Shown here piece after piece: positions 1 through 64,000 of a stretch of DNA of 64,000 nt. Where the stretch lies: the NCBI RefSeq assembly GCF_025446935.1, contig NZ_JAOEGN010000002.1, forward strand, positions 62,001 through 126,000. Direction: 5' to 3'. The number at the start of each line of letters is the position of its first letter. The stretch's first letter is position 1. Position numbers and translations under genes: made by a program. Origin of the DNA: Paracholeplasma vituli. GTDB taxonomy: Bacteria > Bacillota_I > Bacilli_A > Acholeplasmatales > UBA5453. The notes under the pieces were generated by a model that did not search any database, was not told where the DNA came from, and saw only the letters and a program-made list of their open reading frames with translations.

Positions 1-234
1 AAGAAGAAGATTTCTCAGATGATTTCGTTATTAATCCCTATTTTCATCATTTCATTTAAACGCGCGGAAGACCTCGCTAATGCGATGGAATCTCGTGGGT
101 ATGTGATCGGTGAAAAACGCACCAAGATTGATGTTATGTCCATCAAATACTTAGATATCCTCACTTTAATTACGCTACTTGGATTGCTCGTAGTGGTGAT
201 TTTAATGAATACAGGAGTCATCCATGCGCTATAA
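1..234 (+). CDS. ecfT: EcfT, energy-coupling factor transporter transmembrane subunit (C-terminal part)
   Basis: Partial gene: the reading frame is open from base 1, so the start lies upstream. The visible 77 residues hold the EcfT coupling-helix signature (KRAEDLANAMESRGY, followed by KRTKI), which contacts the EcfA ATPases, and then one last membrane helix (LTLITLLGLLVVVILM). EcfT links two ATPases to exchangeable vitamin/metal-binding S subunits. Its stop overlaps the start of truA by 11 nt; the order ecfT-truA is that of Bacillus, where ecfA1 and ecfA2 lie just upstream. Confidence 0.9.
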   Translation, partial: KKKISQMISLLIPIFIISFKRAEDLANAMESRGYVIGEKRTKIDVMSIKYLDILTLITLLGLLVVVILMNTGVIHAL

Positions 235-949
235 ACTGACGATTGCTTACGATGGGTCAAACTATCAAGGCTTTCAAAGTCAAAAGAATGGGTTAGGGAT
301 TCAAGCAGTTTTAGAAGACACTTTGTCGAAAATTGTGAAAGCACCAATCTCAATCGTCGGTTCTGGCAGAACCGATAAAGGTGTTCACGCCTTAGGACAA
401 GTTTGTCACTTCGATTCAAACACCCTGATGCCTACTGATGCGTGGTTAAGAGCACTCAACACCTATTTACCCAAAGATATTGTTGCATTAGACATCACCG
501 AAGTCGATGAGACATTCCACGCACGCTTTAGTGCAACCAAAAAATGCTATGTCTATTTGATTGCGAAAGATTATAATCTATTTAGACGACACCATGAAAC
601 ATATATCCCTTACCCTTTAGATGCAGCCTTAATGCAAGAGGCCACAGCTAAGTTTGAAGGGACACACGATTTCATTGGATTTGGTGTATTTGTCGATAAA
701 AAACCAACGGTTAAAACCATGTATCAATCGACTTTTCTCGAAACAGACACCCACTATGTGTTTACGTTCATTGCGGATGGTTTCTTGAAGTATATGGTTA
801 GAAGTATCGTTGGGACCATCGTGGATATTGGACGTGGGAAACGTCCTATCACAGTGATTGATACCATATTTGAAACAAAAGACCGTACCAAAGTGGGGAA
901 AACCATCTCACCAGAAGGGCTTTATCTCAAACAAGTTTGGTACGAATAG
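224..949 (+). CDS. truA: tRNA pseudouridine(38-40) synthase TruA
   Basis: 241 residues, normal family length. TruA isomerises uridines 38-40 in the anticodon stem of many tRNAs. The active-site motif GRTDKGVHA is present with the catalytic Asp at residue 51, and the second half carries FLKYMVRSIVGTI, the conserved C-terminal helix of the family. The start overlaps the end of ecfT, which implies translational coupling. In Bacillus truA is followed directly by rplM-rpsI; here a block of about 7 kb from tmk to yitT lies in between. Confidence 0.95.
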   Translation: MRYKLTIAYDGSNYQGFQSQKNGLGIQAVLEDTLSKIVKAPISIVGSGRTDKGVHALGQVCHFDSNTLMPTDAWLRALNTYLPKDIVALDITEVDETFHARFSATKKCYVYLIAKDYNLFRRHHETYIPYPLDAALMQEATAKFEGTHDFIGFGVFVDKKPTVKTMYQSTFLETDTHYVFTFIADGFLKYMVRSIVGTIVDIGRGKRPITVIDTIFETKDRTKVGKTISPEGLYLKQVWYE

Positions 950-958
950 GAGGCTATC

Positions 959-1573
959 ATGTTTATTACGTTTGAAGGTGGCGAAGGGTCTGGAAAGACT
1001 ACATTAATCAAAGCCTTAATCGAATGGCTCAAAGGGTGTAATTTAGATGTCATCGCGACCCGTGAACCGGGTGGATCTGACATCGCTGAAAAAATACGAG
1101 CCATCATTTTAGATGAACAAAATACGCACATGAAAGCCCGCACTGAAGCGCTGCTTTTTGCTGCTGCACGTGTTCAACACTTAGAAGAAACCGTCATACC
1201 TGCTTTAGAACAAAACAAAGTTGTGCTTTGTGACCGCTATATCGATTCCTCACTAGCCTATCAAGGCTATGCGAGAGGTTTAGGTTTTGAAGCCATCTTA
1301 AAAATCAATACCTTTGCGTTAGAACACATGCCAGATCTAACAGTCTACATCAATTCAGACCCAGAAATCGGACTTTCAAGAATCAAATCTAGAGACAATA
1401 ACCGCCTCGATTTAGAAAAGATCGAATTCCATCAAAAGGTACGAGAAGGCTATTTAAACTTAGCTAAAATGTATCCAAATCGCTATTTAGTCATTGATGG
1501 TGACCGTACGATGGCAGCTGTGATTGACGATGTGAAAGCCCATTTAAAGGATGTGCTTTTATGCCAGAAATAA
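959..1573 (+). CDS. tmk: Thymidylate kinase
   Basis: 204 residues. Phosphorylates dTMP to dTDP for DNA synthesis. The P-loop G7-GEGS-GKT is at residues 7-14, the DRY motif is in CDRYIDSSLAYQG, and the substrate-binding REPGG is at about residues 36-40. SD AGGAGG precedes the ATG. It opens the tmk-holB-ricT-trmN6-rsmI-metG block, which has the Bacillus gene order. The stop overlaps holB by 13 nt. Confidence 0.95.
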   Translation: MFITFEGGEGSGKTTLIKALIEWLKGCNLDVIATREPGGSDIAEKIRAIILDEQNTHMKARTEALLFAAARVQHLEETVIPALEQNKVVLCDRYIDSSLAYQGYARGLGFEAILKINTFALEHMPDLTVYINSDPEIGLSRIKSRDNNRLDLEKIEFHQKVREGYLNLAKMYPNRYLVIDGDRTMAAVIDDVKAHLKDVLLCQK

Positions 1574-2529
1574 AACAACAGGTTGCTTTTATACCAAATA
1601 TAAAACAACACGTCATTTTAGAACAGTTTAAGAAAGCGATCCATAAGGACCGTTTAAGTCATTTATACTTATTTACAGGTCCTAAAGGATCTGGTAAAAA
1701 AGAACTTGCCTTTGAGATTGCGAATGCATTACTCATCAAAAAACCGGAAGGTGCACAAATTCTCAAAGATAATGGACATGTGAATTTGATGTTCATAGAA
1801 CCTGCGGGTCAAAACATCAAAAAAGAACAAATTGCCGATTTACAGAGTGAGTTTTCAAAAACCTCTCTCACGAGCGGCGCGCGCGTTTATATCATCGATG
1901 AAGTCGATAAACTGTCCACAGCTGCGGCTAATGGACTATTAAAATTTCTTGAAGAACCGCTATCCAAACAAACGATTGGATTTTTGCTTTCGGATAACCC
2001 CGAACAGGTCTTACCTACCATTCAATCCCGTAGTCAAATCATTTATTTGAAACCACGTAGTGAACGAGAACTCACGGATGAACTCAAACAAGAAGGGATT
2101 GACCCTTATTTAGCGGAGTTCTTACCGTATCTAAATAAGGATAAAGCACTCGTCTTAGCGATGGCCAAATCTGATCAAATGATTGAACTATCCAACGCGC
2201 TTAAAAACTATCATAAGGCCATGTTAAAAGAAGAACCTTTATGGGTACTCTTTGAAACTAAAATGGGTATAATCCGTTCTGATAAAGCTATTTTGATGCA
2301 GTTTTTAGAACTCTTAATGATCTATTATTTAGACTTACTCAAAACCAAGAATCAGGAAATCATTGCGTTTGAAGTCTTCTCAAGTGAATATGAAGAAATC
2401 GCGAATCGTCTACCGATGGCCGATATCTTGAGTCACTTGAAACAAATTCAAACGATTTTGTATAGATTAAACTATAATATTAATATAGAGATGGCATTAA
2501 CACAACTCGTGTTAGATCTCCAAAGATAG
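1561..2529 (+). CDS. holB: DNA polymerase III subunit delta-prime
   Basis: 322 residues. The clamp-loader subunit delta-prime. The AAA+ fold is visible: a Walker-A-like GPKGSGKKE, a Walker-B-like YIIDEVDKLS, and the family hallmark NGLLKFLEEP. The region after the Walker A helix, which in Bacillus and E. coli carries the four-Cys zinc module, contains no Cys here and is shortened. The start overlaps tmk. The segment following the zinc-module position (IKKEQIADLQSEFSKT) is very close to Bacillus HolB, which makes the assignment firm. Confidence 0.92.
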   Translation: MPEIKQQVAFIPNIKQHVILEQFKKAIHKDRLSHLYLFTGPKGSGKKELAFEIANALLIKKPEGAQILKDNGHVNLMFIEPAGQNIKKEQIADLQSEFSKTSLTSGARVYIIDEVDKLSTAAANGLLKFLEEPLSKQTIGFLLSDNPEQVLPTIQSRSQIIYLKPRSERELTDELKQEGIDPYLAEFLPYLNKDKALVLAMAKSDQMIELSNALKNYHKAMLKEEPLWVLFETKMGIIRSDKAILMQFLELLMIYYLDLLKTKNQEIIAFEVFSSEYEEIANRLPMADILSHLKQIQTILYRLNYNINIEMALTQLVLDLQR

Positions 2530-2540
2530 AAGGTGAATAC

Positions 2541-3344
2541 ATGCTTGTTGCACAAGTTCAATTTAGACAGGCTGGGAAACGCTACTACTTTAACCCAAAT
2601 CAGCTCTCCGTTTCGGACCAATCACTCGTGGTGGTTGAAACCGTTAGAGGCATCGAATTAGGCAAAGTCGTTGGCAAACTGGTTGAAGTCAAGGAAGAAG
2701 AATTACAAAACGAATTAAAGCCGATTTTACGATTGGCTACAGATAACGATATCGAAGAAAATGACTACAACAAGAGTCTTGAAATACAAGTTATTCATGT
2801 TACCAAAGAATTGGTTCGTCGTAATCAGTTAGACATGAAATTACTAGCAGCGGAATACACGTTAGACCGCGACCGTTTAGTGGTTTATTTCGAATCCGAG
2901 AATCGTGTAGATTTCAGACAACTCGTCAAAGATTTATCTGAGAGTTTCAAAACCCGTATTGAATTGCGTCAAGTCGGCTCACGAGATGGTGCGAAGTTCA
3001 TTGGGGGGATTGGTCTGTGTGGATTAATTACGTGCTGTACAACATTTATCGGTGAGTTTGATAACGTCTCGATTAAAATGGCGAAAAATCAAAACTTATC
3101 TTTAAACCCACAAAAAATCAGTGGAAATTGTGGAAAACTCTTATGCTGCATCAAATTTGAAAATAGCGTCTACGAAGAACTCCGTCAAAACATGCCGGAT
3201 GTCGGCGATAAGATTGTTACCAAAGAAGGTAAAGCCAGCGTCATTTCCATCAATATCTTAAAACAACAACTGAAGGTCATTTATGAAGACGGTTCCTTTG
3301 GTTATGTATTCTTAAAGGATATCGAAAAGAAACATGCAAATTGA
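2541..3344 (+). CDS. ricT: PSP1-domain protein RicT (YaaT)
   Basis: 267 residues. RicT belongs to the PSP1 family; in Bacillus it forms the Fe-S-containing Y-complex with RicA and RicF that directs RNase Y to specific transcripts. The Cys clusters expected to bind iron-sulphur are intact: GLCGLITCC and CGKLLCC in the middle of the protein. RicA and RicF are not in this window. It sits between holB and trmN6 as in Bacillus (yabA, which lies between them there, is absent). Confidence 0.9.
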   Translation: MLVAQVQFRQAGKRYYFNPNQLSVSDQSLVVVETVRGIELGKVVGKLVEVKEEELQNELKPILRLATDNDIEENDYNKSLEIQVIHVTKELVRRNQLDMKLLAAEYTLDRDRLVVYFESENRVDFRQLVKDLSESFKTRIELRQVGSRDGAKFIGGIGLCGLITCCTTFIGEFDNVSIKMAKNQNLSLNPQKISGNCGKLLCCIKFENSVYEELRQNMPDVGDKIVTKEGKASVISINILKQQLKVIYEDGSFGYVFLKDIEKKHAN

Positions 3345-4092
3345 AAATGAATTACTGGGGTACCCAAGACTAAAAATCATACAAGACCCCAACATGTTCG
3401 CGTTCTCCATCGATTCGATGTTATTGGGTGATTTTGTTAAAATCAAGAAACACACCAAACGCATTATGGATCTATGTACAGGAAACGCAGCGATTCCGCT
3501 TTATTTAACTGTTAAAACAACCGCGGAAATCCATGGTGTAGAAATTCAAGATAAAGTGTTTGAAATGGCTCAAAAAGGGGTAAAGATCAACAACTTATCT
3601 CATCAAATCCACCTGCATCACCGCGACTTAAAGGGCATCTCTAAAGAAGTTGGGAAGCTATCCTTTGACATCGTCACTGCGAACCCGCCCTTCTTCAAAG
3701 TTCCTGCTAACCCGCATTTGAACAAAAACGAATATTTAACGATTGCACGCCATGAAGTGATGTTGACTCTAGAGGAACTCATCATCGAAGCCGCGCAATT
3801 ACTTAATAACGGTGGGTCATTCTATTTAGTCCATCGACCAGACCGCTTAACCGACATTCTAAGTCTTTTAAGAAAACACGACTTAGAACCTAAACGCATG
3901 AAATTGGTTCAACCAAGACGCCATGCACAACCAAATCACGTCTTAATTGAAGCCGTGAAAAACCGCCTAGAAGGGGGCTTAATTGTCGAAACACCTTTGG
4001 TAGTTTACCACAAGGATCATTGGACAAAGCCCATATTAGACATATATAACATTGGGAGGGAATCATATGTTACTCAGTCTACTCAACCGTAA
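3334..4092 (+). CDS. trmN6: tRNA1(Val) (adenine(37)-N6)-methyltransferase-like protein
   Basis: 252 residues. A class I SAM-dependent methyltransferase of the YabB/YfiC family. The SAM loop reads MDLCTGNAAIP and the N6-adenine catalytic motif is ANPPF (about residues 114-118). The start overlaps the end of ricT by 11 nt. The gene runs 26 nt past the start of the next one. Substrate is assigned by family and by synteny with Bacillus yabB; it has not been read from the sequence. Confidence 0.85.
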   Translation: MQIENELLGYPRLKIIQDPNMFAFSIDSMLLGDFVKIKKHTKRIMDLCTGNAAIPLYLTVKTTAEIHGVEIQDKVFEMAQKGVKINNLSHQIHLHHRDLKGISKEVGKLSFDIVTANPPFFKVPANPHLNKNEYLTIARHEVMLTLEELIIEAAQLLNNGGSFYLVHRPDRLTDILSLLRKHDLEPKRMKLVQPRRHAQPNHVLIEAVKNRLEGGLIVETPLVVYHKDHWTKPILDIYNIGRESYVTQSTQP

Positions 4093-4477
4093 AGAAAAAT
4101 TAAAATTTCTGGATTTAGCCATCCATATGGTCGCTATAGACGGTGAACCAAATGCTTTTGAAAAGCGCATTTTAAACATGATGCTTGCTGAAGTTGGTGA
4201 CGATATCTACAAAGAGTATACATTCTCACTGGCCTCAGATAAAGAAGCTACAGTGGCTTACTTTGTAACTCAACCAAAAGCGACCAGACACATCGTCCTT
4301 CTCAACTTACTCAAATTATCGATGTTTGATGATTTGTACAATACCTCTGAACACTTCTTCATTGATAACGTGAGAAGACAGTTCAAAATAGGGGTTGCGA
4401 AACGAAAAGAATTGATGCGTGTAATTTACGCGGAACGTGATTGGCATGAACAAGCTAAACGCGTTTGTATCGAGTAA
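4067..4477 (+). CDS. TerB-like small protein of unknown function
   Basis: 136 residues from ATG 4067, which has SD GGGAGGG eight bases upstream; a TTG at 4052 is in frame but sits on top of that SD and is less likely. The segment LDLAIHMVAIDGEPNAFEKRI resembles the first helix of TerB-like domains (helical, with an Asp-Gly pair), but I cannot name a function. It lies between trmN6 and rsmI, where Bacillus has the unrelated GIY-YIG protein yazA. Its stop overlaps the rsmI start (TAATG). Confidence 0.6.
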   Translation: MLLSLLNRKEKLKFLDLAIHMVAIDGEPNAFEKRILNMMLAEVGDDIYKEYTFSLASDKEATVAYFVTQPKATRHIVLLNLLKLSMFDDLYNTSEHFFIDNVRRQFKIGVAKRKELMRVIYAERDWHEQAKRVCIE

Positions 4478-5325
4478 TGATTAGGCAAAGTTTTACTGAA
4501 ACCAAACCCACCCTCTATTTGATTTCAACACCCATTGGAAATTTAAAGGACATTACGCTTAGAGCACTTGAAACGCTAAAAACGGTTCAAGTGATTTTTG
4601 CTGAAGATACACGTAATACATTAAAATTGTTATCACATTATGAAATATCTAAACCGATCAAAAGTTACCATGAACACAATAAGCAAAGTGCGACCTTAGA
4701 AGTCTTAAAACACCTAGAACAAGGCGATTCGGTTGGACTTGTCACCGATGCTGGTACCCCTGCGATTAGCGACCCAGGGTTTGACTTAGTGCTTGTTGTA
4801 AAGGATCATTATCCGGTTGTGCCGATTCCAGGTGCGAGTGCTGTATTAACGGCGCTAGTTGCCTCAGGTTTGACCCCACAACCCTTCACATTTTTTGGTT
4901 TTTTAGACCGCACATTATCCAAACGAAAAGATGCTTTAAATAAGCTATCAGGTTTACCACATACCATCGTATTTTACGAACGTGGTGACCGTGTAAAAGA
5001 TACCCTAAAGGACATGCTTGATGTCTTAGGTAATCGAGATGTCGTTCTCGCAAAAGAACTTACAAAACAGTTTGAAACATTTTATGAAGGCAAAATCGAA
5101 AGTCTTATCACAACAGATATCCATGAAAAAGGCGAATTCGTGATGTTGGTTTCTGGTAAATCTGAAACTACCTCAAGTAGTGGAGACATTGTTACGGATG
5201 TCAAAGAATATATCCAATTAGGATACAGCGAAAAAGAAGCTATCAAGAAAGTAGCGAGTGAACTCGGTGTCCATAAGAATGTGGTTTATCAAAAAGTAAT
5301 TGAATTTGGTGGCATCAAAAAATAG
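4477..5325 (+). CDS. rsmI: 16S rRNA (cytidine(1402)-2'-O)-methyltransferase RsmI
   Basis: 282 residues from ATG 4477, which overlaps the previous stop. A tetrapyrrole-methylase fold enzyme that methylates C1402 in the ribosomal decoding centre. The conserved N-terminal TPIGNLKDITLRALE, the AEDTR motif, and VTDAGTPAISDPG are all present. The C-terminus carries the helical tail typical of the family (YSEKEAIKKVASELGV). An in-frame TTG at 4465 would lie inside the preceding gene. Followed by a terminator at 5342. Confidence 0.95.
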   Translation: MIRQSFTETKPTLYLISTPIGNLKDITLRALETLKTVQVIFAEDTRNTLKLLSHYEISKPIKSYHEHNKQSATLEVLKHLEQGDSVGLVTDAGTPAISDPGFDLVLVVKDHYPVVPIPGASAVLTALVASGLTPQPFTFFGFLDRTLSKRKDALNKLSGLPHTIVFYERGDRVKDTLKDMLDVLGNRDVVLAKELTKQFETFYEGKIESLITTDIHEKGEFVMLVSGKSETTSSSGDIVTDVKEYIQLGYSEKEAIKKVASELGVHKNVVYQKVIEFGGIKK

Positions 5326-5341
5326 AATATACATCATTACA

Positions 5342-5371
5342 AATGACCCTGAAATTGGGTCATTTTCATTT
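5342..5371 (+). terminator. Rho-independent terminator after rsmI
   Basis: Perfect 8-bp stem AATGACCC/GGGTCATT with a 7-nt loop, followed by a T-rich tail. It ends the tmk-rsmI transcript ahead of the metG T-box promoter. Confidence 0.8.
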
Positions 5372-5394
5372 ATAAAAAGTTACACCGATTTAAG

Positions 5395-5423
5395 TTGTTT
5401 TTACATAGATTATTATATATAAT
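5395..5423 (+). promoter_or_regulatory. Promoter for the metG T-box transcript
   Basis: -35 TTGTTT at 5395-5400, 17-bp spacer, -10 TATAAT at 5418-5423. Transcription would start at about 5430, just before the T-box stem I. Confidence 0.7.
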
Positions 5424-5429
5424 AAGTGT

Positions 5430-5650
5430 ACAGGCTATGAAAAAGAGAGTAATAAATGGATTTTAAGCTAGAGAGTTTGTGTCAGGTGAAAACAAACAGA
5501 ACCATTTTTGAAGATGACTTTGGAGCCGTTCAATCGATAGGTAGATTGAACCGTTCGCACGCGTTAAGTGTTAGAGTGCTATGGTTATCCATAGAACTAA
5601 GGTGGTACCGCGATCATTCGTCCTTAGCGTTTTTAGGGGCGATTTTTTTA
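5430..5650 (+). promoter_or_regulatory. T-box riboswitch, methionine specifier, controlling metG
   Basis: The T-box sequence AAGGTGGTACCGCG is at 5599-5612. Stem I is recognisable: AGTA (5448-5451) faces a specifier loop, and AAATGG (5454-5459) pairs with CCATTT (5502-5507). The base triplet in the specifier position is ATG (5514-5516), followed by a purine, which fits tRNA-Met. The terminator hairpin pairs CGTCCTTA (5619-5626) with TAGGGGCG (5634-5641), followed by seven T. Uncharged tRNA-Met would favour the antiterminator and so raise metG. An open frame across this stretch is not a gene. Confidence 0.93.
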
Positions 5651-5672
5651 CGAAAAAATGGAGGTAAATAAG

Positions 5673-7229
5673 ATGAAAAAACCATTCTATATTTCAACTG
5701 CCATCGCATACGCTTCAGCCATTCCTCACGTCGGGAATGTCTATGAAGCCATCCTTGCGGATGCCATTGCGAGATTTAAACATCTCGATGGGTACGATGT
5801 GTATTTTCAAACAGGGACCGATGAACATGGTCAAAAAATTGAATCCAGAGCTGCTTTAAAAGGGATTGATCCACAAGCTTATACCGACTATATTTCCGGT
5901 GAAATCAAACGCATTTATGCGAGTGTTGGTGTAGAGTACGACCACTTTATCCGTACTACCGATAAAAATCACCATAAAGTCGTCCAAGCCATTTTCAAGA
6001 AACTTTACGATCAAGGTGATATTTATCTAGGTAAATATGCTGGATGGTATAGTGTTGCTGAAGAATCATTCATTTCTGAGAAAGATATTGTGGATGGAAA
6101 AGGTCCGAATGGTGATACCCTAGTATGGACAGAGGAAGAAACGTTCTTCTTTGACTTGAAGAAATATCAAACACGCTTAGTCGAATATATTCAAACACAC
6201 CCTGAATTCATTTCACCAGAATCCCGTAAGAATGAAATGCTCAATAACTTCTTAAGTGAACCACTTCAAGACTTATCGGTTTCTAGAACCTCATTTAAAT
6301 GGGGGATACCAACTTTTGATCCTAAACACGTGATTTACGTTTGGATTGACGCGTTAACAAACTACATCAGTGGTTTAGACTTAGATGAAACCTTAACACC
6401 ATCAGAAAAGTTCAAGAAATACTGGCCAGCTGATATCCACTTAATTGGTAAAGATATCTTAAGATTCCATACGATTTATTGGCCAATAATGTTGATGGCT
6501 TTAGGCTTAGAATTACCTAAAACTGTTTTCGGACACCCATGGGTGCTCATTGATAAATCGAAGATGAGTAAGTCATTAGGGAATACCCTTTATGTTGACG
6601 ATATCTTGAAACACTTCAAGAAAGATACCCTTCGTTATTATGTCTTACACGAAATTCCATTCGCTGCCGATGGTAATTTGACCTATGAATTGTTGATTGA
6701 AAGAAACAACACCGATTTGGCCAATACCTTAGGCAACCTTGTGAATCGTACGATTGGTATGGCAAACAAATACCGTGGTGGTTTAGTCGTTAAAGCGAAC
6801 ACGCAAAAAAACTATGAAATTTCTTTAGTCGAAGCGACTAAATCGCTTTTAGCAAACGTTCGTGCGAAGATGGATGAATACCGTGTCGCTGACGCAATTG
6901 AAGAAATTATGAAGGTTTTACGTTTAGCGAATAAGTTCATTGATGTGACAGAACCTTGGAAACTCTTCAAAGACGAAAGTGCTCAAGCAGAACTCAATGG
7001 TGTTTTGTACGAACTCATTGAAACAATTCGTATTACAGCTGTATTACTCAAGGCTTTCATTCCGGATACTGCAAATGAAATCCTCAGACAAATCCATACG
7101 AATCAAACGACATTCGATTCGATTCAAGACTTTGGTGGTTTTGAAGATCATACCCAATTGAATGCACCAGTGGTTCTATTTGAACGATATAACCCAGAAG
7201 AAAAACTTGAAGAAATCTTAAAAGGATAA
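5673..7229 (+). CDS. metG: Methionyl-tRNA synthetase
   Basis: 518 residues from ATG 5673 with SD GGAGGT; an in-frame ATG at 5658 overlaps the SD region and is rejected. Class I synthetase: HVGN (HIGH) at residues 19-22, KMSKS at 297-301. The connective-peptide zinc Cys are replaced (GWYSVAEESF), as in the zinc-free Firmicute type. There is no C-terminal tRNA-binding (EMAP-like) domain. Regulated by the T-box upstream. Confidence 0.95.
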   Translation: MKKPFYISTAIAYASAIPHVGNVYEAILADAIARFKHLDGYDVYFQTGTDEHGQKIESRAALKGIDPQAYTDYISGEIKRIYASVGVEYDHFIRTTDKNHHKVVQAIFKKLYDQGDIYLGKYAGWYSVAEESFISEKDIVDGKGPNGDTLVWTEEETFFFDLKKYQTRLVEYIQTHPEFISPESRKNEMLNNFLSEPLQDLSVSRTSFKWGIPTFDPKHVIYVWIDALTNYISGLDLDETLTPSEKFKKYWPADIHLIGKDILRFHTIYWPIMLMALGLELPKTVFGHPWVLIDKSKMSKSLGNTLYVDDILKHFKKDTLRYYVLHEIPFAADGNLTYELLIERNNTDLANTLGNLVNRTIGMANKYRGGLVVKANTQKNYEISLVEATKSLLANVRAKMDEYRVADAIEEIMKVLRLANKFIDVTEPWKLFKDESAQAELNGVLYELIETIRITAVLLKAFIPDTANEILRQIHTNQTTFDSIQDFGGFEDHTQLNAPVVLFERYNPEEKLEEILKG

Positions 7230-7231
7230 CC

Positions 7232-8131
7232 ATGCGCAACCTATTTAAAGACAACGAAAAAATGTGGCTTGAAGTACGTGCACTGCTCTCAGTGACGCTA
7301 TTTACCATCATTTATGGAATCGGCGTTAGCTGGTTCTTAGAGGCTTCCCTTGAGCCCCTTTATACAGGGGGCATCCCAGGTATTGGACAGCTGGTCAGAA
7401 ATATCTTAAACAGCCGTTTTGATATGAATCTAGGCAACAGTTTCTTGGGGATTTTCATCATGGTTGGAAATATCCCAATCCTTATTTTAGGGTGGTTTGG
7501 TGTATCCAAACGATTCACTATTTACTCCATCATTTCCGTTGTCATTCAGTCTACCATTTTAGGGTTTATTCCTGTGGTAGATATGGGTATAGACGATACC
7601 TTCGTTCTAGCCGTTATGGGTGGATTATTGGTCGGTGTTGGGGTTGGTGGTGCTCTTAAATATGGGACATCAACTGGTGGGTTGGATATCGTTGCACAGT
7701 ATTATTCTTTAAGACACGGAACCTCAGTTGGTTTTGTATCCTTAGTATTAAATGTCGGGATTGCATTAATAGGTGCGGTCGTATTTGGTAGTGCAAGCGT
7801 CGCCGCTTACACCATCATTCGTATCATCGTTTCAACGATGGTCACAGATAAACTGCACACCGCTTATAATTTCATGAAAGTGGAAATCATAACCGACAAC
7901 CCAGCTAAACTCATTCAATTGATTTTAGAAAAAGTCTATCGTGGCGTCACACTTGCCAAAGTAGAAGGGGCGTACTCACACAAAGAAAAAACGATGGTCA
8001 TCGTGGTCATCTCTTCTTATGAGCTCACCCAGATTCGTAAATTAGTGAAAGATTTTGATCCGAAAGCCTTTATGATCACACAACCTGTGAAGACCATTCA
8101 AGGCAATTTCGCAAGAAAAACCATCGTATAA
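7232..8131 (+). CDS. YitT family membrane protein (DUF161/DUF2179)
   Basis: 299 residues. The N-terminal two thirds hold about five or six membrane helices with the family signature LYTGGIPGIGQL near residue 45 and KYGTSTGGLDIVAQ near 150. The C-terminal part (KVEIITDNPAKLIQLI...) is the soluble DUF2179-type ferredoxin-like domain. Function is not known for the family. It begins 2 nt after metG and is presumably co-transcribed with it. In Bacillus this gene is not part of the block. Confidence 0.85.
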   Translation: MRNLFKDNEKMWLEVRALLSVTLFTIIYGIGVSWFLEASLEPLYTGGIPGIGQLVRNILNSRFDMNLGNSFLGIFIMVGNIPILILGWFGVSKRFTIYSIISVVIQSTILGFIPVVDMGIDDTFVLAVMGGLLVGVGVGGALKYGTSTGGLDIVAQYYSLRHGTSVGFVSLVLNVGIALIGAVVFGSASVAAYTIIRIIVSTMVTDKLHTAYNFMKVEIITDNPAKLIQLILEKVYRGVTLAKVEGAYSHKEKTMVIVVISSYELTQIRKLVKDFDPKAFMITQPVKTIQGNFARKTIV

Positions 8132-8183
8132 GTAGTGTTATTTGGATTGAAAAGGTACGTTGAAAAAAACTCAAATGTTATGG

Positions 8184-8212
8184 TTGACAATTAACCATAC
8201 TTATAGTAAGAT
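8184..8212 (+). promoter_or_regulatory. Promoter of rplM-rpsI
   Basis: -35 TTGACA at 8184-8189, 17-bp spacer, -10 TAAGAT at 8207-8212. Confidence 0.8.
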
Positions 8213-8245
8213 TTATACGGTACGTTTTAAAAAGCCCACAATAGC

Positions 8246-8265
8246 CCTTATTACAACCAATAAGG
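8246..8265 (+). promoter_or_regulatory. Hairpin covering the rplM ribosome binding site
   Basis: CCTTATT (8246-8252) pairs perfectly with AATAAGG (8259-8265), whose last four bases are the start of the SD AAGGAGGAG. The position is that of the known L13 leader of Firmicutes; whether the fold matches that family could not be tested. Confidence 0.5.
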
Positions 8266-8277
8266 AGGAGAATTACA

Positions 8278-8715
8278 ATGATGAGAACTACAACAATGCC
8301 AAATCCGGCGAACATCCAAAGAAAATGGTATGTCGTTGACGCAGATGGCGCAACACTTGGTCGTTTAGCGACTCAAGTAGCAGCAATTTTAAAGGGTAAA
8401 AATAACCCATACTACGCTCCACACGTAGATACAGGGGACAATGTTATCATTATTAATGCTGACAAAATTCAATTAACAGGGAAGAAATGGACTGGTAAAG
8501 TCTATTATTCACACAGTGATTATGCTGGTAGCTTGAAGACAACCATGGCTAAAGATGTTATGGCTAAATTCCCAACCAGAATGGTAGAAAAAGCAGTAGA
8601 AGGTATGTTGCCACACAACCGTTTAGGAAGACAAATGTTTAAAAAATTGTACGTTTACGCTGGCAGCGAACACCCACACATTGCACAACAACCAGTTAAG
8701 TTGGAGGTATTATAA
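8278..8715 (+). CDS. rplM: Ribosomal protein uL13
   Basis: 145 residues (144 if the second ATG, 8281, is used; Bacillus L13 begins at the equivalent of the second Met, MRTT). Early-assembly 50S protein. Typical signatures: [17 protein letters not shown] and [26 protein letters not shown] is seven bases before the first ATG. rpsI follows after 2 nt. Confidence 0.97.
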
Positions 8716-8717
8716 TC

Positions 8718-9113
8718 ATGGCAAAAGCGGTTCAATATTTAGGCACAGGACGTCGTAAGAGTTCAGTAGCAAGAGTTATTCTTACAAGCGGTACTGGAAA
8801 GTTTGTTGTAAACGACAGACCATTCGAAGAATACATCCCATCAGCAGCAACCCGTCTTGACGTTTTACAACCATTAGCAATCACCGAATCAGAAGGTCGT
8901 TTCGACGTTTCTGTTAACGTGTATGGCGGTGGATTAACCGGTCAAGCAGGTGCAATCCGTTTAGGTATCACAAGAGCCTTAATGGAAATTAATCCAGATT
9001 TAAGATCAACCTTAAAACCTGCTGGATTAGTCACTAGAGATCCTCGTGCTAAAGAACGTAAAAAATACGGTCTTAAAAAAGCGCGTAGAGCATCCCAATT
9101 CTCAAAACGTTAA
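8718..9113 (+). CDS. rpsI: Ribosomal protein uS9
   Basis: 131 residues. Small-subunit protein whose C-terminal tail reaches the P-site tRNA; the tail RRASQFSKR is intact. The N-terminal [12 protein letters not shown] and the central [15 protein letters not shown] are hallmarks. Second gene of the rplM operon, closed by a UUCG-loop terminator. Confidence 0.97.
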
Positions 9114-9121
9114 TTTTTGGA

Positions 9122-9147
9122 AAGCAGTCTTCGGATTGCTTTTTTTC
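9122..9147 (+). terminator. Terminator after rpsI
   Basis: 8-bp stem AAGCAGTC/GATTGCTT (one G-T pair) capped by a TTCG tetraloop, followed by a run of T. Confidence 0.9.
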
Positions 9148-9176
9148 TTGTAAGAACGCCCCATATATCGTATAAT
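9148..9176 (+). promoter_or_regulatory. Promoter of gltX
   Basis: -35 TTGTAA at 9148-9153, 17-bp spacer, -10 TATAAT at 9171-9176, directly behind the rpsI terminator. Confidence 0.75.
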
Positions 9177-9201
9177 GATATATGCGAAAGAAGGTTTTTG
9201 T

Positions 9202-10545
9202 ATGAAAAGAGTACGTGTTAGATACGCACCGAGCCCAACAGGACTATTACACATAGGTAATGCTAGAACAGCCATTTTTAATTTCTTATTTGCGAGAAGT
9301 CATGGTGGTGACTTCATTATTAGAATCGAAGATACCGACGTTAAACGTAACGTTATTGGAGGAGAAGCCTCTCAATTAGACAACCTTAAATGGTTAGGTC
9401 TAGAATGGGATGAATCCCCAGATAAAGGTGGCCCATTTGGTCCTTATCGCCAACTCGAACGTTTAGATTTATATAAAGAATATGCAGAAAAATTACTTGA
9501 TATGGGCATGGCTTATAAAGAGTATAAAGAAGGTTCGACTAAGTACGCTATTCGTTTTAAAGTTCCAGAAAATAAAGAATATGTATTTAATGATATGGTT
9601 AGAGGCACACTTAGATTCCAATCTAAAGAAGTCGAAGACTGGATCATGATTAAAGATAACGGGATTCCTACTTATAACTTCGCAGTCGTCATCGATGACC
9701 ACTTCATGGAAATCACCCACATTTTAAGAGGGGAAGAACATATCACCAACACCCCAAAACAAATGATGGTTTACGAAGCGTTCGGTTGGGAAATTCCAAC
9801 ATTTGGACACATGACCATTATTGTCAATGAGAAAAAGAAAAAGTTATCCAAACGCGATCAATCGATTGTTCAGTTTATCTCTCAATACCGCGAATTAGGG
9901 TATTTACCAGAAGCCATTTTAAACTTCATTTCATTACTTGGCTGGAGCCCAGCAGTGAATCAAGAAATTTTATCTAAGGACGAAATCATCACGCACTTTG
10001 ATGAATCGCGTCTATCCAAAGCACCAGCCATGTTTGACGTTGTGAAACTTGCCTATATCAACAAAGAGTATGTGAAGAAATTATCCTTAGAAGCCTTTGT
10101 AGAACTGTGCAAACCGCACCTCGAAAAAGCGGGTATTGATGTGTCGAATTCGGTTTGGGTTTCTGATCTTTGTAGTTTACTACATGAAAGAACAGCTTAT
10201 GGTGCACAAATAGTTGAACTACACCATGAATTCTTCCATGGAGAATTTGAATTAGAACCAGAGGCACTTGAGTTCTTAAGAAGCGAAAATACCCTACCAG
10301 TCATCAAAGCATTCCGAAAGAAATTAGCCATCAGCTCATTCACTGCTGAAGATATTAAAGAATCGATTAAAGACATTGGTAAACACTTAAACGTCAAAGG
10401 CAAATCCTTATTTATGCCTTGCCGTATCGCAACGACAGGTGCGATGCACGGACCAGATTTACCAAAATCACTTTCTTTATTAGGTAAAGAAGTTGCCTTA
10501 AATAGAATCGACAAAACTATAGAAACTTTGGAGAATAACGCATGA
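9202..10545 (+). CDS. gltX: Glutamyl-tRNA synthetase
   Basis: 447 residues from ATG 9202 (SD AGAAGG); an upstream in-frame ATG at 9175 overlaps the -10 box and is rejected. Class Ib synthetase: HIGN at residues 17-20, KLSKR at 214-218. Charges tRNA-Glu; in most Firmicutes a non-discriminating enzyme also charges tRNA-Gln for later amidation, but this cannot be read here. The stop overlaps the next start (ATGA). Confidence 0.95.
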   Translation: MKRVRVRYAPSPTGLLHIGNARTAIFNFLFARSHGGDFIIRIEDTDVKRNVIGGEASQLDNLKWLGLEWDESPDKGGPFGPYRQLERLDLYKEYAEKLLDMGMAYKEYKEGSTKYAIRFKVPENKEYVFNDMVRGTLRFQSKEVEDWIMIKDNGIPTYNFAVVIDDHFMEITHILRGEEHITNTPKQMMVYEAFGWEIPTFGHMTIIVNEKKKKLSKRDQSIVQFISQYRELGYLPEAILNFISLLGWSPAVNQEILSKDEIITHFDESRLSKAPAMFDVVKLAYINKEYVKKLSLEAFVELCKPHLEKAGIDVSNSVWVSDLCSLLHERTAYGAQIVELHHEFFHGEFELEPEALEFLRSENTLPVIKAFRKKLAISSFTAEDIKESIKDIGKHLNVKGKSLFMPCRIATTGAMHGPDLPKSLSLLGKEVALNRIDKTIETLENNA

Positions 10546-12188
10546 GAAAACTTTTCACATTATTCGCATTTGTCCTAACCCTTGTTGTCCTTGCTGGATG
10601 TAATGATCAGTCCAATGTTAAGATTACACTTAAAAATGTGGCTGCTGCAAGAACAACAATTTATATGGAGTTAGACGTCACAGACCCGGATAAAGAGATC
10701 CCTGCTGACGGTATTGTAATCGTATTATACAAAAATGGCGAGGAGGTTTCTCGTAAAGCTCCAACCATTACAACTGAGCTTACATCCGTGATGTTTGATG
10801 GCTTAGCTGTAAACACGAAGTATAGCTATTCCGTATTTGCTACATATGGCGGAAAATCGCACAAAATGGCCACAGGTGAGTCTACTACTACAACAAGTGG
10901 TTCAAGCGTAGATGAACCTAAATTGATTACTACCATTGAAGAATTCTTGAATATTCCAAACGACTTAACAGCGTATTACCGTCTTGAAAATGACCTTGAT
11001 TTCTTAGAAGCTAAATTCCAAAACCAATTTGGATCGAAACAATTCGCAGGTACATTTGATGGTAATGGAAAAACAATTAAAAATCTTACCATGGATACCA
11101 CAACCACCTTCATTGGGCTATTTGGTTATAACCGTGGTACCATTAAAAACCTAACGATTGAAAACGTCATTACAGACTTTAAGACCAGCACCCAAAATAT
11201 TGGCATTGTTGCAGGTAAGAGTTCCGGAACGATTGAAAATGTTACGATTAAAAATTCAACTGTAAAAGCAGCTTATTCTAGAACAGGCCAAATCTATATT
11301 GGTGCGGTAGTAGGACTTGCTGAAACAGGTTCTAAGTTAACAAATATCCAAATTGAAAATAGCCATTTAGAACTGACGATTTCAGGACGTACTGAACCAT
11401 TTGCAGGACTTTTAGTCGGACGCGCTCAGGCAACTAAGATTGATAACAGTAGTGCTCAAGGTACAATCAGTGTGACTGCATTAGACACCATCAACGTTGG
11501 TGGTTTAGTCGGTGGTATTGAAAACGTCGGATTATCTTCCTCATCCATCACCGAATCCAGCGCAGATGTCAACATCTTAGCGGATGTTAATGTTACAAAC
11601 ACAACAACAAATGATAAAGCTCAACTCGTCTTTATTGGTGGATTAGTCGGATCATCTGTAGGTACTAACATTTCAAGCGTATATGCATTAGGTGATATAG
11701 AGTTATCAAGAGCATCAAACACCTCTGCTAATGACCGTTCAGACGATGAAATTGGTGTGGGTGGTTTGGTTGGTATTACCAGTTCACCAATCGTAAATGC
11801 GTTTGCGAAAGGTAGCATTCTTATTGGTAATGCAGAAGTTGTATCCATCATTTCTTTTGAAAAGATGTCTGTTGGTGGTTTAGCTGGTATTCAACTCGGT
11901 GGTGAACGTTTAGACAAGTCAGTCTATATGGGCGCATCTATCCAAGTTTATCCTGGAGCAAAAGGCCAAGTTCAGCTTTCAAGTACTGTTGGCAACATGG
12001 TCACCACAAAAGCAGTAGATTTAGCTGGTGGTACTGTCAAACTCATCAATGATTTAATTGCAGGTAGAGTGGTCGTTACTTATGGTGAAGAAATAGTTAC
12101 TACACCATCTGATACAACAACAATTGAATCTGCAGCACTAGTGACATTCTTTGATAGTGATTTTATTAAAGACGCATTAGCTGAATAA
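10542..12188 (+). CDS. Lipoprotein with GLUG-type repeats
   Basis: 548 residues. A signal peptide (MRKLFTLFAFVLTLVVLAGC) with lipobox LAGC at Cys20 implies a membrane-anchored surface protein. Residues about 25-110 look like a fibronectin-type beta domain. From about 125 on there is a beta-helix-like array: FAGTFDGNGKTIKNLTMD followed by at least seven further units built on GGLVG or GIVAG plus a Ser/Asn-rich strand. GLUG repeats are seen in bacterial surface proteins and adhesins. The substrate or partner is unknown. It overlaps the end of gltX by 4 nt; in Bacillus cysE follows gltX. Closed by a terminator. Confidence 0.8.
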   Translation: MRKLFTLFAFVLTLVVLAGCNDQSNVKITLKNVAAARTTIYMELDVTDPDKEIPADGIVIVLYKNGEEVSRKAPTITTELTSVMFDGLAVNTKYSYSVFATYGGKSHKMATGESTTTTSGSSVDEPKLITTIEEFLNIPNDLTAYYRLENDLDFLEAKFQNQFGSKQFAGTFDGNGKTIKNLTMDTTTTFIGLFGYNRGTIKNLTIENVITDFKTSTQNIGIVAGKSSGTIENVTIKNSTVKAAYSRTGQIYIGAVVGLAETGSKLTNIQIENSHLELTISGRTEPFAGLLVGRAQATKIDNSSAQGTISVTALDTINVGGLVGGIENVGLSSSSITESSADVNILADVNVTNTTTNDKAQLVFIGGLVGSSVGTNISSVYALGDIELSRASNTSANDRSDDEIGVGGLVGITSSPIVNAFAKGSILIGNAEVVSIISFEKMSVGGLAGIQLGGERLDKSVYMGASIQVYPGAKGQVQLSSTVGNMVTTKAVDLAGGTVKLINDLIAGRVVVTYGEEIVTTPSDTTTIESAALVTFFDSDFIKDALAE

Positions 12189-12193
12189 TAAGT

Positions 12194-12227
12194 AAAAAGT
12201 TGCGGGTTGTACCCACAACTTTTTTTG
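12194..12227 (+). terminator. Terminator after the GLUG lipoprotein
   Basis: AAAAGTTG-C-GGGT pairs with ACCC-A-CAACTTTT around a 3-nt loop (one C-A mismatch), followed by seven T. Confidence 0.88.
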
Positions 12228-12278
12228 TAACGATTGTGTAGCATAAAAATATATAAATAGTTTTATATATTTCATGAC

Positions 12279-12306
12279 TTGCATGGTTTTTTAAAAGGCA
12301 TATAAT
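12279..12306 (+). promoter_or_regulatory. Promoter of the DUF2779 nuclease gene
   Basis: -35 TTGCAT at 12279-12284, 16-bp spacer, -10 TATAAT at 12301-12306. Confidence 0.7.
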
Positions 12307-12326
12307 GATGCTAAGAGGTGATTTGA

Positions 12327-14147
12327 ATGAAAATATCCAAAACAGGATTTACCAACATTGTTCGCTGTAGCCGTTATGGCGCATTAGAAGAAATTTATCG
12401 TAAGAAAAACCAAGCTATCGTTACATTCTCAGAAGACATGGATGACCTCATGACTGCTGAGAATTTCATGAAGCGCGATGAACTTTTAAACGACATGTAT
12501 GATGAAGAAGAGGATCTGATTGTCAAAGATGACCCTCAACTCAGGGTCATGATGCCTTTTTATAACGCGATGGAAGGTTTAACAGCGAAAGCGGTTAGTA
12601 AACACTTCAGTGGGGACTTTCAATTCAACATGTTAGATACCTACAAACAAAAACGATTTGAGATGGAACGAGATGGCTATCATTTTTACTGTTTCCTAGA
12701 TGGATACTTAGCACAAGAAAATGGGTATAAAGTTTTTGAAACCAAAGCCACCACTTCAAGAAAATACCTAGATATGACCCATGAAAAGGAATCGATGTTT
12801 GCGTTCTCACCAGAAGGCATCTTGATGCTCACCAAAGATTTGGGTTTTCCAACCGATGAAAAATACGATAAAAAGCTTCAAAAATTATATGATCGCTATT
12901 CGGATGAAGGTCGCTATGTTTATGACTTAGCCTTTCAAAGATACATCATTGAACATAGTGAAAATCCACCACAAGGGAAAAAAGGGTTCTACCTAGCGGT
13001 TTTAAACAAAGATTATGTGTTCGATGGTACTTATGATCAAAACAATAAACCAGTTTATGGCGACGACATCATTGTTTTAGTGGATTTCACTTCGATTACG
13101 GAGCGTTACATGCCCATCATCGAAGCTGATATGAAAACCGTTATTGATTACTTAAACCATATGAATGCGAACCCAGTTGATATTGGTAAACACTGTCAAC
13201 GTAAGGACCGTAAACAATGTCAATTTTACTCGATTTGTTGGAGCCATGTTCCTGAGAAGAACTCTGTTTTAACGTATCTCAATAACCATAACGGTTTTAC
13301 CGATGAATACGGTGAAAAACGCGACCGTTACGATTTAATCAATGAAGGTATCGTCAATGCACTAGATATCCCTGAATCGTGGTTAAAACGTGAGAATAAT
13401 ATCATTCAAAGACGTGTGATTGAATCTCAAACACCCTATTATCATTACCGTAAGATTAGAGAAGGTATCCTAGAACTTAGATATCCGATTTATCACTTAG
13501 ACTTCGAATCATTCCCGTGTCCGTTACCACGTTTCAAAGGGGAAACCCCCTATATGCAATCCTTATTTCAGTATTCTATTCACATAGAACATGAACCCAA
13601 TGTATGTGACAAGAATGAAGATAATTATTCTTTCTTAGCAACCGATCATTTCGATCAAAGGGAAGCTCTAATAAAGGGGATGATTGACGTAATCAAACCG
13701 GATGGCGGATCCGTTTTGGTGTATAATATCGCATTTGAGAAAACACGCATTCATGAGTTAGCTAGGCTATTTCCTGCATATAAAGATCGTTTGATTGATA
13801 TCGCAGATCGCTTATTCGACCTCATGGATATCGTGAAAGGCAATACGAAACTCTATAAAAATTTAGGCTATGATGAAGAAGAAGCCAAAAAGATTAACTA
13901 TTACCACAATGACTTAAATGGATCTTACTCAATTAAGAAGGTATTACCCTTATTTTCGAACCTAACCTATAAAGGGATGCCGGTTGCGAATGGGAATGAT
14001 GCGATTGTTCAATACGCAACGATGCCAACATATGATCCAAAAACAAAAGAGCGTGTCAAACGTGATATGCTCGAATATTGTAAGCAAGACACTTGGGCAA
14101 TGGTCGAAATTTTGAAACAATTACGAACGATTGCAGGCGTTAGATAA
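12327..14147 (+). CDS. DUF2779 family protein: RecB/Cas4-like nuclease plus DEDD exonuclease-like domain
   Basis: 606 residues. The N-terminal half looks like a RecB/Cas4-type PD-(D/E)XK nuclease: LDGYL with Asp125, then FETKA with Glu138 and Lys140. One Cys near the start (C14) and three after the nuclease core (C290, C298, C304) have the spacing of the Fe-S staple of Cas4 and AddB. The C-terminal half carries an RNase H/DEDD-like pattern: HLDFES (D392, E394), VYNIAFEKTRI, and YCKQDTW (D588). Probably acts on DNA, but substrate and role are unknown. Own promoter; a 7-bp hairpin without T-run follows the stop. Confidence 0.75.
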   Translation: MKISKTGFTNIVRCSRYGALEEIYRKKNQAIVTFSEDMDDLMTAENFMKRDELLNDMYDEEEDLIVKDDPQLRVMMPFYNAMEGLTAKAVSKHFSGDFQFNMLDTYKQKRFEMERDGYHFYCFLDGYLAQENGYKVFETKATTSRKYLDMTHEKESMFAFSPEGILMLTKDLGFPTDEKYDKKLQKLYDRYSDEGRYVYDLAFQRYIIEHSENPPQGKKGFYLAVLNKDYVFDGTYDQNNKPVYGDDIIVLVDFTSITERYMPIIEADMKTVIDYLNHMNANPVDIGKHCQRKDRKQCQFYSICWSHVPEKNSVLTYLNNHNGFTDEYGEKRDRYDLINEGIVNALDIPESWLKRENNIIQRRVIESQTPYYHYRKIREGILELRYPIYHLDFESFPCPLPRFKGETPYMQSLFQYSIHIEHEPNVCDKNEDNYSFLATDHFDQREALIKGMIDVIKPDGGSVLVYNIAFEKTRIHELARLFPAYKDRLIDIADRLFDLMDIVKGNTKLYKNLGYDEEEAKKINYYHNDLNGSYSIKKVLPLFSNLTYKGMPVANGNDAIVQYATMPTYDPKTKERVKRDMLEYCKQDTWAMVEILKQLRTIAGVR

Positions 14148-14191
14148 TCCCTATACAAAGGGATTGTCAATTATTCACTCAAGGGAATTGC

Positions 14192-14220
14192 TTGTATTTA
14201 TATGCTTTTTTAACTATAAT
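14192..14220 (+). promoter_or_regulatory. Promoter of cysS
   Basis: -35 TTGTAT at 14192-14197, 17-bp spacer, -10 TATAAT at 14215-14220. Confidence 0.75.
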
Positions 14221-14240
14221 ATATCTAATGAGGTGAAACC

Positions 14241-15554
14241 TTGAAATTATTTAACTCACTTACAGGTAAAGAGGAAATCTTTACACCTGTAAAACCCAAT
14301 GAAATTTCTATGTATGTATGCGGTCCAACCGTATACAATTACATTCATATCGGCAACGCTAGACCCGTTGTCTTTTTCGATGTTGTCAAACGTTACTTTA
14401 AGTATTTAGGTTGTAAGGTAACTTACGTGTCTAACATCACAGATGTCGACGATAAAATCATCGATGAAGCCCAAAAACTCAACATTGATGAAAAACTCTT
14501 AACGCAAACATTTACAGAAGCATTCATCAAAGATACGCTTGCTTTAGGCAGTGATTTACCAGATTTAATGCCAAAAGCAACCAACTATATCACAGATATG
14601 ATTTTTTACATCAATGATTTGATTGAAAAAGGTTATGCTTATCAAAGTGGTGATTCTGTGTATTTCAGAGTTCAAAAAATTGGTCACTATGGTGCCCTAT
14701 CCAAGCAAGTGTTAGAAAACTTGAATGTCGGTGCCCGTATCGATGTGGATTCCCAAAAAGAAACACCATTTGATTTTACACTTTGGAAACAAACTCAAAC
14801 TGGTTTAGCCTTTGAATCGCCATGGGGAAAAGGTCGCCCAGGTTGGCATACAGAGTGTGCAGTCATGAATCACTCTATTTTTAACCATCTAATCGATATT
14901 CATGGGGGTGGATCGGATTTAAAATTCCCACACCATGAAAATGAAATGGCACAAAGCTGTGCCCATGATAATCACGAACTAGCGAACACCTGGATGCATG
15001 TCGGTAGACTCGATTTTGGAAACGAAAAAATGAGTAAATCGATTGGCAATATCATCCTCGTGAAGGATCTTTTAGAAAACTACGAATACCAATCGTTTAG
15101 ATTGTTATTGTTATCTCACCACTACCGTCAACCGATCAATTACTCAGACGATTTAATGAAACAGTTTGATAACGAATGGCAACGTATTAAACGCGCCATG
15201 AAACAAGCCTTTGTCGATATCTCAATCGCGAGATACAAAACCGTAGATATCAATCTTGACGCCTTAGAACGTTTTAGAGAAGCGATGGACGATGACTTTA
15301 ATATTTCAAACGTCATGACAGTGGTATACGATCAAATTAAGTCGATGAATCGTTCTAAAGAAGTGGAAGAAATCGCGAGATATTATCATACCATTACCCT
15401 CATATTATCCATTTTAGGCATTCGTCTGGATTTGATGCCACTATCGGATGAACAAATTGAGCGCTATCAAGCATGGCAACAAGCACGTGCTGAAAAACGT
15501 TATAGTGACGCCGACCGAATTCGTATGGAATTGGTCGATTTAGGATTACTCTAA
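14241..15554 (+). CDS. cysS: Cysteinyl-tRNA synthetase
   Basis: 437 residues, starting at TTG 14241, which is preceded by SD GAGGTGA; no ATG lies in a better place. Class I synthetase with zinc-ligand Cys27, HIGN at residues 36-39, the zinc/substrate motif GRPGWHTECAVM, and KMSKS at 263-267. Slightly shorter than the usual 460-470 residues, mainly at the C-terminus. The stop overlaps mrnC (TAATG), reproducing the Bacillus order cysS-mrnC-rlmB. Confidence 0.95.
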   Translation: MKLFNSLTGKEEIFTPVKPNEISMYVCGPTVYNYIHIGNARPVVFFDVVKRYFKYLGCKVTYVSNITDVDDKIIDEAQKLNIDEKLLTQTFTEAFIKDTLALGSDLPDLMPKATNYITDMIFYINDLIEKGYAYQSGDSVYFRVQKIGHYGALSKQVLENLNVGARIDVDSQKETPFDFTLWKQTQTGLAFESPWGKGRPGWHTECAVMNHSIFNHLIDIHGGGSDLKFPHHENEMAQSCAHDNHELANTWMHVGRLDFGNEKMSKSIGNIILVKDLLENYEYQSFRLLLLSHHYRQPINYSDDLMKQFDNEWQRIKRAMKQAFVDISIARYKTVDINLDALERFREAMDDDFNISNVMTVVYDQIKSMNRSKEVEEIARYYHTITLILSILGIRLDLMPLSDEQIERYQAWQQARAEKRYSDADRIRMELVDLGLL

Positions 15555-15937
15555 TGGAGGCTCATTTAATTAATGGTGTAGCCTTAGCCTACATTGGGGA
15601 CGTATATTATGAATTACGTATTCGTCGTTATTTACTTTCACTTGGATTGACGAAAGTGAACGACTTACACAAAAAAGCCATCCAATTTACTGCAGGATCA
15701 GTCCAAGCGGGTTTAATGGATGTCTTCATTGAACGCAATCTTTTAACCGAAACCGAATTAAACTATTTTAAAAAGGGTCGTAATGCTTCAGGACCTGGTC
15801 GTAAGAACATCGATATGGCTACTTATCACAAATCTACTGGATTTGAATCGATGGTGGGCTATCTATATTTGACCGACATTAATCGATGTGACGAACTCAT
15901 CGATCTCGCAATTCAAATTCTAACAGAAAAGGCGTGA
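15554..15937 (+). CDS. mrnC: Mini-ribonuclease III
   Basis: 127 residues: an RNase III catalytic domain without the dsRNA-binding domain. In Bacillus it matures the ends of 23S rRNA. ALAYIGDVYYE holds the catalytic Asp and Glu near residues 16-21, and FKKGRNA is the conserved basic loop. Overlaps cysS and the following P-type ATPase gene. Confidence 0.93.
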   Translation: MEAHLINGVALAYIGDVYYELRIRRYLLSLGLTKVNDLHKKAIQFTAGSVQAGLMDVFIERNLLTETELNYFKKGRNASGPGRKNIDMATYHKSTGFESMVGYLYLTDINRCDELIDLAIQILTEKA

Positions 15938-18414
15938 TTACATTGGAAGACATTAAGCCAAGAAAAAAATCAAAAAAAGAATTAAGCCATACCGTTGAGG
16001 TTGAGAGACCTAACCCTGAAATTCAACAAGGGTTGACCTATCAACAAGTCGAAGAACGTCTCATTGCAGGACTATCTAATAAGATTTCATCCGGTTCAAC
16101 AAAAACAATTACATCCATTGTGTTGTCGAACATCATGACGTTTTTTAACTTGCTTAATATTGGGATTGCAACCTGGCTAATTACAGTAGGTGCTTTTAAG
16201 GACCTCTTTTTCATCGTGATTGTTTCCATGAACGTCGGAATTGGAATCTTCCAAGAAATCAAAGCTAAGAAAACCATCGATAAATTATCACTCTTATCTG
16301 CGCCAACCGGATTGGTTATCCGTGATGGTGAAGAACAAGAAATCATGATTTCAGACTTAGTCATCGACGATTTGATGAAACTAACTACTGGGAAGCAAAT
16401 CAGTGCCGATGCGGTCGTTAGAGATGGGCAAATCGAAGTGAATGAAAGTTTACTAACCGGTGAATCTGACCCAATTGTAAAAAAAGTTGGAGATGAACTC
16501 TACTCCGGGTCCTTCGTAGTTTCTGGTCACTGTATTGCACAAATTAATAAAATTGGTAAGGATTCATATATTGAAAACCTTGCGAAACAAGCTAAAAAAT
16601 ACCGTAAGCCAAAATCAGACTTACTTAAATCATTAAGAAATATCATTACCACTGTCGGGTTCTTAATCGTCCCGATTGGGGCGACCTTGTTCTATATGCA
16701 AATGAACAACGTAGCAGGTATTACCTATCCTGAAGCTGTTAGAGGCGTCAGTGGAGCAGTTATCGGAATGATTCCATCGGGATTATTCTTATTAACCTCT
16801 GTCACCCTTGCGGTTGGGGTTTTGAGACTGGCTCAAAATAACACCCTCGTACAAGAACTCTACTGTATCGAAATGCTTGCGCGTGTAGATACCCTCTGTT
16901 TGGATAAAACAGGTACCATCACCGATGGCACCATGCAAGTCAAAAACGTGATTGAGTATGTTAACCCTTCTGGATTACCAATCAAAAAAGCCATTCCAAC
17001 AATTATGGCGTCCTTAGAGGAAAAGAACCTAACCTCAGAAGCGCTTGAACAAAAATTTGGTACCACCAAACGCATTAAAACCAAATCTGTTATTCAATTC
17101 TCAAGTGCGCGAAAACTTTCCGCTGTCGAATTTGACAAATACGGTACATTCGCGATGGGAGCACCGGAATTTGTCTTGAAGAAAGATGCTTATGCCGAAG
17201 TCTCTGAAGATGTTGAAAAGTATGCTAAAGATGGCTATCGTGTATTGGCGATTGCCCATTCAACGGGTTCGATTGATGGCGATAAACTCCCACAAGATAT
17301 TAAAGCGATTGGTCTTATTGTCATTGAAGATACCATTCGTCCGGATGCGATTTTAACCATTGAATACTTTAAGACACATAACGTCGATGTTAAAGTTATT
17401 TCTGGGGACAACCCGATGACAGTCGCGCACATATCCAAGCGCGCAGGCATTGCGGACGCAGACAAATACATCAGTTTAGAAGGCGTTTCGGACAAAGATG
17501 TCATTCGCTTCGCGGACAAATATACTGTATTTGGACGCGTATCACCGACACAAAAGAAATTATTGATTGAATCCTTGAAGCGTAGCGGTAGAACCGTTGC
17601 GATGACTGGTGATGGTGTTAATGATATCCTTGCTTTAAAAGAAGCCGATACGTCGATTGCGATGGCTTCAGGTAGTGAAGCAGCACGTAACGTATCCCAC
17701 TTAGTTTTAATGGATTCTAACTTCTCATCGATGCCAAAAGTCGTTAATGAAGGTCGTCGTGTCATCAACAACGTCCAACGTGTTGCGATTCTTTTCTTGA
17801 CTAAGACAATCTTCTCATTCATGTTATCAATTGTTGCGATATTGTCCAAAGGGATTTACCCAATTACCCCATCTCAATTATCCATGATTGACTTCTTAGT
17901 TATTGGGTTACCTTCATTCATATTAGCGCTTGAACCAAATACGAACCAAGTACGCGGACGCTTCTTATTGAACGTCTTAAAACGTGCCTTACCGGGGGCG
18001 ATTGTAGTCGTCATGAACGTTTTGATCATATTCGCGTTAACACCGATTTTAAATATCGATAAAACCCAATCTTCTACCCTTATTGTCATCACTGCAACCT
18101 TCACATCTATGATGGTTTTGTTACGAGTGTTGAGACCGATGAATACAGTGAGACGAATTCTATTCCTTGTGATGTTCTCATCCTTTATAGGGTTAGTCAT
18201 ATTCATGCCAGACTTCTTTGAATTTAACTCATTCTGGCGTGATTACCACTCCTCATCTACAGGAGAATTGGTGCCTAGACTTCCAGTGGATCAGTTGTTG
18301 TTGTTAATTGTTTTGATTCAAGCAGCGTTCCCTGCGATGGGTATCGTTTCAAATATTCCGAATTACATATCTAAGGGCATTCGTTATGTGCTCATGAAGT
18401 TATCCAATATTTAA
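15934..18414 (+). CDS. P-type cation-transporting ATPase (Exp7/CtpE-like)
   Basis: 826 residues from GTG 15934 (a TTG at 15943 is also possible; neither has a strong SD). All P-type core motifs are present: TGES at residues 175-178, phosphorylation site DKTGT at 324-328, TGDGVND before the last membrane block. About ten membrane helices. The motif in helix 4 that reads PEGL in Ca2+/Mg2+ pumps is PSGL here. The overall layout resembles the Exp7/CtpE group, some members of which move Ca2+; the ion cannot be decided from sequence. It lies between mrnC and rlmB, a place where Bacillus has no transporter. Confidence 0.85.
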   Translation: MITLEDIKPRKKSKKELSHTVEVERPNPEIQQGLTYQQVEERLIAGLSNKISSGSTKTITSIVLSNIMTFFNLLNIGIATWLITVGAFKDLFFIVIVSMNVGIGIFQEIKAKKTIDKLSLLSAPTGLVIRDGEEQEIMISDLVIDDLMKLTTGKQISADAVVRDGQIEVNESLLTGESDPIVKKVGDELYSGSFVVSGHCIAQINKIGKDSYIENLAKQAKKYRKPKSDLLKSLRNIITTVGFLIVPIGATLFYMQMNNVAGITYPEAVRGVSGAVIGMIPSGLFLLTSVTLAVGVLRLAQNNTLVQELYCIEMLARVDTLCLDKTGTITDGTMQVKNVIEYVNPSGLPIKKAIPTIMASLEEKNLTSEALEQKFGTTKRIKTKSVIQFSSARKLSAVEFDKYGTFAMGAPEFVLKKDAYAEVSEDVEKYAKDGYRVLAIAHSTGSIDGDKLPQDIKAIGLIVIEDTIRPDAILTIEYFKTHNVDVKVISGDNPMTVAHISKRAGIADADKYISLEGVSDKDVIRFADKYTVFGRVSPTQKKLLIESLKRSGRTVAMTGDGVNDILALKEADTSIAMASGSEAARNVSHLVLMDSNFSSMPKVVNEGRRVINNVQRVAILFLTKTIFSFMLSIVAILSKGIYPITPSQLSMIDFLVIGLPSFILALEPNTNQVRGRFLLNVLKRALPGAIVVVMNVLIIFALTPILNIDKTQSSTLIVITATFTSMMVLLRVLRPMNTVRRILFLVMFSSFIGLVIFMPDFFEFNSFWRDYHSSSTGELVPRLPVDQLLLLIVLIQAAFPAMGIVSNIPNYISKGIRYVLMKLSNI

Positions 18415-18447
18415 AGTAAAAAGAAATGGTCGAGAGGTATATATTAT

Positions 18448-19143
18448 ATGATCATCTATGGAAAAAACACGGTGAAAGAAGCTATTCTTGCCAAACGACC
18501 AGTTTATCAAGTTTGGTTGGATGAAAAGAAAACCGATTTTAAATGGGTCCCATTTTTAAAGGAACACAACATTCCTTACAAATTGGTCTCTAAACATCAA
18601 CTAAACGATAAAACCGATAATCAAAACCATCAAGGGATTGTTGCGGACGTTAAGCCTTACACCTATGCGGATTTATCGATTCTCTTTGATGGGAATAAAA
18701 AGAAAGTCTTAATTTTAGATCAAATTGAAGACCCTCATAATCTCGGTGCGATTCTAAGAAGCGTTGAAGCAACCAAAATTGACGCTGTTATCCTACCGAA
18801 GAACCGCAGTGTGGAAATTACGGGTACTGTAGCGAAAACCGCAGTAGGGGCTTTAGAGTATACTCAAATTATTCAAGTAACCAACTTAACTCAAACCATT
18901 GAAAAGTTGAAAGAACACGGATTTTGGGTGGTTGGTACAGATATGGTCGCTGATAAAACCTACAAAGACATTGATACGTCGACTTCGGTTGCGGTTGTCA
19001 TTGGCAACGAAGGTGAAGGTATCTCACGTTTGGTTAAACAATCCTGCGACTATTTGGTCATGATACCCATGATTGGAAAAGTCAATTCATTAAATGCCAG
19101 TGTTGCCGCGGCACTGATATTATATAAGCTTGCAGATCTTTAG
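18448..19143 (+). CDS. rlmB: 23S rRNA (guanosine-2'-O)-methyltransferase RlmB / TrmH-group 3 protein
   Basis: 231 residues. SPOUT methyltransferase with an N-terminal substrate-binding domain (IIYGKNTVKEAI) and the C-terminal knot: motif 1 DQIEDPHNLGAILRSVEA, motif 2 VIGNEGEGIS, motif 3 IPMIGKVNSLNASVAAAL. Equivalent to Bacillus yacO. The next gene in Bacillus, yacP, is missing and the sigma factor follows after 8 nt. Confidence 0.93.
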   Translation: MIIYGKNTVKEAILAKRPVYQVWLDEKKTDFKWVPFLKEHNIPYKLVSKHQLNDKTDNQNHQGIVADVKPYTYADLSILFDGNKKKVLILDQIEDPHNLGAILRSVEATKIDAVILPKNRSVEITGTVAKTAVGALEYTQIIQVTNLTQTIEKLKEHGFWVVGTDMVADKTYKDIDTSTSVAVVIGNEGEGISRLVKQSCDYLVMIPMIGKVNSLNASVAAALILYKLADL

Positions 19144-19151
19144 GAGGATAC

Positions 19152-19682
19152 ATGTCATATAAAGCCTATAACGATTACGAACTGATTTACATGGTTCAAG
19201 ATCAACAGGACATGGTGGCTTTAGACATTTTATTTACGAAGTACGACAAGTTCATACATAAAAAAATCAGCCAATTCTATATCTTTGATAGTGAACGGGA
19301 TGATTTTTATCAAGAAGGCCTCATCAGTTTACACAAAGCTGTGATATCTTTTAAAGAAGCGTACAACAAAACATTCATGCGCTACTTTGAAACGGTCTTA
19401 GAGCGAAAATTTATCAATTTGAATCAAAAACGAAAAAGGTATCATCAAGAAATGGATCATTTGGTGAATGAAGCCAGATACATGCCCATTTGTGTCGAGG
19501 AAGAACCTCTACCAAGTTATCAAAAGCAGTCCTTTAAATCTGCTTTAGAAGATGCGATATATGATGCCTATTTCAAAGAAAATTTAAAAATTCAAACGAT
19601 TGCGCGAACCTATCAACTAGATCCAAAACAAGTGTACAACGCAATTTATCGGATTAAGAAAAAGCTAACACAAACACCCTAA
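19152..19682 (+). CDS. SigH-like RNA polymerase sigma factor
   Basis: 176 residues, SD TAGGAGGA. The region-2 sequence DILFTKYDKFIHKKISQFY...DDFYQEGLISLHKAVISFK corresponds closely to Bacillus SigH and the ComX group, including the core-binding (D)DFYQEG motif. The C-terminal part (IQTIARTYQLDPKQVYNAI followed by a basic helix) is a region-4 helix-turn-helix. At 176 residues it is shorter than Bacillus SigH (about 218). Position between rlmB and rpmG-secE-nusG is exactly that of sigH. Target promoters are unknown. Confidence 0.82.
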   Translation: MSYKAYNDYELIYMVQDQQDMVALDILFTKYDKFIHKKISQFYIFDSERDDFYQEGLISLHKAVISFKEAYNKTFMRYFETVLERKFINLNQKRKRYHQEMDHLVNEARYMPICVEEEPLPSYQKQSFKSALEDAIYDAYFKENLKIQTIARTYQLDPKQVYNAIYRIKKKLTQTP

Positions 19683-19697
19683 ATGGTGTATAATATA

Positions 19698-19726
19698 TTG
19701 ACTAAGGTTTTGCGTCATGTTAAAAT
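19698..19726 (+). promoter_or_regulatory. Promoter of rpmG-secE-nusG
   Basis: -35 TTGACT at 19698-19703, 17-bp spacer, -10 TAAAAT at 19721-19726. Confidence 0.75.
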
Positions 19727-19758
19727 ACATGTGCAATAACCACAGAGGTGGTTTTTTT

Positions 19759-19908
19759 ATGCGAGAAAAAGTGATTTTAATTTGTGAGGAATGTTTAAGC
19801 CGTAATTACCAAACAACGAAGAATAAAGCCGTTCAAAAAGAACGTCTTGAAACCAAGAAGTTTTGTGTGAAGTGTAACAAACATACCCTACATAAAGAAA
19901 GTAAATAG
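19759..19908 (+). CDS. rpmG: Ribosomal protein bL33
   Basis: 49 residues from ATG 19759, preceded by SD GAGGTGG; the longer in-frame ORF from 19717 would start inside the -10 box region. The zinc-ribbon Cys pairs are intact (CEEC and CVKC), so this is the zinc-binding form. Position before secE matches Bacillus rpmGB. Confidence 0.93.
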
Positions 19909-19920
19909 GAGGCTATTCAA

Positions 19921-20331
19921 ATGGCAGTCAAACAAAAAGCTACAGAACAAAAAAGCAAGTTGGTTGAAGTTCTAACCACTGAGTACAGATGGGAGAATTT
20001 GTTACTAGGTGTTCTAGCGTCTTTATCCCTAGCTTTATCCATCATGATTTTAAGTGGAATTTTAACCACTGAAGATGGTCCAATTCCACTCATTTCAGAC
20101 TTCCCTAACTTATTTGCGGGCATTTTGTTGGGTATTTCCATCATTGGTTTGTTATTGGTTATCTATCCATTCTTCGTCCCAGCTATTCCAGAATTAAAGA
20201 AAATGTCTTGGGCATCTTGGCCAGTATTTTTAGATGCGAGCATCCGTGTCCTCATTTTCGTTATCTTCTTCGCAATGTTATTCTTCGCATTCGACTTACT
20301 CATTTCTAATATCACAGGGAATCTATTCTAA
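19921..20331 (+). CDS. secE: Preprotein translocase subunit SecE, long form
   Basis: 136 residues against about 60 in Bacillus. The C-terminal part is the SecE core: amphipathic ELKKMSWASWPVFLDASIR followed by a membrane helix. The N-terminal 80 residues add two hydrophobic segments (about residues 30-50 and 60-85), giving three in total, as in E. coli SecE. It clamps the SecY halves in the plasma membrane. The stop overlaps nusG (TAATG). Confidence 0.9.
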   Translation: MAVKQKATEQKSKLVEVLTTEYRWENLLLGVLASLSLALSIMILSGILTTEDGPIPLISDFPNLFAGILLGISIIGLLLVIYPFFVPAIPELKKMSWASWPVFLDASIRVLIFVIFFAMLFFAFDLLISNITGNLF

Positions 20332-20873
20332 TGATTGATCCGCGTCGCTGGTATATCGTGCAAACCTATTCCGGTTACGAATCGTCTGTCAAGGAAGACC
20401 TTGAACGTCGTATCGAATCGATGGGGATGCAAAATTTGATTTTTAGAGTGGTATTACCAGAAGAAACTTATATTGAAAAAGATAAGAATGGTAATCCAAA
20501 AGAAAAAGTAAGAAAAATGTTCCCAGGGTATGTATTTGTAGAAATGATCATTACAGACGACTCTTGGCACGTGATTCGTAATACCCCTAAAGTAACTGGG
20601 TTTTTAGGTTCATCAGGCGGTAGAACAAAACCAGTTCCACTCCCACAAGATGAAATCAACGCCATCTTATTGAAGGTCGGTATCATCGAAAAACCAACAT
20701 TCAAACACCCAATTGGTTCACAAGTCAATATCATTGCAGGTCCGTTTGCTGGTCAATCCGGTAAAGTTGTATCCTTTGATAACGATAAAGAAACCGCGAT
20801 CATTTCAATTGAAATTTTCGGCCGTGGTACACCAACTGAAGTATCGTTTGATCAAGTAGAAAATCAAAAGTGA
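20331..20873 (+). CDS. nusG: Transcription termination/antitermination factor NusG
   Basis: 180 residues. NGN domain (WYIVQTYSGYE, FPGYVFVEM) that binds the beta-prime clamp helices, and a C-terminal KOW domain (GPFAGQSGKVVSFD). Normal family length. Overlaps secE by one base; ends in a TGA stop, one of the proofs that TGA is not Trp here. Followed by a terminator and two genes that are not in this position in Bacillus. Confidence 0.95.
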   Translation: MIDPRRWYIVQTYSGYESSVKEDLERRIESMGMQNLIFRVVLPEETYIEKDKNGNPKEKVRKMFPGYVFVEMIITDDSWHVIRNTPKVTGFLGSSGGRTKPVPLPQDEINAILLKVGIIEKPTFKHPIGSQVNIIAGPFAGQSGKVVSFDNDKETAIISIEIFGRGTPTEVSFDQVENQK

Positions 20874-20896
20874 GCCCTCGCGGACTCACTTTTTTA
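20868..20896 (+). terminator. Terminator after nusG
   Basis: AAGTGAG (20868-20874) pairs with CTCACTT (20885-20891), then T6. The nusG stop codon and the stop of the convergent gene both lie in the hairpin, so it may serve both strands. Confidence 0.82.
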
Positions 20897-21728
20897 ATAT
20901 TAATTTTACGCCATCGGGGTCTACCGTATGAAGGGAATTACCATCCAATTCATAAGGTACATTTAAAGCGTTTAGCTGTTCAATAATCTTAATGAATCTT
21001 TCATCACTACCGACTTGATACGTGACATCTATTAAACCTACGGCATCCGCTTTAGGTTTTAATGTACCTGCCCACGTATTGAGTGCTAAGTGGTGGTGGT
21101 ATTCAACAGAAGATAAGAAGTGTGCACTACCTACATTGATGATCATTTGATAGTCTAAGACTGTTTGATAAAATGAAGAAGCCTTAGCTAAATTAGCTGA
21201 ATGTAGGTGCATGTGACCTAAGATGGTTTTTGAATCTATCTTGATCAGAGGTTTAACTTTAAGTTGTAAGTAGAAGTTGTAGTTAAAAGGCTTATTCTCG
21301 ATTTTAGATGGGTTTTGATCGATATCAGACCAATACGTAGGGTCGGTATCGTAATATAGCTCAATGCCGTTACCGTCTGGATCATCTAAATAAAGCGCAT
21401 CCGATACACCGTGGTCAGCCGCTCCTGTGATGGGGTATTTGTGCTTCGCAATATTCTGAATGACTTGTGCGAGCGCTTCTTGGGTATTAAATAAGTAAGC
21501 GACATGGTATAAGCCTTGGCTAGGTCGTCTTAATGAAGCGTTTGAATCTACTATAGTTTTCAAAATAATATCGTGTCCATTAATGGTATAATAGATGTGG
21601 TTTTCGTGCTCTTCGAATATTGAAAAGCCTAAAATTTCATTATAAAAAAACTTTGATTCTTTAACATTTTTAATTTTTAAGGATAGCGCTACTGGATAAG
21701 TGGCGTCACCTTGATGGTATTTACTCAT
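20886..21728 (-). CDS. VOC-family protein, catechol 2,3-dioxygenase-like (CatE/MhqA type)
   Basis: 280 residues from ATG at 21728 (SD GAGGT seven bases upstream); a longer frame to 21809 lacks an SD. Two vicinal-oxygen-chelate modules: residues about 8-135 (YHVAYLF; DDPDGNGIELYY) and about 165-280 (GHMHLHSAN; HHHLALNTW; DPDGVKLIL). The overall design is that of CatE, an extradiol ring-cleaving dioxygenase used against quinone/catechol stress. The second module has two of three expected metal ligands, and the final Glu seems to be replaced, so activity is uncertain. It interrupts nusG-rplK on the opposite strand. Confidence 0.75.
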   Translation of the reverse strand: MSKYHQGDATYPVALSLKIKNVKESKFFYNEILGFSIFEEHENHIYYTINGHDIILKTIVDSNASLRRPSQGLYHVAYLFNTQEALAQVIQNIAKHKYPITGAADHGVSDALYLDDPDGNGIELYYDTDPTYWSDIDQNPSKIENKPFNYNFYLQLKVKPLIKIDSKTILGHMHLHSANLAKASSFYQTVLDYQMIINVGSAHFLSSVEYHHHLALNTWAGTLKPKADAVGLIDVTYQVGSDERFIKIIEQLNALNVPYELDGNSLHTVDPDGVKLILKK

Positions 21729-21757
21729 CTTAATGACCTCGATGATGTAAGTATAAC

Positions 21758-21773
21758 ATTTCGAATTCGAAAT
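21758..21773. promoter_or_regulatory. Perfect 16-bp palindrome, likely operator
   Basis: ATTTCGAATTCGAAAT is a perfect inverted repeat in the divergent region between the dioxygenase-like gene and the gene at 21800. It lies in the spacer of a plausible minus-strand promoter (-10 TATACT next to it, -35 TTCATA). Its core resembles what I recall of the Bacillus MhqR box. No MarR-family gene is in the window. Confidence 0.6.
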
Positions 21774-21799
21774 ATGAAGTAACTTGCTTGGAGGCTTGA

Positions 21800-22189
21800 A
21801 TGAAAACATTAGATATGATCGATTTACTTAAGAAAACAGAACCCAATTTATCTACCACTGTACTGCGCGTTGGTGTATTACCGAACGATGGCAACATTAT
21901 ACCTGGATTCCCTGAAGCGCTACTGGTATTTGATGAAGAAAGTTTCACAATTTACACCTTTGAAGGTTTACTCAAATTAACCTATGAAGACCAAAAGTAT
22001 AACTTCCGTTTTGATGAAATTAAAGAGATTGAATTAGGAAAATATAACTTCAAGGACAGATACCTTAAGATAACCTTCAAAGACGACCGCTATATCGCTT
22101 TCTCGTACCATCTTAAAGACAAGAAGTACCCATATCAAAGCCGTCTTGTTGAAGCTTTTATGCGCAAATTAGAATCCCTCGCAAATTAG
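21800..22189 (+). CDS. Conserved-looking protein of unknown function
   Basis: 129 residues, SD TTGGAGGC five bases before the ATG. I do not recognise it. The middle (LLVFDEESFTIYTFEGLLKLTYE...IKEIELGKYNFKDRYLKITFKDDRYIAF) is a series of alternating beta strands that would suit a small PH-like or split-barrel fold; there is no signal peptide and no membrane helix. It is divergent from the dioxygenase-like gene across the palindrome and lies just before the rplK promoter. Confidence 0.65.
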   Translation: MKTLDMIDLLKKTEPNLSTTVLRVGVLPNDGNIIPGFPEALLVFDEESFTIYTFEGLLKLTYEDQKYNFRFDEIKEIELGKYNFKDRYLKITFKDDRYIAFSYHLKDKKYPYQSRLVEAFMRKLESLAN

Positions 22190-22202
22190 TTTTCAATTTA
22201 GG

Positions 22203-22231
22203 TTGACATTATTACTATGTAATGATAAAAT
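22203..22231 (+). promoter_or_regulatory. Promoter of the rplK-rplA operon
   Basis: -35 TTGACA at 22203-22208, 17-bp spacer, -10 TAAAAT at 22226-22231. Confidence 0.85.
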
Positions 22232-22257
22232 ATCAAGGCGTGTATGGATACACCGTA

Positions 22258-22291
22258 GTGGAAGGACTGCACAAGCAGATCCGCTGACCAC
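22258..22291 (+). promoter_or_regulatory. L1-like binding fold in the rplK leader
   Basis: GTGG (22258-22261) pairs with CCAC (22288-22291), enclosing GGACTGC/GCAG-A-TCC and an asymmetric internal loop with GCTGA on the 3' side. The same arrangement recurs before rplA (22792). L1 represses rplK-rplA by binding leader mRNA in E. coli; this is the likely counterpart. Confidence 0.6.
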
Positions 22292-22321
22292 ATACTCATA
22301 GGATAAAGGAGGTTGTGTCAC

Positions 22322-22747
22322 ATGGCTAAAAAAGTAGTCAAAGTTGTCAAATTGCAAATTGCAGCAGGTAAGGCGAACCCAGCGCCACCAGTAGGACCAG
22401 CACTTGGTCAAGCAGGCGTTAATATCCCTCAATTCTGCACCCAATTCAACGAAGCAACAAAAGACAAAGTCGGTTATGTTATTCCGGTAGTGATTTCTGT
22501 ATTTGATGATCGTTCATTTACATTCGTAACAAAAACACCACCAGCAAGCGACTTAATCAAGAAAGCAGCAAATATTCAAAGCGGCTCTAAGAATGCATTA
22601 AAACAAAAAGTTGGTTCAATCAAACGCGATAAGTTGAAAGAATTAGCAGCATTGAAGATGCCAGATTTGAATGCCTACACAGTTGAAGCAGCAATGAAGA
22701 TTCTTGAAGGAACTGCAAGACAAATGGGCGTTACCATCGAAGACTAA
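22322..22747 (+). CDS. rplK: Ribosomal protein uL11
   Basis: 141 residues from ATG 22322 (SD AAAGGAGG); a GTG at 22313 is rejected because the family starts MAKKV. Part of the GTPase-associated centre. Signatures: [26 protein letters not shown] and [17 protein letters not shown]. First gene of the L11-L1-L10-L7/L12 set. Confidence 0.97.
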
Positions 22748-22791
22748 TTCGATGGCAGTACCAAAATAATTTAGATATCATCATCTAAATT

Positions 22792-22816
22792 GTGGGAGGA
22801 TATCCCGCTAGACCAC
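22792..22816 (+). promoter_or_regulatory. L1-like binding fold before rplA
   Basis: GTGG (22792-22795) pairs with CCAC (22813-22816) around an inner GGGA...TCCC stem and a 3'-side GCTAGA loop, matching the design of the rplK-leader site. The rplA SD (TAGGAGGA) follows a few bases later. A perfect 9-bp hairpin (AATTTAGAT/ATCTAAATT) lies just upstream. Confidence 0.55.
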
Positions 22817-22834
22817 ATTTTAGGAGGAAACCAT

Positions 22835-23527
22835 ATGAAGAGAGGAAAAAAATACGTCGAAGCTGCTAAGTTAGTTGACAAAACTAAGAAATATGCAACA
22901 GCTGAGGCGTTCGATTTAGTTGGTAAAACATCAACTACTAAGTTTGATGCAACTGTCGAAATTGCTTTTCGCTTAAACATTGACCCACGTAAGGCTGAAC
23001 AAAATCTTCGTGGCGCAATCGTTTTACCTCATGGAACCGGAAAAACCCAACGCGTTGCAGTAATTGCACGTGGTGAAAAAGCTAAAGAAGCTCTTGCAGC
23101 TGGCGCAGATTTTGCAGGCGACACTGAATTGATTCAAAAAATAGCTGGCGGCTGGTTCGATTTCGATGTCATGGTAGCAACACCAGATATGATGGCTGAA
23201 CTTGGTAAATTAGGTAGAGTATTAGGTCCAAAAGGCCTTATGCCAAACCCAAAGACCGGTACAGTTACTGTTGACGTTACTAAGGCTGTTAAAGAAATCA
23301 AGAATGGTAAAATTGAGTATCGTGTAGACAAGGTTGGTAACATTCAAGCACCAATCGGTAAAGTCTCATTCGGTTCTGAAAAATTAGCTGAAAACGCAAA
23401 GGCAATCTACCAAGTATTAAATCGTTTAAAACCAACTACCGTTAAAGGTGTATACATGAAGAACATCACTGTATCATCCACAATGGGACCTGGCATCCGT
23501 CTTGATGAAGAATCATTAAGAGGATAA
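22835..23527 (+). CDS. rplA: Ribosomal protein uL1
   Basis: 230 residues from ATG 22835 (SD TAGGAGGA); the longer in-frame ORF from 22790 would run through the leader fold. L1 stalk protein, binds 23S rRNA and its own mRNA. Signatures: [48 protein letters not shown]. Full family length. Confidence 0.96.
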
Positions 23528-23544
23528 TTAATTTAAAATCTAAT

Positions 23545-23645
23545 ATCGCCAAAGACAGTAGGTGCCAAAGAGCTTAATTTCCTACCGAGGATATAAAGTT
23601 ACATCTCTAACCCTCTTTTGTCTTGGCAAAGAGGGTTTATTTTTA
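23545..23645 (+). promoter_or_regulatory. L10 leader with attenuator
   Basis: The gap between rplA and rplJ carries the recognisable L10 leader: CAGTAGGTGCC...CCTACCGAGG pairs, with an unpaired purine-rich linker, then AACCCTCTT (23609 on) pairs with AAGAGGGTT (to 23637), followed by T-rich sequence. The L10-(L12)4 complex binds this fold in Firmicutes and controls rplJ-rplL. The open frame that crosses it is not a gene. Confidence 0.85.
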
Positions 23646-23667
23646 AATAAAACAAGGAGGAAACCAG

Positions 23668-24168
23668 ATGAACAGTTCTATTTTAGAACGCAAGAAGAGT
23701 CAAGTCGATTTACTGGTTGGCAGAATCCAAGAAGCAAAAACGATCGTTGCGTTTGATTATGCCGGACTATCTGTAAAAGACTTTACTGACCTACGTATCC
23801 AATTACGTAAAGCCGGTTGCGACGCACAAGTTTACAAAAACAATATCGCGCGTCGTGCGGTTGAAGTAACTGGTCACGCTGAGTTAGCTGAACACTTCGT
23901 TGGAGCAAAAGCAATTGCATTCTCTACTGAAGATGTTATTGCACCAGCACGCGTCATTTTTGAATTCGCAAAGAAAAATGAACATGTTTCCATGAAAGCT
24001 GGTATCATTGAAGGCAAATCTGCTACACTTGCAGACCTAAATGCACTTGCAACATTACCATCTTACGAAACATTATTAACACAACTCGCAGCAGGCCTAT
24101 TAATGCCATTACGCGAACTTGCAATCGGTTTGAACATGATTGCAAACCCAGAAGAAGCCAACGCATAA
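23668..24168 (+). CDS. rplJ: Ribosomal protein uL10
   Basis: 166 residues, SD AAGGAGG. Anchors the L7/L12 stalk to 23S rRNA. Signatures: ILERKKSQVDLLVGRIQEAKTIVAFDYAGLSV, VYKNNIARRAV. The C-terminal helix that binds L12 dimers is present. Controlled by the L10 leader upstream. Confidence 0.96.
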   Translation: MNSSILERKKSQVDLLVGRIQEAKTIVAFDYAGLSVKDFTDLRIQLRKAGCDAQVYKNNIARRAVEVTGHAELAEHFVGAKAIAFSTEDVIAPARVIFEFAKKNEHVSMKAGIIEGKSATLADLNALATLPSYETLLTQLAAGLLMPLRELAIGLNMIANPEEANA

Positions 24169-24195
24169 CACTAAACTAAAAAGGAGAATATTATC

Positions 24196-24567
24196 ATGGC
24201 AAAATTAACAAAAGCAGCTTTTATTGAAGCATTAAAAGAAATGTCTATTCTTGAAATCAAAGAACTAGTAGACGGATTAAAAGAAGAATTCGGTATCGAT
24301 CCATCAGCAGTATCCGCAGCAGCACCAGCAGCAGCTGCAGCAGTCGTTGAAGAACAAACAGAATTCAACGTTGTACTTAAATCTTTCGGCGCTAAGAAAC
24401 TTGAAGTTATCAAAGTTGTTCGTGAATTAACTGGTCTTGGATTAGTTGAAGCGAAGACTTTAACAGAAACTCCAAACAGCATTGTTAAAGAAAAAGTGAA
24501 AAAAGAAGACGCTCAAGCAGCTAAAGAAAAATTAGTCGCTGCAGGCGCTGAAGTTGAAATTAAGTAA
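24196..24567 (+). CDS. rplL: Ribosomal protein bL12 (L7/L12)
   Basis: 123 residues. N-terminal dimerisation helices, an Ala-rich hinge at about residues 36-50, and the C-terminal factor-binding domain ([32 protein letters not shown]). SD AAGGAG. Ends with a terminator. Confidence 0.97.
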
Positions 24568-24583
24568 TTAACCCAACTTTTTG

Positions 24584-24607
24584 AACCAGAGGATAACTCT
24601 GGTTTTT
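24584..24607 (+). terminator. Terminator after rplL
   Basis: Perfect 8-bp stem AACCAGAG/CTCTGGTT with a 5-nt loop, then TTT. Confidence 0.8.
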
Positions 24608-24630
24608 CGCTTTACAAATGAGGTTATTGA

Positions 24631-25224
24631 ATGAGTGGACAATACTTTGAAAACAATCCTGGTTTAAAACATGAGATCCACGAGTACAGTTTGTCAATAA
24701 ACGGAATAAGCTTCCGTTTTTTGACTGACAGTGGTGTGTTTTCACGTCATAATTTCGATTTTGGATCCAAAACCATGGTGGAGTTATTTAAACCCCATGA
24801 AGGAGCGAAATCATTTTTAGACTTGGGCTGCGGCTATGGTCCGATTGGAACCATCGTCAAAAAAACCTTTCCATTTTTAGAAGTTACTTTATCGGATGTG
24901 AACCCTAGAGCGGTTCAATTAGCTAAACAAAACCTATTAAAAAATGACGTTTCCGCAACGGTTATTGAAAGCGATGGTTTTAATCAAATTCAATCGTTGT
25001 TTGACGTGATTTTATTAAATCCACCGATTCGAGCTGGAAAGCAAACGGTGTTCACCTTATACTTAGAGAGTGAAAAACACCTTCTAAATGATGGTGAGCT
25101 TTGGATTGTAATCCAGAAAAAGCAAGGTGCGGAATCGAGCATTAAATATCTAAAAACGCTCTTCAAAAAAGTTGACATCATAGATAAAAATAAAGGTTAT
25201 TTCGTAATTCGCAACAAAAAATAG
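24631..25224 (+). CDS. Class I methyltransferase, RsmC-like (YbxB)
   Basis: 197 residues. SAM-binding DLGCGYGPIG and catalytic-loop NPPI (usually NPPF/Y), which suggest guanine-N2 methylation of rRNA. The N-terminal HEIHEYSLSINGISFRFLTDSGVFS is the family start. Equivalent to Bacillus ybxB between rplL and rpoB. Substrate is inferred from family. Confidence 0.88.
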   Translation: MSGQYFENNPGLKHEIHEYSLSINGISFRFLTDSGVFSRHNFDFGSKTMVELFKPHEGAKSFLDLGCGYGPIGTIVKKTFPFLEVTLSDVNPRAVQLAKQNLLKNDVSATVIESDGFNQIQSLFDVILLNPPIRAGKQTVFTLYLESEKHLLNDGELWIVIQKKQGAESSIKYLKTLFKKVDIIDKNKGYFVIRNKK

Positions 25225-25236
25225 TTTTAATTGTTA

Positions 25237-25265
25237 TTGACATACGGTCCCGTATGTGATAATAT
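25237..25265 (+). promoter_or_regulatory. Promoter of rpoB-rpoC with an inverted repeat in the spacer
   Basis: -35 TTGACA at 25237-25242, 17-bp spacer, -10 TAATAT at 25260-25265. The spacer holds a perfect inverted repeat, CATACGG-TC-CCGTATG (25241-25256). Confidence 0.8.
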
Positions 25266-25341
25266 TGTAAAATGCATAAAGACGTGCTTTATATATAAAT
25301 ATATAACCGTTTTACCCCAAAAAAGATAGGAGAGTGGCTAT

Positions 25342-28300
25342 ATGGGATATCGTACAGTGCAGTACGGTAAGAAAGCAGTTAGACGCAACTACTCTAAAAT
25401 GCGTCATGAGATTGAATTGCCAGATTTGATCGAATTACAAACCAAATCATTCGACTGGTTTGTGAATGAAGGGTTAGCAAAATTATTTGAGGACATCTCA
25501 CCGATTGAATCCTATAATGGCGATTTCAAACTGTACTTTACTAACCACCGTTTTGAAGAACCAAAATTCGACATCGTACAATCAAAGATTCGTGACACCA
25601 GTTATTCAAGACCATTATTTGTTACAGTTAGACTTGAAAATGTAATCCAAGGTACTGTTATTGAGAAACAACTATTTATGGGTGATTTCCAATACATGAC
25701 ACCAGTGGGTACTTTTATCATTAATGGTGCTGAACGTGTCGTCGTTTCACAAATCGTTAGATCTGCAGGTGTTTACTTCACCAGCGATTTTGACAAAAAA
25801 ACCAACACTCACCGTTATCTCTCCCAAGTGATCCCGACCAGAGGTGCTTGGCTTGAATATGAAATGGGTGCCAAGAATATATTCTATGGTAAACTCGACA
25901 GAAGCAAAAAGGTATCCTTGACTGCCCTCTTACAAGCATTTGGATTTGATGGCATTGAAGAAATTAAAAAACTATTCCCAACCTACAAGAAAATGTTAGA
26001 TGAAACTTTCAAGAAGGATGAAAAGGAAGGTATTTTAAGTTCGGATACTGCGATTGAAGACTTATACTCCAAACTCAGACAAGGCGAAAAAATCCCTGTT
26101 TCTGCAGCGAAAGAGTTTGTTCGTACCCGTTTATTCGATTCGAGACGTTACGATTTAGAAGAAGTTGGACGTTACAAATTTAAACAAAAGCTGGATATCA
26201 CTCACCGCTTAATGACCATTGCACAAGGTATTACAGCGCCAAACCAACCAGCTGTTTACAAATATGCAGCAGACGTTATTGATCCAGTGACTAAAGAAAT
26301 CTTAGTTGCGAAAGATCAAGTCGTGGATGTCGCTTCCGTTGAACTCTTAAGTGAGCACAGAGACGCTTTACGTAAAGTTGTCTTAACCAAAGAAGCGAGC
26401 CTTCAAAACGAATCTGAGAATGAAGTATTTGGTATCAAGACTTCAGACTTATTCGAACAATATGCGAAGGACGATATTTTATACATCCCTGCAGATGCGA
26501 AAGAAGCCGGTCTACTTGTTCCAGCCAGAACAAAAATTACCACTGAAGTTCGTAACTTAATCTATAAAAACAGAAATAACCTCGTTTTCCAAAAGAAGGA
26601 TCTTAACGGCAATACCGTTGTTGAAAAAGACGCTTCTAAAGCGAAACTTATCTTAGACCTTTATGGCAAAATTGATGGTGTTACACCACTTGAATACGCG
26701 AAAGAAATCAAGGTTGAACAAAACATTGTTAACCTCTTAACTGGTGAAGTCATCGTTGAAGCGGGCAGTGTCTTGACCCCTGAGGTGAGACAAACCTTAC
26801 TCGCTAACCGTGAAGGTTTAAACTACGCTTCCTTAAGATACTTACGTACATTCATTGACCACGACATCTTACTTGCTGATGACTCCGTACTCTTCTACGA
26901 AGGTACTGAAGTAACAGACGAAGTCTATTTCCAAATCTATGAAAACAAATTAAACTTAAAACACCTTGAAGACCTCAAATACGCGACAGTGTATGCGAAA
27001 CAAGACATCGATATTCTTGAAGATTACAGAAAGTATGAATCCGCTGAAAGTCAAAAAGACCATAAGCCAATCATCTACTGTGGCTATGAAATTACCGATG
27101 AAAACTTACTTGAACTTCAAATCAACCGTAACAAGTTAGATGAAAATGTCATCAAGTACTTCTTAGTTTCTGGTAAAAAAGGTGAATTCTATCGTAAAGA
27201 ATCACAACGTCGTGCAACCTTCGTTGAAGTCATCCAAGTTAAGGATGCTAAAGACGATAAAGAAGTCATCGAACTCATCGGTCACGACTCTCGTGAAACC
27301 CGTCTTCACATCACAGTATCTGATATCATTGCTTCCGTTTCATACTACTTAAACTTGTATGATGGCGTTGGTAAGACAGACGATATTGACCACTTATCCA
27401 ACCGTCGTTTAAGACTCATTGGTGAACTATTAAAGAACCAATTCCGTATTGGATTGGCTAAACTTGAAAAGAACATCAAAGATAAGATGTCTACTGCAGA
27501 TGCGAAAGAAGCGTCTTTACAATCCCTAATCAACATTAAACCATTGACAGCCTCCTTAAAAGAATTCTTCGGAAGCTCTCAATTATCCCAATTCATGGAC
27601 CAAATCAACCCTCTTGCAGAACTTACTCAAAAACGTAGAGTTTCCGCGTTAGGTACTGGTGGTCTTGCGAGAGACAGAGCGGGCGTTGAAGTCCGTGACG
27701 TTCACGAATCCCACTATGGTCGTATTTGTCCGATTGAAACCCCAGAAGGGCCATCAATCGGGTTGATCTCCTCTTTAGCAAGCTATGCGAAAGTGGACCA
27801 ATATGGCTTTATCCAAACACCATACTTAAAAGTTGACAAATCTAATCCTGACAAACCATTTGTCACGAGTGAATATGTCTACTTCACAGCAGGTGAAGAA
27901 GAACATCATATCATTGCGTCTGCGGACTCGCAAACCGATGAAAATGGTTACTTCAAAACCGAAACTGTAATCGGACGTTTCATGGGTGAAACCAAGACTT
28001 ACTCCTCTAAAAAAGTTGATTTCATGGACGTATCCCCTAAACAAATCGTATCGGTTGCGACCTCATCGATTCCGTTCCTAGAACACGATGACGCCTCCCG
28101 TGCGTTGATGGGTGCGAACATGCAACGTCAAGCTGTACCACTATTAGTACCAGATTCTCCAATCGTCGGAACCGGTATCGAATACCGTTCTGCGAAAGAC
28201 TCCGGTAGTGCGATTGTTGCACACGTTGATGGTGTTGTTACTTATGCGGATGCGAGAAAGATTGTCATCGCAGTGAAACCAGAAGCCTCCATTAAGACCA

Positions 28301-29790
28301 CAAGAGGTAAACTTGTTTATGACAAGGATACCGAATTTAACTGGGAAGCTTATGATCAAATTCGCCAAGCGAAAATGACCGATTTACTTCGTTTTGAAAC
28401 TTATGAATTGACACAATTCTTACGTTCTAACCAAGATACTTCGATTCTTCAAAAACCAATCGTTCAAATTGGTGAAAAGATTGACCGTGGCGATGTAATC
28501 GCTGATGGTCCATCGATCAACAAAGGTGAACTTGCTTTAGGTAGAAACGTCGTCGTTGCGTTCATGACCTGGGAAGGTTATAACTATGAAGACGCCGTCA
28601 TCATGAGCGAAGATCTAGTTAAGAATGACGTTTATACATCCATTCATATCGATGAACACCAAGTGGAATCTCGCGATACCAAACTTGGTAAAGAAGAAAT
28701 CACAAGAGAAATTCCAAACGTATCTCCAGATGCGCTCAAATTCCTTGACGACCGTGGGGTTGTTATCCCAGGTACTGAAGTAAAAGAAGGCGACATCTTG
28801 GTTGGTAAGATTACACCAAAAGGACAAACCGAACCTACACCTGAAGAAAAACTATTACAAGCCATCTTCAATGAAAAGGCAAGAGAAGTCCGCGATACAT
28901 CCTTAAAAGTACCTCATGGCGGTGGCGGTATTGTCCACTCCATCCAATATTTCAGCAAATCCAATGGCGATGAACTCGGGCCAGGCGTCAATGAAGTTAT
29001 CCGTGTATACATCGTGAAGAAACGTAAAATCTCCGAAGGGGATAAGATGGCGGGTCGTCATGGTAATAAAGGGGTTATTTCGAAGATTCTACCTAGAGAA
29101 GATATGCCATACATGGCAGATGGTACACCAATTGACATCATGTTAAACCCACTTGGGGTTCCATCTCGTATGAACATCGGACAAGTCTTAGAAATCCATT
29201 TAGGTATGGCTGCTAAGAAACTTGGTATTAAGATCGCAACTCCAGTCTTCGATGGTTTAACCCAAGAAGACTTGAAAGAAATCATGAGTGAAGCTGGCAT
29301 GTCAAATGACGGTAAACAAGTCCTTTATGACGGACGTACTGGTGAACCGTATGAAAACAGAGTTTCAGTCGGTGTCATGTACATGATTAAACTTTCCCAC
29401 ATGGTTGACGATAAACTCCATGCGCGTTCTGTCGGACCTTACACTTTAGTTACCCAACAACCAATGGGTGGTAAAGCTCAAAACGGGGGACAACGTTTCG
29501 GGGAAATGGAAGTTTGGGCACTCTATGCTTATGGTGCTGCTCATACCCTTAAAGAAATTCTTACTGTTAAGTCAGATGATATCATCGGACGTAACAAAGT
29601 ATACCGTGCGATTACCGATGGTAAACCAATTCCAGATTCACACATCCCAGAATCCTTCCGCGTATTAACCAGAGAACTTCAGTCCTTAGGTCTATATGTT
29701 GAATTGATCGATGCGGAAACCGGTGAAAATGAAGTTAACAAATCATTAGTAGATCAATCGAATCCATTTGAACGTAAAGGGGGATTCTAA
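25342..29790 (+). CDS. rpoB: RNA polymerase subunit beta, with an unusual internal expansion
   Basis: 1482 residues against 1193 in Bacillus. The core is complete: N-terminal protrusion, lobe, rifampicin region (SQLSQFMDQINPLAELTQKRR, residues 746-766), ASYAKVD, GYNYEDA, GDKMAGRHGNKG and the C-terminal clamp segment QNGGQRFGEMEVWALYAYGA. The extra sequence lies between about residues 284 and 655, where Bacillus has about 95 residues. It seems to contain four or five copies of a unit like VIDPVTKEILVAKDQ at about 311, 378, 462, 505 and 578. The rifampicin-site His is Gln763 and Pro is Thr772. SD AGGAG. Confidence 0.97.
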   Translation: MGYRTVQYGKKAVRRNYSKMRHEIELPDLIELQTKSFDWFVNEGLAKLFEDISPIESYNGDFKLYFTNHRFEEPKFDIVQSKIRDTSYSRPLFVTVRLENVIQGTVIEKQLFMGDFQYMTPVGTFIINGAERVVVSQIVRSAGVYFTSDFDKKTNTHRYLSQVIPTRGAWLEYEMGAKNIFYGKLDRSKKVSLTALLQAFGFDGIEEIKKLFPTYKKMLDETFKKDEKEGILSSDTAIEDLYSKLRQGEKIPVSAAKEFVRTRLFDSRRYDLEEVGRYKFKQKLDITHRLMTIAQGITAPNQPAVYKYAADVIDPVTKEILVAKDQVVDVASVELLSEHRDALRKVVLTKEASLQNESENEVFGIKTSDLFEQYAKDDILYIPADAKEAGLLVPARTKITTEVRNLIYKNRNNLVFQKKDLNGNTVVEKDASKAKLILDLYGKIDGVTPLEYAKEIKVEQNIVNLLTGEVIVEAGSVLTPEVRQTLLANREGLNYASLRYLRTFIDHDILLADDSVLFYEGTEVTDEVYFQIYENKLNLKHLEDLKYATVYAKQDIDILEDYRKYESAESQKDHKPIIYCGYEITDENLLELQINRNKLDENVIKYFLVSGKKGEFYRKESQRRATFVEVIQVKDAKDDKEVIELIGHDSRETRLHITVSDIIASVSYYLNLYDGVGKTDDIDHLSNRRLRLIGELLKNQFRIGLAKLEKNIKDKMSTADAKEASLQSLINIKPLTASLKEFFGSSQLSQFMDQINPLAELTQKRRVSALGTGGLARDRAGVEVRDVHESHYGRICPIETPEGPSIGLISSLASYAKVDQYGFIQTPYLKVDKSNPDKPFVTSEYVYFTAGEEEHHIIASADSQTDENGYFKTETVIGRFMGETKTYSSKKVDFMDVSPKQIVSVATSSIPFLEHDDASRALMGANMQRQAVPLLVPDSPIVGTGIEYRSAKDSGSAIVAHVDGVVTYADARKIVIAVKPEASIKTTRGKLVYDKDTEFNWEAYDQIRQAKMTDLLRFETYELTQFLRSNQDTSILQKPIVQIGEKIDRGDVIADGPSINKGELALGRNVVVAFMTWEGYNYEDAVIMSEDLVKNDVYTSIHIDEHQVESRDTKLGKEEITREIPNVSPDALKFLDDRGVVIPGTEVKEGDILVGKITPKGQTEPTPEEKLLQAIFNEKAREVRDTSLKVPHGGGGIVHSIQYFSKSNGDELGPGVNEVIRVYIVKKRKISEGDKMAGRHGNKGVISKILPREDMPYMADGTPIDIMLNPLGVPSRMNIGQVLEIHLGMAAKKLGIKIATPVFDGLTQEDLKEIMSEAGMSNDGKQVLYDGRTGEPYENRVSVGVMYMIKLSHMVDDKLHARSVGPYTLVTQQPMGGKAQNGGQRFGEMEVWALYAYGAAHTLKEILTVKSDDIIGRNKVYRAITDGKPIPDSHIPESFRVLTRELQSLGLYVELIDAETGENEVNKSLVDQSNPFERKGGF

Positions 29791-29793
29791 TTT

Positions 29794-33912
<4,119 letters not shown>

Positions 33913-33921
33913 TTAATTCAA

Positions 33922-33957
33922 TAATGGCGCGCGCTTAGGCACGCGCCTTATTATTTT
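33922..33957 (+). terminator. Terminator after rpoC
   Basis: GGCGCG-C-GC/GC-A-CGCGCC hairpin around a TTAG loop, GC-rich in an AT-rich gap, followed by TTATTATTTT. Confidence 0.8.
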
Positions 33958-33978
33958 ATAAAAAAACGATAAAAATAG

Positions 33979-34007
33979 TTGACAATAAAAACCATTAAAG
34001 GTATAAT
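33979..34007 (+). promoter_or_regulatory. Promoter of the rpsL-rpsG-fusA operon
   Basis: Perfect consensus: TTGACA at 33979-33984, 17-bp spacer, TATAAT at 34002-34007. Confidence 0.93.
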
Positions 34008-34041
34008 AAAAACGCTGTTAAAAATAGACTCATGCTAATTC

Positions 34042-34077
34042 ATTTTGGCCCTTCAATAAGCCAAAATAAATTTTTTG
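34042..34077 (+). promoter_or_regulatory. Attenuator-like hairpin in the rpsL leader
   Basis: Perfect 8-bp stem ATTTTGGC/GCCAAAAT with a 10-nt loop, followed three bases later by TTTTTT. A second small hairpin (ACACA/TGTGT) lies between it and the SD. The leader is about 115 nt long; an autoregulatory role is possible. Confidence 0.5.
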
Positions 34078-34127
34078 AGAAAAAAAAGAAACACACGGTC
34101 ATGTGTTAATCTAGAAAGGAGAAAAAA

Positions 34128-34595
34128 ATGCCTACAATTGCACAACTCGTTAAAGCCGGTAGACAAGACAAGGTAACTAAATCTAAATCACCTTACCTAG
34201 GGATTGGATTGAACACGCTTAAGAAAAAAGAAACAAGTGTTGATTCACCACAAAAACGCGGGGTATGTGTTCGTGTCACTACTATGACACCTAGGAAACC
34301 AAACTCTGCATTACGTAAGTATGCACGTGTTAGATTATCTAACGGTATCGAAGTCAACGCGTACATTCCAGGTGAAGGTCACTCATTACAAGAACATAGC
34401 GTCGTCCTTATCCGTGGTGGTCGTGTTAAAGACTTACCAGGGGTTAGATACCACATCGTTCGTGGCACATTAGATACTTCTGGTGTTGCTAACCGCAAAC
34501 AAGCTCGTTCTAAATACGGTGCTAAACGTCCTAAAGCTATTCCAGCAGGAAAAGCAGTAGCCGGAAAAGCCGCTACACCAGCAAAGAAAAAATAA
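34128..34595 (+). CDS. rpsL: Ribosomal protein uS12
   Basis: 155 residues; the family is about 137, the extra residues being an Ala/Lys-rich tail after [10 protein letters not shown]. Decoding-centre protein. The loop that reads [11 protein letters not shown] in Bacillus and E. coli reads [11 protein letters not shown] here, placing Arg56 at the position of the classical streptomycin-resistance residue Lys43. The Arg codon is AGG. SD AAAGGAG. Confidence 0.97.
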
Positions 34596-34641
34596 CATCT
34601 AATTAAAAAATATTCAGTATATCTGAAAGGAGGATATAAAT

Positions 34642-35112
34642 ATGCCTAGAAAAGGACATATCGCAAAACGTGATGTTTTACCTGACCCAATTTATAGTTC
34701 GAAACTTGTAACACGTATTATCAATACAATTATGCTAGATGGTAAAAAAGGCACGGCGCAAGGTATTTTATACGGGGCTTTTGACCGTATTAAAGCTGAA
34801 ACCGGTCGTGAACCAATCGAAGTTTTCAATGAAGCATTAAAAAATATCATGCCAGTACTTGAAGTACGTTCAAGACGTATTGGCGGACAAAACTATCAAG
34901 TTCCAGTTGAGGTGCGTGCTGAGCGTAAAACAACTTTAGGACTTAGATGGTTGATCAACTACTCTCGCTTAAGACATGAAAAAACCATGGAAGAAAAATT
35001 AGCGAAAGAAATTATGGACGCTGCAAACGGACAAGGCGCAGCTGTCAAGAAACGTGAAGATACCCACAGAATGGCTGAAGCTAACAGAGCTTTCGCACAT
35101 TACCGTTGGTAA
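34642..35112 (+). CDS. rpsG: Ribosomal protein uS7
   Basis: 156 residues, standard length. Nucleates the head of the 30S subunit. Signatures: [64 protein letters not shown]. fusA follows after 18 nt. Confidence 0.97.
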
Positions 35113-35130
35113 TCAGAAGGAGCAATTAGT

Positions 35131-37200
35131 ATGCCTCGTGAATTTCCTTTAAATAAGACTCGTAATATCGGTATTATGGCCCATATTGACGCGGGTAAAA
35201 CAACAACAACAGAACGCATTTTGTTCCACACCGGTAAAATCCATAAGATTGGTGAAACCCACGATGGTGCAGCCCAAATGGACTGGATGGAACAAGAACA
35301 AGAACGTGGTATTACGATCACATCAGCAGCTACCACTGCTTATTGGAGAGGACACCGCATCAACGTCATCGATACCCCAGGACACGTTGACTTCACAGTT
35401 GAAGTTCAACGCAGCCTTCGTGTACTAGATGGCGCCGTTACCGTGCTAGATGCCCAAGCGGGCGTTGAACCACAAACCGAAACAGTTTGGAGACAAGCTA
35501 CAGAGTATAAAGTTCCACGTATCATTTTTGTCAACAAAATGGACAAAACTGGTGCTGACTTCATGTACGCTATCCAAACAATCCATAATCGTTTAGGTGT
35601 TAAAGCAGCTCCAATTCAATTACCGATCGGCGCTGAAACATTCTTTGAAGGTATTATCGATTTAGTATCTATGAAAGCTTTCCATTATGATGGTAATGCT
35701 GAAGAAGTAAATACTGAAATCGCAATTCCTGAAAAGTATCTAGATTTAGCTAAACAAAAACGTGTTGAACTCATTGAAGCCGTTGCGGAATTCGATGAAG
35801 AAATGATGGTCGCTTACCTAGAAGGCGAAGAGATTTCTGCAGATGTATTAAAAGTTGCTATTCGTAAAGCGACTCTGTCTGTTGAATTCTTCCCAGTAAT
35901 CTGTGGATCCGCATTCAAAAACAAAGGCGTTAAATTGATGTTAGATGCGGTTGTAGATTATCTACCTGCACCTACTGATGTCGCTGACGTAGTTGGACAC
36001 GATGAACACGGTACTGAAATTCACCGTCCTACTGACGATGATCATCCATTCACAGCAATAGCATTCAAAGTTATGACAGACCCATTCGTTGGACGTCTTA
36101 CATTCTTTAGAATATATGCAGGTACTGTTCAACAAGGTTCTTATATCTTAAATACCACTAAAGGTAAGAGAGAACGTCTTGGCCGCTTGCTACAAATGCA
36201 TGCGAACCACAGAGAAGAAATCAAAGAAGCTTATGCGGGTGATATCGCAGCAGCTATCGGTTTAAAAGATACCACTACAGGGGATACACTCGCTGGTGAA
36301 AAAGATACCATTATCCTTGAATCCATGAAGTTCCCTGAACCAGTTATCAATATCGCAATCGAACCAAAAACCAAGAATGACCAAGATAAGATGTCTAATG
36401 CTCTAACTAAGTTAGCAGAAGAAGATCCAACATTCCGTGTATCTACTGATAAAGAAACAGGTCAAACCATCATCGCTGGTATGGGTGAACTTCACCTTGA
36501 TATCATCGTTGACCGTATGAGAAGAGAATTTAAAGTAGAAGCAAACATTGGTGCACCTCAAGTTTCATATCGCGAAACCATTACAAGTTCCGCTGAAATT
36601 GAAGGTAAATTTATCCGTCAATCCGGAGGTAGAGGTCAATATGGTCACGTATGGATCAAATTTGAACCAAACCCAGGTAAAGGCTTCGAATTCGTGGATG
36701 CTGTCGTTGGTGGTACCGTTCCTAGAGAATACATTGGCGTTGTCCAAAAAGGTCTCGAAGAAGCGTTACCTAACGGTATCTTAGCTGGCTACCCAGTTAT
36801 GGACTTAAAAGCAACACTATTTGATGGATCTTACCATGATGTCGACTCCTCAGAAATGGCTTATAAGATTGCAGCTGCAATCGCGCTTAAGGGTGCGAAA
36901 GACAAGTGTAATGCAACCATTCTTGAACCAATCATGAAAGTTGAAATCGTAGTACCTGAAGAATATCTTGGTAACGTTATTGGTGACGTTACATCCCGTA
37001 GAGGTCGCCTTGAAGCCCAAGAAGCTAGAGGTAATGCAATCGGTATTAAAGCGAACGTTCCACTATCTGAAATGTTCGGTTATGCTACCGCATTACGTTC
37101 GAACTCCCAAGGCCGTGCAACATTCGTGATGCAATTCGACCACTATGAAAGAGCACCTAAGAGCATCGCTGAAGAAATCATCAAGAAGCGTAACGCCTAG
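35131..37200 (+). CDS. fusA: Elongation factor G
   Basis: 689 residues. GTP-dependent translocase. G1 [13 protein letters not shown]3 DTPGHVDF, G4 [10 protein letters not shown] are intact, and domain IV carries [12 protein letters not shown], the conserved loop reaching the decoding centre. Follows rpsL-rpsG as in Bacillus. Confidence 0.97.
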
Positions 37201-37204
37201 GTAC

Positions 37205-37233
37205 TTGCAAAAAACCAGTAATTGATATAAAAT
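37205..37233 (+). promoter_or_regulatory. Promoter of tuf
   Basis: -35 TTGCAA at 37205-37210, 17-bp spacer, -10 TAAAAT at 37228-37233, in the 86-nt gap behind fusA. Confidence 0.7.
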
Positions 37234-37286
37234 AATACTTGGTACAAACTAAGAAAAACACACACACTATAAGGAGAATAAAAAAA

Positions 37287-38471
37287 ATGGCAAAACAAAA
37301 ATTTGAACGTACTAAGCCGCACGTTAACGTTGGAACCATTGGCCACGTTGACCATGGTAAAACAACATTGACAGCAGCTATTTCCACAGTTCTTGCAAAA
37401 AAAGGTTTAGCTGAAGTCAGAGACTATGCTTCTATCGACAGCGCACCAGAAGAAAAAGAACGCGGTATTACCATCAACACTTCACACGTTGAATATCAAA
37501 CAGAAAAACGTCACTATGCACACGTTGACTGCCCAGGACATGCTGACTATGTCAAGAACATGATTACTGGTGCTGCTCAAATGGACGGTGGTATCCTAGT
37601 TGTTTCTGCAGCAGACGGCCCTATGCCACAAACTCGCGAACACATCTTACTATCTCGTCAAGTGGGCGTGCCTAAACTTGTCGTATTCTTAAACAAATGC
37701 GACATGGTTGAAGACGATGAATTAATCGACTTAGTCGAAATGGAAGTACGCGAATTACTTTCTGAATACGACTTCCCAGGAGATGAAATTCCTGTTATCC
37801 GTGGATCTGCTTTAAAAGCGCTTGAAGGCGATGAAAAGTGGACTGCACGTATTGAAGAATTAATGAACGCAGTTGACACATACATTGACAACCCAGTTCG
37901 TGAAACTGACAAACCATTCTTAATGCCAGTAGAAGACGTATTCACAATCACAGGTCGTGGTACTGTTGCTACAGGTAGAGTAGAACGTGGAACAATCAAC
38001 GTCAACACTGAAGTCGAAATCGTTGGTATCCATGACACTCAAAAGACTGTTGTAACCGGTGTTGAAATGTTCCGTAAATTATTAGACAGAGCAGAAGCTG
38101 GTGACAACATTGGTGCCTTATTACGTGGTATTACCCGTGATAAAATCCAAAGAGGTCAAGTTTTAGCAAAACCAGGCTCCGTTAAGCCACATGCTAAGTT
38201 CGAAGCACAAGTATACGTTCTTTCTAAAGAAGAAGGTGGACGTCATACAGCGTTCTTCTCCAACTATAGACCACAATTCTATTTCCGTACAACTGACATC
38301 ACTGGTGTCATCTCTTTACAAGAAGGTACAGAAATGGTTATGCCAGGGGACAACACAGTCATGATCGTTGAACTTATCCACCCAATCGCTATCGAAGAAG
38401 GTACAAAGTTCTCCATCCGTGAAGGTGGCCGTACTGTAGGCGCTGGTTCTGTTATTAAGATTCTTGAATAA
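37287..38471 (+). CDS. tuf: Elongation factor Tu
   Basis: 394 residues from ATG 37287 (SD AAGGAG); an in-frame GTG start at 37239 is rejected, as it precedes the SD and the family begins [12 protein letters not shown]. Delivers aminoacyl-tRNA to the ribosome. G1 [10 protein letters not shown]3 DCPGHADY, G4 NKCDMV intact. Closed by a terminator. Confidence 0.98.
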
Positions 38472-38488
38472 TTAACCACAAAAGTAAG

Positions 38489-38517
38489 ACCACACACACA
38501 ATTGTGTGGTTTTTTCT
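38489..38517 (+). terminator. Terminator after tuf
   Basis: ACCACAC pairs with GTGTGGT around a CA-repeat loop, followed by TTTTTT. Confidence 0.85.
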
Positions 38518-38619
38518 TTTTGCCCTAAAAGGGCACTTGAATGTGATAAAATAGAACTAGTCAGTCATGGTTAAACATATAATATAAACCATTTCTTTAG
38601 GATAATACCAGGTGAACTT

Positions 38620-39378
38620 ATGATTATCGATACGCATGCACATTTAAATACAGAAACATTTGATTCTGAGCTAGATGCTGTCATTGAACGCGCTTCTTTG
38701 GCGGATGTAAAAAAGATTATTGTGATTGGCATGAACAATAAAGCCAATTCACGAGCATTAGAACTGTCTGATAGAGCAAATCTTTATGCAACCGTTGGAT
38801 TGCATCCATCTGATGTCTTAGAAGGCTTAGATATCGAATTACTCAAACAACAATCCAAACACCCAAAAGTTGTGGCAATCGGTGAAATTGGCATTGATCT
38901 ATATTGGGTAAAAGATAATCTAGAGTTACAAATTCAAGTTTTTAAACGACAACTCGAATTAGCGATTGAACTTGACTTACCCGTGGTCATTCACATGCGA
39001 GATAGTGCCAATGAAATATACGAAGTAGTAAAACATTACCCTCAACTAAAAGGTGTGATGCACTGTTTTAGTGCTTCGCTGGATTGGGCAATGAAGTTCA
39101 TTGAACTGGGGTTTTATATTGGTATTGGTGGGCCTGTCACTTTTAAGAACAACCTAGAAGCTAAGCAAGTAGCCACCCAAATACCATTGGATCGATTACT
39201 CTTAGAAACCGATAGTCCTTACCTCGCACCAGTGCCGTATCGCGGTAAGCAAAATGAACCTGCATACACGAAATTGGTTGTTTTAGAAATCGCGAAACTA
39301 CGCGATATTTCAGTTGAAGAAGTATCTACCATGACGACAAGAAACGCTATGCGTTTATTTAGAATAGAGGAGGATTAA
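38620..39378 (+). CDS. tatD: TatD-family metal-dependent hydrolase/DNase
   Basis: 252 residues. TIM-barrel amidohydrolase: metal-binding DTHAHLN at residues 4-10, IGEIGIDLYW, HMRDS, HCFSAS, and LLETDSPYLAP. In Bacillus the homologue yabD follows metG; here it opens a separate group behind tuf. SD AGGTGA. Substrate of family members ranges from DNA ends to misfolded-protein-linked quality control. Confidence 0.92.
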   Translation: MIIDTHAHLNTETFDSELDAVIERASLADVKKIIVIGMNNKANSRALELSDRANLYATVGLHPSDVLEGLDIELLKQQSKHPKVVAIGEIGIDLYWVKDNLELQIQVFKRQLELAIELDLPVVIHMRDSANEIYEVVKHYPQLKGVMHCFSASLDWAMKFIELGFYIGIGGPVTFKNNLEAKQVATQIPLDRLLLETDSPYLAPVPYRGKQNEPAYTKLVVLEIAKLRDISVEEVSTMTTRNAMRLFRIEED

Positions 39379-39380
39379 AC

Positions 39381-40448
39381 ATGAAAAAATGGATAATGTT
39401 AACCCTATTAACACTATTTTCGTTCACACTCACAGGGTGTTTTGAACGACAAACAACAGTCTACACTTTAGAGGATGTTCAGTCACAAGTCACTGAACTC
39501 TATGAAAAACTTTCTCCGATGACAGTAGCTGTGGTCTCATACGATACGACTGAATATACGATTAAAGCAGGTCACGGCTCAGGTCTCATTTATGACAGAA
39601 CTGAATCCGGGATAATGTATACGTATTATGTTATTACCAATTACCACGTTATTGAATCGCAAGCTTATATGCGTATTTTTACAGGTAACAAGTATTATAT
39701 CGCTACCGCATATGCAGCCAACGAAGTAGAAGATTTAGCAATCGTTACGTTTTCAACGATGGATGACCTTGCTTATTACGGTGTTGAGCAGTTTAATGGA
39801 ACAAAAGTTGTAGAACCAATTGTCGGATCCTTTGTGATTGCGATTGGTACACCATTAGACTTGGAGTTTTTTAATACAGCCACCATTGGGATTGTAGGGC
39901 GAACACGAAACTCAAAAATTATTCAACACGACGCAGCCATCAACCCAGGAAATAGTGGCGGTCCGCTCTTTGACTTATCTGGCAACTTACTCGGGTTCAA
40001 TACATGGAAAAGAACGACTACAAATACATCTGATGGTGAGATTGCTGTCGATGGTATCGGATTTGCAATCTCCATGGATATCGCAAAAGATATCGTTACT
40101 AACCTTAGAAATACACAAGAATCGGTATTCATTAGCCCAAAAATTGGTGTCACTGTAATGAATATTTCGGATGCAATCACCAACCTATATGGGGGTGTAA
40201 GACCAACACATATTGAAGAAACTCAGACTACAGGTGTCTACGTAAATACCATCATCCCACTTAGACCTGCCGTTGGAAAATTGAAAGCTCAAGATATCAT
40301 CACTCAAGTGAATGGAGAGGCTGTTGAAAATCTTATCGATTTATCCACTAAACTCTCAAACATGCAATTTGGACAAACCCTTACTTTAACAGTTAGACGT
40401 TATCAGAGTGGTGCATTCACAACACAAACCATTATACTTGTACTATAG
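39381..40448 (+). CDS. HtrA/DegP-like serine protease, lipoprotein
   Basis: 355 residues. The N-terminus is a lipoprotein signal ending in LTGC (Cys20), so the protease should sit on the outer face of the membrane and not be anchored by a helix as in Bacillus HtrA. Trypsin-like domain with a complete triad: His89 (NYHVIE), Asp118 (EDLAIV), Ser192 (GNSGGP). A single PDZ domain follows at about 260-350 (TGVYVNTIIPLRPAVGKLKAQDIITQVNG). Likely surface protein quality control. Two bases after tatD. Confidence 0.9.
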   Translation: MKKWIMLTLLTLFSFTLTGCFERQTTVYTLEDVQSQVTELYEKLSPMTVAVVSYDTTEYTIKAGHGSGLIYDRTESGIMYTYYVITNYHVIESQAYMRIFTGNKYYIATAYAANEVEDLAIVTFSTMDDLAYYGVEQFNGTKVVEPIVGSFVIAIGTPLDLEFFNTATIGIVGRTRNSKIIQHDAAINPGNSGGPLFDLSGNLLGFNTWKRTTTNTSDGEIAVDGIGFAISMDIAKDIVTNLRNTQESVFISPKIGVTVMNISDAITNLYGGVRPTHIEETQTTGVYVNTIIPLRPAVGKLKAQDIITQVNGEAVENLIDLSTKLSNMQFGQTLTLTVRRYQSGAFTTQTIILVL

Positions 40449-40459
40449 GAGACTTCTTT

Positions 40460-41239
40460 ATGACATTTAACAGCATGCTATTCAAAATTGAAACCGGTCA
40501 ACCTTTATCCGATAAAGCCGTGGATAAATTGGCTAAAAAGTTGTATTTGGCCCCATCCTCCTTTCGCAGTTTTCTATACACACTGTGGATTTTATCTATA
40601 GTTGTTTTGTTAGCTCTAGCAGCTGTAGATGGTATTGAAGGCTTCGCACCAGGGTTTACTTATGTGATTGCGATTGCGCTTTTTATTGGATTTATTTACT
40701 ATGCGTTTGTACCTAAATACACCCGTATTAACCAATATCTTAAGGCAGTGAATACTTTCTATGAAACGAAGTTTAGCGGTTTAGATAACTACGATTTATA
40801 CTATATTGGACAACATCGTTCACCCCATGTTAGGACCTTGAGATCGAATAAGATTTATCTATTAACAGATGGTCATCACCTCTTATTTATCGACGATTAT
40901 TTCAAAGATACTAAATATGTTTTACCACGTATGATGGGGACTGATAAGCCGGTATATTTAAGGGTGATTGATGCAGATAAAAACGACCAATCAAGAGTCT
41001 TGATTGACATTTCTGAGGTAGAACATTATGTCGCATCAAAGCGTGAATTTCCTTTGAAAAAGAAACCGCTCAATGCGAAATATCATAAAATATTTGATAC
41101 ATTTTTAGATCAAGATCCGCACATGGATGAACAGTTCTTTTTAACCTTAAAACTCTTTAACGGAGCCATATTCCGTTTAGGGATAGATGCATATAAACCC
41201 CTCAAATTTGCAATCCCTTTAAAGGATAAAACACGATGA
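40460..41239 (+). CDS. Membrane protein of unknown function
   Basis: 259 residues. Two adjacent membrane helices at about residues 37-60 and 68-90; the rest is soluble and likely cytoplasmic, with several beta-strand-like stretches (IYLLTDGHHLLFID; VYLRVIDADK). No family recognised. It follows the HtrA-like gene and overlaps the cinA-like gene by 4 nt, so it is probably co-transcribed. Confidence 0.65.
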   Translation: MTFNSMLFKIETGQPLSDKAVDKLAKKLYLAPSSFRSFLYTLWILSIVVLLALAAVDGIEGFAPGFTYVIAIALFIGFIYYAFVPKYTRINQYLKAVNTFYETKFSGLDNYDLYYIGQHRSPHVRTLRSNKIYLLTDGHHLLFIDDYFKDTKYVLPRMMGTDKPVYLRVIDADKNDQSRVLIDISEVEHYVASKREFPLKKKPLNAKYHKIFDTFLDQDPHMDEQFFLTLKLFNGAIFRLGIDAYKPLKFAIPLKDKTR

Positions 41240-41706
41240 GTGACGCTTCTAAAGTTGCACAAGTTTTGATGGATTATGAATACAAAATTGCTTTTGCTGA
41301 ATCGATGACTGGAGGGGCATTGGTCAGTGAATTAGTTAAAGTCCCTAACGTATCTAGAATCTTAGATTACAGTGTTGTTACGTATTCTCAAGAGACAAAA
41401 GAAAAGGTACTAAACATACCAAAAGCATTATTTGATGTACACGGAATTGTGTCTAAAGTCATCGCCATTGAAATGGCTAAAAGCATCGCATCTCTCGCAT
41501 CCGCAGATGTCGGAATTGGGATAACCGGCAATGCAGGACCAACAGCTCAAGAGAATTCGCAAGTTGGTGAAGTTTGGTTTTCAATCTATTATCAAGGTGA
41601 ATCCTATAGTTATCATTTACAACTTAAAAATGAATGTAGAGAAACCATCATTGAACATGCAAAAAAAGCAGTCTACCAAATGTTACTAAAAGTGCTTACA
41701 AAATAG
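41236..41706 (+). CDS. CinA C-terminal domain protein (nicotinamide-nucleotide amidase type)
   Basis: 156 residues: the CinA C-terminal (PncC) domain alone, without the N-terminal MoCF-like domain found in full CinA. AESMTGGALVSELV, YSVVTYSQETKEKVL and GIGITGNAGPT are characteristic. PncC deamidates NMN to NaMN in NAD recycling; activity here is inferred. Confidence 0.85.
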   Translation: MSDASKVAQVLMDYEYKIAFAESMTGGALVSELVKVPNVSRILDYSVVTYSQETKEKVLNIPKALFDVHGIVSKVIAIEMAKSIASLASADVGIGITGNAGPTAQENSQVGEVWFSIYYQGESYSYHLQLKNECRETIIEHAKKAVYQMLLKVLTK

Positions 41707-41716
41707 CGAAAATCGT

Positions 41717-41745
41717 TTGTCATTTAGATTTACCTATGATATAAT
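41717..41745 (+). promoter_or_regulatory. Promoter of rpsF-ssb-rpsR
   Basis: -35 TTGTCA at 41717-41722, 17-bp spacer, -10 TATAAT at 41740-41745. The leader of about 70 nt holds hairpins ATGGTT/AACCAT and TATAG/CTATA; I could not match them to the S6:S18 leader motif. Confidence 0.8.
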
Positions 41746-41822
41746 ATCAAAGCATGGTTTTTATGAACCATCCTTGCTTATAGTTCATCTATAGGCCAAT
41801 AGACCAGAAGGAGGAAATTAGA

Positions 41823-42110
41823 ATGAAGAAATACGAACTTATGTACATCATTCGTCCTGACCTTGAAAGCGAACAAATCAAGACCCTTGTTGCTAACTTA
41901 AGCAACATCTTTACTGAAAGAGGTTCTGAAGTTTTAGAGCTTAAAGAGATTGGATTGAAAGAACTTGCGTATGAAATCGGCCACATGAAAAAAGGTTATT
42001 ATGTGTGGAGTCTAGTGAATGCGTCCAATGAAGCAATCGCTGAATTCGATCGTGTCATCCGTATTACTGAATCAGTTATTCGTTACATCGTTGTTAAAGA
42101 CGGCGAATAA
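41823..42110 (+). CDS. rpsF: Ribosomal protein bS6
   Basis: 95 residues, SD AAGGAGG. Signatures KYELMYIIRPDLE and KELAYEIGHMKKGYYV. Pairs with S18 on the platform of the 30S subunit; the gene for S18 is two genes on. Confidence 0.96.
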   Translation: MKKYELMYIIRPDLESEQIKTLVANLSNIFTERGSEVLELKEIGLKELAYEIGHMKKGYYVWSLVNASNEAIAEFDRVIRITESVIRYIVVKDGE

Positions 42111-42124
42111 GGGAGGCGCAATTC

Positions 42125-42541
42125 ATGATTAACAGAGTTGTTTTAGTTGGTCGTATAACCAAGGACCCAGAACAAAAGAGAACACAAAATAACACACCTG
42201 TTGTATCGTTCAGTTTGGCTGTAGACAGCCGTTATACGAATGATCAAGGTGAAAAGAAAGCAGATTTTATCCAATGCGTGGCTTGGAATAAGTCGGCTGA
42301 ATTCATGGCTAACTACGTCTGTAAAGGAAACATGTTAGGTGTGGAAGGCCGTATCCAAACGAGAACTTATGAAACCAACAATGGTGAAACTCGTTATGTC
42401 ACAGAAGTGGTATGTGATTCTGTTCAACTTCTTGAAAGCAAACGCGAACAAGCGCCAGCTCAACCAAGTTATGAACCAGATGAAAACCCATTTACATCCA
42501 GCGGAAAAAGTCTAGCTACTGAAGAAGATTTACCATTCTAA
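42125..42541 (+). CDS. ssb: Single-stranded DNA-binding protein
   Basis: 138 residues. OB fold at residues 1-105 ([41 protein letters not shown]) and an acidic C-terminal tail ending DLPF, the tip through which SSB recruits repair and replication proteins. Between rpsF and rpsR as in most bacteria. Confidence 0.97.
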
Positions 42542-42554
42542 TAGGAGGCTTAGT

Positions 42555-42785
42555 ATGCAACAAAAAGGCGGATTCAAAAGACGTCGCAAAGTGTGCTATT
42601 TTACACAAAATAAAGTTGATCATATCGACTTTAAAGATGTTGAACTATTAAAGCGTTTCACTTCCGACAGAGGCAAAATTTTACCTCGTCGTGTAACTGG
42701 AACATCAGCTAAATGGCAACGTCCACTTGCAGTCGCAATCAAGCGTGCAAGACATATGGCACTACTTCCATACGTAAAAGAATAA
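42555..42785 (+). CDS. rpsR: Ribosomal protein bS18
   Basis: 76 residues. Signatures [24 protein letters not shown] and [24 protein letters not shown]. Last gene of the rpsF operon. Confidence 0.97.
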
Positions 42786-42795
42786 TAATATACTT

Positions 42796-42823
42796 AAAGA
42801 CTTTGATCACAAAGTCTTTTTTT
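42796..42823 (+). terminator. Terminator after rpsR
   Basis: Perfect 10-bp stem AAAGACTTTG/CAAAGTCTTT with a 4-nt loop, then a T-run. Confidence 0.93.
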
Positions 42824-42824
42824 A

Positions 42825-42853
42825 TTGATAAAATTGCGATTTTTCGATATAAT
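42825..42853 (+). promoter_or_regulatory. Promoter of gdpP-rplI-dnaB
   Basis: -35 TTGATA at 42825-42830, 17-bp spacer, -10 TATAAT at 42848-42853. Confidence 0.75.
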
Positions 42854-42873
42854 TAAGGAAAGTAGGTGAGGCC

Positions 42874-45309
42874 ATGAGAAGGATTATTGCACTGCTATTA
42901 TCCATCATCGGATTGATTGTTGCAGGCATCATTGCTTATCAACACGGCGCATTCAATGATATGGACTTTGTCATATATTATGCCATTATAATGGCTTTTT
43001 TTGGCGCTATCGTAGTATCGATTGAGTTCATATTGAATCACAACCGTAAACAAAAAATCAAATCACTTAATGCCAGATTGACTGCGTGGTCCAGTTTGTC
43101 ATACCACGTCAAGCAAATAGGGGATGAAGCGTTTAACGAATTACCCATAGGAATTTTTCTATATGATTTGGATAATCTCAATGTAAAATGGAGTAACCCA
43201 TTTGCAAACAAGGTCTTTGGATTTGATATTGAAAATGCTTTAGTCGGTCAACTCCACGAAAGCCTTGAGCAGCTGATTACCAAACAAGGGTCAGTGACTA
43301 CATTCGCGATTGGTGACAAACGCTATGACGCGATAAGTAGCAAGAATAACCAAGCAGTTTACTTGTTTGATGTGACCTCTCGTGAGGAAATTAAAGACAA
43401 GTATCTTAAACGATCCACAGCGTTTGGGGTAATTTATCTTGATAACGTCGAAGAAGCGTTATCTGGCTTCGATATTTATGAACGTTCGAACATTCGTGGT
43501 GAATATTTAGGGATCATTACAGACTGGATTCAAGAGCACCATGGTTATATCAAACTCTATACAGAAGACCGTATGACCATTGCGATGCATTATGAAGAAC
43601 TCCAAAAAGTGATGGCGAACAAATTCGAAATCTTAAACCGTATTCGTGAAGTTTCAGCCAAACACAGGATCCGTATTTCAGCATCCATCGGGATTGCTTG
43701 TTGGGAAGTATCTTTTGATGAACTTGGTACACTTGCACAAAACGCCATTGAACTTGCTGAAAAACGCGGTGGTGACCAAGCGGTTGTCAATATTCAAAAC
43801 GAGAAGATTGCATACTTTGGTGGTAAATCGAATGCCTCTGAAAAGAGTTCAAGAGTCCATGTACGGATTCAGTCTCAAAATTTCCGCGAATTGATTGAAG
43901 CTGCCTCCAATATTGTCATCATGGGCCACAAGTTTGCTGACATAGATGCTTTAGGTGCGATGATCGGGGTTTACCGTATGGCAACTGCATCTAAAAAGGA
44001 TGTTAAGATAGTTTTCGATATTCCGGAAGTTGATAATACCGTTAAGAAGATTGTACCGTTCTTAAAAGAAGAATCGCCACATTTATACGCTCAACTAGAT
44101 GAATCTAAAAACATCTTAAAATTCATGAACAATGATACGTTACTGGTCATCGTGGATACCCAATCACCAAATATTGTTGCGAATCAAGATGTCTATAAAC
44201 AAGCTAAGAAAATTGCCTGTATCGACCACCACAGACATGGTGAAAATACATTTGAAGCCATTTTTATGTATGTTGAACCGTATGCATCATCATCCGTAGA
44301 ATTGGTTGCGGAAATGATGGAGTTTTATCAAAAAGATATTGACTTATCTCCAATCGAAGCCACTGTAATGTATGGTGGCATCATTGTCGATACCAACGAG
44401 TTTTCATATCGTACAGGAACCCGTACTTTCGGAGCGGCGGCTTATCTAAAAGAACATGAAGCGTCCTCTGTTAGGGTAAAAGAATGGTTACGTTTAGACT
44501 TAGATAGAACCTTAGCAATCAATGAGCTATTAAATAATGTCCAAATGGTAACACCTGGATTTGCTGTTGTAATCGATGAGTCAGGGATTGTACGAGACCG
44601 CGTCCTTTTAGCACAAACCTCACAAAAAATTCTTGAAATTGAAGGGGTCAAAGCAGGTTTTACACTTGCTAAAGTAGATGATTCATCTATTGGAATATCC
44701 GCCCGTAGTTACGATGAAATCAACGTCCAAATTATCATGGAAGAATTGGGCGGAGGCGGTCACTTAAATAGTGCTGCCACACAAATTAAAGATCAGTCGA
44801 TTCAAGAGGTATTTGAATCGCTTAAGACGCTCTTACTTAGAGAACATGACGAAGGAGACGAAAGAATGAAAGTCATATTAACTGAAGATGTCAAAGGTAG
44901 AGGTAAAAAGGATGATGTTATCGAAGTAGCCAATGGTTACGGAACATTCCTATTATCTTCTAACAAAGCCATCGTTGCTTCCGATGAAAACATCAAGGCC
45001 ATTGAGAAAGAAAAACAATTACTCAAAGAACGCGAAGCTGAACACCTAGCGTTAATGAACAAACTTAAACAAGAAATTGAATCCAAATCGGTGAATATCT
45101 TCATCAATATTGGTAATGATGGAAAGTTGTTTGGAAGTGTCACAACCAAACAAATCGTCGAATCCTTTGAAGAACAAACCGGTATTCGTTTAGACAAAAA
45201 GAAAGTCGAATTGACTTCTGAAATTAACTCAGTCGGTATCTATACCGCAACCGTGTCATTGCACAAGGATGTCAAAGCCCAATTTGAAATTAATGTCTTA
45301 GAGAAATAA
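42874..45309 (+). CDS. gdpP: GdpP cyclic-di-AMP phosphodiesterase fused in frame to ribosomal protein bL9
   Basis: 811 residues. Residues 1-664 are GdpP: two N-terminal membrane helices, a PAS-like segment, a degenerate GGDEF domain (KHRIRISASIGIACWEVS), then DHH/DHHA1 with His352, Asp356, Asp358, the DHH triplet at 451-453 and GGGGH at 626-630. GdpP degrades c-di-AMP in the cytoplasm. The frame continues without a stop into a complete bL9 (665-811). In Bacillus gdpP and rplI are adjacent but separate. Whether the full-length fusion is made, or only GdpP-L9 plus free L9, is open. Confidence 0.9.
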   Translation: MRRIIALLLSIIGLIVAGIIAYQHGAFNDMDFVIYYAIIMAFFGAIVVSIEFILNHNRKQKIKSLNARLTAWSSLSYHVKQIGDEAFNELPIGIFLYDLDNLNVKWSNPFANKVFGFDIENALVGQLHESLEQLITKQGSVTTFAIGDKRYDAISSKNNQAVYLFDVTSREEIKDKYLKRSTAFGVIYLDNVEEALSGFDIYERSNIRGEYLGIITDWIQEHHGYIKLYTEDRMTIAMHYEELQKVMANKFEILNRIREVSAKHRIRISASIGIACWEVSFDELGTLAQNAIELAEKRGGDQAVVNIQNEKIAYFGGKSNASEKSSRVHVRIQSQNFRELIEAASNIVIMGHKFADIDALGAMIGVYRMATASKKDVKIVFDIPEVDNTVKKIVPFLKEESPHLYAQLDESKNILKFMNNDTLLVIVDTQSPNIVANQDVYKQAKKIACIDHHRHGENTFEAIFMYVEPYASSSVELVAEMMEFYQKDIDLSPIEATVMYGGIIVDTNEFSYRTGTRTFGAAAYLKEHEASSVRVKEWLRLDLDRTLAINELLNNVQMVTPGFAVVIDESGIVRDRVLLAQTSQKILEIEGVKAGFTLAKVDDSSIGISARSYDEINVQIIMEELGGGGHLNSAATQIKDQSIQEVFESLKTLLLREHDEGDERMKVILTEDVKGRGKKDDVIEVANGYGTFLLSSNKAIVASDENIKAIEKEKQLLKEREAEHLALMNKLKQEIESKSVNIFINIGNDGKLFGSVTTKQIVESFEEQTGIRLDKKKVELTSEINSVGIYTATVSLHKDVKAQFEINVLEK
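44866..45309 (+). CDS. rplI: Ribosomal protein bL9, likely also started internally
   Basis: 147 residues from the internal ATG 44866: MKVILTEDVKGRGKKDDVIEVANGYGTFLL, then the long central helix and the C-terminal RNA-binding domain. Full family length (about 148). A good SD, GAAGGAGA at 44851-44858, lies eight bases before the ATG, inside the gdpP coding frame, so free L9 is probably translated from here as well as in the fusion. Confidence 0.85.
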   Translation: MKVILTEDVKGRGKKDDVIEVANGYGTFLLSSNKAIVASDENIKAIEKEKQLLKEREAEHLALMNKLKQEIESKSVNIFINIGNDGKLFGSVTTKQIVESFEEQTGIRLDKKKVELTSEINSVGIYTATVSLHKDVKAQFEINVLEK

Positions 45310-45318
45310 GGTGAATTC

Positions 45319-46671
45319 ATGAGCCGTATCATGCCTTTTAGCCTTGAAGCCGAGCAATCGGTTTTAGGGTCTGTATTCCTAAGTCCATCTGTAATGGTTG
45401 GGTTAATGGATAAACTCAATGATGAAGATTTTTATGATCGTAGAAATCAGAAAATCTTTTTCGCCCTTAGAAATTTATATAATCGTGGGGATAAATTAGA
45501 CTATACGACAGTATCGACCGAACTCGCTCAAATGGGGGCGATGAAAGAGGTTGGCGTGGGCTATCTATCTGAAATCACGGATTTAGTACCAACAACAGCC
45601 AACTTAGATGCGTATGTCGATATCGTTAAAGACTACTCATTAAAAAGAGCAGTCATCGATACCGCTTCTAAAATTATGGAAGATGGTTATAACGATAACA
45701 TCAAAGCCACAGAGTTTATTGATGATGCTGAAAAGAAAATCTTTGATTTAGTGCGAAGACGTAAAGCGAGCGAATTCATTCGTATCGACCAAGTCGCTCA
45801 CGAGGTTAAAGAAAAAGCTGAAAGCAGACGCAATAAAGGGGCCTTAACTGGACTATCCACAGGGTTTTCAATATTTGACCAAATAACCTCCGGTTTACAA
45901 CCCGAAGAATTGATTATTCTCGCTGCACGTCCCTCAATGGGGAAGAGTGCTTTCGCGATGAACATCGCTTTAAACGTCGCGAAACATAACGCCAATGGCG
46001 GGGCTTCGGTCGCTGTATTCTCACTTGAAATGAGTAATGAACAATTAGTAGGCCGTATGTTAGCCTCTGAATCTAGAGTAGAAAATCGCCGAATTAAAAC
46101 AGGTGAATTGACACCTAAAGAGTGGCAATTCGTGGATACCGCAGTTGAATCTTTAGGGCGCTTGAATGTTTATTTTGATGACTCCTCAGCAATCTCAGTT
46201 CAAGATATCCGTTCTAAGTGTCGTAAACTTCGTCAAGAAGGCAAGCTCGACTTCGTTGTTATTGACTATCTGCAATTGATTAAAGGTGATGAGTCTAAAA
46301 ACGCTGCAGGCGTCAACCGACAAGAAGAAGTTGCTAAGATTTCAAGACAACTAAAGACCATGGCTAGAGAATTACATATTCCTGTTATGGCACTTTCTCA
46401 GTTATCCCGTGGGGTTGAAAAACGCGATGACAAACGTCCCGTTCTTGCTGACCTAAGAGAATCTGGTTCTATTGAACAGGATGCCGACATCGTCTTATTC
46501 TTATACCGTGATGAATACTATTCTCATGGTCAAGTGGATAATGGTGAAACAGAACTCCAATTCGCGAAAAACCGTCAAGGTTCTGTTGGAAACGTCTTAC
46601 TCTATAAATTCGAAAAAGAATATTCACGCTTCTTACAAATTACACAACGTGATGATGAACCGCGTAACTAA
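45319..46671 (+). CDS. dnaB: Replicative DNA helicase DnaB
   Basis: 450 residues (called dnaC in Bacillus). N-terminal primase-interacting domain (PFSLEAEQSVLGSVFLSP) and RecA-type ATPase domain with Walker A ARPSMGKSAFAMN, Walker B VVIDYLQLI, and SGSIEQDADIVLFLYRDEYY. Position after rplI matches Bacillus. Confidence 0.97.
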   Translation: MSRIMPFSLEAEQSVLGSVFLSPSVMVGLMDKLNDEDFYDRRNQKIFFALRNLYNRGDKLDYTTVSTELAQMGAMKEVGVGYLSEITDLVPTTANLDAYVDIVKDYSLKRAVIDTASKIMEDGYNDNIKATEFIDDAEKKIFDLVRRRKASEFIRIDQVAHEVKEKAESRRNKGALTGLSTGFSIFDQITSGLQPEELIILAARPSMGKSAFAMNIALNVAKHNANGGASVAVFSLEMSNEQLVGRMLASESRVENRRIKTGELTPKEWQFVDTAVESLGRLNVYFDDSSAISVQDIRSKCRKLRQEGKLDFVVIDYLQLIKGDESKNAAGVNRQEEVAKISRQLKTMARELHIPVMALSQLSRGVEKRDDKRPVLADLRESGSIEQDADIVLFLYRDEYYSHGQVDNGETELQFAKNRQGSVGNVLLYKFEKEYSRFLQITQRDDEPRN

Positions 46672-46677
46672 AAAAAT

Positions 46678-46705
46678 ATCGCATGGCGCTGGCCATGCGA
46701 TTTTT
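46678..46705. terminator. Terminator between dnaB and the convergent membrane-protein gene
   Basis: Perfect 10-bp stem ATCGCATGGC/GCCATGCGAT with a 4-nt loop; T-run on the + strand and A-run on the other side, so it can act in both directions. Confidence 0.92.
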
Positions 46706-46707
46706 AC

Positions 46708-47211
46708 TTATTTTCGATCTTTATCTTCAATATCAGCGTCTACGACATCACCAAATCGAAATGATTGGGTTTTTATCGTAACATAGGCATTCTTTTGAGG
46801 GAAAAACAGTGTGTTGATAATTGGAATTAATAAGAACATAATCCAAGTTGGATGCCAAGTATCATAAACTAATCCTAGTGTAATGTATGCGGCTGTGACC
46901 ACAATCCCCACAAACTTTCTCGCATCAATTTTACGTTCTACGATGATATTAGTAAGTGGAATCAAGAAGAAAACGAGCCAACCCGGGTGCCAATAGCCTA
47001 AACCAAAGCCTAACCATAAGAACAGTAGTAAAGATACAAAAGGCACAATTTCAGATAATCGCTTAAAGAAATTACCTGTAAGTAAAATCCATGATAGAGG
47101 GATTAATAGAAAGAAAGTCATTCCTAATTCTAGTTTTTCATAATACAACCAAGCACCTAAAAATAACATCAAACTGATGAGAGGCATCGCTGCCAATAAA
47201 CGTTTTTTCAT
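46708..47211 (-). CDS. Small membrane protein with repeated two-helix units
   Basis: 167 residues, mostly hydrophobic, about six membrane segments. Three related stretches recur: MTFFLLIPLSW, HPGWLVFFLIPLTN and HPTWIMFLLIPIIN, the latter two preceded by YW/TW. Similar WHPGW-type repeats occur in membrane parts of some Firmicute HTH and sensor proteins. No soluble domain beyond a charged 25-residue C-terminus (DVVDADIEDKDRK). Function unknown. Confidence 0.65.
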   Translation of the reverse strand: MKKRLLAAMPLISLMLFLGAWLYYEKLELGMTFFLLIPLSWILLTGNFFKRLSEIVPFVSLLLFLWLGFGLGYWHPGWLVFFLIPLTNIIVERKIDARKFVGIVVTAAYITLGLVYDTWHPTWIMFLLIPIINTLFFPQKNAYVTIKTQSFRFGDVVDADIEDKDRK

Positions 47212-47251
47212 TTAAATCACTCCTTTTATGGATAATTATATCATTTTCTAT

Positions 47252-47276
47252 AAAGTAAAACCGCGAAATCGCGGTT
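47252..47276 (-). terminator. Terminator of the dps gene
   Basis: Read on the - strand: AACCGCGA-TT-TCGCGGTT followed by TTAC; short and GC-rich, directly behind the dps stop. Confidence 0.65.
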
Positions 47277-47710
47277 TATTTAAGCAATTCTGATAACATC
47301 CAAATGTGCTTTTGTAAAGAGGCACGAGTTGTTGTCATTAAATCTACTGTAACATCATCTTCAAGGTCTTCAGCAAGTTTAATACCTTCTTTAAGTTCAA
47401 GGTCGATATGTTTGAAATCGTGGATGACACTCTTAATCATGTCTTCTTTGGTTTCAAGACCTGTTGCTTCTGCGATAGAAGCAAGTTCAAGATTACCTTT
47501 TAAAGTAGCAACTGACTTACCACCAATCATAAGGATTCGTTCTGCAAATGCATCATAAACCTCAGTTACTTCATCATAAAGCTCTTCAAATTTAGCGTGG
47601 AGTTGAAAGAATAGAGGCCCCTTAACATACCAGTGAAAATTGTGTAATTTGGTGTAAAGTACAGCAAAGTTCGCAACTTCTTTGTTCAAAAATTGTTCTA
47701 ATTTATTCAT
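47276..47710 (-). CDS. dps: Dps-family ferritin-like protein
   Basis: 144 residues, SD GGGAGG. Oxidises and stores iron in a 12-mer and protects DNA from peroxide. The ferroxidase motif HNFHWYVKGPLFFQLHAKFEELYDEV (His23/His26 region plus Asp/Glu) is intact, and the C-terminal helix HIWMLSELL is typical. No lysine-rich N-terminal tail, so direct DNA binding is doubtful. Confidence 0.92.
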   Translation of the reverse strand: MNKLEQFLNKEVANFAVLYTKLHNFHWYVKGPLFFQLHAKFEELYDEVTEVYDAFAERILMIGGKSVATLKGNLELASIAEATGLETKEDMIKSVIHDFKHIDLELKEGIKLAEDLEDDVTVDLMTTTRASLQKHIWMLSELLK

Positions 47711-47738
47711 TTGTTATCCTCCCTTTTAATCTAATCAT

Positions 47739-47767
47739 AGTATACCATAAATTAGGTGATTTTTGAA
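47739..47767 (-). promoter_or_regulatory. Promoter of dps
   Basis: On the - strand: -35 TTCAAA (47762-47767), 17-bp spacer, -10 TATACT (47739-47744). No PerR-type box was recognised. Confidence 0.6.
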
Positions 47768-47844
47768 ATTAACGACTTTTAGCGGTTTTCATAGAAAAAT
47801 ATATCATTATATGATAGAATTATTAAGGCTTAGGAGTGAATAAC

Positions 47845-48912
47845 ATGTTCGAAAGACTAGAACTAATACTAAAACGATTTCAAGAGATTACACAATTACT
47901 GATGGACCCTGAAGTGTCCTCAGATATCAAAAAAATGACCACCCTAATGAAAGAACAAAGAGGGATGGAAAAAACGGTAGAAACTTACCAAAAATACCTG
48001 TCGATGCAAGAACAAATCAAAGGCTTAACGCTCATGGCTGAAGATAGTGACCCAGATATTTCACAGATGGCTTCGCTTGAACTGAGTGAAATTGAGACTA
48101 AGATGGCTGAACTAGAAGAAGCATTAAAGATTCTTTTATTACCGAAAGACCCTAATGATGACAAAAACGTTATCGTAGAAATCAAAGGGGCTGCTGGTGG
48201 TGATGAAGGTAACATTTTTGCAGGCGATCTTTACCGTATGTATGCTCGATTCGCAGAAGCGAATAGATGGAAGATTGAAATGCTCAACGCCGATGAAGGT
48301 GCGATGGGTGGTTTTACTTCGATTGAATTTATGATTTCAGGGGATAACGTTTATTCCTCATTAAAATATGAATCTGGCGTACACCGTGTACAACGTGTCC
48401 CAGAAACAGAATCTCAAGGTCGTATCCATACCTCGACCGCTACTGTGCTAGTCATGCCAGAAGCCGAAGAAGTTGAAATTGATATTTCATGGAACGATAT
48501 CCGAGTAGATACTTATAACTCATCAGGACCTGGTGGACAATCGGTTAATACCACAAAATCTGCAGTAAGACTGACTCACGTGCCAACTGGTACGATGGTA
48601 GCCTGCCAAGAAGGTAAGTCACAACACGAAAATAAAGATAAAGCGTTTAGATTGCTAAAAACCCGTATCTACGACTCCATTCTTCAAGAACAAAACGAAA
48701 AAGAAACCATGCAACGCCGTTCTTTAGTAGGGCGTGGCGACCGCTCTGAAAAAATCAGAACGTATAATTACCCTCAAAACCGTGTGACCGATCACCGTAT
48801 CAATCTAACCCTACAAAGATTAGATGCAATTATGGAAGGCCGTTTAGAGTTGGTTTTAGAACCATTACTCAATGAATTCCAAAGAAGACAATTGGCGGGC
48901 GATCACGAATGA
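47845..48912 (+). CDS. prfA: Peptide chain release factor 1
   Basis: 355 residues from ATG 47845 (SD AGGAG); an in-frame GTG at 47836 overlaps the SD. Reads UAA and UAG: the PxT codon-recognition motif is PET at 186-188, and the catalytic GGQ is at 230-232. Overlaps prmC (ATGA), whose product methylates this GGQ. Confidence 0.96.
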   Translation: MFERLELILKRFQEITQLLMDPEVSSDIKKMTTLMKEQRGMEKTVETYQKYLSMQEQIKGLTLMAEDSDPDISQMASLELSEIETKMAELEEALKILLLPKDPNDDKNVIVEIKGAAGGDEGNIFAGDLYRMYARFAEANRWKIEMLNADEGAMGGFTSIEFMISGDNVYSSLKYESGVHRVQRVPETESQGRIHTSTATVLVMPEAEEVEIDISWNDIRVDTYNSSGPGGQSVNTTKSAVRLTHVPTGTMVACQEGKSQHENKDKAFRLLKTRIYDSILQEQNEKETMQRRSLVGRGDRSEKIRTYNYPQNRVTDHRINLTLQRLDAIMEGRLELVLEPLLNEFQRRQLAGDHE

Positions 48913-49760
48913 CCTATAAGGATCTGTTAAAAAAAGCGGAAAAGAGAATCGCTCAAACTGAGTTAGAAATTGAAGCGGCAAAATGGCTTTTAATGCACGT
49001 TTCTAATCTTACCCCATCGCAATTCTATCTAGCTTTTGACCAATCTGTCAAACCTGAAGTTGAATCAGCTTTTATGGAAGGCATCGAACGTTATCTCAAC
49101 TATACACCAATTCAACACATCATCGGTTATCAAACTTTTTATGGTTATGATTTCATCGTGAACGAACACGTCTTAATTCCTCGACGTGAAACCGAAGAAC
49201 TAGTAGAACAAGTACTCTATTATTACGATGACCATTTTCAAGGTCAAAAAGTGGATGTCTGTGATATTGGTACAGGTTCTGGGTGTATCGCGATTACGCT
49301 TGCTAAAGAGGAATCGAATATGAAAGTTGTAGCTTCAGATATATCGGCTACTGCACTTGAAGTTGCAAAAGCAAATAACCAAAAACTTGATGCGAATGTT
49401 ACTTTTTACGAGGGTGACTTACTCTCCCCATTAAAAGGGATGCGTTTTGATATCATCGTATCGAATCCACCTTATATTCCAAATCAAGAAGATGTCGCAA
49501 AAATCGTGAGAACCCACGAACCAAACATCGCGCTTTTTGGTGGAGATACTGGGATGATTTTCTACGAAAGAATCTTGAAGGATGCTAAAAAATATCTAAA
49601 ACCAAAAGGTTTGATTGCATTTGAGCATGCTTACGATAAACGTACTGAAATGTATGATTTAGCAAAACACTATTATCCAAACGCGAACATTATTCAACTT
49701 AAAGACTTATCTGGTAAAGACCGAATGACCTTGATTGAGGTGATTTCCCATGATGCCTGA
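48909..49760 (+). CDS. prmC: Release factor glutamine methyltransferase PrmC
   Basis: 283 residues. Methylates the GGQ glutamine of release factors. N-terminal helical domain, SAM loop DIGTGSGCIAI, catalytic SNPPYIP. Overlaps prfA upstream and the Sua5 gene downstream. Confidence 0.95.
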   Translation: MTYKDLLKKAEKRIAQTELEIEAAKWLLMHVSNLTPSQFYLAFDQSVKPEVESAFMEGIERYLNYTPIQHIIGYQTFYGYDFIVNEHVLIPRRETEELVEQVLYYYDDHFQGQKVDVCDIGTGSGCIAITLAKEESNMKVVASDISATALEVAKANNQKLDANVTFYEGDLLSPLKGMRFDIIVSNPPYIPNQEDVAKIVRTHEPNIALFGGDTGMIFYERILKDAKKYLKPKGLIAFEHAYDKRTEMYDLAKHYYPNANIIQLKDLSGKDRMTLIEVISHDA

Positions 49761-50355
49761 TGACTATACTTTTGAAGACGGTTTTATGCCAGATGGTTCC
49801 ATTGTTATATTTCCTACCGATACTGTATTTGGTATCGCATGTAGATTATATGACAACGATGCATTAAATCGAATTTCAAAACTTAAGAATAACCACCCCT
49901 TTAATTACGCAGTGTTATGCGATACGTTGGTTTCAATCAATGACCTCGCAATCATTGATGAACGTGCAAAGAAACTAATGATGGCATTTTGGCCAGGTAA
50001 ACTCACTATTATCTTGAAAAGTTCAAAACCTCATTTTGAAAAAACGGGGGATAAGAAAATCGCGGTTAGAATCCCTAATCATAACAGCGCCCTTCGTTTA
50101 ATAAAGAAAAATGGACCACTTGTTACAACTTCATTATCTAGTGAAGATCAAGACCTTCTTATGGACTTATCAAAAATTAAGGCTACATTTACAGATAAAG
50201 TGGATTATATTTACGAAGAATACAACAATTTCTATTTAAACCTAGGTTCAACGACCATTGATTTGTCAGAGGATACAATCCAATACATTCGTATCGGATC
50301 GATTACGGAGGACCAAATCAAAGCCGTTGTTGAAAACAATAATTTTGATATCTAG
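49750..50355 (+). CDS. Threonylcarbamoyl-AMP synthase-like protein (YrdC/Sua5 family)
   Basis: 201 residues. YrdC domain: GSIVIFPTDTVFGIACRL, the KNR-type motif is SKLKNNHPF, and FWPGKLTII, RIPNH. First step of the t6A modification at position 37 of ANN-reading tRNAs. Only the YrdC domain is present (no Sua5 C-terminal domain). Same place as Bacillus ywlC, close behind prmC. Overlaps prmC by 11 nt. Confidence 0.88.
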   Translation: MMPDDYTFEDGFMPDGSIVIFPTDTVFGIACRLYDNDALNRISKLKNNHPFNYAVLCDTLVSINDLAIIDERAKKLMMAFWPGKLTIILKSSKPHFEKTGDKKIAVRIPNHNSALRLIKKNGPLVTTSLSSEDQDLLMDLSKIKATFTDKVDYIYEEYNNFYLNLGSTTIDLSEDTIQYIRIGSITEDQIKAVVENNNFDI

Positions 50356-50384
50356 TGAGAACTCCATGAGTTCTCACTTTTTCT
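50354..50384 (+). terminator. Terminator after the Sua5/YrdC gene
   Basis: Perfect 10-bp stem AGTGAGAACT/AGTTCTCACT followed by TTTTTC. Confidence 0.9.
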
Positions 50385-50429
50385 ATAGAATAATGCTATA
50401 ATATGCTTAATATTACTTTGGGGGATTAT

Positions 50430-51665
50430 ATGAGAAAAGTGAATCGTACGCCATTTAATATGGATAAAAGGCCTGTTAAAGAACGTCGTGTTTTAATGCC
50501 AATAGCTTGGTCATTATCCTTTCCAACAGCTTGGAAAAGAAATCTAAAGATAAATAAAGTTAATATGGAGGGCTTAAAGCCACCCTATTTATTATTGTGT
50601 ACCCATCACGCATTCATTGATTTTAAAGTGACTACAGTTGCGACATTTCCAAAACGTCTCAATTGGGTCGTTGCGATAGACGGGTTTTTGTTTGGGGAAT
50701 GGTTACTGAGAAGTGTTGGTGCTATCTGTAAGCGTAAATTTGTCAATGACATCAAACTGGTTAAGCACATCCGCTATGTACTTAACGATTTAAAAGGGAT
50801 CGTCGCATTATACCCTGAAGCGCGCTATACATTGATTGGTACGAATGCCATTTTACCCGCCTCTTTAGGTAAAATGTGCAAGATGCTTGGTGTCCCAGTC
50901 GTGGTCTTGAATATGCATGGCAATTATCTAAGCCAACCACAATGGAATCTCACCCAACGCAAAGTGCCTTTGATGGCAGACATGACCCAAATTATTCAGC
51001 AAGAAGAACTTGAAAACCTATCGGTTGATGAAATCAATGAACGCATTCAAAAAGCTTTTGTTTACGATGAATATAAGTGGCAAAAAGACAATCAAATTAA
51101 AATTGATTTTAAAGATCGAATGAAAAATATCCACAAGGTTTTATACCAATGCCCTAGCTGTTTTACTGAACATCAAATGAACAGTGATCAAAATCGAATT
51201 TGGTGTGAAGCGTGTGGAAAAACGTATGAACAAGACGAATATGGTGTTCTCAAAGCGACTTCTGGTGAAACCGAGTTTACACACATACCAGACTGGTATG
51301 AATTCGAACGTGAACAAGTCAAAAAACAAATCCTAGAAGGCACTTATCACATCGAAGATGATGTGCGGATTGAATCCTTACCGAACGCAAAAGGTTTTCA
51401 TGTTTTAGGCGATGGACACCTGATTCACGATGTAAATGGCTTTAGAATTACTGGGGATTTCGATCCAAACTTTAACTTAATTCGGGAACCATTATCTTTA
51501 TATGGTTTACACATTGAGTATAACTATAAAAACCATGGGGATGCAATTGATATCTCGTCATTAGATAATTCCTTTTGGATTTTTCCAAAGACCAAAAAAG
51601 ACATCATCACGAAGATGCACTTTGGAGTTGAAGAACTCTATAAACTTGCAAAGAAAAAGGGCTAG
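50430..51665 (+). CDS. PlsC-like acyltransferase with C-terminal zinc ribbon
   Basis: 411 residues from ATG 50430, preceded by SD GGGGGA; an ATG at 50403 is less well placed. The N-terminal half is a PlsC-type acyltransferase: H59-x4-D64 (HHAFID) and YPEAR in place of the EGTR block. A zinc ribbon with C241/C244 and C259/C262 follows, then a beta-rich C-terminal domain. Likely moves acyl groups to a lipid at the membrane; the acceptor is unknown. A paralogue lies at 56347. Confidence 0.82.
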   Translation: MRKVNRTPFNMDKRPVKERRVLMPIAWSLSFPTAWKRNLKINKVNMEGLKPPYLLLCTHHAFIDFKVTTVATFPKRLNWVVAIDGFLFGEWLLRSVGAICKRKFVNDIKLVKHIRYVLNDLKGIVALYPEARYTLIGTNAILPASLGKMCKMLGVPVVVLNMHGNYLSQPQWNLTQRKVPLMADMTQIIQQEELENLSVDEINERIQKAFVYDEYKWQKDNQIKIDFKDRMKNIHKVLYQCPSCFTEHQMNSDQNRIWCEACGKTYEQDEYGVLKATSGETEFTHIPDWYEFEREQVKKQILEGTYHIEDDVRIESLPNAKGFHVLGDGHLIHDVNGFRITGDFDPNFNLIREPLSLYGLHIEYNYKNHGDAIDISSLDNSFWIFPKTKKDIITKMHFGVEELYKLAKKKG

Positions 51666-51676
51666 ACGGCCCTTTT
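51655..51676. terminator. Bidirectional terminator overlapping two convergent stops
   Basis: Perfect 8-bp stem AAAAGGGC/GCCCTTTT with a 6-nt loop. The stop codons of both convergent genes lie inside it. Confidence 0.85.
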
Positions 51677-52381
51677 GTTTGTTTTTAAATGGGGAATATA
51701 TAAAAGCATAATTAGCAATACACCAACCAATCCCATCACGCCTAAATAAGCAACATAGTTATAGGATTTTAAAACGAACTGGAAGGGACTACCGTTACCT
51801 TCTCTCAGTAACATATAATCTTCATCGAGGATGAAATTCAGTGTATTTGAAAATGTAGCTACAATGAGTAAAACCAGCAGAGCTTTTTGAAAATCTTTAA
51901 ACTTTGGTTCATATAGTTTCGATTTTACTAGGAATATCGAAAAGAACACCATATTCCCATGATAGATAAAACTATGGAACGGTAAGACTTCAGTGATTGG
52001 AAACCAAGTCTCCGTACTACCTAACACATTGGATGGATACAAGAGTACTAAACTACCCGCTAATAACCCAACTGCATAGGTAAATGGTGTAATGAATTTA
52101 GCAAATTTTCCTTTACCAAACGCAACAATCGGTGTGACGTATAAGGAGAAGCTGCAAAGATTAAACGGATACATATACTCACCGATCGACCCATCGGTTG
52201 CGAGGGTGTAGGCATACTTAAATAACTCCAAAACAATTAATAATAATGCACTGCTTCGTAAGATGACTTTTCGATTGACATTAGGCCGTAAAGATAGAGA
52301 TAAGAATAGAATAATGAATAGTATGGTTACCGAAGAACCGATTAAATGTTTTGAGCCAAAAACGGTTGGTGTTAAGAACAT
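51662..52381 (-). CDS. YwaF-like integral membrane protein (TIGR02206 type)
   Basis: 239 residues, SD GAGGT. About six or seven membrane helices; MYPFNLCSFSLYVTPI and FHSFIYHGNMVFFSIFLV match the features of the YwaF/TP0381 family of unknown function. The C-terminus is basic (HLKTNKRAV). Overlaps the end of the convergent acyltransferase gene by 4 nt. Confidence 0.75.
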   Translation of the reverse strand: MFLTPTVFGSKHLIGSSVTILFIILFLSLSLRPNVNRKVILRSSALLLIVLELFKYAYTLATDGSIGEYMYPFNLCSFSLYVTPIVAFGKGKFAKFITPFTYAVGLLAGSLVLLYPSNVLGSTETWFPITEVLPFHSFIYHGNMVFFSIFLVKSKLYEPKFKDFQKALLVLLIVATFSNTLNFILDEDYMLLREGNGSPFQFVLKSYNYVAYLGVMGLVGVLLIMLLYIPHLKTNKRAV

Positions 52382-52498
52382 GTGTTTATACCTCTACAAA
52401 ATCCATAATACGAAATAATGCAGACATTATCAATTAAAATAAATAAAAGCGTTTTTTTTTCGAGATTGTGTAAAAAAATAACGTATATTATGTGTTTG

Positions 52499-52507
52499 TG
52501 ATATAAT
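52499..52507 (+). promoter_or_regulatory. Extended -10 promoter of typA
   Basis: TGATATAAT at 52499-52507 (TG one base before TATAAT). No clear -35 at the usual distance. Confidence 0.55.
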
Positions 52508-52536
52508 TAAAAAGGCTTTAAGAAAGAAGTGAAAAT

Positions 52537-54345
52537 ATGGAAATTAGAAACGTCGCAATCATCGCTCACGTAGACCACGGTAAGACTACTCTCGTCGATG
52601 AATTGTTAAAACAATCTGAGAGAAAAAACACCCACGAAATGATACAAGAGCGCGCAATGGACTCTAATGATATCGAAAGAGAACGCGGTATTACGATTTT
52701 AGCGAAAAATACAGCGATTGAATATAAGGGTTACCGAATCAATATTCTAGACACCCCAGGTCACGCCGACTTTGGTGGTGAAGTAGAACGTATTATGAAA
52801 ATGGTTGACGCAGTTGTTCTTGTGGTCGATGCCTATGAAGGTGCGATGCCACAAACACGTTTCGTACTTAAAAAAGCACTCGAAGCGAAGTTAAAACCAA
52901 TTGTCGTTATCAATAAAATTGACCGTGCGTTTGCACGTCCATTAGAAGCAGTCAATGAAGTTCTTGATTTATTTATCGAGCTTAACGCCGATGAGTCCCA
53001 ATTAGACTTCCCGATTGTCTACGCTTCAGGGATTCGTGGTTTAGCCTCTTTCGATCACGAATTTAAGGATGCTAAAAATATGGCACCATTATTGGATACC
53101 ATCATTCGTTATGTACCAGCTCCGGCTCAAGAACGTGATTTACCACTACAGTTCCAACCGGCTTTACTAGACTATAATGACTATGTGGGAAGAATTGGGA
53201 TTGGTAAAATTTATCAAGGTACCATTAAATTAAACCAAAACGTGAGTTGTATCCGTTTGGATGGCACCATTAAAACCTTCCGCATTCAAAAATTATTCTC
53301 CTTCCTAGGATTGAACCGTATTGAAGTCGAAGAAGCCTATGCGGGCGATATTGTCGCGATTGCAGGCCTAACCGATATCAACGTTGGTGAAACCATCTGT
53401 GAACAAGGTAAAGAAGTTGCCTTACCAATACTACACATTGATGAACCAACTGTCCAAATGACATTTGGTACAAATACAAGCCCATTTGCAGGCAAAGAAG
53501 GCAAGTTCGTAACTGCATCCAAAATTGAAGAACGATTATATAAAGAAATTCAAAAAGACGTCTCATTACGTGTAGAACGATTAAGCACAAAAGAAGAATG
53601 GATCGTTTCTGGACGTGGTGAACTTCATTTAGGTATCCTAATTGAAAACATGCGTCGTGAAGGTTATGAGTTCCAAGTATCTCGACCTCAAGTCATCATT
53701 CAAGAAATTGATGGCGTAAAGAGTGAACCATATGAATTTGTTCAAGTTGACTGTCCAAATGACGTCGTTGGTACTGTAATAGAAATGTTAGGTGCCCGTA
53801 AAGGTGCTATGGCTACAATGGCTAGTCATCAAAATCAAAGCCGCTTAACTTACACCATGCCAAGCCGTGGACTCATAGGTTTTATGACAGATTTCATGAC
53901 AGCAACCAAAGGCTATGGGATTTTAAACCACTCTTATCTAGAATACCGCCCAATCGAACATATCGATGTCGGTAATCGCTCTACAGGCGCTTTAGTCTCT
54001 TTAAATGAAGGTATGACCACTGCCTACGCCATCGGTCGTTTAGAAGACCGTGGAACGATGTTCATTGAACCGCGTGTTTCCGTATACGAAGGGATGATTG
54101 TCGGGGTCGCAAACAAGGAATTTGACCTTGCTGTAAACGTAACCCAAGAAAAGCAATTAACGAACATGCGTAGTGCCTCAAAAGATACCACCGTTGTTCT
54201 TAAAAGACCTCGTGAATTATCACTTGAAGCGTGCCTAGAGTTCATCAATGACGATGAATTGGTTGAAATTACGCCAAAAACAATTCGTTTAAGAAAACGT
54301 ATCTTAAAGACAAACGAACGCAAAAAATACGATAATTACAAATAA
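52537..54345 (+). CDS. typA: Translational GTPase TypA/BipA
   Basis: 602 residues. Ribosome-associated GTPase. G1 [10 protein letters not shown]2 region ERGITILAKN, G3 DTPGHADF, G4 NKIDR, plus the BipA-specific C-terminal domain (MPSRGLIGFMTDFMTATKGYG). Typical length. Own promoter and terminator, monocistronic. Confidence 0.95.
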   Translation: MEIRNVAIIAHVDHGKTTLVDELLKQSERKNTHEMIQERAMDSNDIERERGITILAKNTAIEYKGYRINILDTPGHADFGGEVERIMKMVDAVVLVVDAYEGAMPQTRFVLKKALEAKLKPIVVINKIDRAFARPLEAVNEVLDLFIELNADESQLDFPIVYASGIRGLASFDHEFKDAKNMAPLLDTIIRYVPAPAQERDLPLQFQPALLDYNDYVGRIGIGKIYQGTIKLNQNVSCIRLDGTIKTFRIQKLFSFLGLNRIEVEEAYAGDIVAIAGLTDINVGETICEQGKEVALPILHIDEPTVQMTFGTNTSPFAGKEGKFVTASKIEERLYKEIQKDVSLRVERLSTKEEWIVSGRGELHLGILIENMRREGYEFQVSRPQVIIQEIDGVKSEPYEFVQVDCPNDVVGTVIEMLGARKGAMATMASHQNQSRLTYTMPSRGLIGFMTDFMTATKGYGILNHSYLEYRPIEHIDVGNRSTGALVSLNEGMTTAYAIGRLEDRGTMFIEPRVSVYEGMIVGVANKEFDLAVNVTQEKQLTNMRSASKDTTVVLKRPRELSLEACLEFINDDELVEITPKTIRLRKRILKTNERKKYDNYK

Positions 54346-54352
54346 TACTAAA

Positions 54353-54384
54353 ATATCAAAGGAATTGCCTTTGATATTTTTTTT
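54353..54384 (+). terminator. Terminator after typA
   Basis: Perfect 10-bp stem ATATCAAAGG/CCTTTGATAT with a 5-nt loop, followed by eight T. Confidence 0.95.
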
Positions 54385-54397
54385 GAATTAAGAACTT

Positions 54398-54415
54398 TGT
54401 ATCTTTAAAGATACA
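54398..54415. promoter_or_regulatory. Perfect 18-bp palindrome upstream of rpiB-upp
   Basis: TGTATCTTTAAAGATACA is a perfect inverted repeat located where a -35 would be relative to TATACT (54428-54433). This is a typical place for a repressor or activator site. I cannot name the regulator. Confidence 0.55.
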
Positions 54416-54461
54416 CCCAAAAAATGTTATACTAACCATAATGAATAGGGGGCATATAAAA

Positions 54462-54905
54462 ATGATTGCAATCGGAAGTGACCATGCTGGGTATGAGTTA
54501 AAACAACAGCTGACTCAGTATTTTAAAGAACAAGGAATCCCTTTTGAGGATTTTGGTACCGATGGATTGGCTTCTGTAGACTATCCAGATTATGGTATTA
54601 AAGTTGGTGAAGCTGTTGCCACTGGTAAGTATGAATTCGGTATTGTAATTTGTGGTACTGGGATTGGTATATCCATTTCAGCGAACAAAGTAAAAGGTGT
54701 TCGAGCCGCTTTAATATACGATGAAAATACCGCTAAGCTCGCTAAACAGCATAATAACGCCAATGTGATTGCACTTGGTGGCAGAACCCATCCATTTGAA
54801 ATGGCCGTTAAACTCGTAGAAGCATTCAGGAATGAGGTGTTCGAAACTAGACACCAAAGGCGTTTAGATAAACTCGCACACTATGAAAAGGAGCATTCAA
54901 AATGA
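54462..54905 (+). CDS. rpiB: Ribose-5-phosphate isomerase B
   Basis: 147 residues from ATG 54462 (SD AGGGGG); an earlier in-frame ATG at 54441 lacks an SD. Interconverts ribose-5-P and ribulose-5-[11 protein letters not shown] near the start, CGTGIGISI with the active-site Cys at about residue 66, and [12 protein letters not shown]. Overlaps upp (ATGA). In Bacillus this gene (ywlF) is also near upp. Confidence 0.95.
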
Positions 54906-55528
54906 GTAAAGTTGTTGTATTTTCCCACCCACTAATTGATCATAAGATGGCCAAAATTAGAGATAAAGCCACCGATACAAAACAGTTTAGAGAAACCGTA
55001 TCCGAAATTGGGATGTTGGTAACTTATGAAATTACACGCGACTTTGAAACTATACCTAAAATTGTCGAAACACCCATAACAACCACGACTGCCCATGTGC
55101 TAAAAAAACCGGTTGTCATCGTGCCTATTTTAAGAGCAGGACTTGGCATGGTTGAAGGTATCCACAACATCATTCCAAGTGCACGTATTGGACATGTCGG
55201 TGTATACCGTGACGAAGAAACCTTAGAACCACACGAATATTTCGCAAAGTTCCCTGCTGATATTGCCGACTCAGCCGTACTGATTGTTGACCCGATGTTA
55301 GCCACAGGGGGTAGCGCATCCGCAGCCATTACCATGGTTAAACGAAGAGGGGCTACTGATATCCGTTTTGTTGGACTTGTCGGTTGTCCAGAAGGGGTTA
55401 AACGCCTTCAAAATGAACACCCTGATGTCGATATATATCTCGCAGCTATGGATGAACGCCTCAATGAAAAAGGGTATATTGTGCCTGGTCTAGGTGACTG
55501 TGGCGATCGTTTGTTCGGAACAAAATAA
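54902..55528 (+). CDS. upp: Uracil phosphoribosyltransferase
   Basis: 208 residues. Salvages uracil to UMP. PRPP-binding [26 protein letters not shown], and the C-terminal uracil-binding [16 protein letters not shown]. Normal length. Overlaps rpiB and is followed at once by a small membrane protein gene (1-nt overlap). Confidence 0.97.
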
Positions 55529-55725
55529 TGTTAGACAACGCGGTATATTTTGTTACCTTCATTGTATCCGCATTTTGGATCATTGAAGTGTTAAAAAAAA
55601 GCCAATTCGAGAAGGCATTTAAGCCGAACTCGATTTGGCATATTCGTTCGTTTTATATCATCGTTTCGCTCATTGGAGCCCATTTATTGGCTTCGATGGT
55701 TGAACGCATCTTTAATCTATTTTAG
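55528..55725 (+). CDS. Small membrane protein, DUF1146-like
   Basis: 65 residues, two membrane helices around a basic loop (KKSQFEKAFKPN). The layout resembles DUF1146 (Bacillus YwzB), which is found near upp/atp genes. Overlaps upp by one base and runs 14 nt into the convergent YigZ gene. Function unknown. Confidence 0.6.
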   Translation: MLDNAVYFVTFIVSAFWIIEVLKKSQFEKAFKPNSIWHIRSFYIIVSLIGAHLLASMVERIFNLF

Positions 55726-56317
55726 GTATTTTAACATCCACCATACCTAAGTCTTGGTATTTCCCTTGATGAAACTGATTCATCAATTCTTGAATGGATG
55801 TATTATGTAATATCGCATCGATTTCGATTTCTGAACCGAATCGTTTGTCAAGGATACGGATATTATCTTTTGTTTGAAAGACAAATGTATCAAACAACCC
55901 GTAAGGCATTGTTATTTTCACGAATGGTTTGGACTCAAGGCGATAAAGGGTTGCTTGTTTAATGACTTCAGCAGTCGCACCACTATAAGCTCTAATTAAC
56001 CCACCAGCCCCTAGTTTGATTCCACCAAAGTAACGTGTTATAATGCACAACACATTGGTAAGCTGATGGTGTTTAAGAACCTCTAAAATAGGAATCCCAG
56101 CGGTCTTCGCCGGTTCCTTGTCGTCTGAGGCTTTCATTTCCTGGCCTTCTTGTATAATATAAGCATAACAGTTATGATTGGCCTCACGATGACGTTTTCT
56201 TACCTCATCTAGGATCTGATTTATCTCAGATATGGAAGAAACAGGATAGAGTTGTCCAATGAATCTCGATTTATCGATGATGATTTCATTGGTTACAGAA
56301 CTTTCGATATAAAACAT
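55712..56317 (-). CDS. YigZ/YvyE (IMPACT) family protein
   Basis: 201 residues. N-terminal IMPACT domain with KSRFIGQLYPV, NHNCYAYI, DDKEPAKTAG and the hallmark RYFGGIKLGAGGLIRAYSGA; the C-terminal DUF1949-type domain follows. The family is linked to translation control in eukaryotes; the bacterial role is unknown. Divergent from the acyltransferase-like gene at 56347. Confidence 0.88.
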   Translation of the reverse strand: MFYIESSVTNEIIIDKSRFIGQLYPVSSISEINQILDEVRKRHREANHNCYAYIIQEGQEMKASDDKEPAKTAGIPILEVLKHHQLTNVLCIITRYFGGIKLGAGGLIRAYSGATAEVIKQATLYRLESKPFVKITMPYGLFDTFVFQTKDNIRILDKRFGSEIEIDAILHNTSIQELMNQFHQGKYQDLGMVDVKIPKID

Positions 56318-56346
56318 TGACGCACCTCATATTGGCAGGTAATCCC

Positions 56347-57537
56347 ATGAAAAAAAGATTTAGACATGTTTTATTATACACGCTTTTAAGACCATTTTTC
56401 AGACTTTTTGTTTGGATTAAATTTAGATTCATAGGTAAAAAATACAAAGGCCCTGCCAAAGGACCTTATTTAGTTTTAGGCAACCACACCATTAATGAAG
56501 ACCTCATCATGGTCGCACTGAGTTTTCGTGAACCTATATACTTTGTCGCATCGGATATGTTGTTCTCGATACCAATTATCTCTAAAATCATTTATTACAT
56601 CGTTCAGCCCATATCCAAAGCTAAGTATAAACCGGATCCAGAAACTGTTAAGAATATGATAAGAGTAGCTAGATCAGGGGGTTCGATTGGTATTTTCCCT
56701 GAAGGCAATCGGACCTTTTCTGGAAAGATTATGTACATGCCTTATTCGATTGCTAAGTTGATAAAACTACTGAAATTACCTGTGCTATTTTACCGTTTAG
56801 AGGGTGGGTATTTGTCTCATCCACGTTGGGCAAAAAAACATCGTAGAGGCAAGATGCGTGGATATGTTAGTACGACTTGGACTTATGAAGAATATAAAGA
56901 CTTATCGAATGATGAAATCTATCAGCGGGCAAATAAAGAACTCGCTGTGAATGATTTTGATATGCAAGCCATTTCTAGAAGACGATTCAGAGGAAAAAAT
57001 TACGCTGAATATATCGAACGTGCATTCTTTATCTCACCTGAAACAAATCAAATCGGCACTATTTATTCTGATAAGGACGACATTTTCGATCATTCCTCTA
57101 AACTACATTACAGAATGAATAAATATGGTTTAATTGATAATCTTGGTAACACCAAGCATTATCCAAACACCATAGAATGGTATGAACATCAAGTTAAAGT
57201 TGTAGACCGCTTGGTCGATGAACGTGTAAGTACACCTTTATTTGAAGAGGATGCGCATGCATTTGAACTCTTAAAGCGTAAGCAAATTCCACTTTCTCCA
57301 ACCCAATTGGTTTTGTATACAGACCGGTTTACATTCACAATCAAGGATGAAGTTCAAACCTGGTATTATCAAGATATTTTACCGGCGGTTCAGTATTCAA
57401 ATACGCTCATTGTATATCACAAGAACTTAGAAAAGACATATTTTTTCAGAGGGAATGAACGATTTAACGCATTGAAATACGTGATGTTCGCAAAAAGTCA
57501 TCAAAGGAGGGTTCTAAACTATGATTCAGAACTATGA
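56347..57537 (+). CDS. PlsC-like acyltransferase with degenerate zinc ribbon
   Basis: 396 residues from ATG 56347 (SD GGCAGG). PlsC block 1 is H47-x4-D52 (NHTINED) and block 3 is PEGNRT, closer to the classical form than the paralogue at 50430. The second half aligns with that paralogue (ISPETNQIGTIYSDKDD... then YGLIDN; NTIEWYEHQVK versus IPDWYEFEREQVK), but all four ribbon Cys are gone. Probably membrane phospholipid or glycolipid acylation. Overlaps the GltS-like gene by 17 nt, so they are translated together. Confidence 0.8.
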   Translation: MKKRFRHVLLYTLLRPFFRLFVWIKFRFIGKKYKGPAKGPYLVLGNHTINEDLIMVALSFREPIYFVASDMLFSIPIISKIIYYIVQPISKAKYKPDPETVKNMIRVARSGGSIGIFPEGNRTFSGKIMYMPYSIAKLIKLLKLPVLFYRLEGGYLSHPRWAKKHRRGKMRGYVSTTWTYEEYKDLSNDEIYQRANKELAVNDFDMQAISRRRFRGKNYAEYIERAFFISPETNQIGTIYSDKDDIFDHSSKLHYRMNKYGLIDNLGNTKHYPNTIEWYEHQVKVVDRLVDERVSTPLFEEDAHAFELLKRKQIPLSPTQLVLYTDRFTFTIKDEVQTWYYQDILPAVQYSNTLIVYHKNLEKTYFFRGNERFNALKYVMFAKSHQRRVLNYDSEL

Positions 57538-58957
57538 GTCTTTCGCTACTTGGGGAGCGATTATTTACTTCCTCATTCTTTCGGTTTTACTTTTATTTGG
57601 TAATGTCATTAGACGTAAAATTCCCCTATTTAAAAAATCGTTATTACCGACGTCTGTCATCGCAGGGTTGTTGGGACTAGTACTGAAAGAAGTTATTTTC
57701 AGACCTTTATCAGCCAAAGGCACGATGCCAACAGAATTCGTAACTAATTTTAATAACTTCCTAAATCTTGTTACCTACCACACACTCGCACTTGGATTCA
57801 TCGCGATGGGATTAAAAGTAAATGAAAAACTAGAAATCAAAACCAACCGTGCTCATAGTTACTATAACGGTTTAGTCATCGTCTCAACCTATCTTTTACA
57901 AGGGATTATCGGGATTGGTATGACATTATTCTTAGCTTATACGTTCATGCCGGCATTTAAAACTGGGCCAGGCTTAGCTACGGGCATTCTATTACCATTC
58001 GGTTTCGGACAAGGGCCTGGACAAGCTAACAACTTCGGAATTATTTATGAAACCTTTGATCCAAATGGATTTGCAGGTGCACAATCCTATGGTCTCGCGA
58101 TGGCTTCGATGGGATTCATCTGGGCCGCTATTGGCGGTGTCTTCTACTTGAATAAAGTTCAAAAACGTAAAGTCACCGGTGAAGATTTTGAAGGGAATCT
58201 AACATCCATTCAAGAAATCAGTTCACCTGATGAAATTCCAGTATCGGAATCCATTGATAAATTAACAGTTCAAATCGCACTTATTGTCGCTGTTTATGGG
58301 GTAACTTTACTCACGATGTTTGGTTTATCGAAGTTAGTTTCGCTAAATCAAACCACCTACAATATGTTGAATTCTCTTATTTGGGGCTTCAACTTCATCT
58401 TCGGTATGGTCATTGCTTTGCTTGCTAAGAAACTGTTTGTATACTTAAGAAAAACAGGGTTAATGACACGTCAATATCCAAATAACTTCATGTTAAATCG
58501 TATTGCTGGGGTTGTATTCGACTTGATGGTCGTTGCAAGTATTACCGCCATCAATATTGAAGACTTGTCTCAAAACAATATTTGGATTGCATTCTTACTC
58601 ATATCGACTGTTGGTGGTGGGGTGACGATGTTCTACCTACATCAACTTACAAAAAGAGTATACAAAGAATATCCACTCGAAGGTTTCTCAGGTATGTATG
58701 GGATGCTTACGGGAACTGCTTCTACAGGGATTGCATTACTCAGAGAAGTAGACCCATATTACAAAACACCTGCAGCCACCGATTTGGTTACCGGAACGAC
58801 AACAGCTATTCTATTTGGCTTACCAATATTATTGATTGCTTCCTATGCGCCACAGGGGATTTTACAATCGATTATCTCATTGGTTATCCTAACGATTTTA
58901 TTCATCGCATTTGCAGGTTTCTTATTCAAGAAACACGCTTTAAAGAAGAAGGTATAG
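57521..58957 (+). CDS. Sodium/glutamate symporter-like (GltS family) transporter
   Basis: 478 residues, about eleven or twelve membrane helices in two similar halves, each with a Gly-rich re-entrant motif: GFGQGPGQANNFG at about 165 and GMYGMLTGTASTGIALLRE at about 390. This is the GltS design; glutamate specificity is not proven. Starts inside the preceding acyltransferase-like gene. Confidence 0.8.
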   Translation: MIQNYESFATWGAIIYFLILSVLLLFGNVIRRKIPLFKKSLLPTSVIAGLLGLVLKEVIFRPLSAKGTMPTEFVTNFNNFLNLVTYHTLALGFIAMGLKVNEKLEIKTNRAHSYYNGLVIVSTYLLQGIIGIGMTLFLAYTFMPAFKTGPGLATGILLPFGFGQGPGQANNFGIIYETFDPNGFAGAQSYGLAMASMGFIWAAIGGVFYLNKVQKRKVTGEDFEGNLTSIQEISSPDEIPVSESIDKLTVQIALIVAVYGVTLLTMFGLSKLVSLNQTTYNMLNSLIWGFNFIFGMVIALLAKKLFVYLRKTGLMTRQYPNNFMLNRIAGVVFDLMVVASITAINIEDLSQNNIWIAFLLISTVGGGVTMFYLHQLTKRVYKEYPLEGFSGMYGMLTGTASTGIALLREVDPYYKTPAATDLVTGTTTAILFGLPILLIASYAPQGILQSIISLVILTILFIAFAGFLFKKHALKKKV

Positions 58958-58973
58958 TCTTACCTTCTTTTTT
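58946..58973 (+). terminator. Terminator after the GltS-like gene
   Basis: Perfect 9-bp stem AAGAAGGTA/TACCTTCTT with a 6-nt loop, then T-run; overlaps the stop codon. Confidence 0.9.
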
Positions 58974-59004
58974 CTTTAAAATAAAGTGAAATGCGCATAT
59001 TTTT

Positions 59005-59033
59005 TTGACTTCATACTGAAAAAATGCTATAAT
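59005..59033 (+). promoter_or_regulatory. Promoter of the CorC/HlyC-like gene
   Basis: -35 TTGACT at 59005-59010, 17-bp spacer, -10 TATAAT at 59028-59033. Confidence 0.85.
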
Positions 59034-59062
59034 CTCAATCAAGATTGGAGATTTAACACACT

Positions 59063-60439
59063 ATGGAACTACCGCTGATACTCTTGTTATTGGTTGTATT
59101 ATTGATCCTGAGCTCGATGCTTTCCCTTTTTGAGGTGGCAATCGAATCGGTAAACAAAACTAAATTAAAAGCTCTGGTGGATGATGGCAACACCAAAGCG
59201 AAACGCGTATTAAAATTGACTGAAGAAGATGAATCGATCCTTACCCTACACATTGGGTATCGAGTATTCTCAATTTTCGGGTCAATTATTTTAGGTTTTT
59301 ATTGGATTGATAATCTCATCCACGGCCTCAAAAATGCCCTCGATTTAGAAGGTATCTTCGCGACTAAATTTGCTTTCTTAGTTACACCGACTTACCATGC
59401 ACTAGCATTCCTATTATTAGCCTTCATATGGATTATTGTTGTCCTCATTTTTGGATATATCGTTCCACACAAAGTAGGCATTAAGTATAATGAATCCATC
59501 AGTTTAAGATACATTGGTTTTATCGAATTTAACATTCGTTTTTATAAACCACTCGCATCGATTATATTCTTCTTGTCATCCGCTATTTTAAAACTATTTA
59601 AGATAAACCGAACGGATAACCTTGAGAAAGTCTCAGAAGAAGAGATTATTGACTTAATTGAATCTGGTACAGAACATGGTACAATCAATGAAGACGAACA
59701 AGAAATGATTTCCTCAGTTCTTGAGTTTAATGATATCGCAGCAGTCGAAATTATGACACCAAGAACAGAAGTCTATATGATCGATATCAATACATTCAGT
59801 GTAGATACGATTGATGAAATGATTCAAGAAAACTACTCAAGAATTCCGGTTTATGATGAGTCTCCGGATGACATCATCGGTGTAGTATACATCAAGGATG
59901 TATTTAGAGAAGCGCGTCGTGTCGGATTTGAAAATGTTAATTTGAGAAAAATCCTACATAAACCCTACTTCGTACCAGCCCGTAAAAAGATTGATGCTTT
60001 ATTTAAAGAACTTCAAGCTGCGAAATCCTATATTGGTATTCTTGTTGACGAATATGGCGGTTTTCAAGGCATCGTTACGATTGAAGACTTAATTGAAGAA
60101 GTTATGGGCGATATTTACGATGAGTATGATGATGATATCTCTGACATTAAGGAGATTGAACCGAATAAGTACTTAGTCAATGGTTTGTTGTCAGTAGAAG
60201 AAGTCAACGAAGCTTTGAATACACAAATTCCAGAAGATGACTCCTATGAAACCATCGCCGGATTTATCCTATCTCACATTGGTTATATTCCTGAACTCAA
60301 GGACGATATTACTGTTGTGATTGATAATGTCACATTAAAAGTTGAAAAGATGGATGACAAGCGAATTGATCAAGTCTTAATCATCGTTTCACATAATTTG
60401 GAAAATAATTCACAAATCAATGAAGAACAGTCTGAATAG
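59063..60439 (+). CDS. HlyC/CorC (CNNM) family protein
   Basis: 458 residues. N-terminal DUF21 membrane domain (about four helices, residues 1-175), two CBS domains (about 215-345; MTPRTEVYMID, GIVTIEDLIEEVMGDIYDE) and the C-terminal CorC_HlyC domain (VNGLLSVEEVNEAL). Members affect Mg2+ efflux and ion homeostasis. The DUF21 signature is somewhat diverged. SD GGAG is about 13 nt from the ATG, longer than usual. The terminator overlaps its stop. Confidence 0.9.
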   Translation: MELPLILLLLVVLLILSSMLSLFEVAIESVNKTKLKALVDDGNTKAKRVLKLTEEDESILTLHIGYRVFSIFGSIILGFYWIDNLIHGLKNALDLEGIFATKFAFLVTPTYHALAFLLLAFIWIIVVLIFGYIVPHKVGIKYNESISLRYIGFIEFNIRFYKPLASIIFFLSSAILKLFKINRTDNLEKVSEEEIIDLIESGTEHGTINEDEQEMISSVLEFNDIAAVEIMTPRTEVYMIDINTFSVDTIDEMIQENYSRIPVYDESPDDIIGVVYIKDVFREARRVGFENVNLRKILHKPYFVPARKKIDALFKELQAAKSYIGILVDEYGGFQGIVTIEDLIEEVMGDIYDEYDDDISDIKEIEPNKYLVNGLLSVEEVNEALNTQIPEDDSYETIAGFILSHIGYIPELKDDITVVIDNVTLKVEKMDDKRIDQVLIIVSHNLENNSQINEEQSE

Positions 60440-60450
60440 GACTGTTTTTT
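60426..60450 (+). terminator. Terminator overlapping the end of the CorC/HlyC-like gene
   Basis: 7-bp stem AACAGTC/GACTGTT with a 7-nt loop containing part of the stop, followed by TTTTTT. Confidence 0.85.
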
Positions 60451-60470
60451 CTCCTTTTAGATGGTTATTA

Positions 60471-60479
60471 TGATATAAT
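60471..60479 (+). promoter_or_regulatory. Extended -10 promoter of cca-pulA
   Basis: TGATATAAT at 60471-60479, the same extended -10 as before typA; no clear -35. Confidence 0.5.
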
Positions 60480-60495
60480 AAAACAGGTGATAATT

Positions 60496-61656
60496 ATGGA
60501 CGCTATTAAGCAATCCTTTTATGTAATGCGCGCTTTAAAGAATAAAAATTTCGAAGCCTATTTTGTCGGCGGCTGTGTGCGTGATTACTTATTAAAAAGA
60601 GATACAATTGATGTAGATATCGCAACCAATGCGAATCCTTATAAAGTGATGGACATCACAAAAGCGAAGCCAACAGGGCTTCCTTATGGGACTGTCAGCA
60701 TCCAAAAAGAAAAGTTTAAAATTGAAATTACAACCTATCGTCGAGATGGAAAATACACTGATAATAGACATCCAGATGAAGTTATTCCTGTTCAAACGAT
60801 TGAAGATGATGTCAAAAGACGTGATTTTACCATCAATGGATTAGCCATGAATGATTCTTATCAAATTTTCGACTATGTTGGTGGTAAAGAAGACCTAAGA
60901 TCAAAAATCATTCGTGCCATCGGAAACCCCGATGAACGCTTCCAAGAAGATAGTTTACGCATTTTAAGAGCTGCGTATTTTCAAGCTAAACTCGGGTTCC
61001 AAATTGAAAAGGAAACCCGTTTAAGCATGGCCAATAATAAGGCTTTACTTCAAAATCTTCCGAATGAACGTGTATTTACTGAACTCATTAAACTGTTGAA
61101 AGAACCCAATCAATTGATGGCTCTAAAAACACTGGATGCTACAGGTATATCTAAAGAACTTCCCGGTTTGGAAAAAGGGATTCGGTTCATCGTTGACAAC
61201 ATGAAAGAACCAATCTTCATCGATGCGTTCTTCGCTTTAAGTTTCACCCTTCATGGGTCTGTCCCTCAAGCGTGGAAATTTTCAAATATTGCCAGATTAA
61301 AATACGAAAAAGTTGTTGAACTTGTGAATCGTAATCAACCATTAACAAATGTCGATTTGTTTAATCAAGGACTTGAAATCTGCTTATTAACCAATAAGGT
61401 TGCATTTTTATTAGGTCGTTCAAGCAATCAAAAACGCGCTTTAGAAGAACGTTTTGAAAAACTCCCGATTAAGAGTGCTTTAGATTTAAAACTACGCGGT
61501 AGTGATCTCATTACCATATTAAATAAAAAACAAGGTGCTTGGGTCTCTAAAGCGATTGACGACATGGTCAATGCAGTATTAGAGGGTAAAGTATCCAATA
61601 CGTATGAAGCTTTACAAACTTACATTATCGAGAAAGAGGCCAAGCATGAAAAGTGA
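60496..61656 (+). CDS. cca: CCA tRNA nucleotidyltransferase
   Basis: 386 residues from ATG 60496 (SD CAGGTGA); a GTG at 60487 overlaps the SD. Class II nucleotidyltransferase: VGGCVRDYLL, catalytic DVDIAT, RRDFTINGLA and the template-like EDxxR region (QEDSLRILRAAYF). Adds or repairs the 3' CCA of tRNA. No HD domain. The stop overlaps pulA by 11 nt. Confidence 0.93.
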   Translation: MDAIKQSFYVMRALKNKNFEAYFVGGCVRDYLLKRDTIDVDIATNANPYKVMDITKAKPTGLPYGTVSIQKEKFKIEITTYRRDGKYTDNRHPDEVIPVQTIEDDVKRRDFTINGLAMNDSYQIFDYVGGKEDLRSKIIRAIGNPDERFQEDSLRILRAAYFQAKLGFQIEKETRLSMANNKALLQNLPNERVFTELIKLLKEPNQLMALKTLDATGISKELPGLEKGIRFIVDNMKEPIFIDAFFALSFTLHGSVPQAWKFSNIARLKYEKVVELVNRNQPLTNVDLFNQGLEICLLTNKVAFLLGRSSNQKRALEERFEKLPIKSALDLKLRGSDLITILNKKQGAWVSKAIDDMVNAVLEGKVSNTYEALQTYIIEKEAKHEK

Positions 61657-63730
61657 TTTCTTTTCCTATTTAGATGGATTCAATTTAATCACCATCATCG
61701 TACCTAAAGCCATCGATAATGACCATAAGAAGTTTACAATCGAAAGTGGCGTTCAAAAAATTGCTCTAACAATCACGAAAGTTCAATCACTAGGAGCGGA
61801 AACCAAATATACTTGTGCCATCAATGACACGGTATTTCTAAATCAAAACTATATGGTTTTTGATGAATCAAAAAATCAATCCTTCTTAAGAACAGGTCAA
61901 ATCGTTCGTACTGAACTGTTTGATATGATGTATGACTATGACAACGATGACTTAGGGGTTACCTATTCAGAGTCTCAATCGGTTTTCAAACTATGGACAC
62001 CGGTTGCGAAAGAAGTGGAGCTAGAACTCATCGATCTAAATGGGATTAAACAGTTCATTGATTTGCGTTATCAAGAACTTGGTGTTTGGTCAGTTACCAT
62101 TTTTGGTAATTTAGATGGCTATAAATACCGTTTTAAAGTCAGAGTCAATGAAACATTTAAAACCACTACAGATCCATTCGCAATCGCATCCTCCGCGAAT
62201 GGTCAATATAACTATGTAGTCAATCCAAACCGCTTTTATACCTTTAAAAATGCGAAACCAGAGTTTTCAGGTCGAAAAGTCGACGCTGTAATATATGAAG
62301 CTTCAATTCGTGATTTTACGATTGGTAAATCATCAAAGGCAACTCAAAAAGGCCTATATAAAGGCTTTATTGAGGATTTACCAAATGAAGGTCTAAACCA
62401 CATGGTTGATTTAGGTATTACCCATGTTCAGTTGATGCCTATCTATGACTTTGAAGGCACCGATGAAATCAATAAAGATGTCTTGTACAACTGGGGGTAT
62501 AACCCATCACAATACAACGTACCTGAAGGCTGGTTCTCAGCGAATCCAGATGACCCTTATGAACGTATTAATGAACTCCGTGAAGTCATCGATACCCTAC
62601 ATGGACGCGGCTTACGTGTGAATATGGATGTTGTTTATAACCACGTATATAACATGGCGACATTCCCATTTGAAAAAATTGTACCTGGATACTTTTTCCG
62701 TTTCGATGATAAAGGCATTCGTACCGAAGTCTCTGGTTGTGGGAACGACATCGCTTCGGAACGCCCGATGATGCAAAAATTCATTTTAAATTCCATCAAA
62801 TGGTGGATGAATACCTATCAAATCGATGGATTTAGATTTGACCTCATGGGTTTACTCGATATCGAAACCATGAATAAAGTTGACAGTCTTGTTCGTTCAA
62901 TCGACCCTCAAGCCTTCGTTTACGGTGAAGGTTGGAATATGCCTAATACGTTACCACCGGAAAAACGTGCACATATGGGTAACCAACAATTTATGCCATT
63001 TGTTGCGCATTTTAACGATGCGTTTAGAGAAGCCATTAAAGGTGGTACTTTCTCACCAACACTTGGATTCGCGATGGGTGGAAAAGTATCGAATGCCGAT
63101 TTATTTTACTTATTTACAGGTAGCGCAGTTGATCAGTACCGTTTCTTCAATCCAAATCAATCGATCAACTACATTGAATGCCACGATAACCATACTTTCT
63201 ATGACCGTGCGAAAGTCTTAAATCCGAACTTCACAGAAGCTGAGATTAAGGATTTTGCACGTCTTGGATTAAGCTTTGTTCTTTTATCTCAAGGGGTTCC
63301 ATTCATCCATGCAGGTCAGGAGTTCTTAAGAACCAAACGTGGTGTAGAAAACTCTTATAAGTCACCGGATTCGATAAATGAAATCGATTGGACGCTTCGA
63401 GAAAAACACCAAGACTTAATTCAAACAGTCAAAGATTTAATCGACATTCGTAAAACATATAAAGTATTTAGACTTAGACAAGTTGCTGACATTAAGCAAT
63501 CCATTCGAATCGCTGAACAAAGTGTTCAGTCCTCCACGGTATCTTTCACATTAAATGGCTTAAATCAGACCATTAAGGTATTCTTTAAGAATAACTATGT
63601 AGATGAATTACTTCCGACTGGTGAAGGCTACAATGCCATTTTTGACGGCTTTAAAAAGGTGAATGCAAAAGTCACATCATTTGTTGCGAATAAACCAGGT
63701 GCATACCTATTTGTGAAGGAGAACGCCTAA
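61646..63730 (+). CDS. pulA: Type I pullulanase
   Basis: 694 residues from ATG 61646; the upstream in-frame ATG at 61604 lies deep in cca. GH13 debranching enzyme that cuts alpha-1,6 links in glycogen, pullulan or starch. The type I signature YNWGYNP is present; nucleophile Asp399 (FRFDLMG), acid/base Glu428 (YGEGW), and ECHDNHTF. Residues before about 120 are an unrecognised N-terminal domain, then a CBM48-like domain (VFKLWTPVAKEVEL). No signal peptide, so it acts in the cytoplasm, probably on stored or imported glucans. Confidence 0.93.
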   Translation: MKSDFFSYLDGFNLITIIVPKAIDNDHKKFTIESGVQKIALTITKVQSLGAETKYTCAINDTVFLNQNYMVFDESKNQSFLRTGQIVRTELFDMMYDYDNDDLGVTYSESQSVFKLWTPVAKEVELELIDLNGIKQFIDLRYQELGVWSVTIFGNLDGYKYRFKVRVNETFKTTTDPFAIASSANGQYNYVVNPNRFYTFKNAKPEFSGRKVDAVIYEASIRDFTIGKSSKATQKGLYKGFIEDLPNEGLNHMVDLGITHVQLMPIYDFEGTDEINKDVLYNWGYNPSQYNVPEGWFSANPDDPYERINELREVIDTLHGRGLRVNMDVVYNHVYNMATFPFEKIVPGYFFRFDDKGIRTEVSGCGNDIASERPMMQKFILNSIKWWMNTYQIDGFRFDLMGLLDIETMNKVDSLVRSIDPQAFVYGEGWNMPNTLPPEKRAHMGNQQFMPFVAHFNDAFREAIKGGTFSPTLGFAMGGKVSNADLFYLFTGSAVDQYRFFNPNQSINYIECHDNHTFYDRAKVLNPNFTEAEIKDFARLGLSFVLLSQGVPFIHAGQEFLRTKRGVENSYKSPDSINEIDWTLREKHQDLIQTVKDLIDIRKTYKVFRLRQVADIKQSIRIAEQSVQSSTVSFTLNGLNQTIKVFFKNNYVDELLPTGEGYNAIFDGFKKVNAKVTSFVANKPGAYLFVKENA

Positions 63731-64000
63731 TGGAATTTAATGCGAAAGTAGATAATATGAATGTCGGTACTGACTTTCAAAATATCAATGTTACCCTCGT
63801 AAATGGGGAAAAGAAGAACCTTAAACTTTCTGATGAGCAAGCGCGTAAAATTGAACTTGGAAAAACTTATCATTTTGAAGTAGAATCCTATTTAAAAGAT
63901 GAAAAAGAACAATTTAGAGTCGTTAATCTTTTGGGCATATTTGAATACATTCAAGATCCAGTCGCTCTAAAAGAAGAACTTAAAAATTTCTATGAATACG
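63730..64000 (+). CDS. Partial gene of unknown function
   Basis: First 90 residues only; the frame is open to the edge. Starts in a TAATG overlap with pulA. MEFNAKVDNMNVGTDFQNINVTLV followed by KYHFEVESYL-like strands could be the N-terminal OB-like part of a nucleic-acid-binding protein, but I see no defining motif. Confidence 0.55.
   Translation, partial: MEFNAKVDNMNVGTDFQNINVTLVNGEKKNLKLSDEQARKIELGKTYHFEVESYLKDEKEQFRVVNLLGIFEYIQDPVALKEELKNFYEY

Follow-up and report, generated by a model that had tools for sequence, protein, structure and literature searches.

The window analysed here, 64,000 nucleotides of the genome of Paracholeplasma vituli, which like its relatives is a wall-less bacterium, contains a gene in which GdpP and the ribosomal protein bL9 share one reading frame. 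The features of the locus, in positions of the window, are as follows.

42796 to 42819, forward strand: intrinsic-terminator-like hairpin (found by pattern scan; a stem of 10 pairs, then a T run) closing the upstream rpsF-ssb-rpsR unit
42825 to 42853, forward strand: promoter-like site for gdpP-rplI(-dnaB), TTGATA-17-TATAAT, with 11/12 matches, 20 bases 5' of the GdpP ATG
42874 to 45309, forward strand: fused GdpP-bL9 open reading frame, 811 amino acids, a single frame without a stop
42874 to 44865, forward strand: GdpP part, with two membrane helices, PAS, degenerate GGDEF, DHH and DHHA1 (Pfam and structure model)
44847 to 44865, forward strand: linker codons, joining L9 to the last helix of DHHA1 (in the model, helix 643-658 and L9 strand 664-669)
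44852 to 44858, forward strand: internal Shine-Dalgarno (SD) sequence AAGGAGA, whose duplex energy of -9.3 kcal/mol equals that of the GdpP start itself
44866 to 44868, forward strand: internal bL9 start codon, an in-frame ATG (codon 665), a conserved start site in homologues
44866 to 45309, forward strand: complete bL9, 147 amino acids, the only L9 of the genome (TIGR00158, PF01281)

A preliminary description of this DNA had proposed that no stop codon separates the DHHA1 domain from bL9, and we could confirm the 811-codon frame with Pfam domains on both sides of the joint. Their order is PAS_GdpP, GGDEF_GdpP, DHH, DHHA1 (residues 579-652), Ribosomal_L9_N (PF01281, 665-709) and L9_C (PF03948, 729-809). 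The L9 part matched TIGR00158 with 115.6 bits (cut-off 58.6), and its PF01281 match was the single one in the 1.86-Mb genome. The whole frame matched the NCBIfam model NF011110 (PRK14538, putative bifunctional signaling protein/50S ribosomal protein L9) with 875.6 bits against a curated cut-off of 707, in the same domain order and over nearly the full model (positions 53-835 of 838). The fusion is therefore already catalogued, and is general rather than peculiar to P. vituli. The model describes one bifunctional protein, and an internal start and a free L9 are absent from its description. A literature search found no paper naming NF011110 or PRK14538, and another on the expression of a GdpP-L9 fusion found nothing.

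In a structure model of the fused protein (mean pLDDT 82.8, pTM 0.40), L9 adopts its normal fold, with a short linker leading to it from DHHA1, and two helices are found at the N-terminus; at this pTM the placement of the domains relative to each other is undefined. Wherever a fused sequence extends over them, the eight active-site residues of DHH are intact, and the P. vituli genome carries a diadenylate cyclase gene, which argues that the enzyme half is probably active as a c-di-AMP phosphodiesterase. Phytoplasma GdpP, too, has kept its DHH residues despite genome reduction, in every sequence covering them.

The hairpin and the near-consensus promoter adjoin (42796-42853), and gdpP-rplI(-dnaB) seems to be a transcription unit of its own, with a very short leader. 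In a pattern scan, promoter-like sites near the L9 start were no more frequent than expected by chance, and an internal promoter ahead of L9 was rejected for this reason. With a near-consensus promoter before gdpP and none above chance before L9, free L9 would need the gdpP mRNA.

The L9 start ATG at 44866 is preceded by GAAGGAGACGAAAGA; GAAGGAGA occupies 44851-44858. The spacing of eight bases given in the preliminary description holds when counted from AAGGAG, but it is seven from GAAGGAGA. Among internal in-frame ATGs of long open reading frames sampled from about 0.4 Mb of the P. vituli genome, just 8 of 2022 had an equally strong SD.

Distribution and origin of the fused gene

Fused GdpP-L9 genes were found in about 250 genomes belonging to three Mollicutes-related orders, phytoplasmas included, and in none of these genomes was a stop found in the short linker between GdpP and L9. 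The frame is thus conserved among relatives. In Acholeplasmatales, 131 of 134 genomes had an L9 match, always in a frame of about 760-870 codons except for three shorter frames, which are sited on contig ends or small contigs. Since all L9-bearing Acholeplasmatales genomes checked, single-contig ones included, carry the same fused frame, an assembly error is excluded. The other two orders with the fusion comprise families f8, f15 and f25, and families f20 and f21, respectively. The fused L9 is usually the only L9 of its genome. In the remaining families of the class and in other Bacillota, the genes are separate or L9 has no adjacent GdpP.

Two genomes stood apart. G245 (genus g105), which is 97% complete, had no detectable L9 and no GdpP-L9 frame, just stand-alone DHH proteins; a joint loss of GdpP and L9 may explain this. 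The phytoplasma genome G423 (locus L127) had two fused GdpP-L9 matches with identical scores, at C1:328029 and C1:454421; the second may be a true duplication or an assembly artefact.

In a tree of GdpP plus L9, every fused gene fell on one side of a single branch, with modest support (74/56) and with 76% of bootstrap trees for a single origin. Read from the sequences, the fusion probably had one origin (bootstrap 74); the tree neither needs nor excludes independent fusions in the three orders. For order f24 we also considered that a fused gene had split again, but the four junctions there differ and the order looks ancestrally separate.

The surroundings of the fused gene recall the gdpP-rplI-dnaC/dnaB operon of Bacillota, where the gene order is the same and the rplI ribosome-binding site lies within the 3' end of gdpP (PMC6398277, PMC5575661). 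A gdpP deletion in S. gallolyticus, for instance, retained 69 bp of the gdpP end, preserving the rplI ribosome-binding site (PMC6398277). In that operon the gdpP stop is at or near the rplI start, whereas in P. vituli the stop is gone and one frame is shared. Among the separate-gene relatives, the distance from the rplI start to the gdpP stop is mostly between -29 and +15 bases, and the rplI SD usually lies within the last codons of gdpP, so the internal SD of the fusion is an inherited one. In Compostibacillus (L038) the gdpP stop directly abuts the rplI ATG, in frame, so that a single stop loss would produce a fusion. The fusion would then have arisen from an overlapping or abutting gdpP-rplI pair, by removal of the stop with the start kept.

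Conservation of the inner start and its loss after duplication

We compared the L9 start site in 143 distinct fused genes. The start codon is ATG in 128, GTG in 12 and TTG in 1, and the two remaining genes, from phytoplasmas, carry their ATG one or two codons further 5'. Where Val is encoded at this position, the codon is always GTG (12 of 12, in four genera, which are not independent events), a minority Val codon in those genes. By comparison, at three conserved-Met columns within GdpP, GTG or TTG made up just 2 of 41 replacement codons.

SD pairing at the L9 start averaged -8.85 kcal/mol, versus -1.11 kcal/mol at 2230 other in-frame ATGs. It outranked every other internal SD in 119 of 134 genes, as it did in most genomes of 42 out of 44 genera, and the sequence pointed out in P. 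vituli is therefore conserved in relatives. Its letters fall in either of two codon phases (GGA-type, 108 genes; GAG-type, 24 genes), and the amino acids encoded by the region vary (QEEK, KEET, EGDE, GGGE). Predicted structure around the L9 start is weak (-4.4 vs -8.5 kcal/mol), weaker than background in 134 of the 143 genes. Speaking against a working inner start, four phytoplasma genes keep the L9 ATG with the SD nearly absent, although phytoplasma SDs, weak at L9, are even weaker at the starts of GdpP and of the downstream gene that were checked; at loci L120-L145, predicted pairing is weak at all three.

Three further lines of analysis gave nothing in favour of the inner start, and the first two count against it. 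Under a synonymous-codon null the L9 SD reaches significance in just 8% of individual genes; the sequence of the linker peptide already dictates the SD, and the test is weak evidence for this reason. Codon adaptation was negative: the L9 half scored -0.07 (GdpP half, -0.12) versus +0.07 for highly expressed genes, so that ribosomal-protein-like codon usage is absent. Finally, the lack of an acidic residue at position 23 of NTL9, which we take to be the partner of the free N-terminus, had looked fusion-linked, but the separate-gene families f12, f22 and f24 also lack it, and it therefore counts as no evidence.

In two lineages from different orders, the fused gene is followed directly by a free L9 that has an SD to itself. 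In G072 and G454 (genus g8, family f3) the free copy lies 67-70 bases after the fused frame, and the fused copy has no SD ahead of its L9. In G571, G570 and G572 (genus g105, family f20; loci L280, L281 and L282, respectively) it lies 15-17 bases downstream, and the fused copies have lost the SD and have AAG (G570), AAG (G571) and ACT (G572) in place of the start codon. In the L9 tree each free copy falls with the lineage it comes from, indicating two independent duplications. The inner start was lost in 2 of 2 duplicate genera versus 0 of 43 others (Fisher p = 0.001, with genera that are not fully independent). G24 and Y25 of the fused L9 disappeared in parallel from both lineages, and of 28 conserved residues the fused duplicates keep 17-19, the free copies 23-25 and single-copy fusions at least 22. 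The long frame is still open in both. Its L9 domain is under purifying selection in the f3 duplicates (dN/dS 0.115) and evolves fast in those of f20 (dN/dS 0.32, from a close pair), so that the fused form may matter less in f20. Both lineages present the pattern that would be expected of a single gene doing two jobs, which were parted after duplication.

Two putative products of one gene

The suggestion that both a GdpP-L9 fusion and free L9 are made has gained strong support from the restriction on the start codon, the conservation of the SD and the loss of the inner start in both duplicate lineages. We consider it very probable, from sequence comparison, that one gene yields the two proteins, following the loss of a stop from a gdpP-rplI pair. 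Translation from 42874 would give a membrane-anchored c-di-AMP phosphodiesterase with a C-terminal L9 domain, and a second, SD-driven initiation at the ATG at 44866 of the same mRNA would give free bL9 for the ribosome. Loss of the gdpP stop would have merged the frames of an overlapping or abutting pair with the rplI SD within gdpP, and the rplI ribosome-binding site would then have been retained by selection, as the sole source of free L9. The frame, its distribution, the SD, the conserved start codon and the decay after duplication are observations; we infer actual initiation at the inner start from them, and whatever is said of the relative amounts of the two products, or of the function of the fused form, is conditional in the same way.

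If instead the fusion were the sole product, ribosomes would carry a membrane-tethered GdpP-L9, or a protease would free the L9, and the SD and ATG would be relics. In favour of this are the open frame of about 250 genomes and the completeness of the fused L9, and release by proteolysis is compatible with the sequence. But a relic would not retain a start codon and an SD in 42 of 44 genera while the amino acids change and the SD occupies two phases, nor would it vanish in precisely those two lineages where a free L9 was gained; we find this explanation quite improbable. It is harder to set aside the converse, that free L9 is the only product of importance and the fused form a tolerated by-product of losing an inert stop codon. 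The gdpP stop wanders around the rplI start in separate-gene relatives, so its exact place seems unimportant, and the fused L9 has relaxed after duplication in f20. However, a stop never returned to the short linker in any of the fused genomes, and the frame and the L9 domain persist without the inner start in both duplicate lineages, under constraint in one of them. We regard this explanation as doubtful, if a serious one.

Intragenic SD-like sequences have been proposed to slow ribosomes, and the internal SD, sited just after the DHHA1 domain, could serve as a pause aiding the folding or insertion of that domain rather than initiation. Such a pause leaves unexplained both the restriction to ATG, GTG or TTG seven to eight bases downstream and the loss of the start upon L9 duplication, and we hold it to be highly improbable.

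Under the two-product interpretation, the fused form has also been retained and therefore probably serves some purpose by itself. It might be a working L9-tailed phosphodiesterase, in which L9 docks GdpP on membrane ribosomes or senses free 23S rRNA or the state of the ribosome, so that c-di-AMP breakdown would follow translation, while the inner start supplies ordinary L9. We think this specific proposal unlikely, and the tie between c-di-AMP, ribosome and membrane raised in the preliminary description is speculative. A review describes bL9 as coordinating neighbouring ribosomes in Mycoplasma pneumoniae polysomes (PMC10931766); against this background, a membrane-tethered L9 would be an interesting, if conjectural, possibility.

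In the literature that we searched, neither the dual coding at this locus nor its origin in an overlapping pair nor the two compensating duplications seem to have been described. The genes for IF2 (infB), ClpB and CheA have in-frame internal starts that give long and short isoforms. The fused gene resembles them in having one mRNA frame, two SD-driven starts, read here from the sequence, and products that share a C-terminus. Unlike in those cases, the short product would be a complete ribosomal protein, unrelated to the upstream enzyme and usually encoded in a sole copy. Automatic annotation gives one bifunctional protein and so misses the free L9. A long-lived fusion across three orders, phytoplasmas included, conceals a ribosomal protein gene within the gene of a signalling enzyme; the two duplications put dual coding to a natural test and prompt one to ask why the fused form persists.
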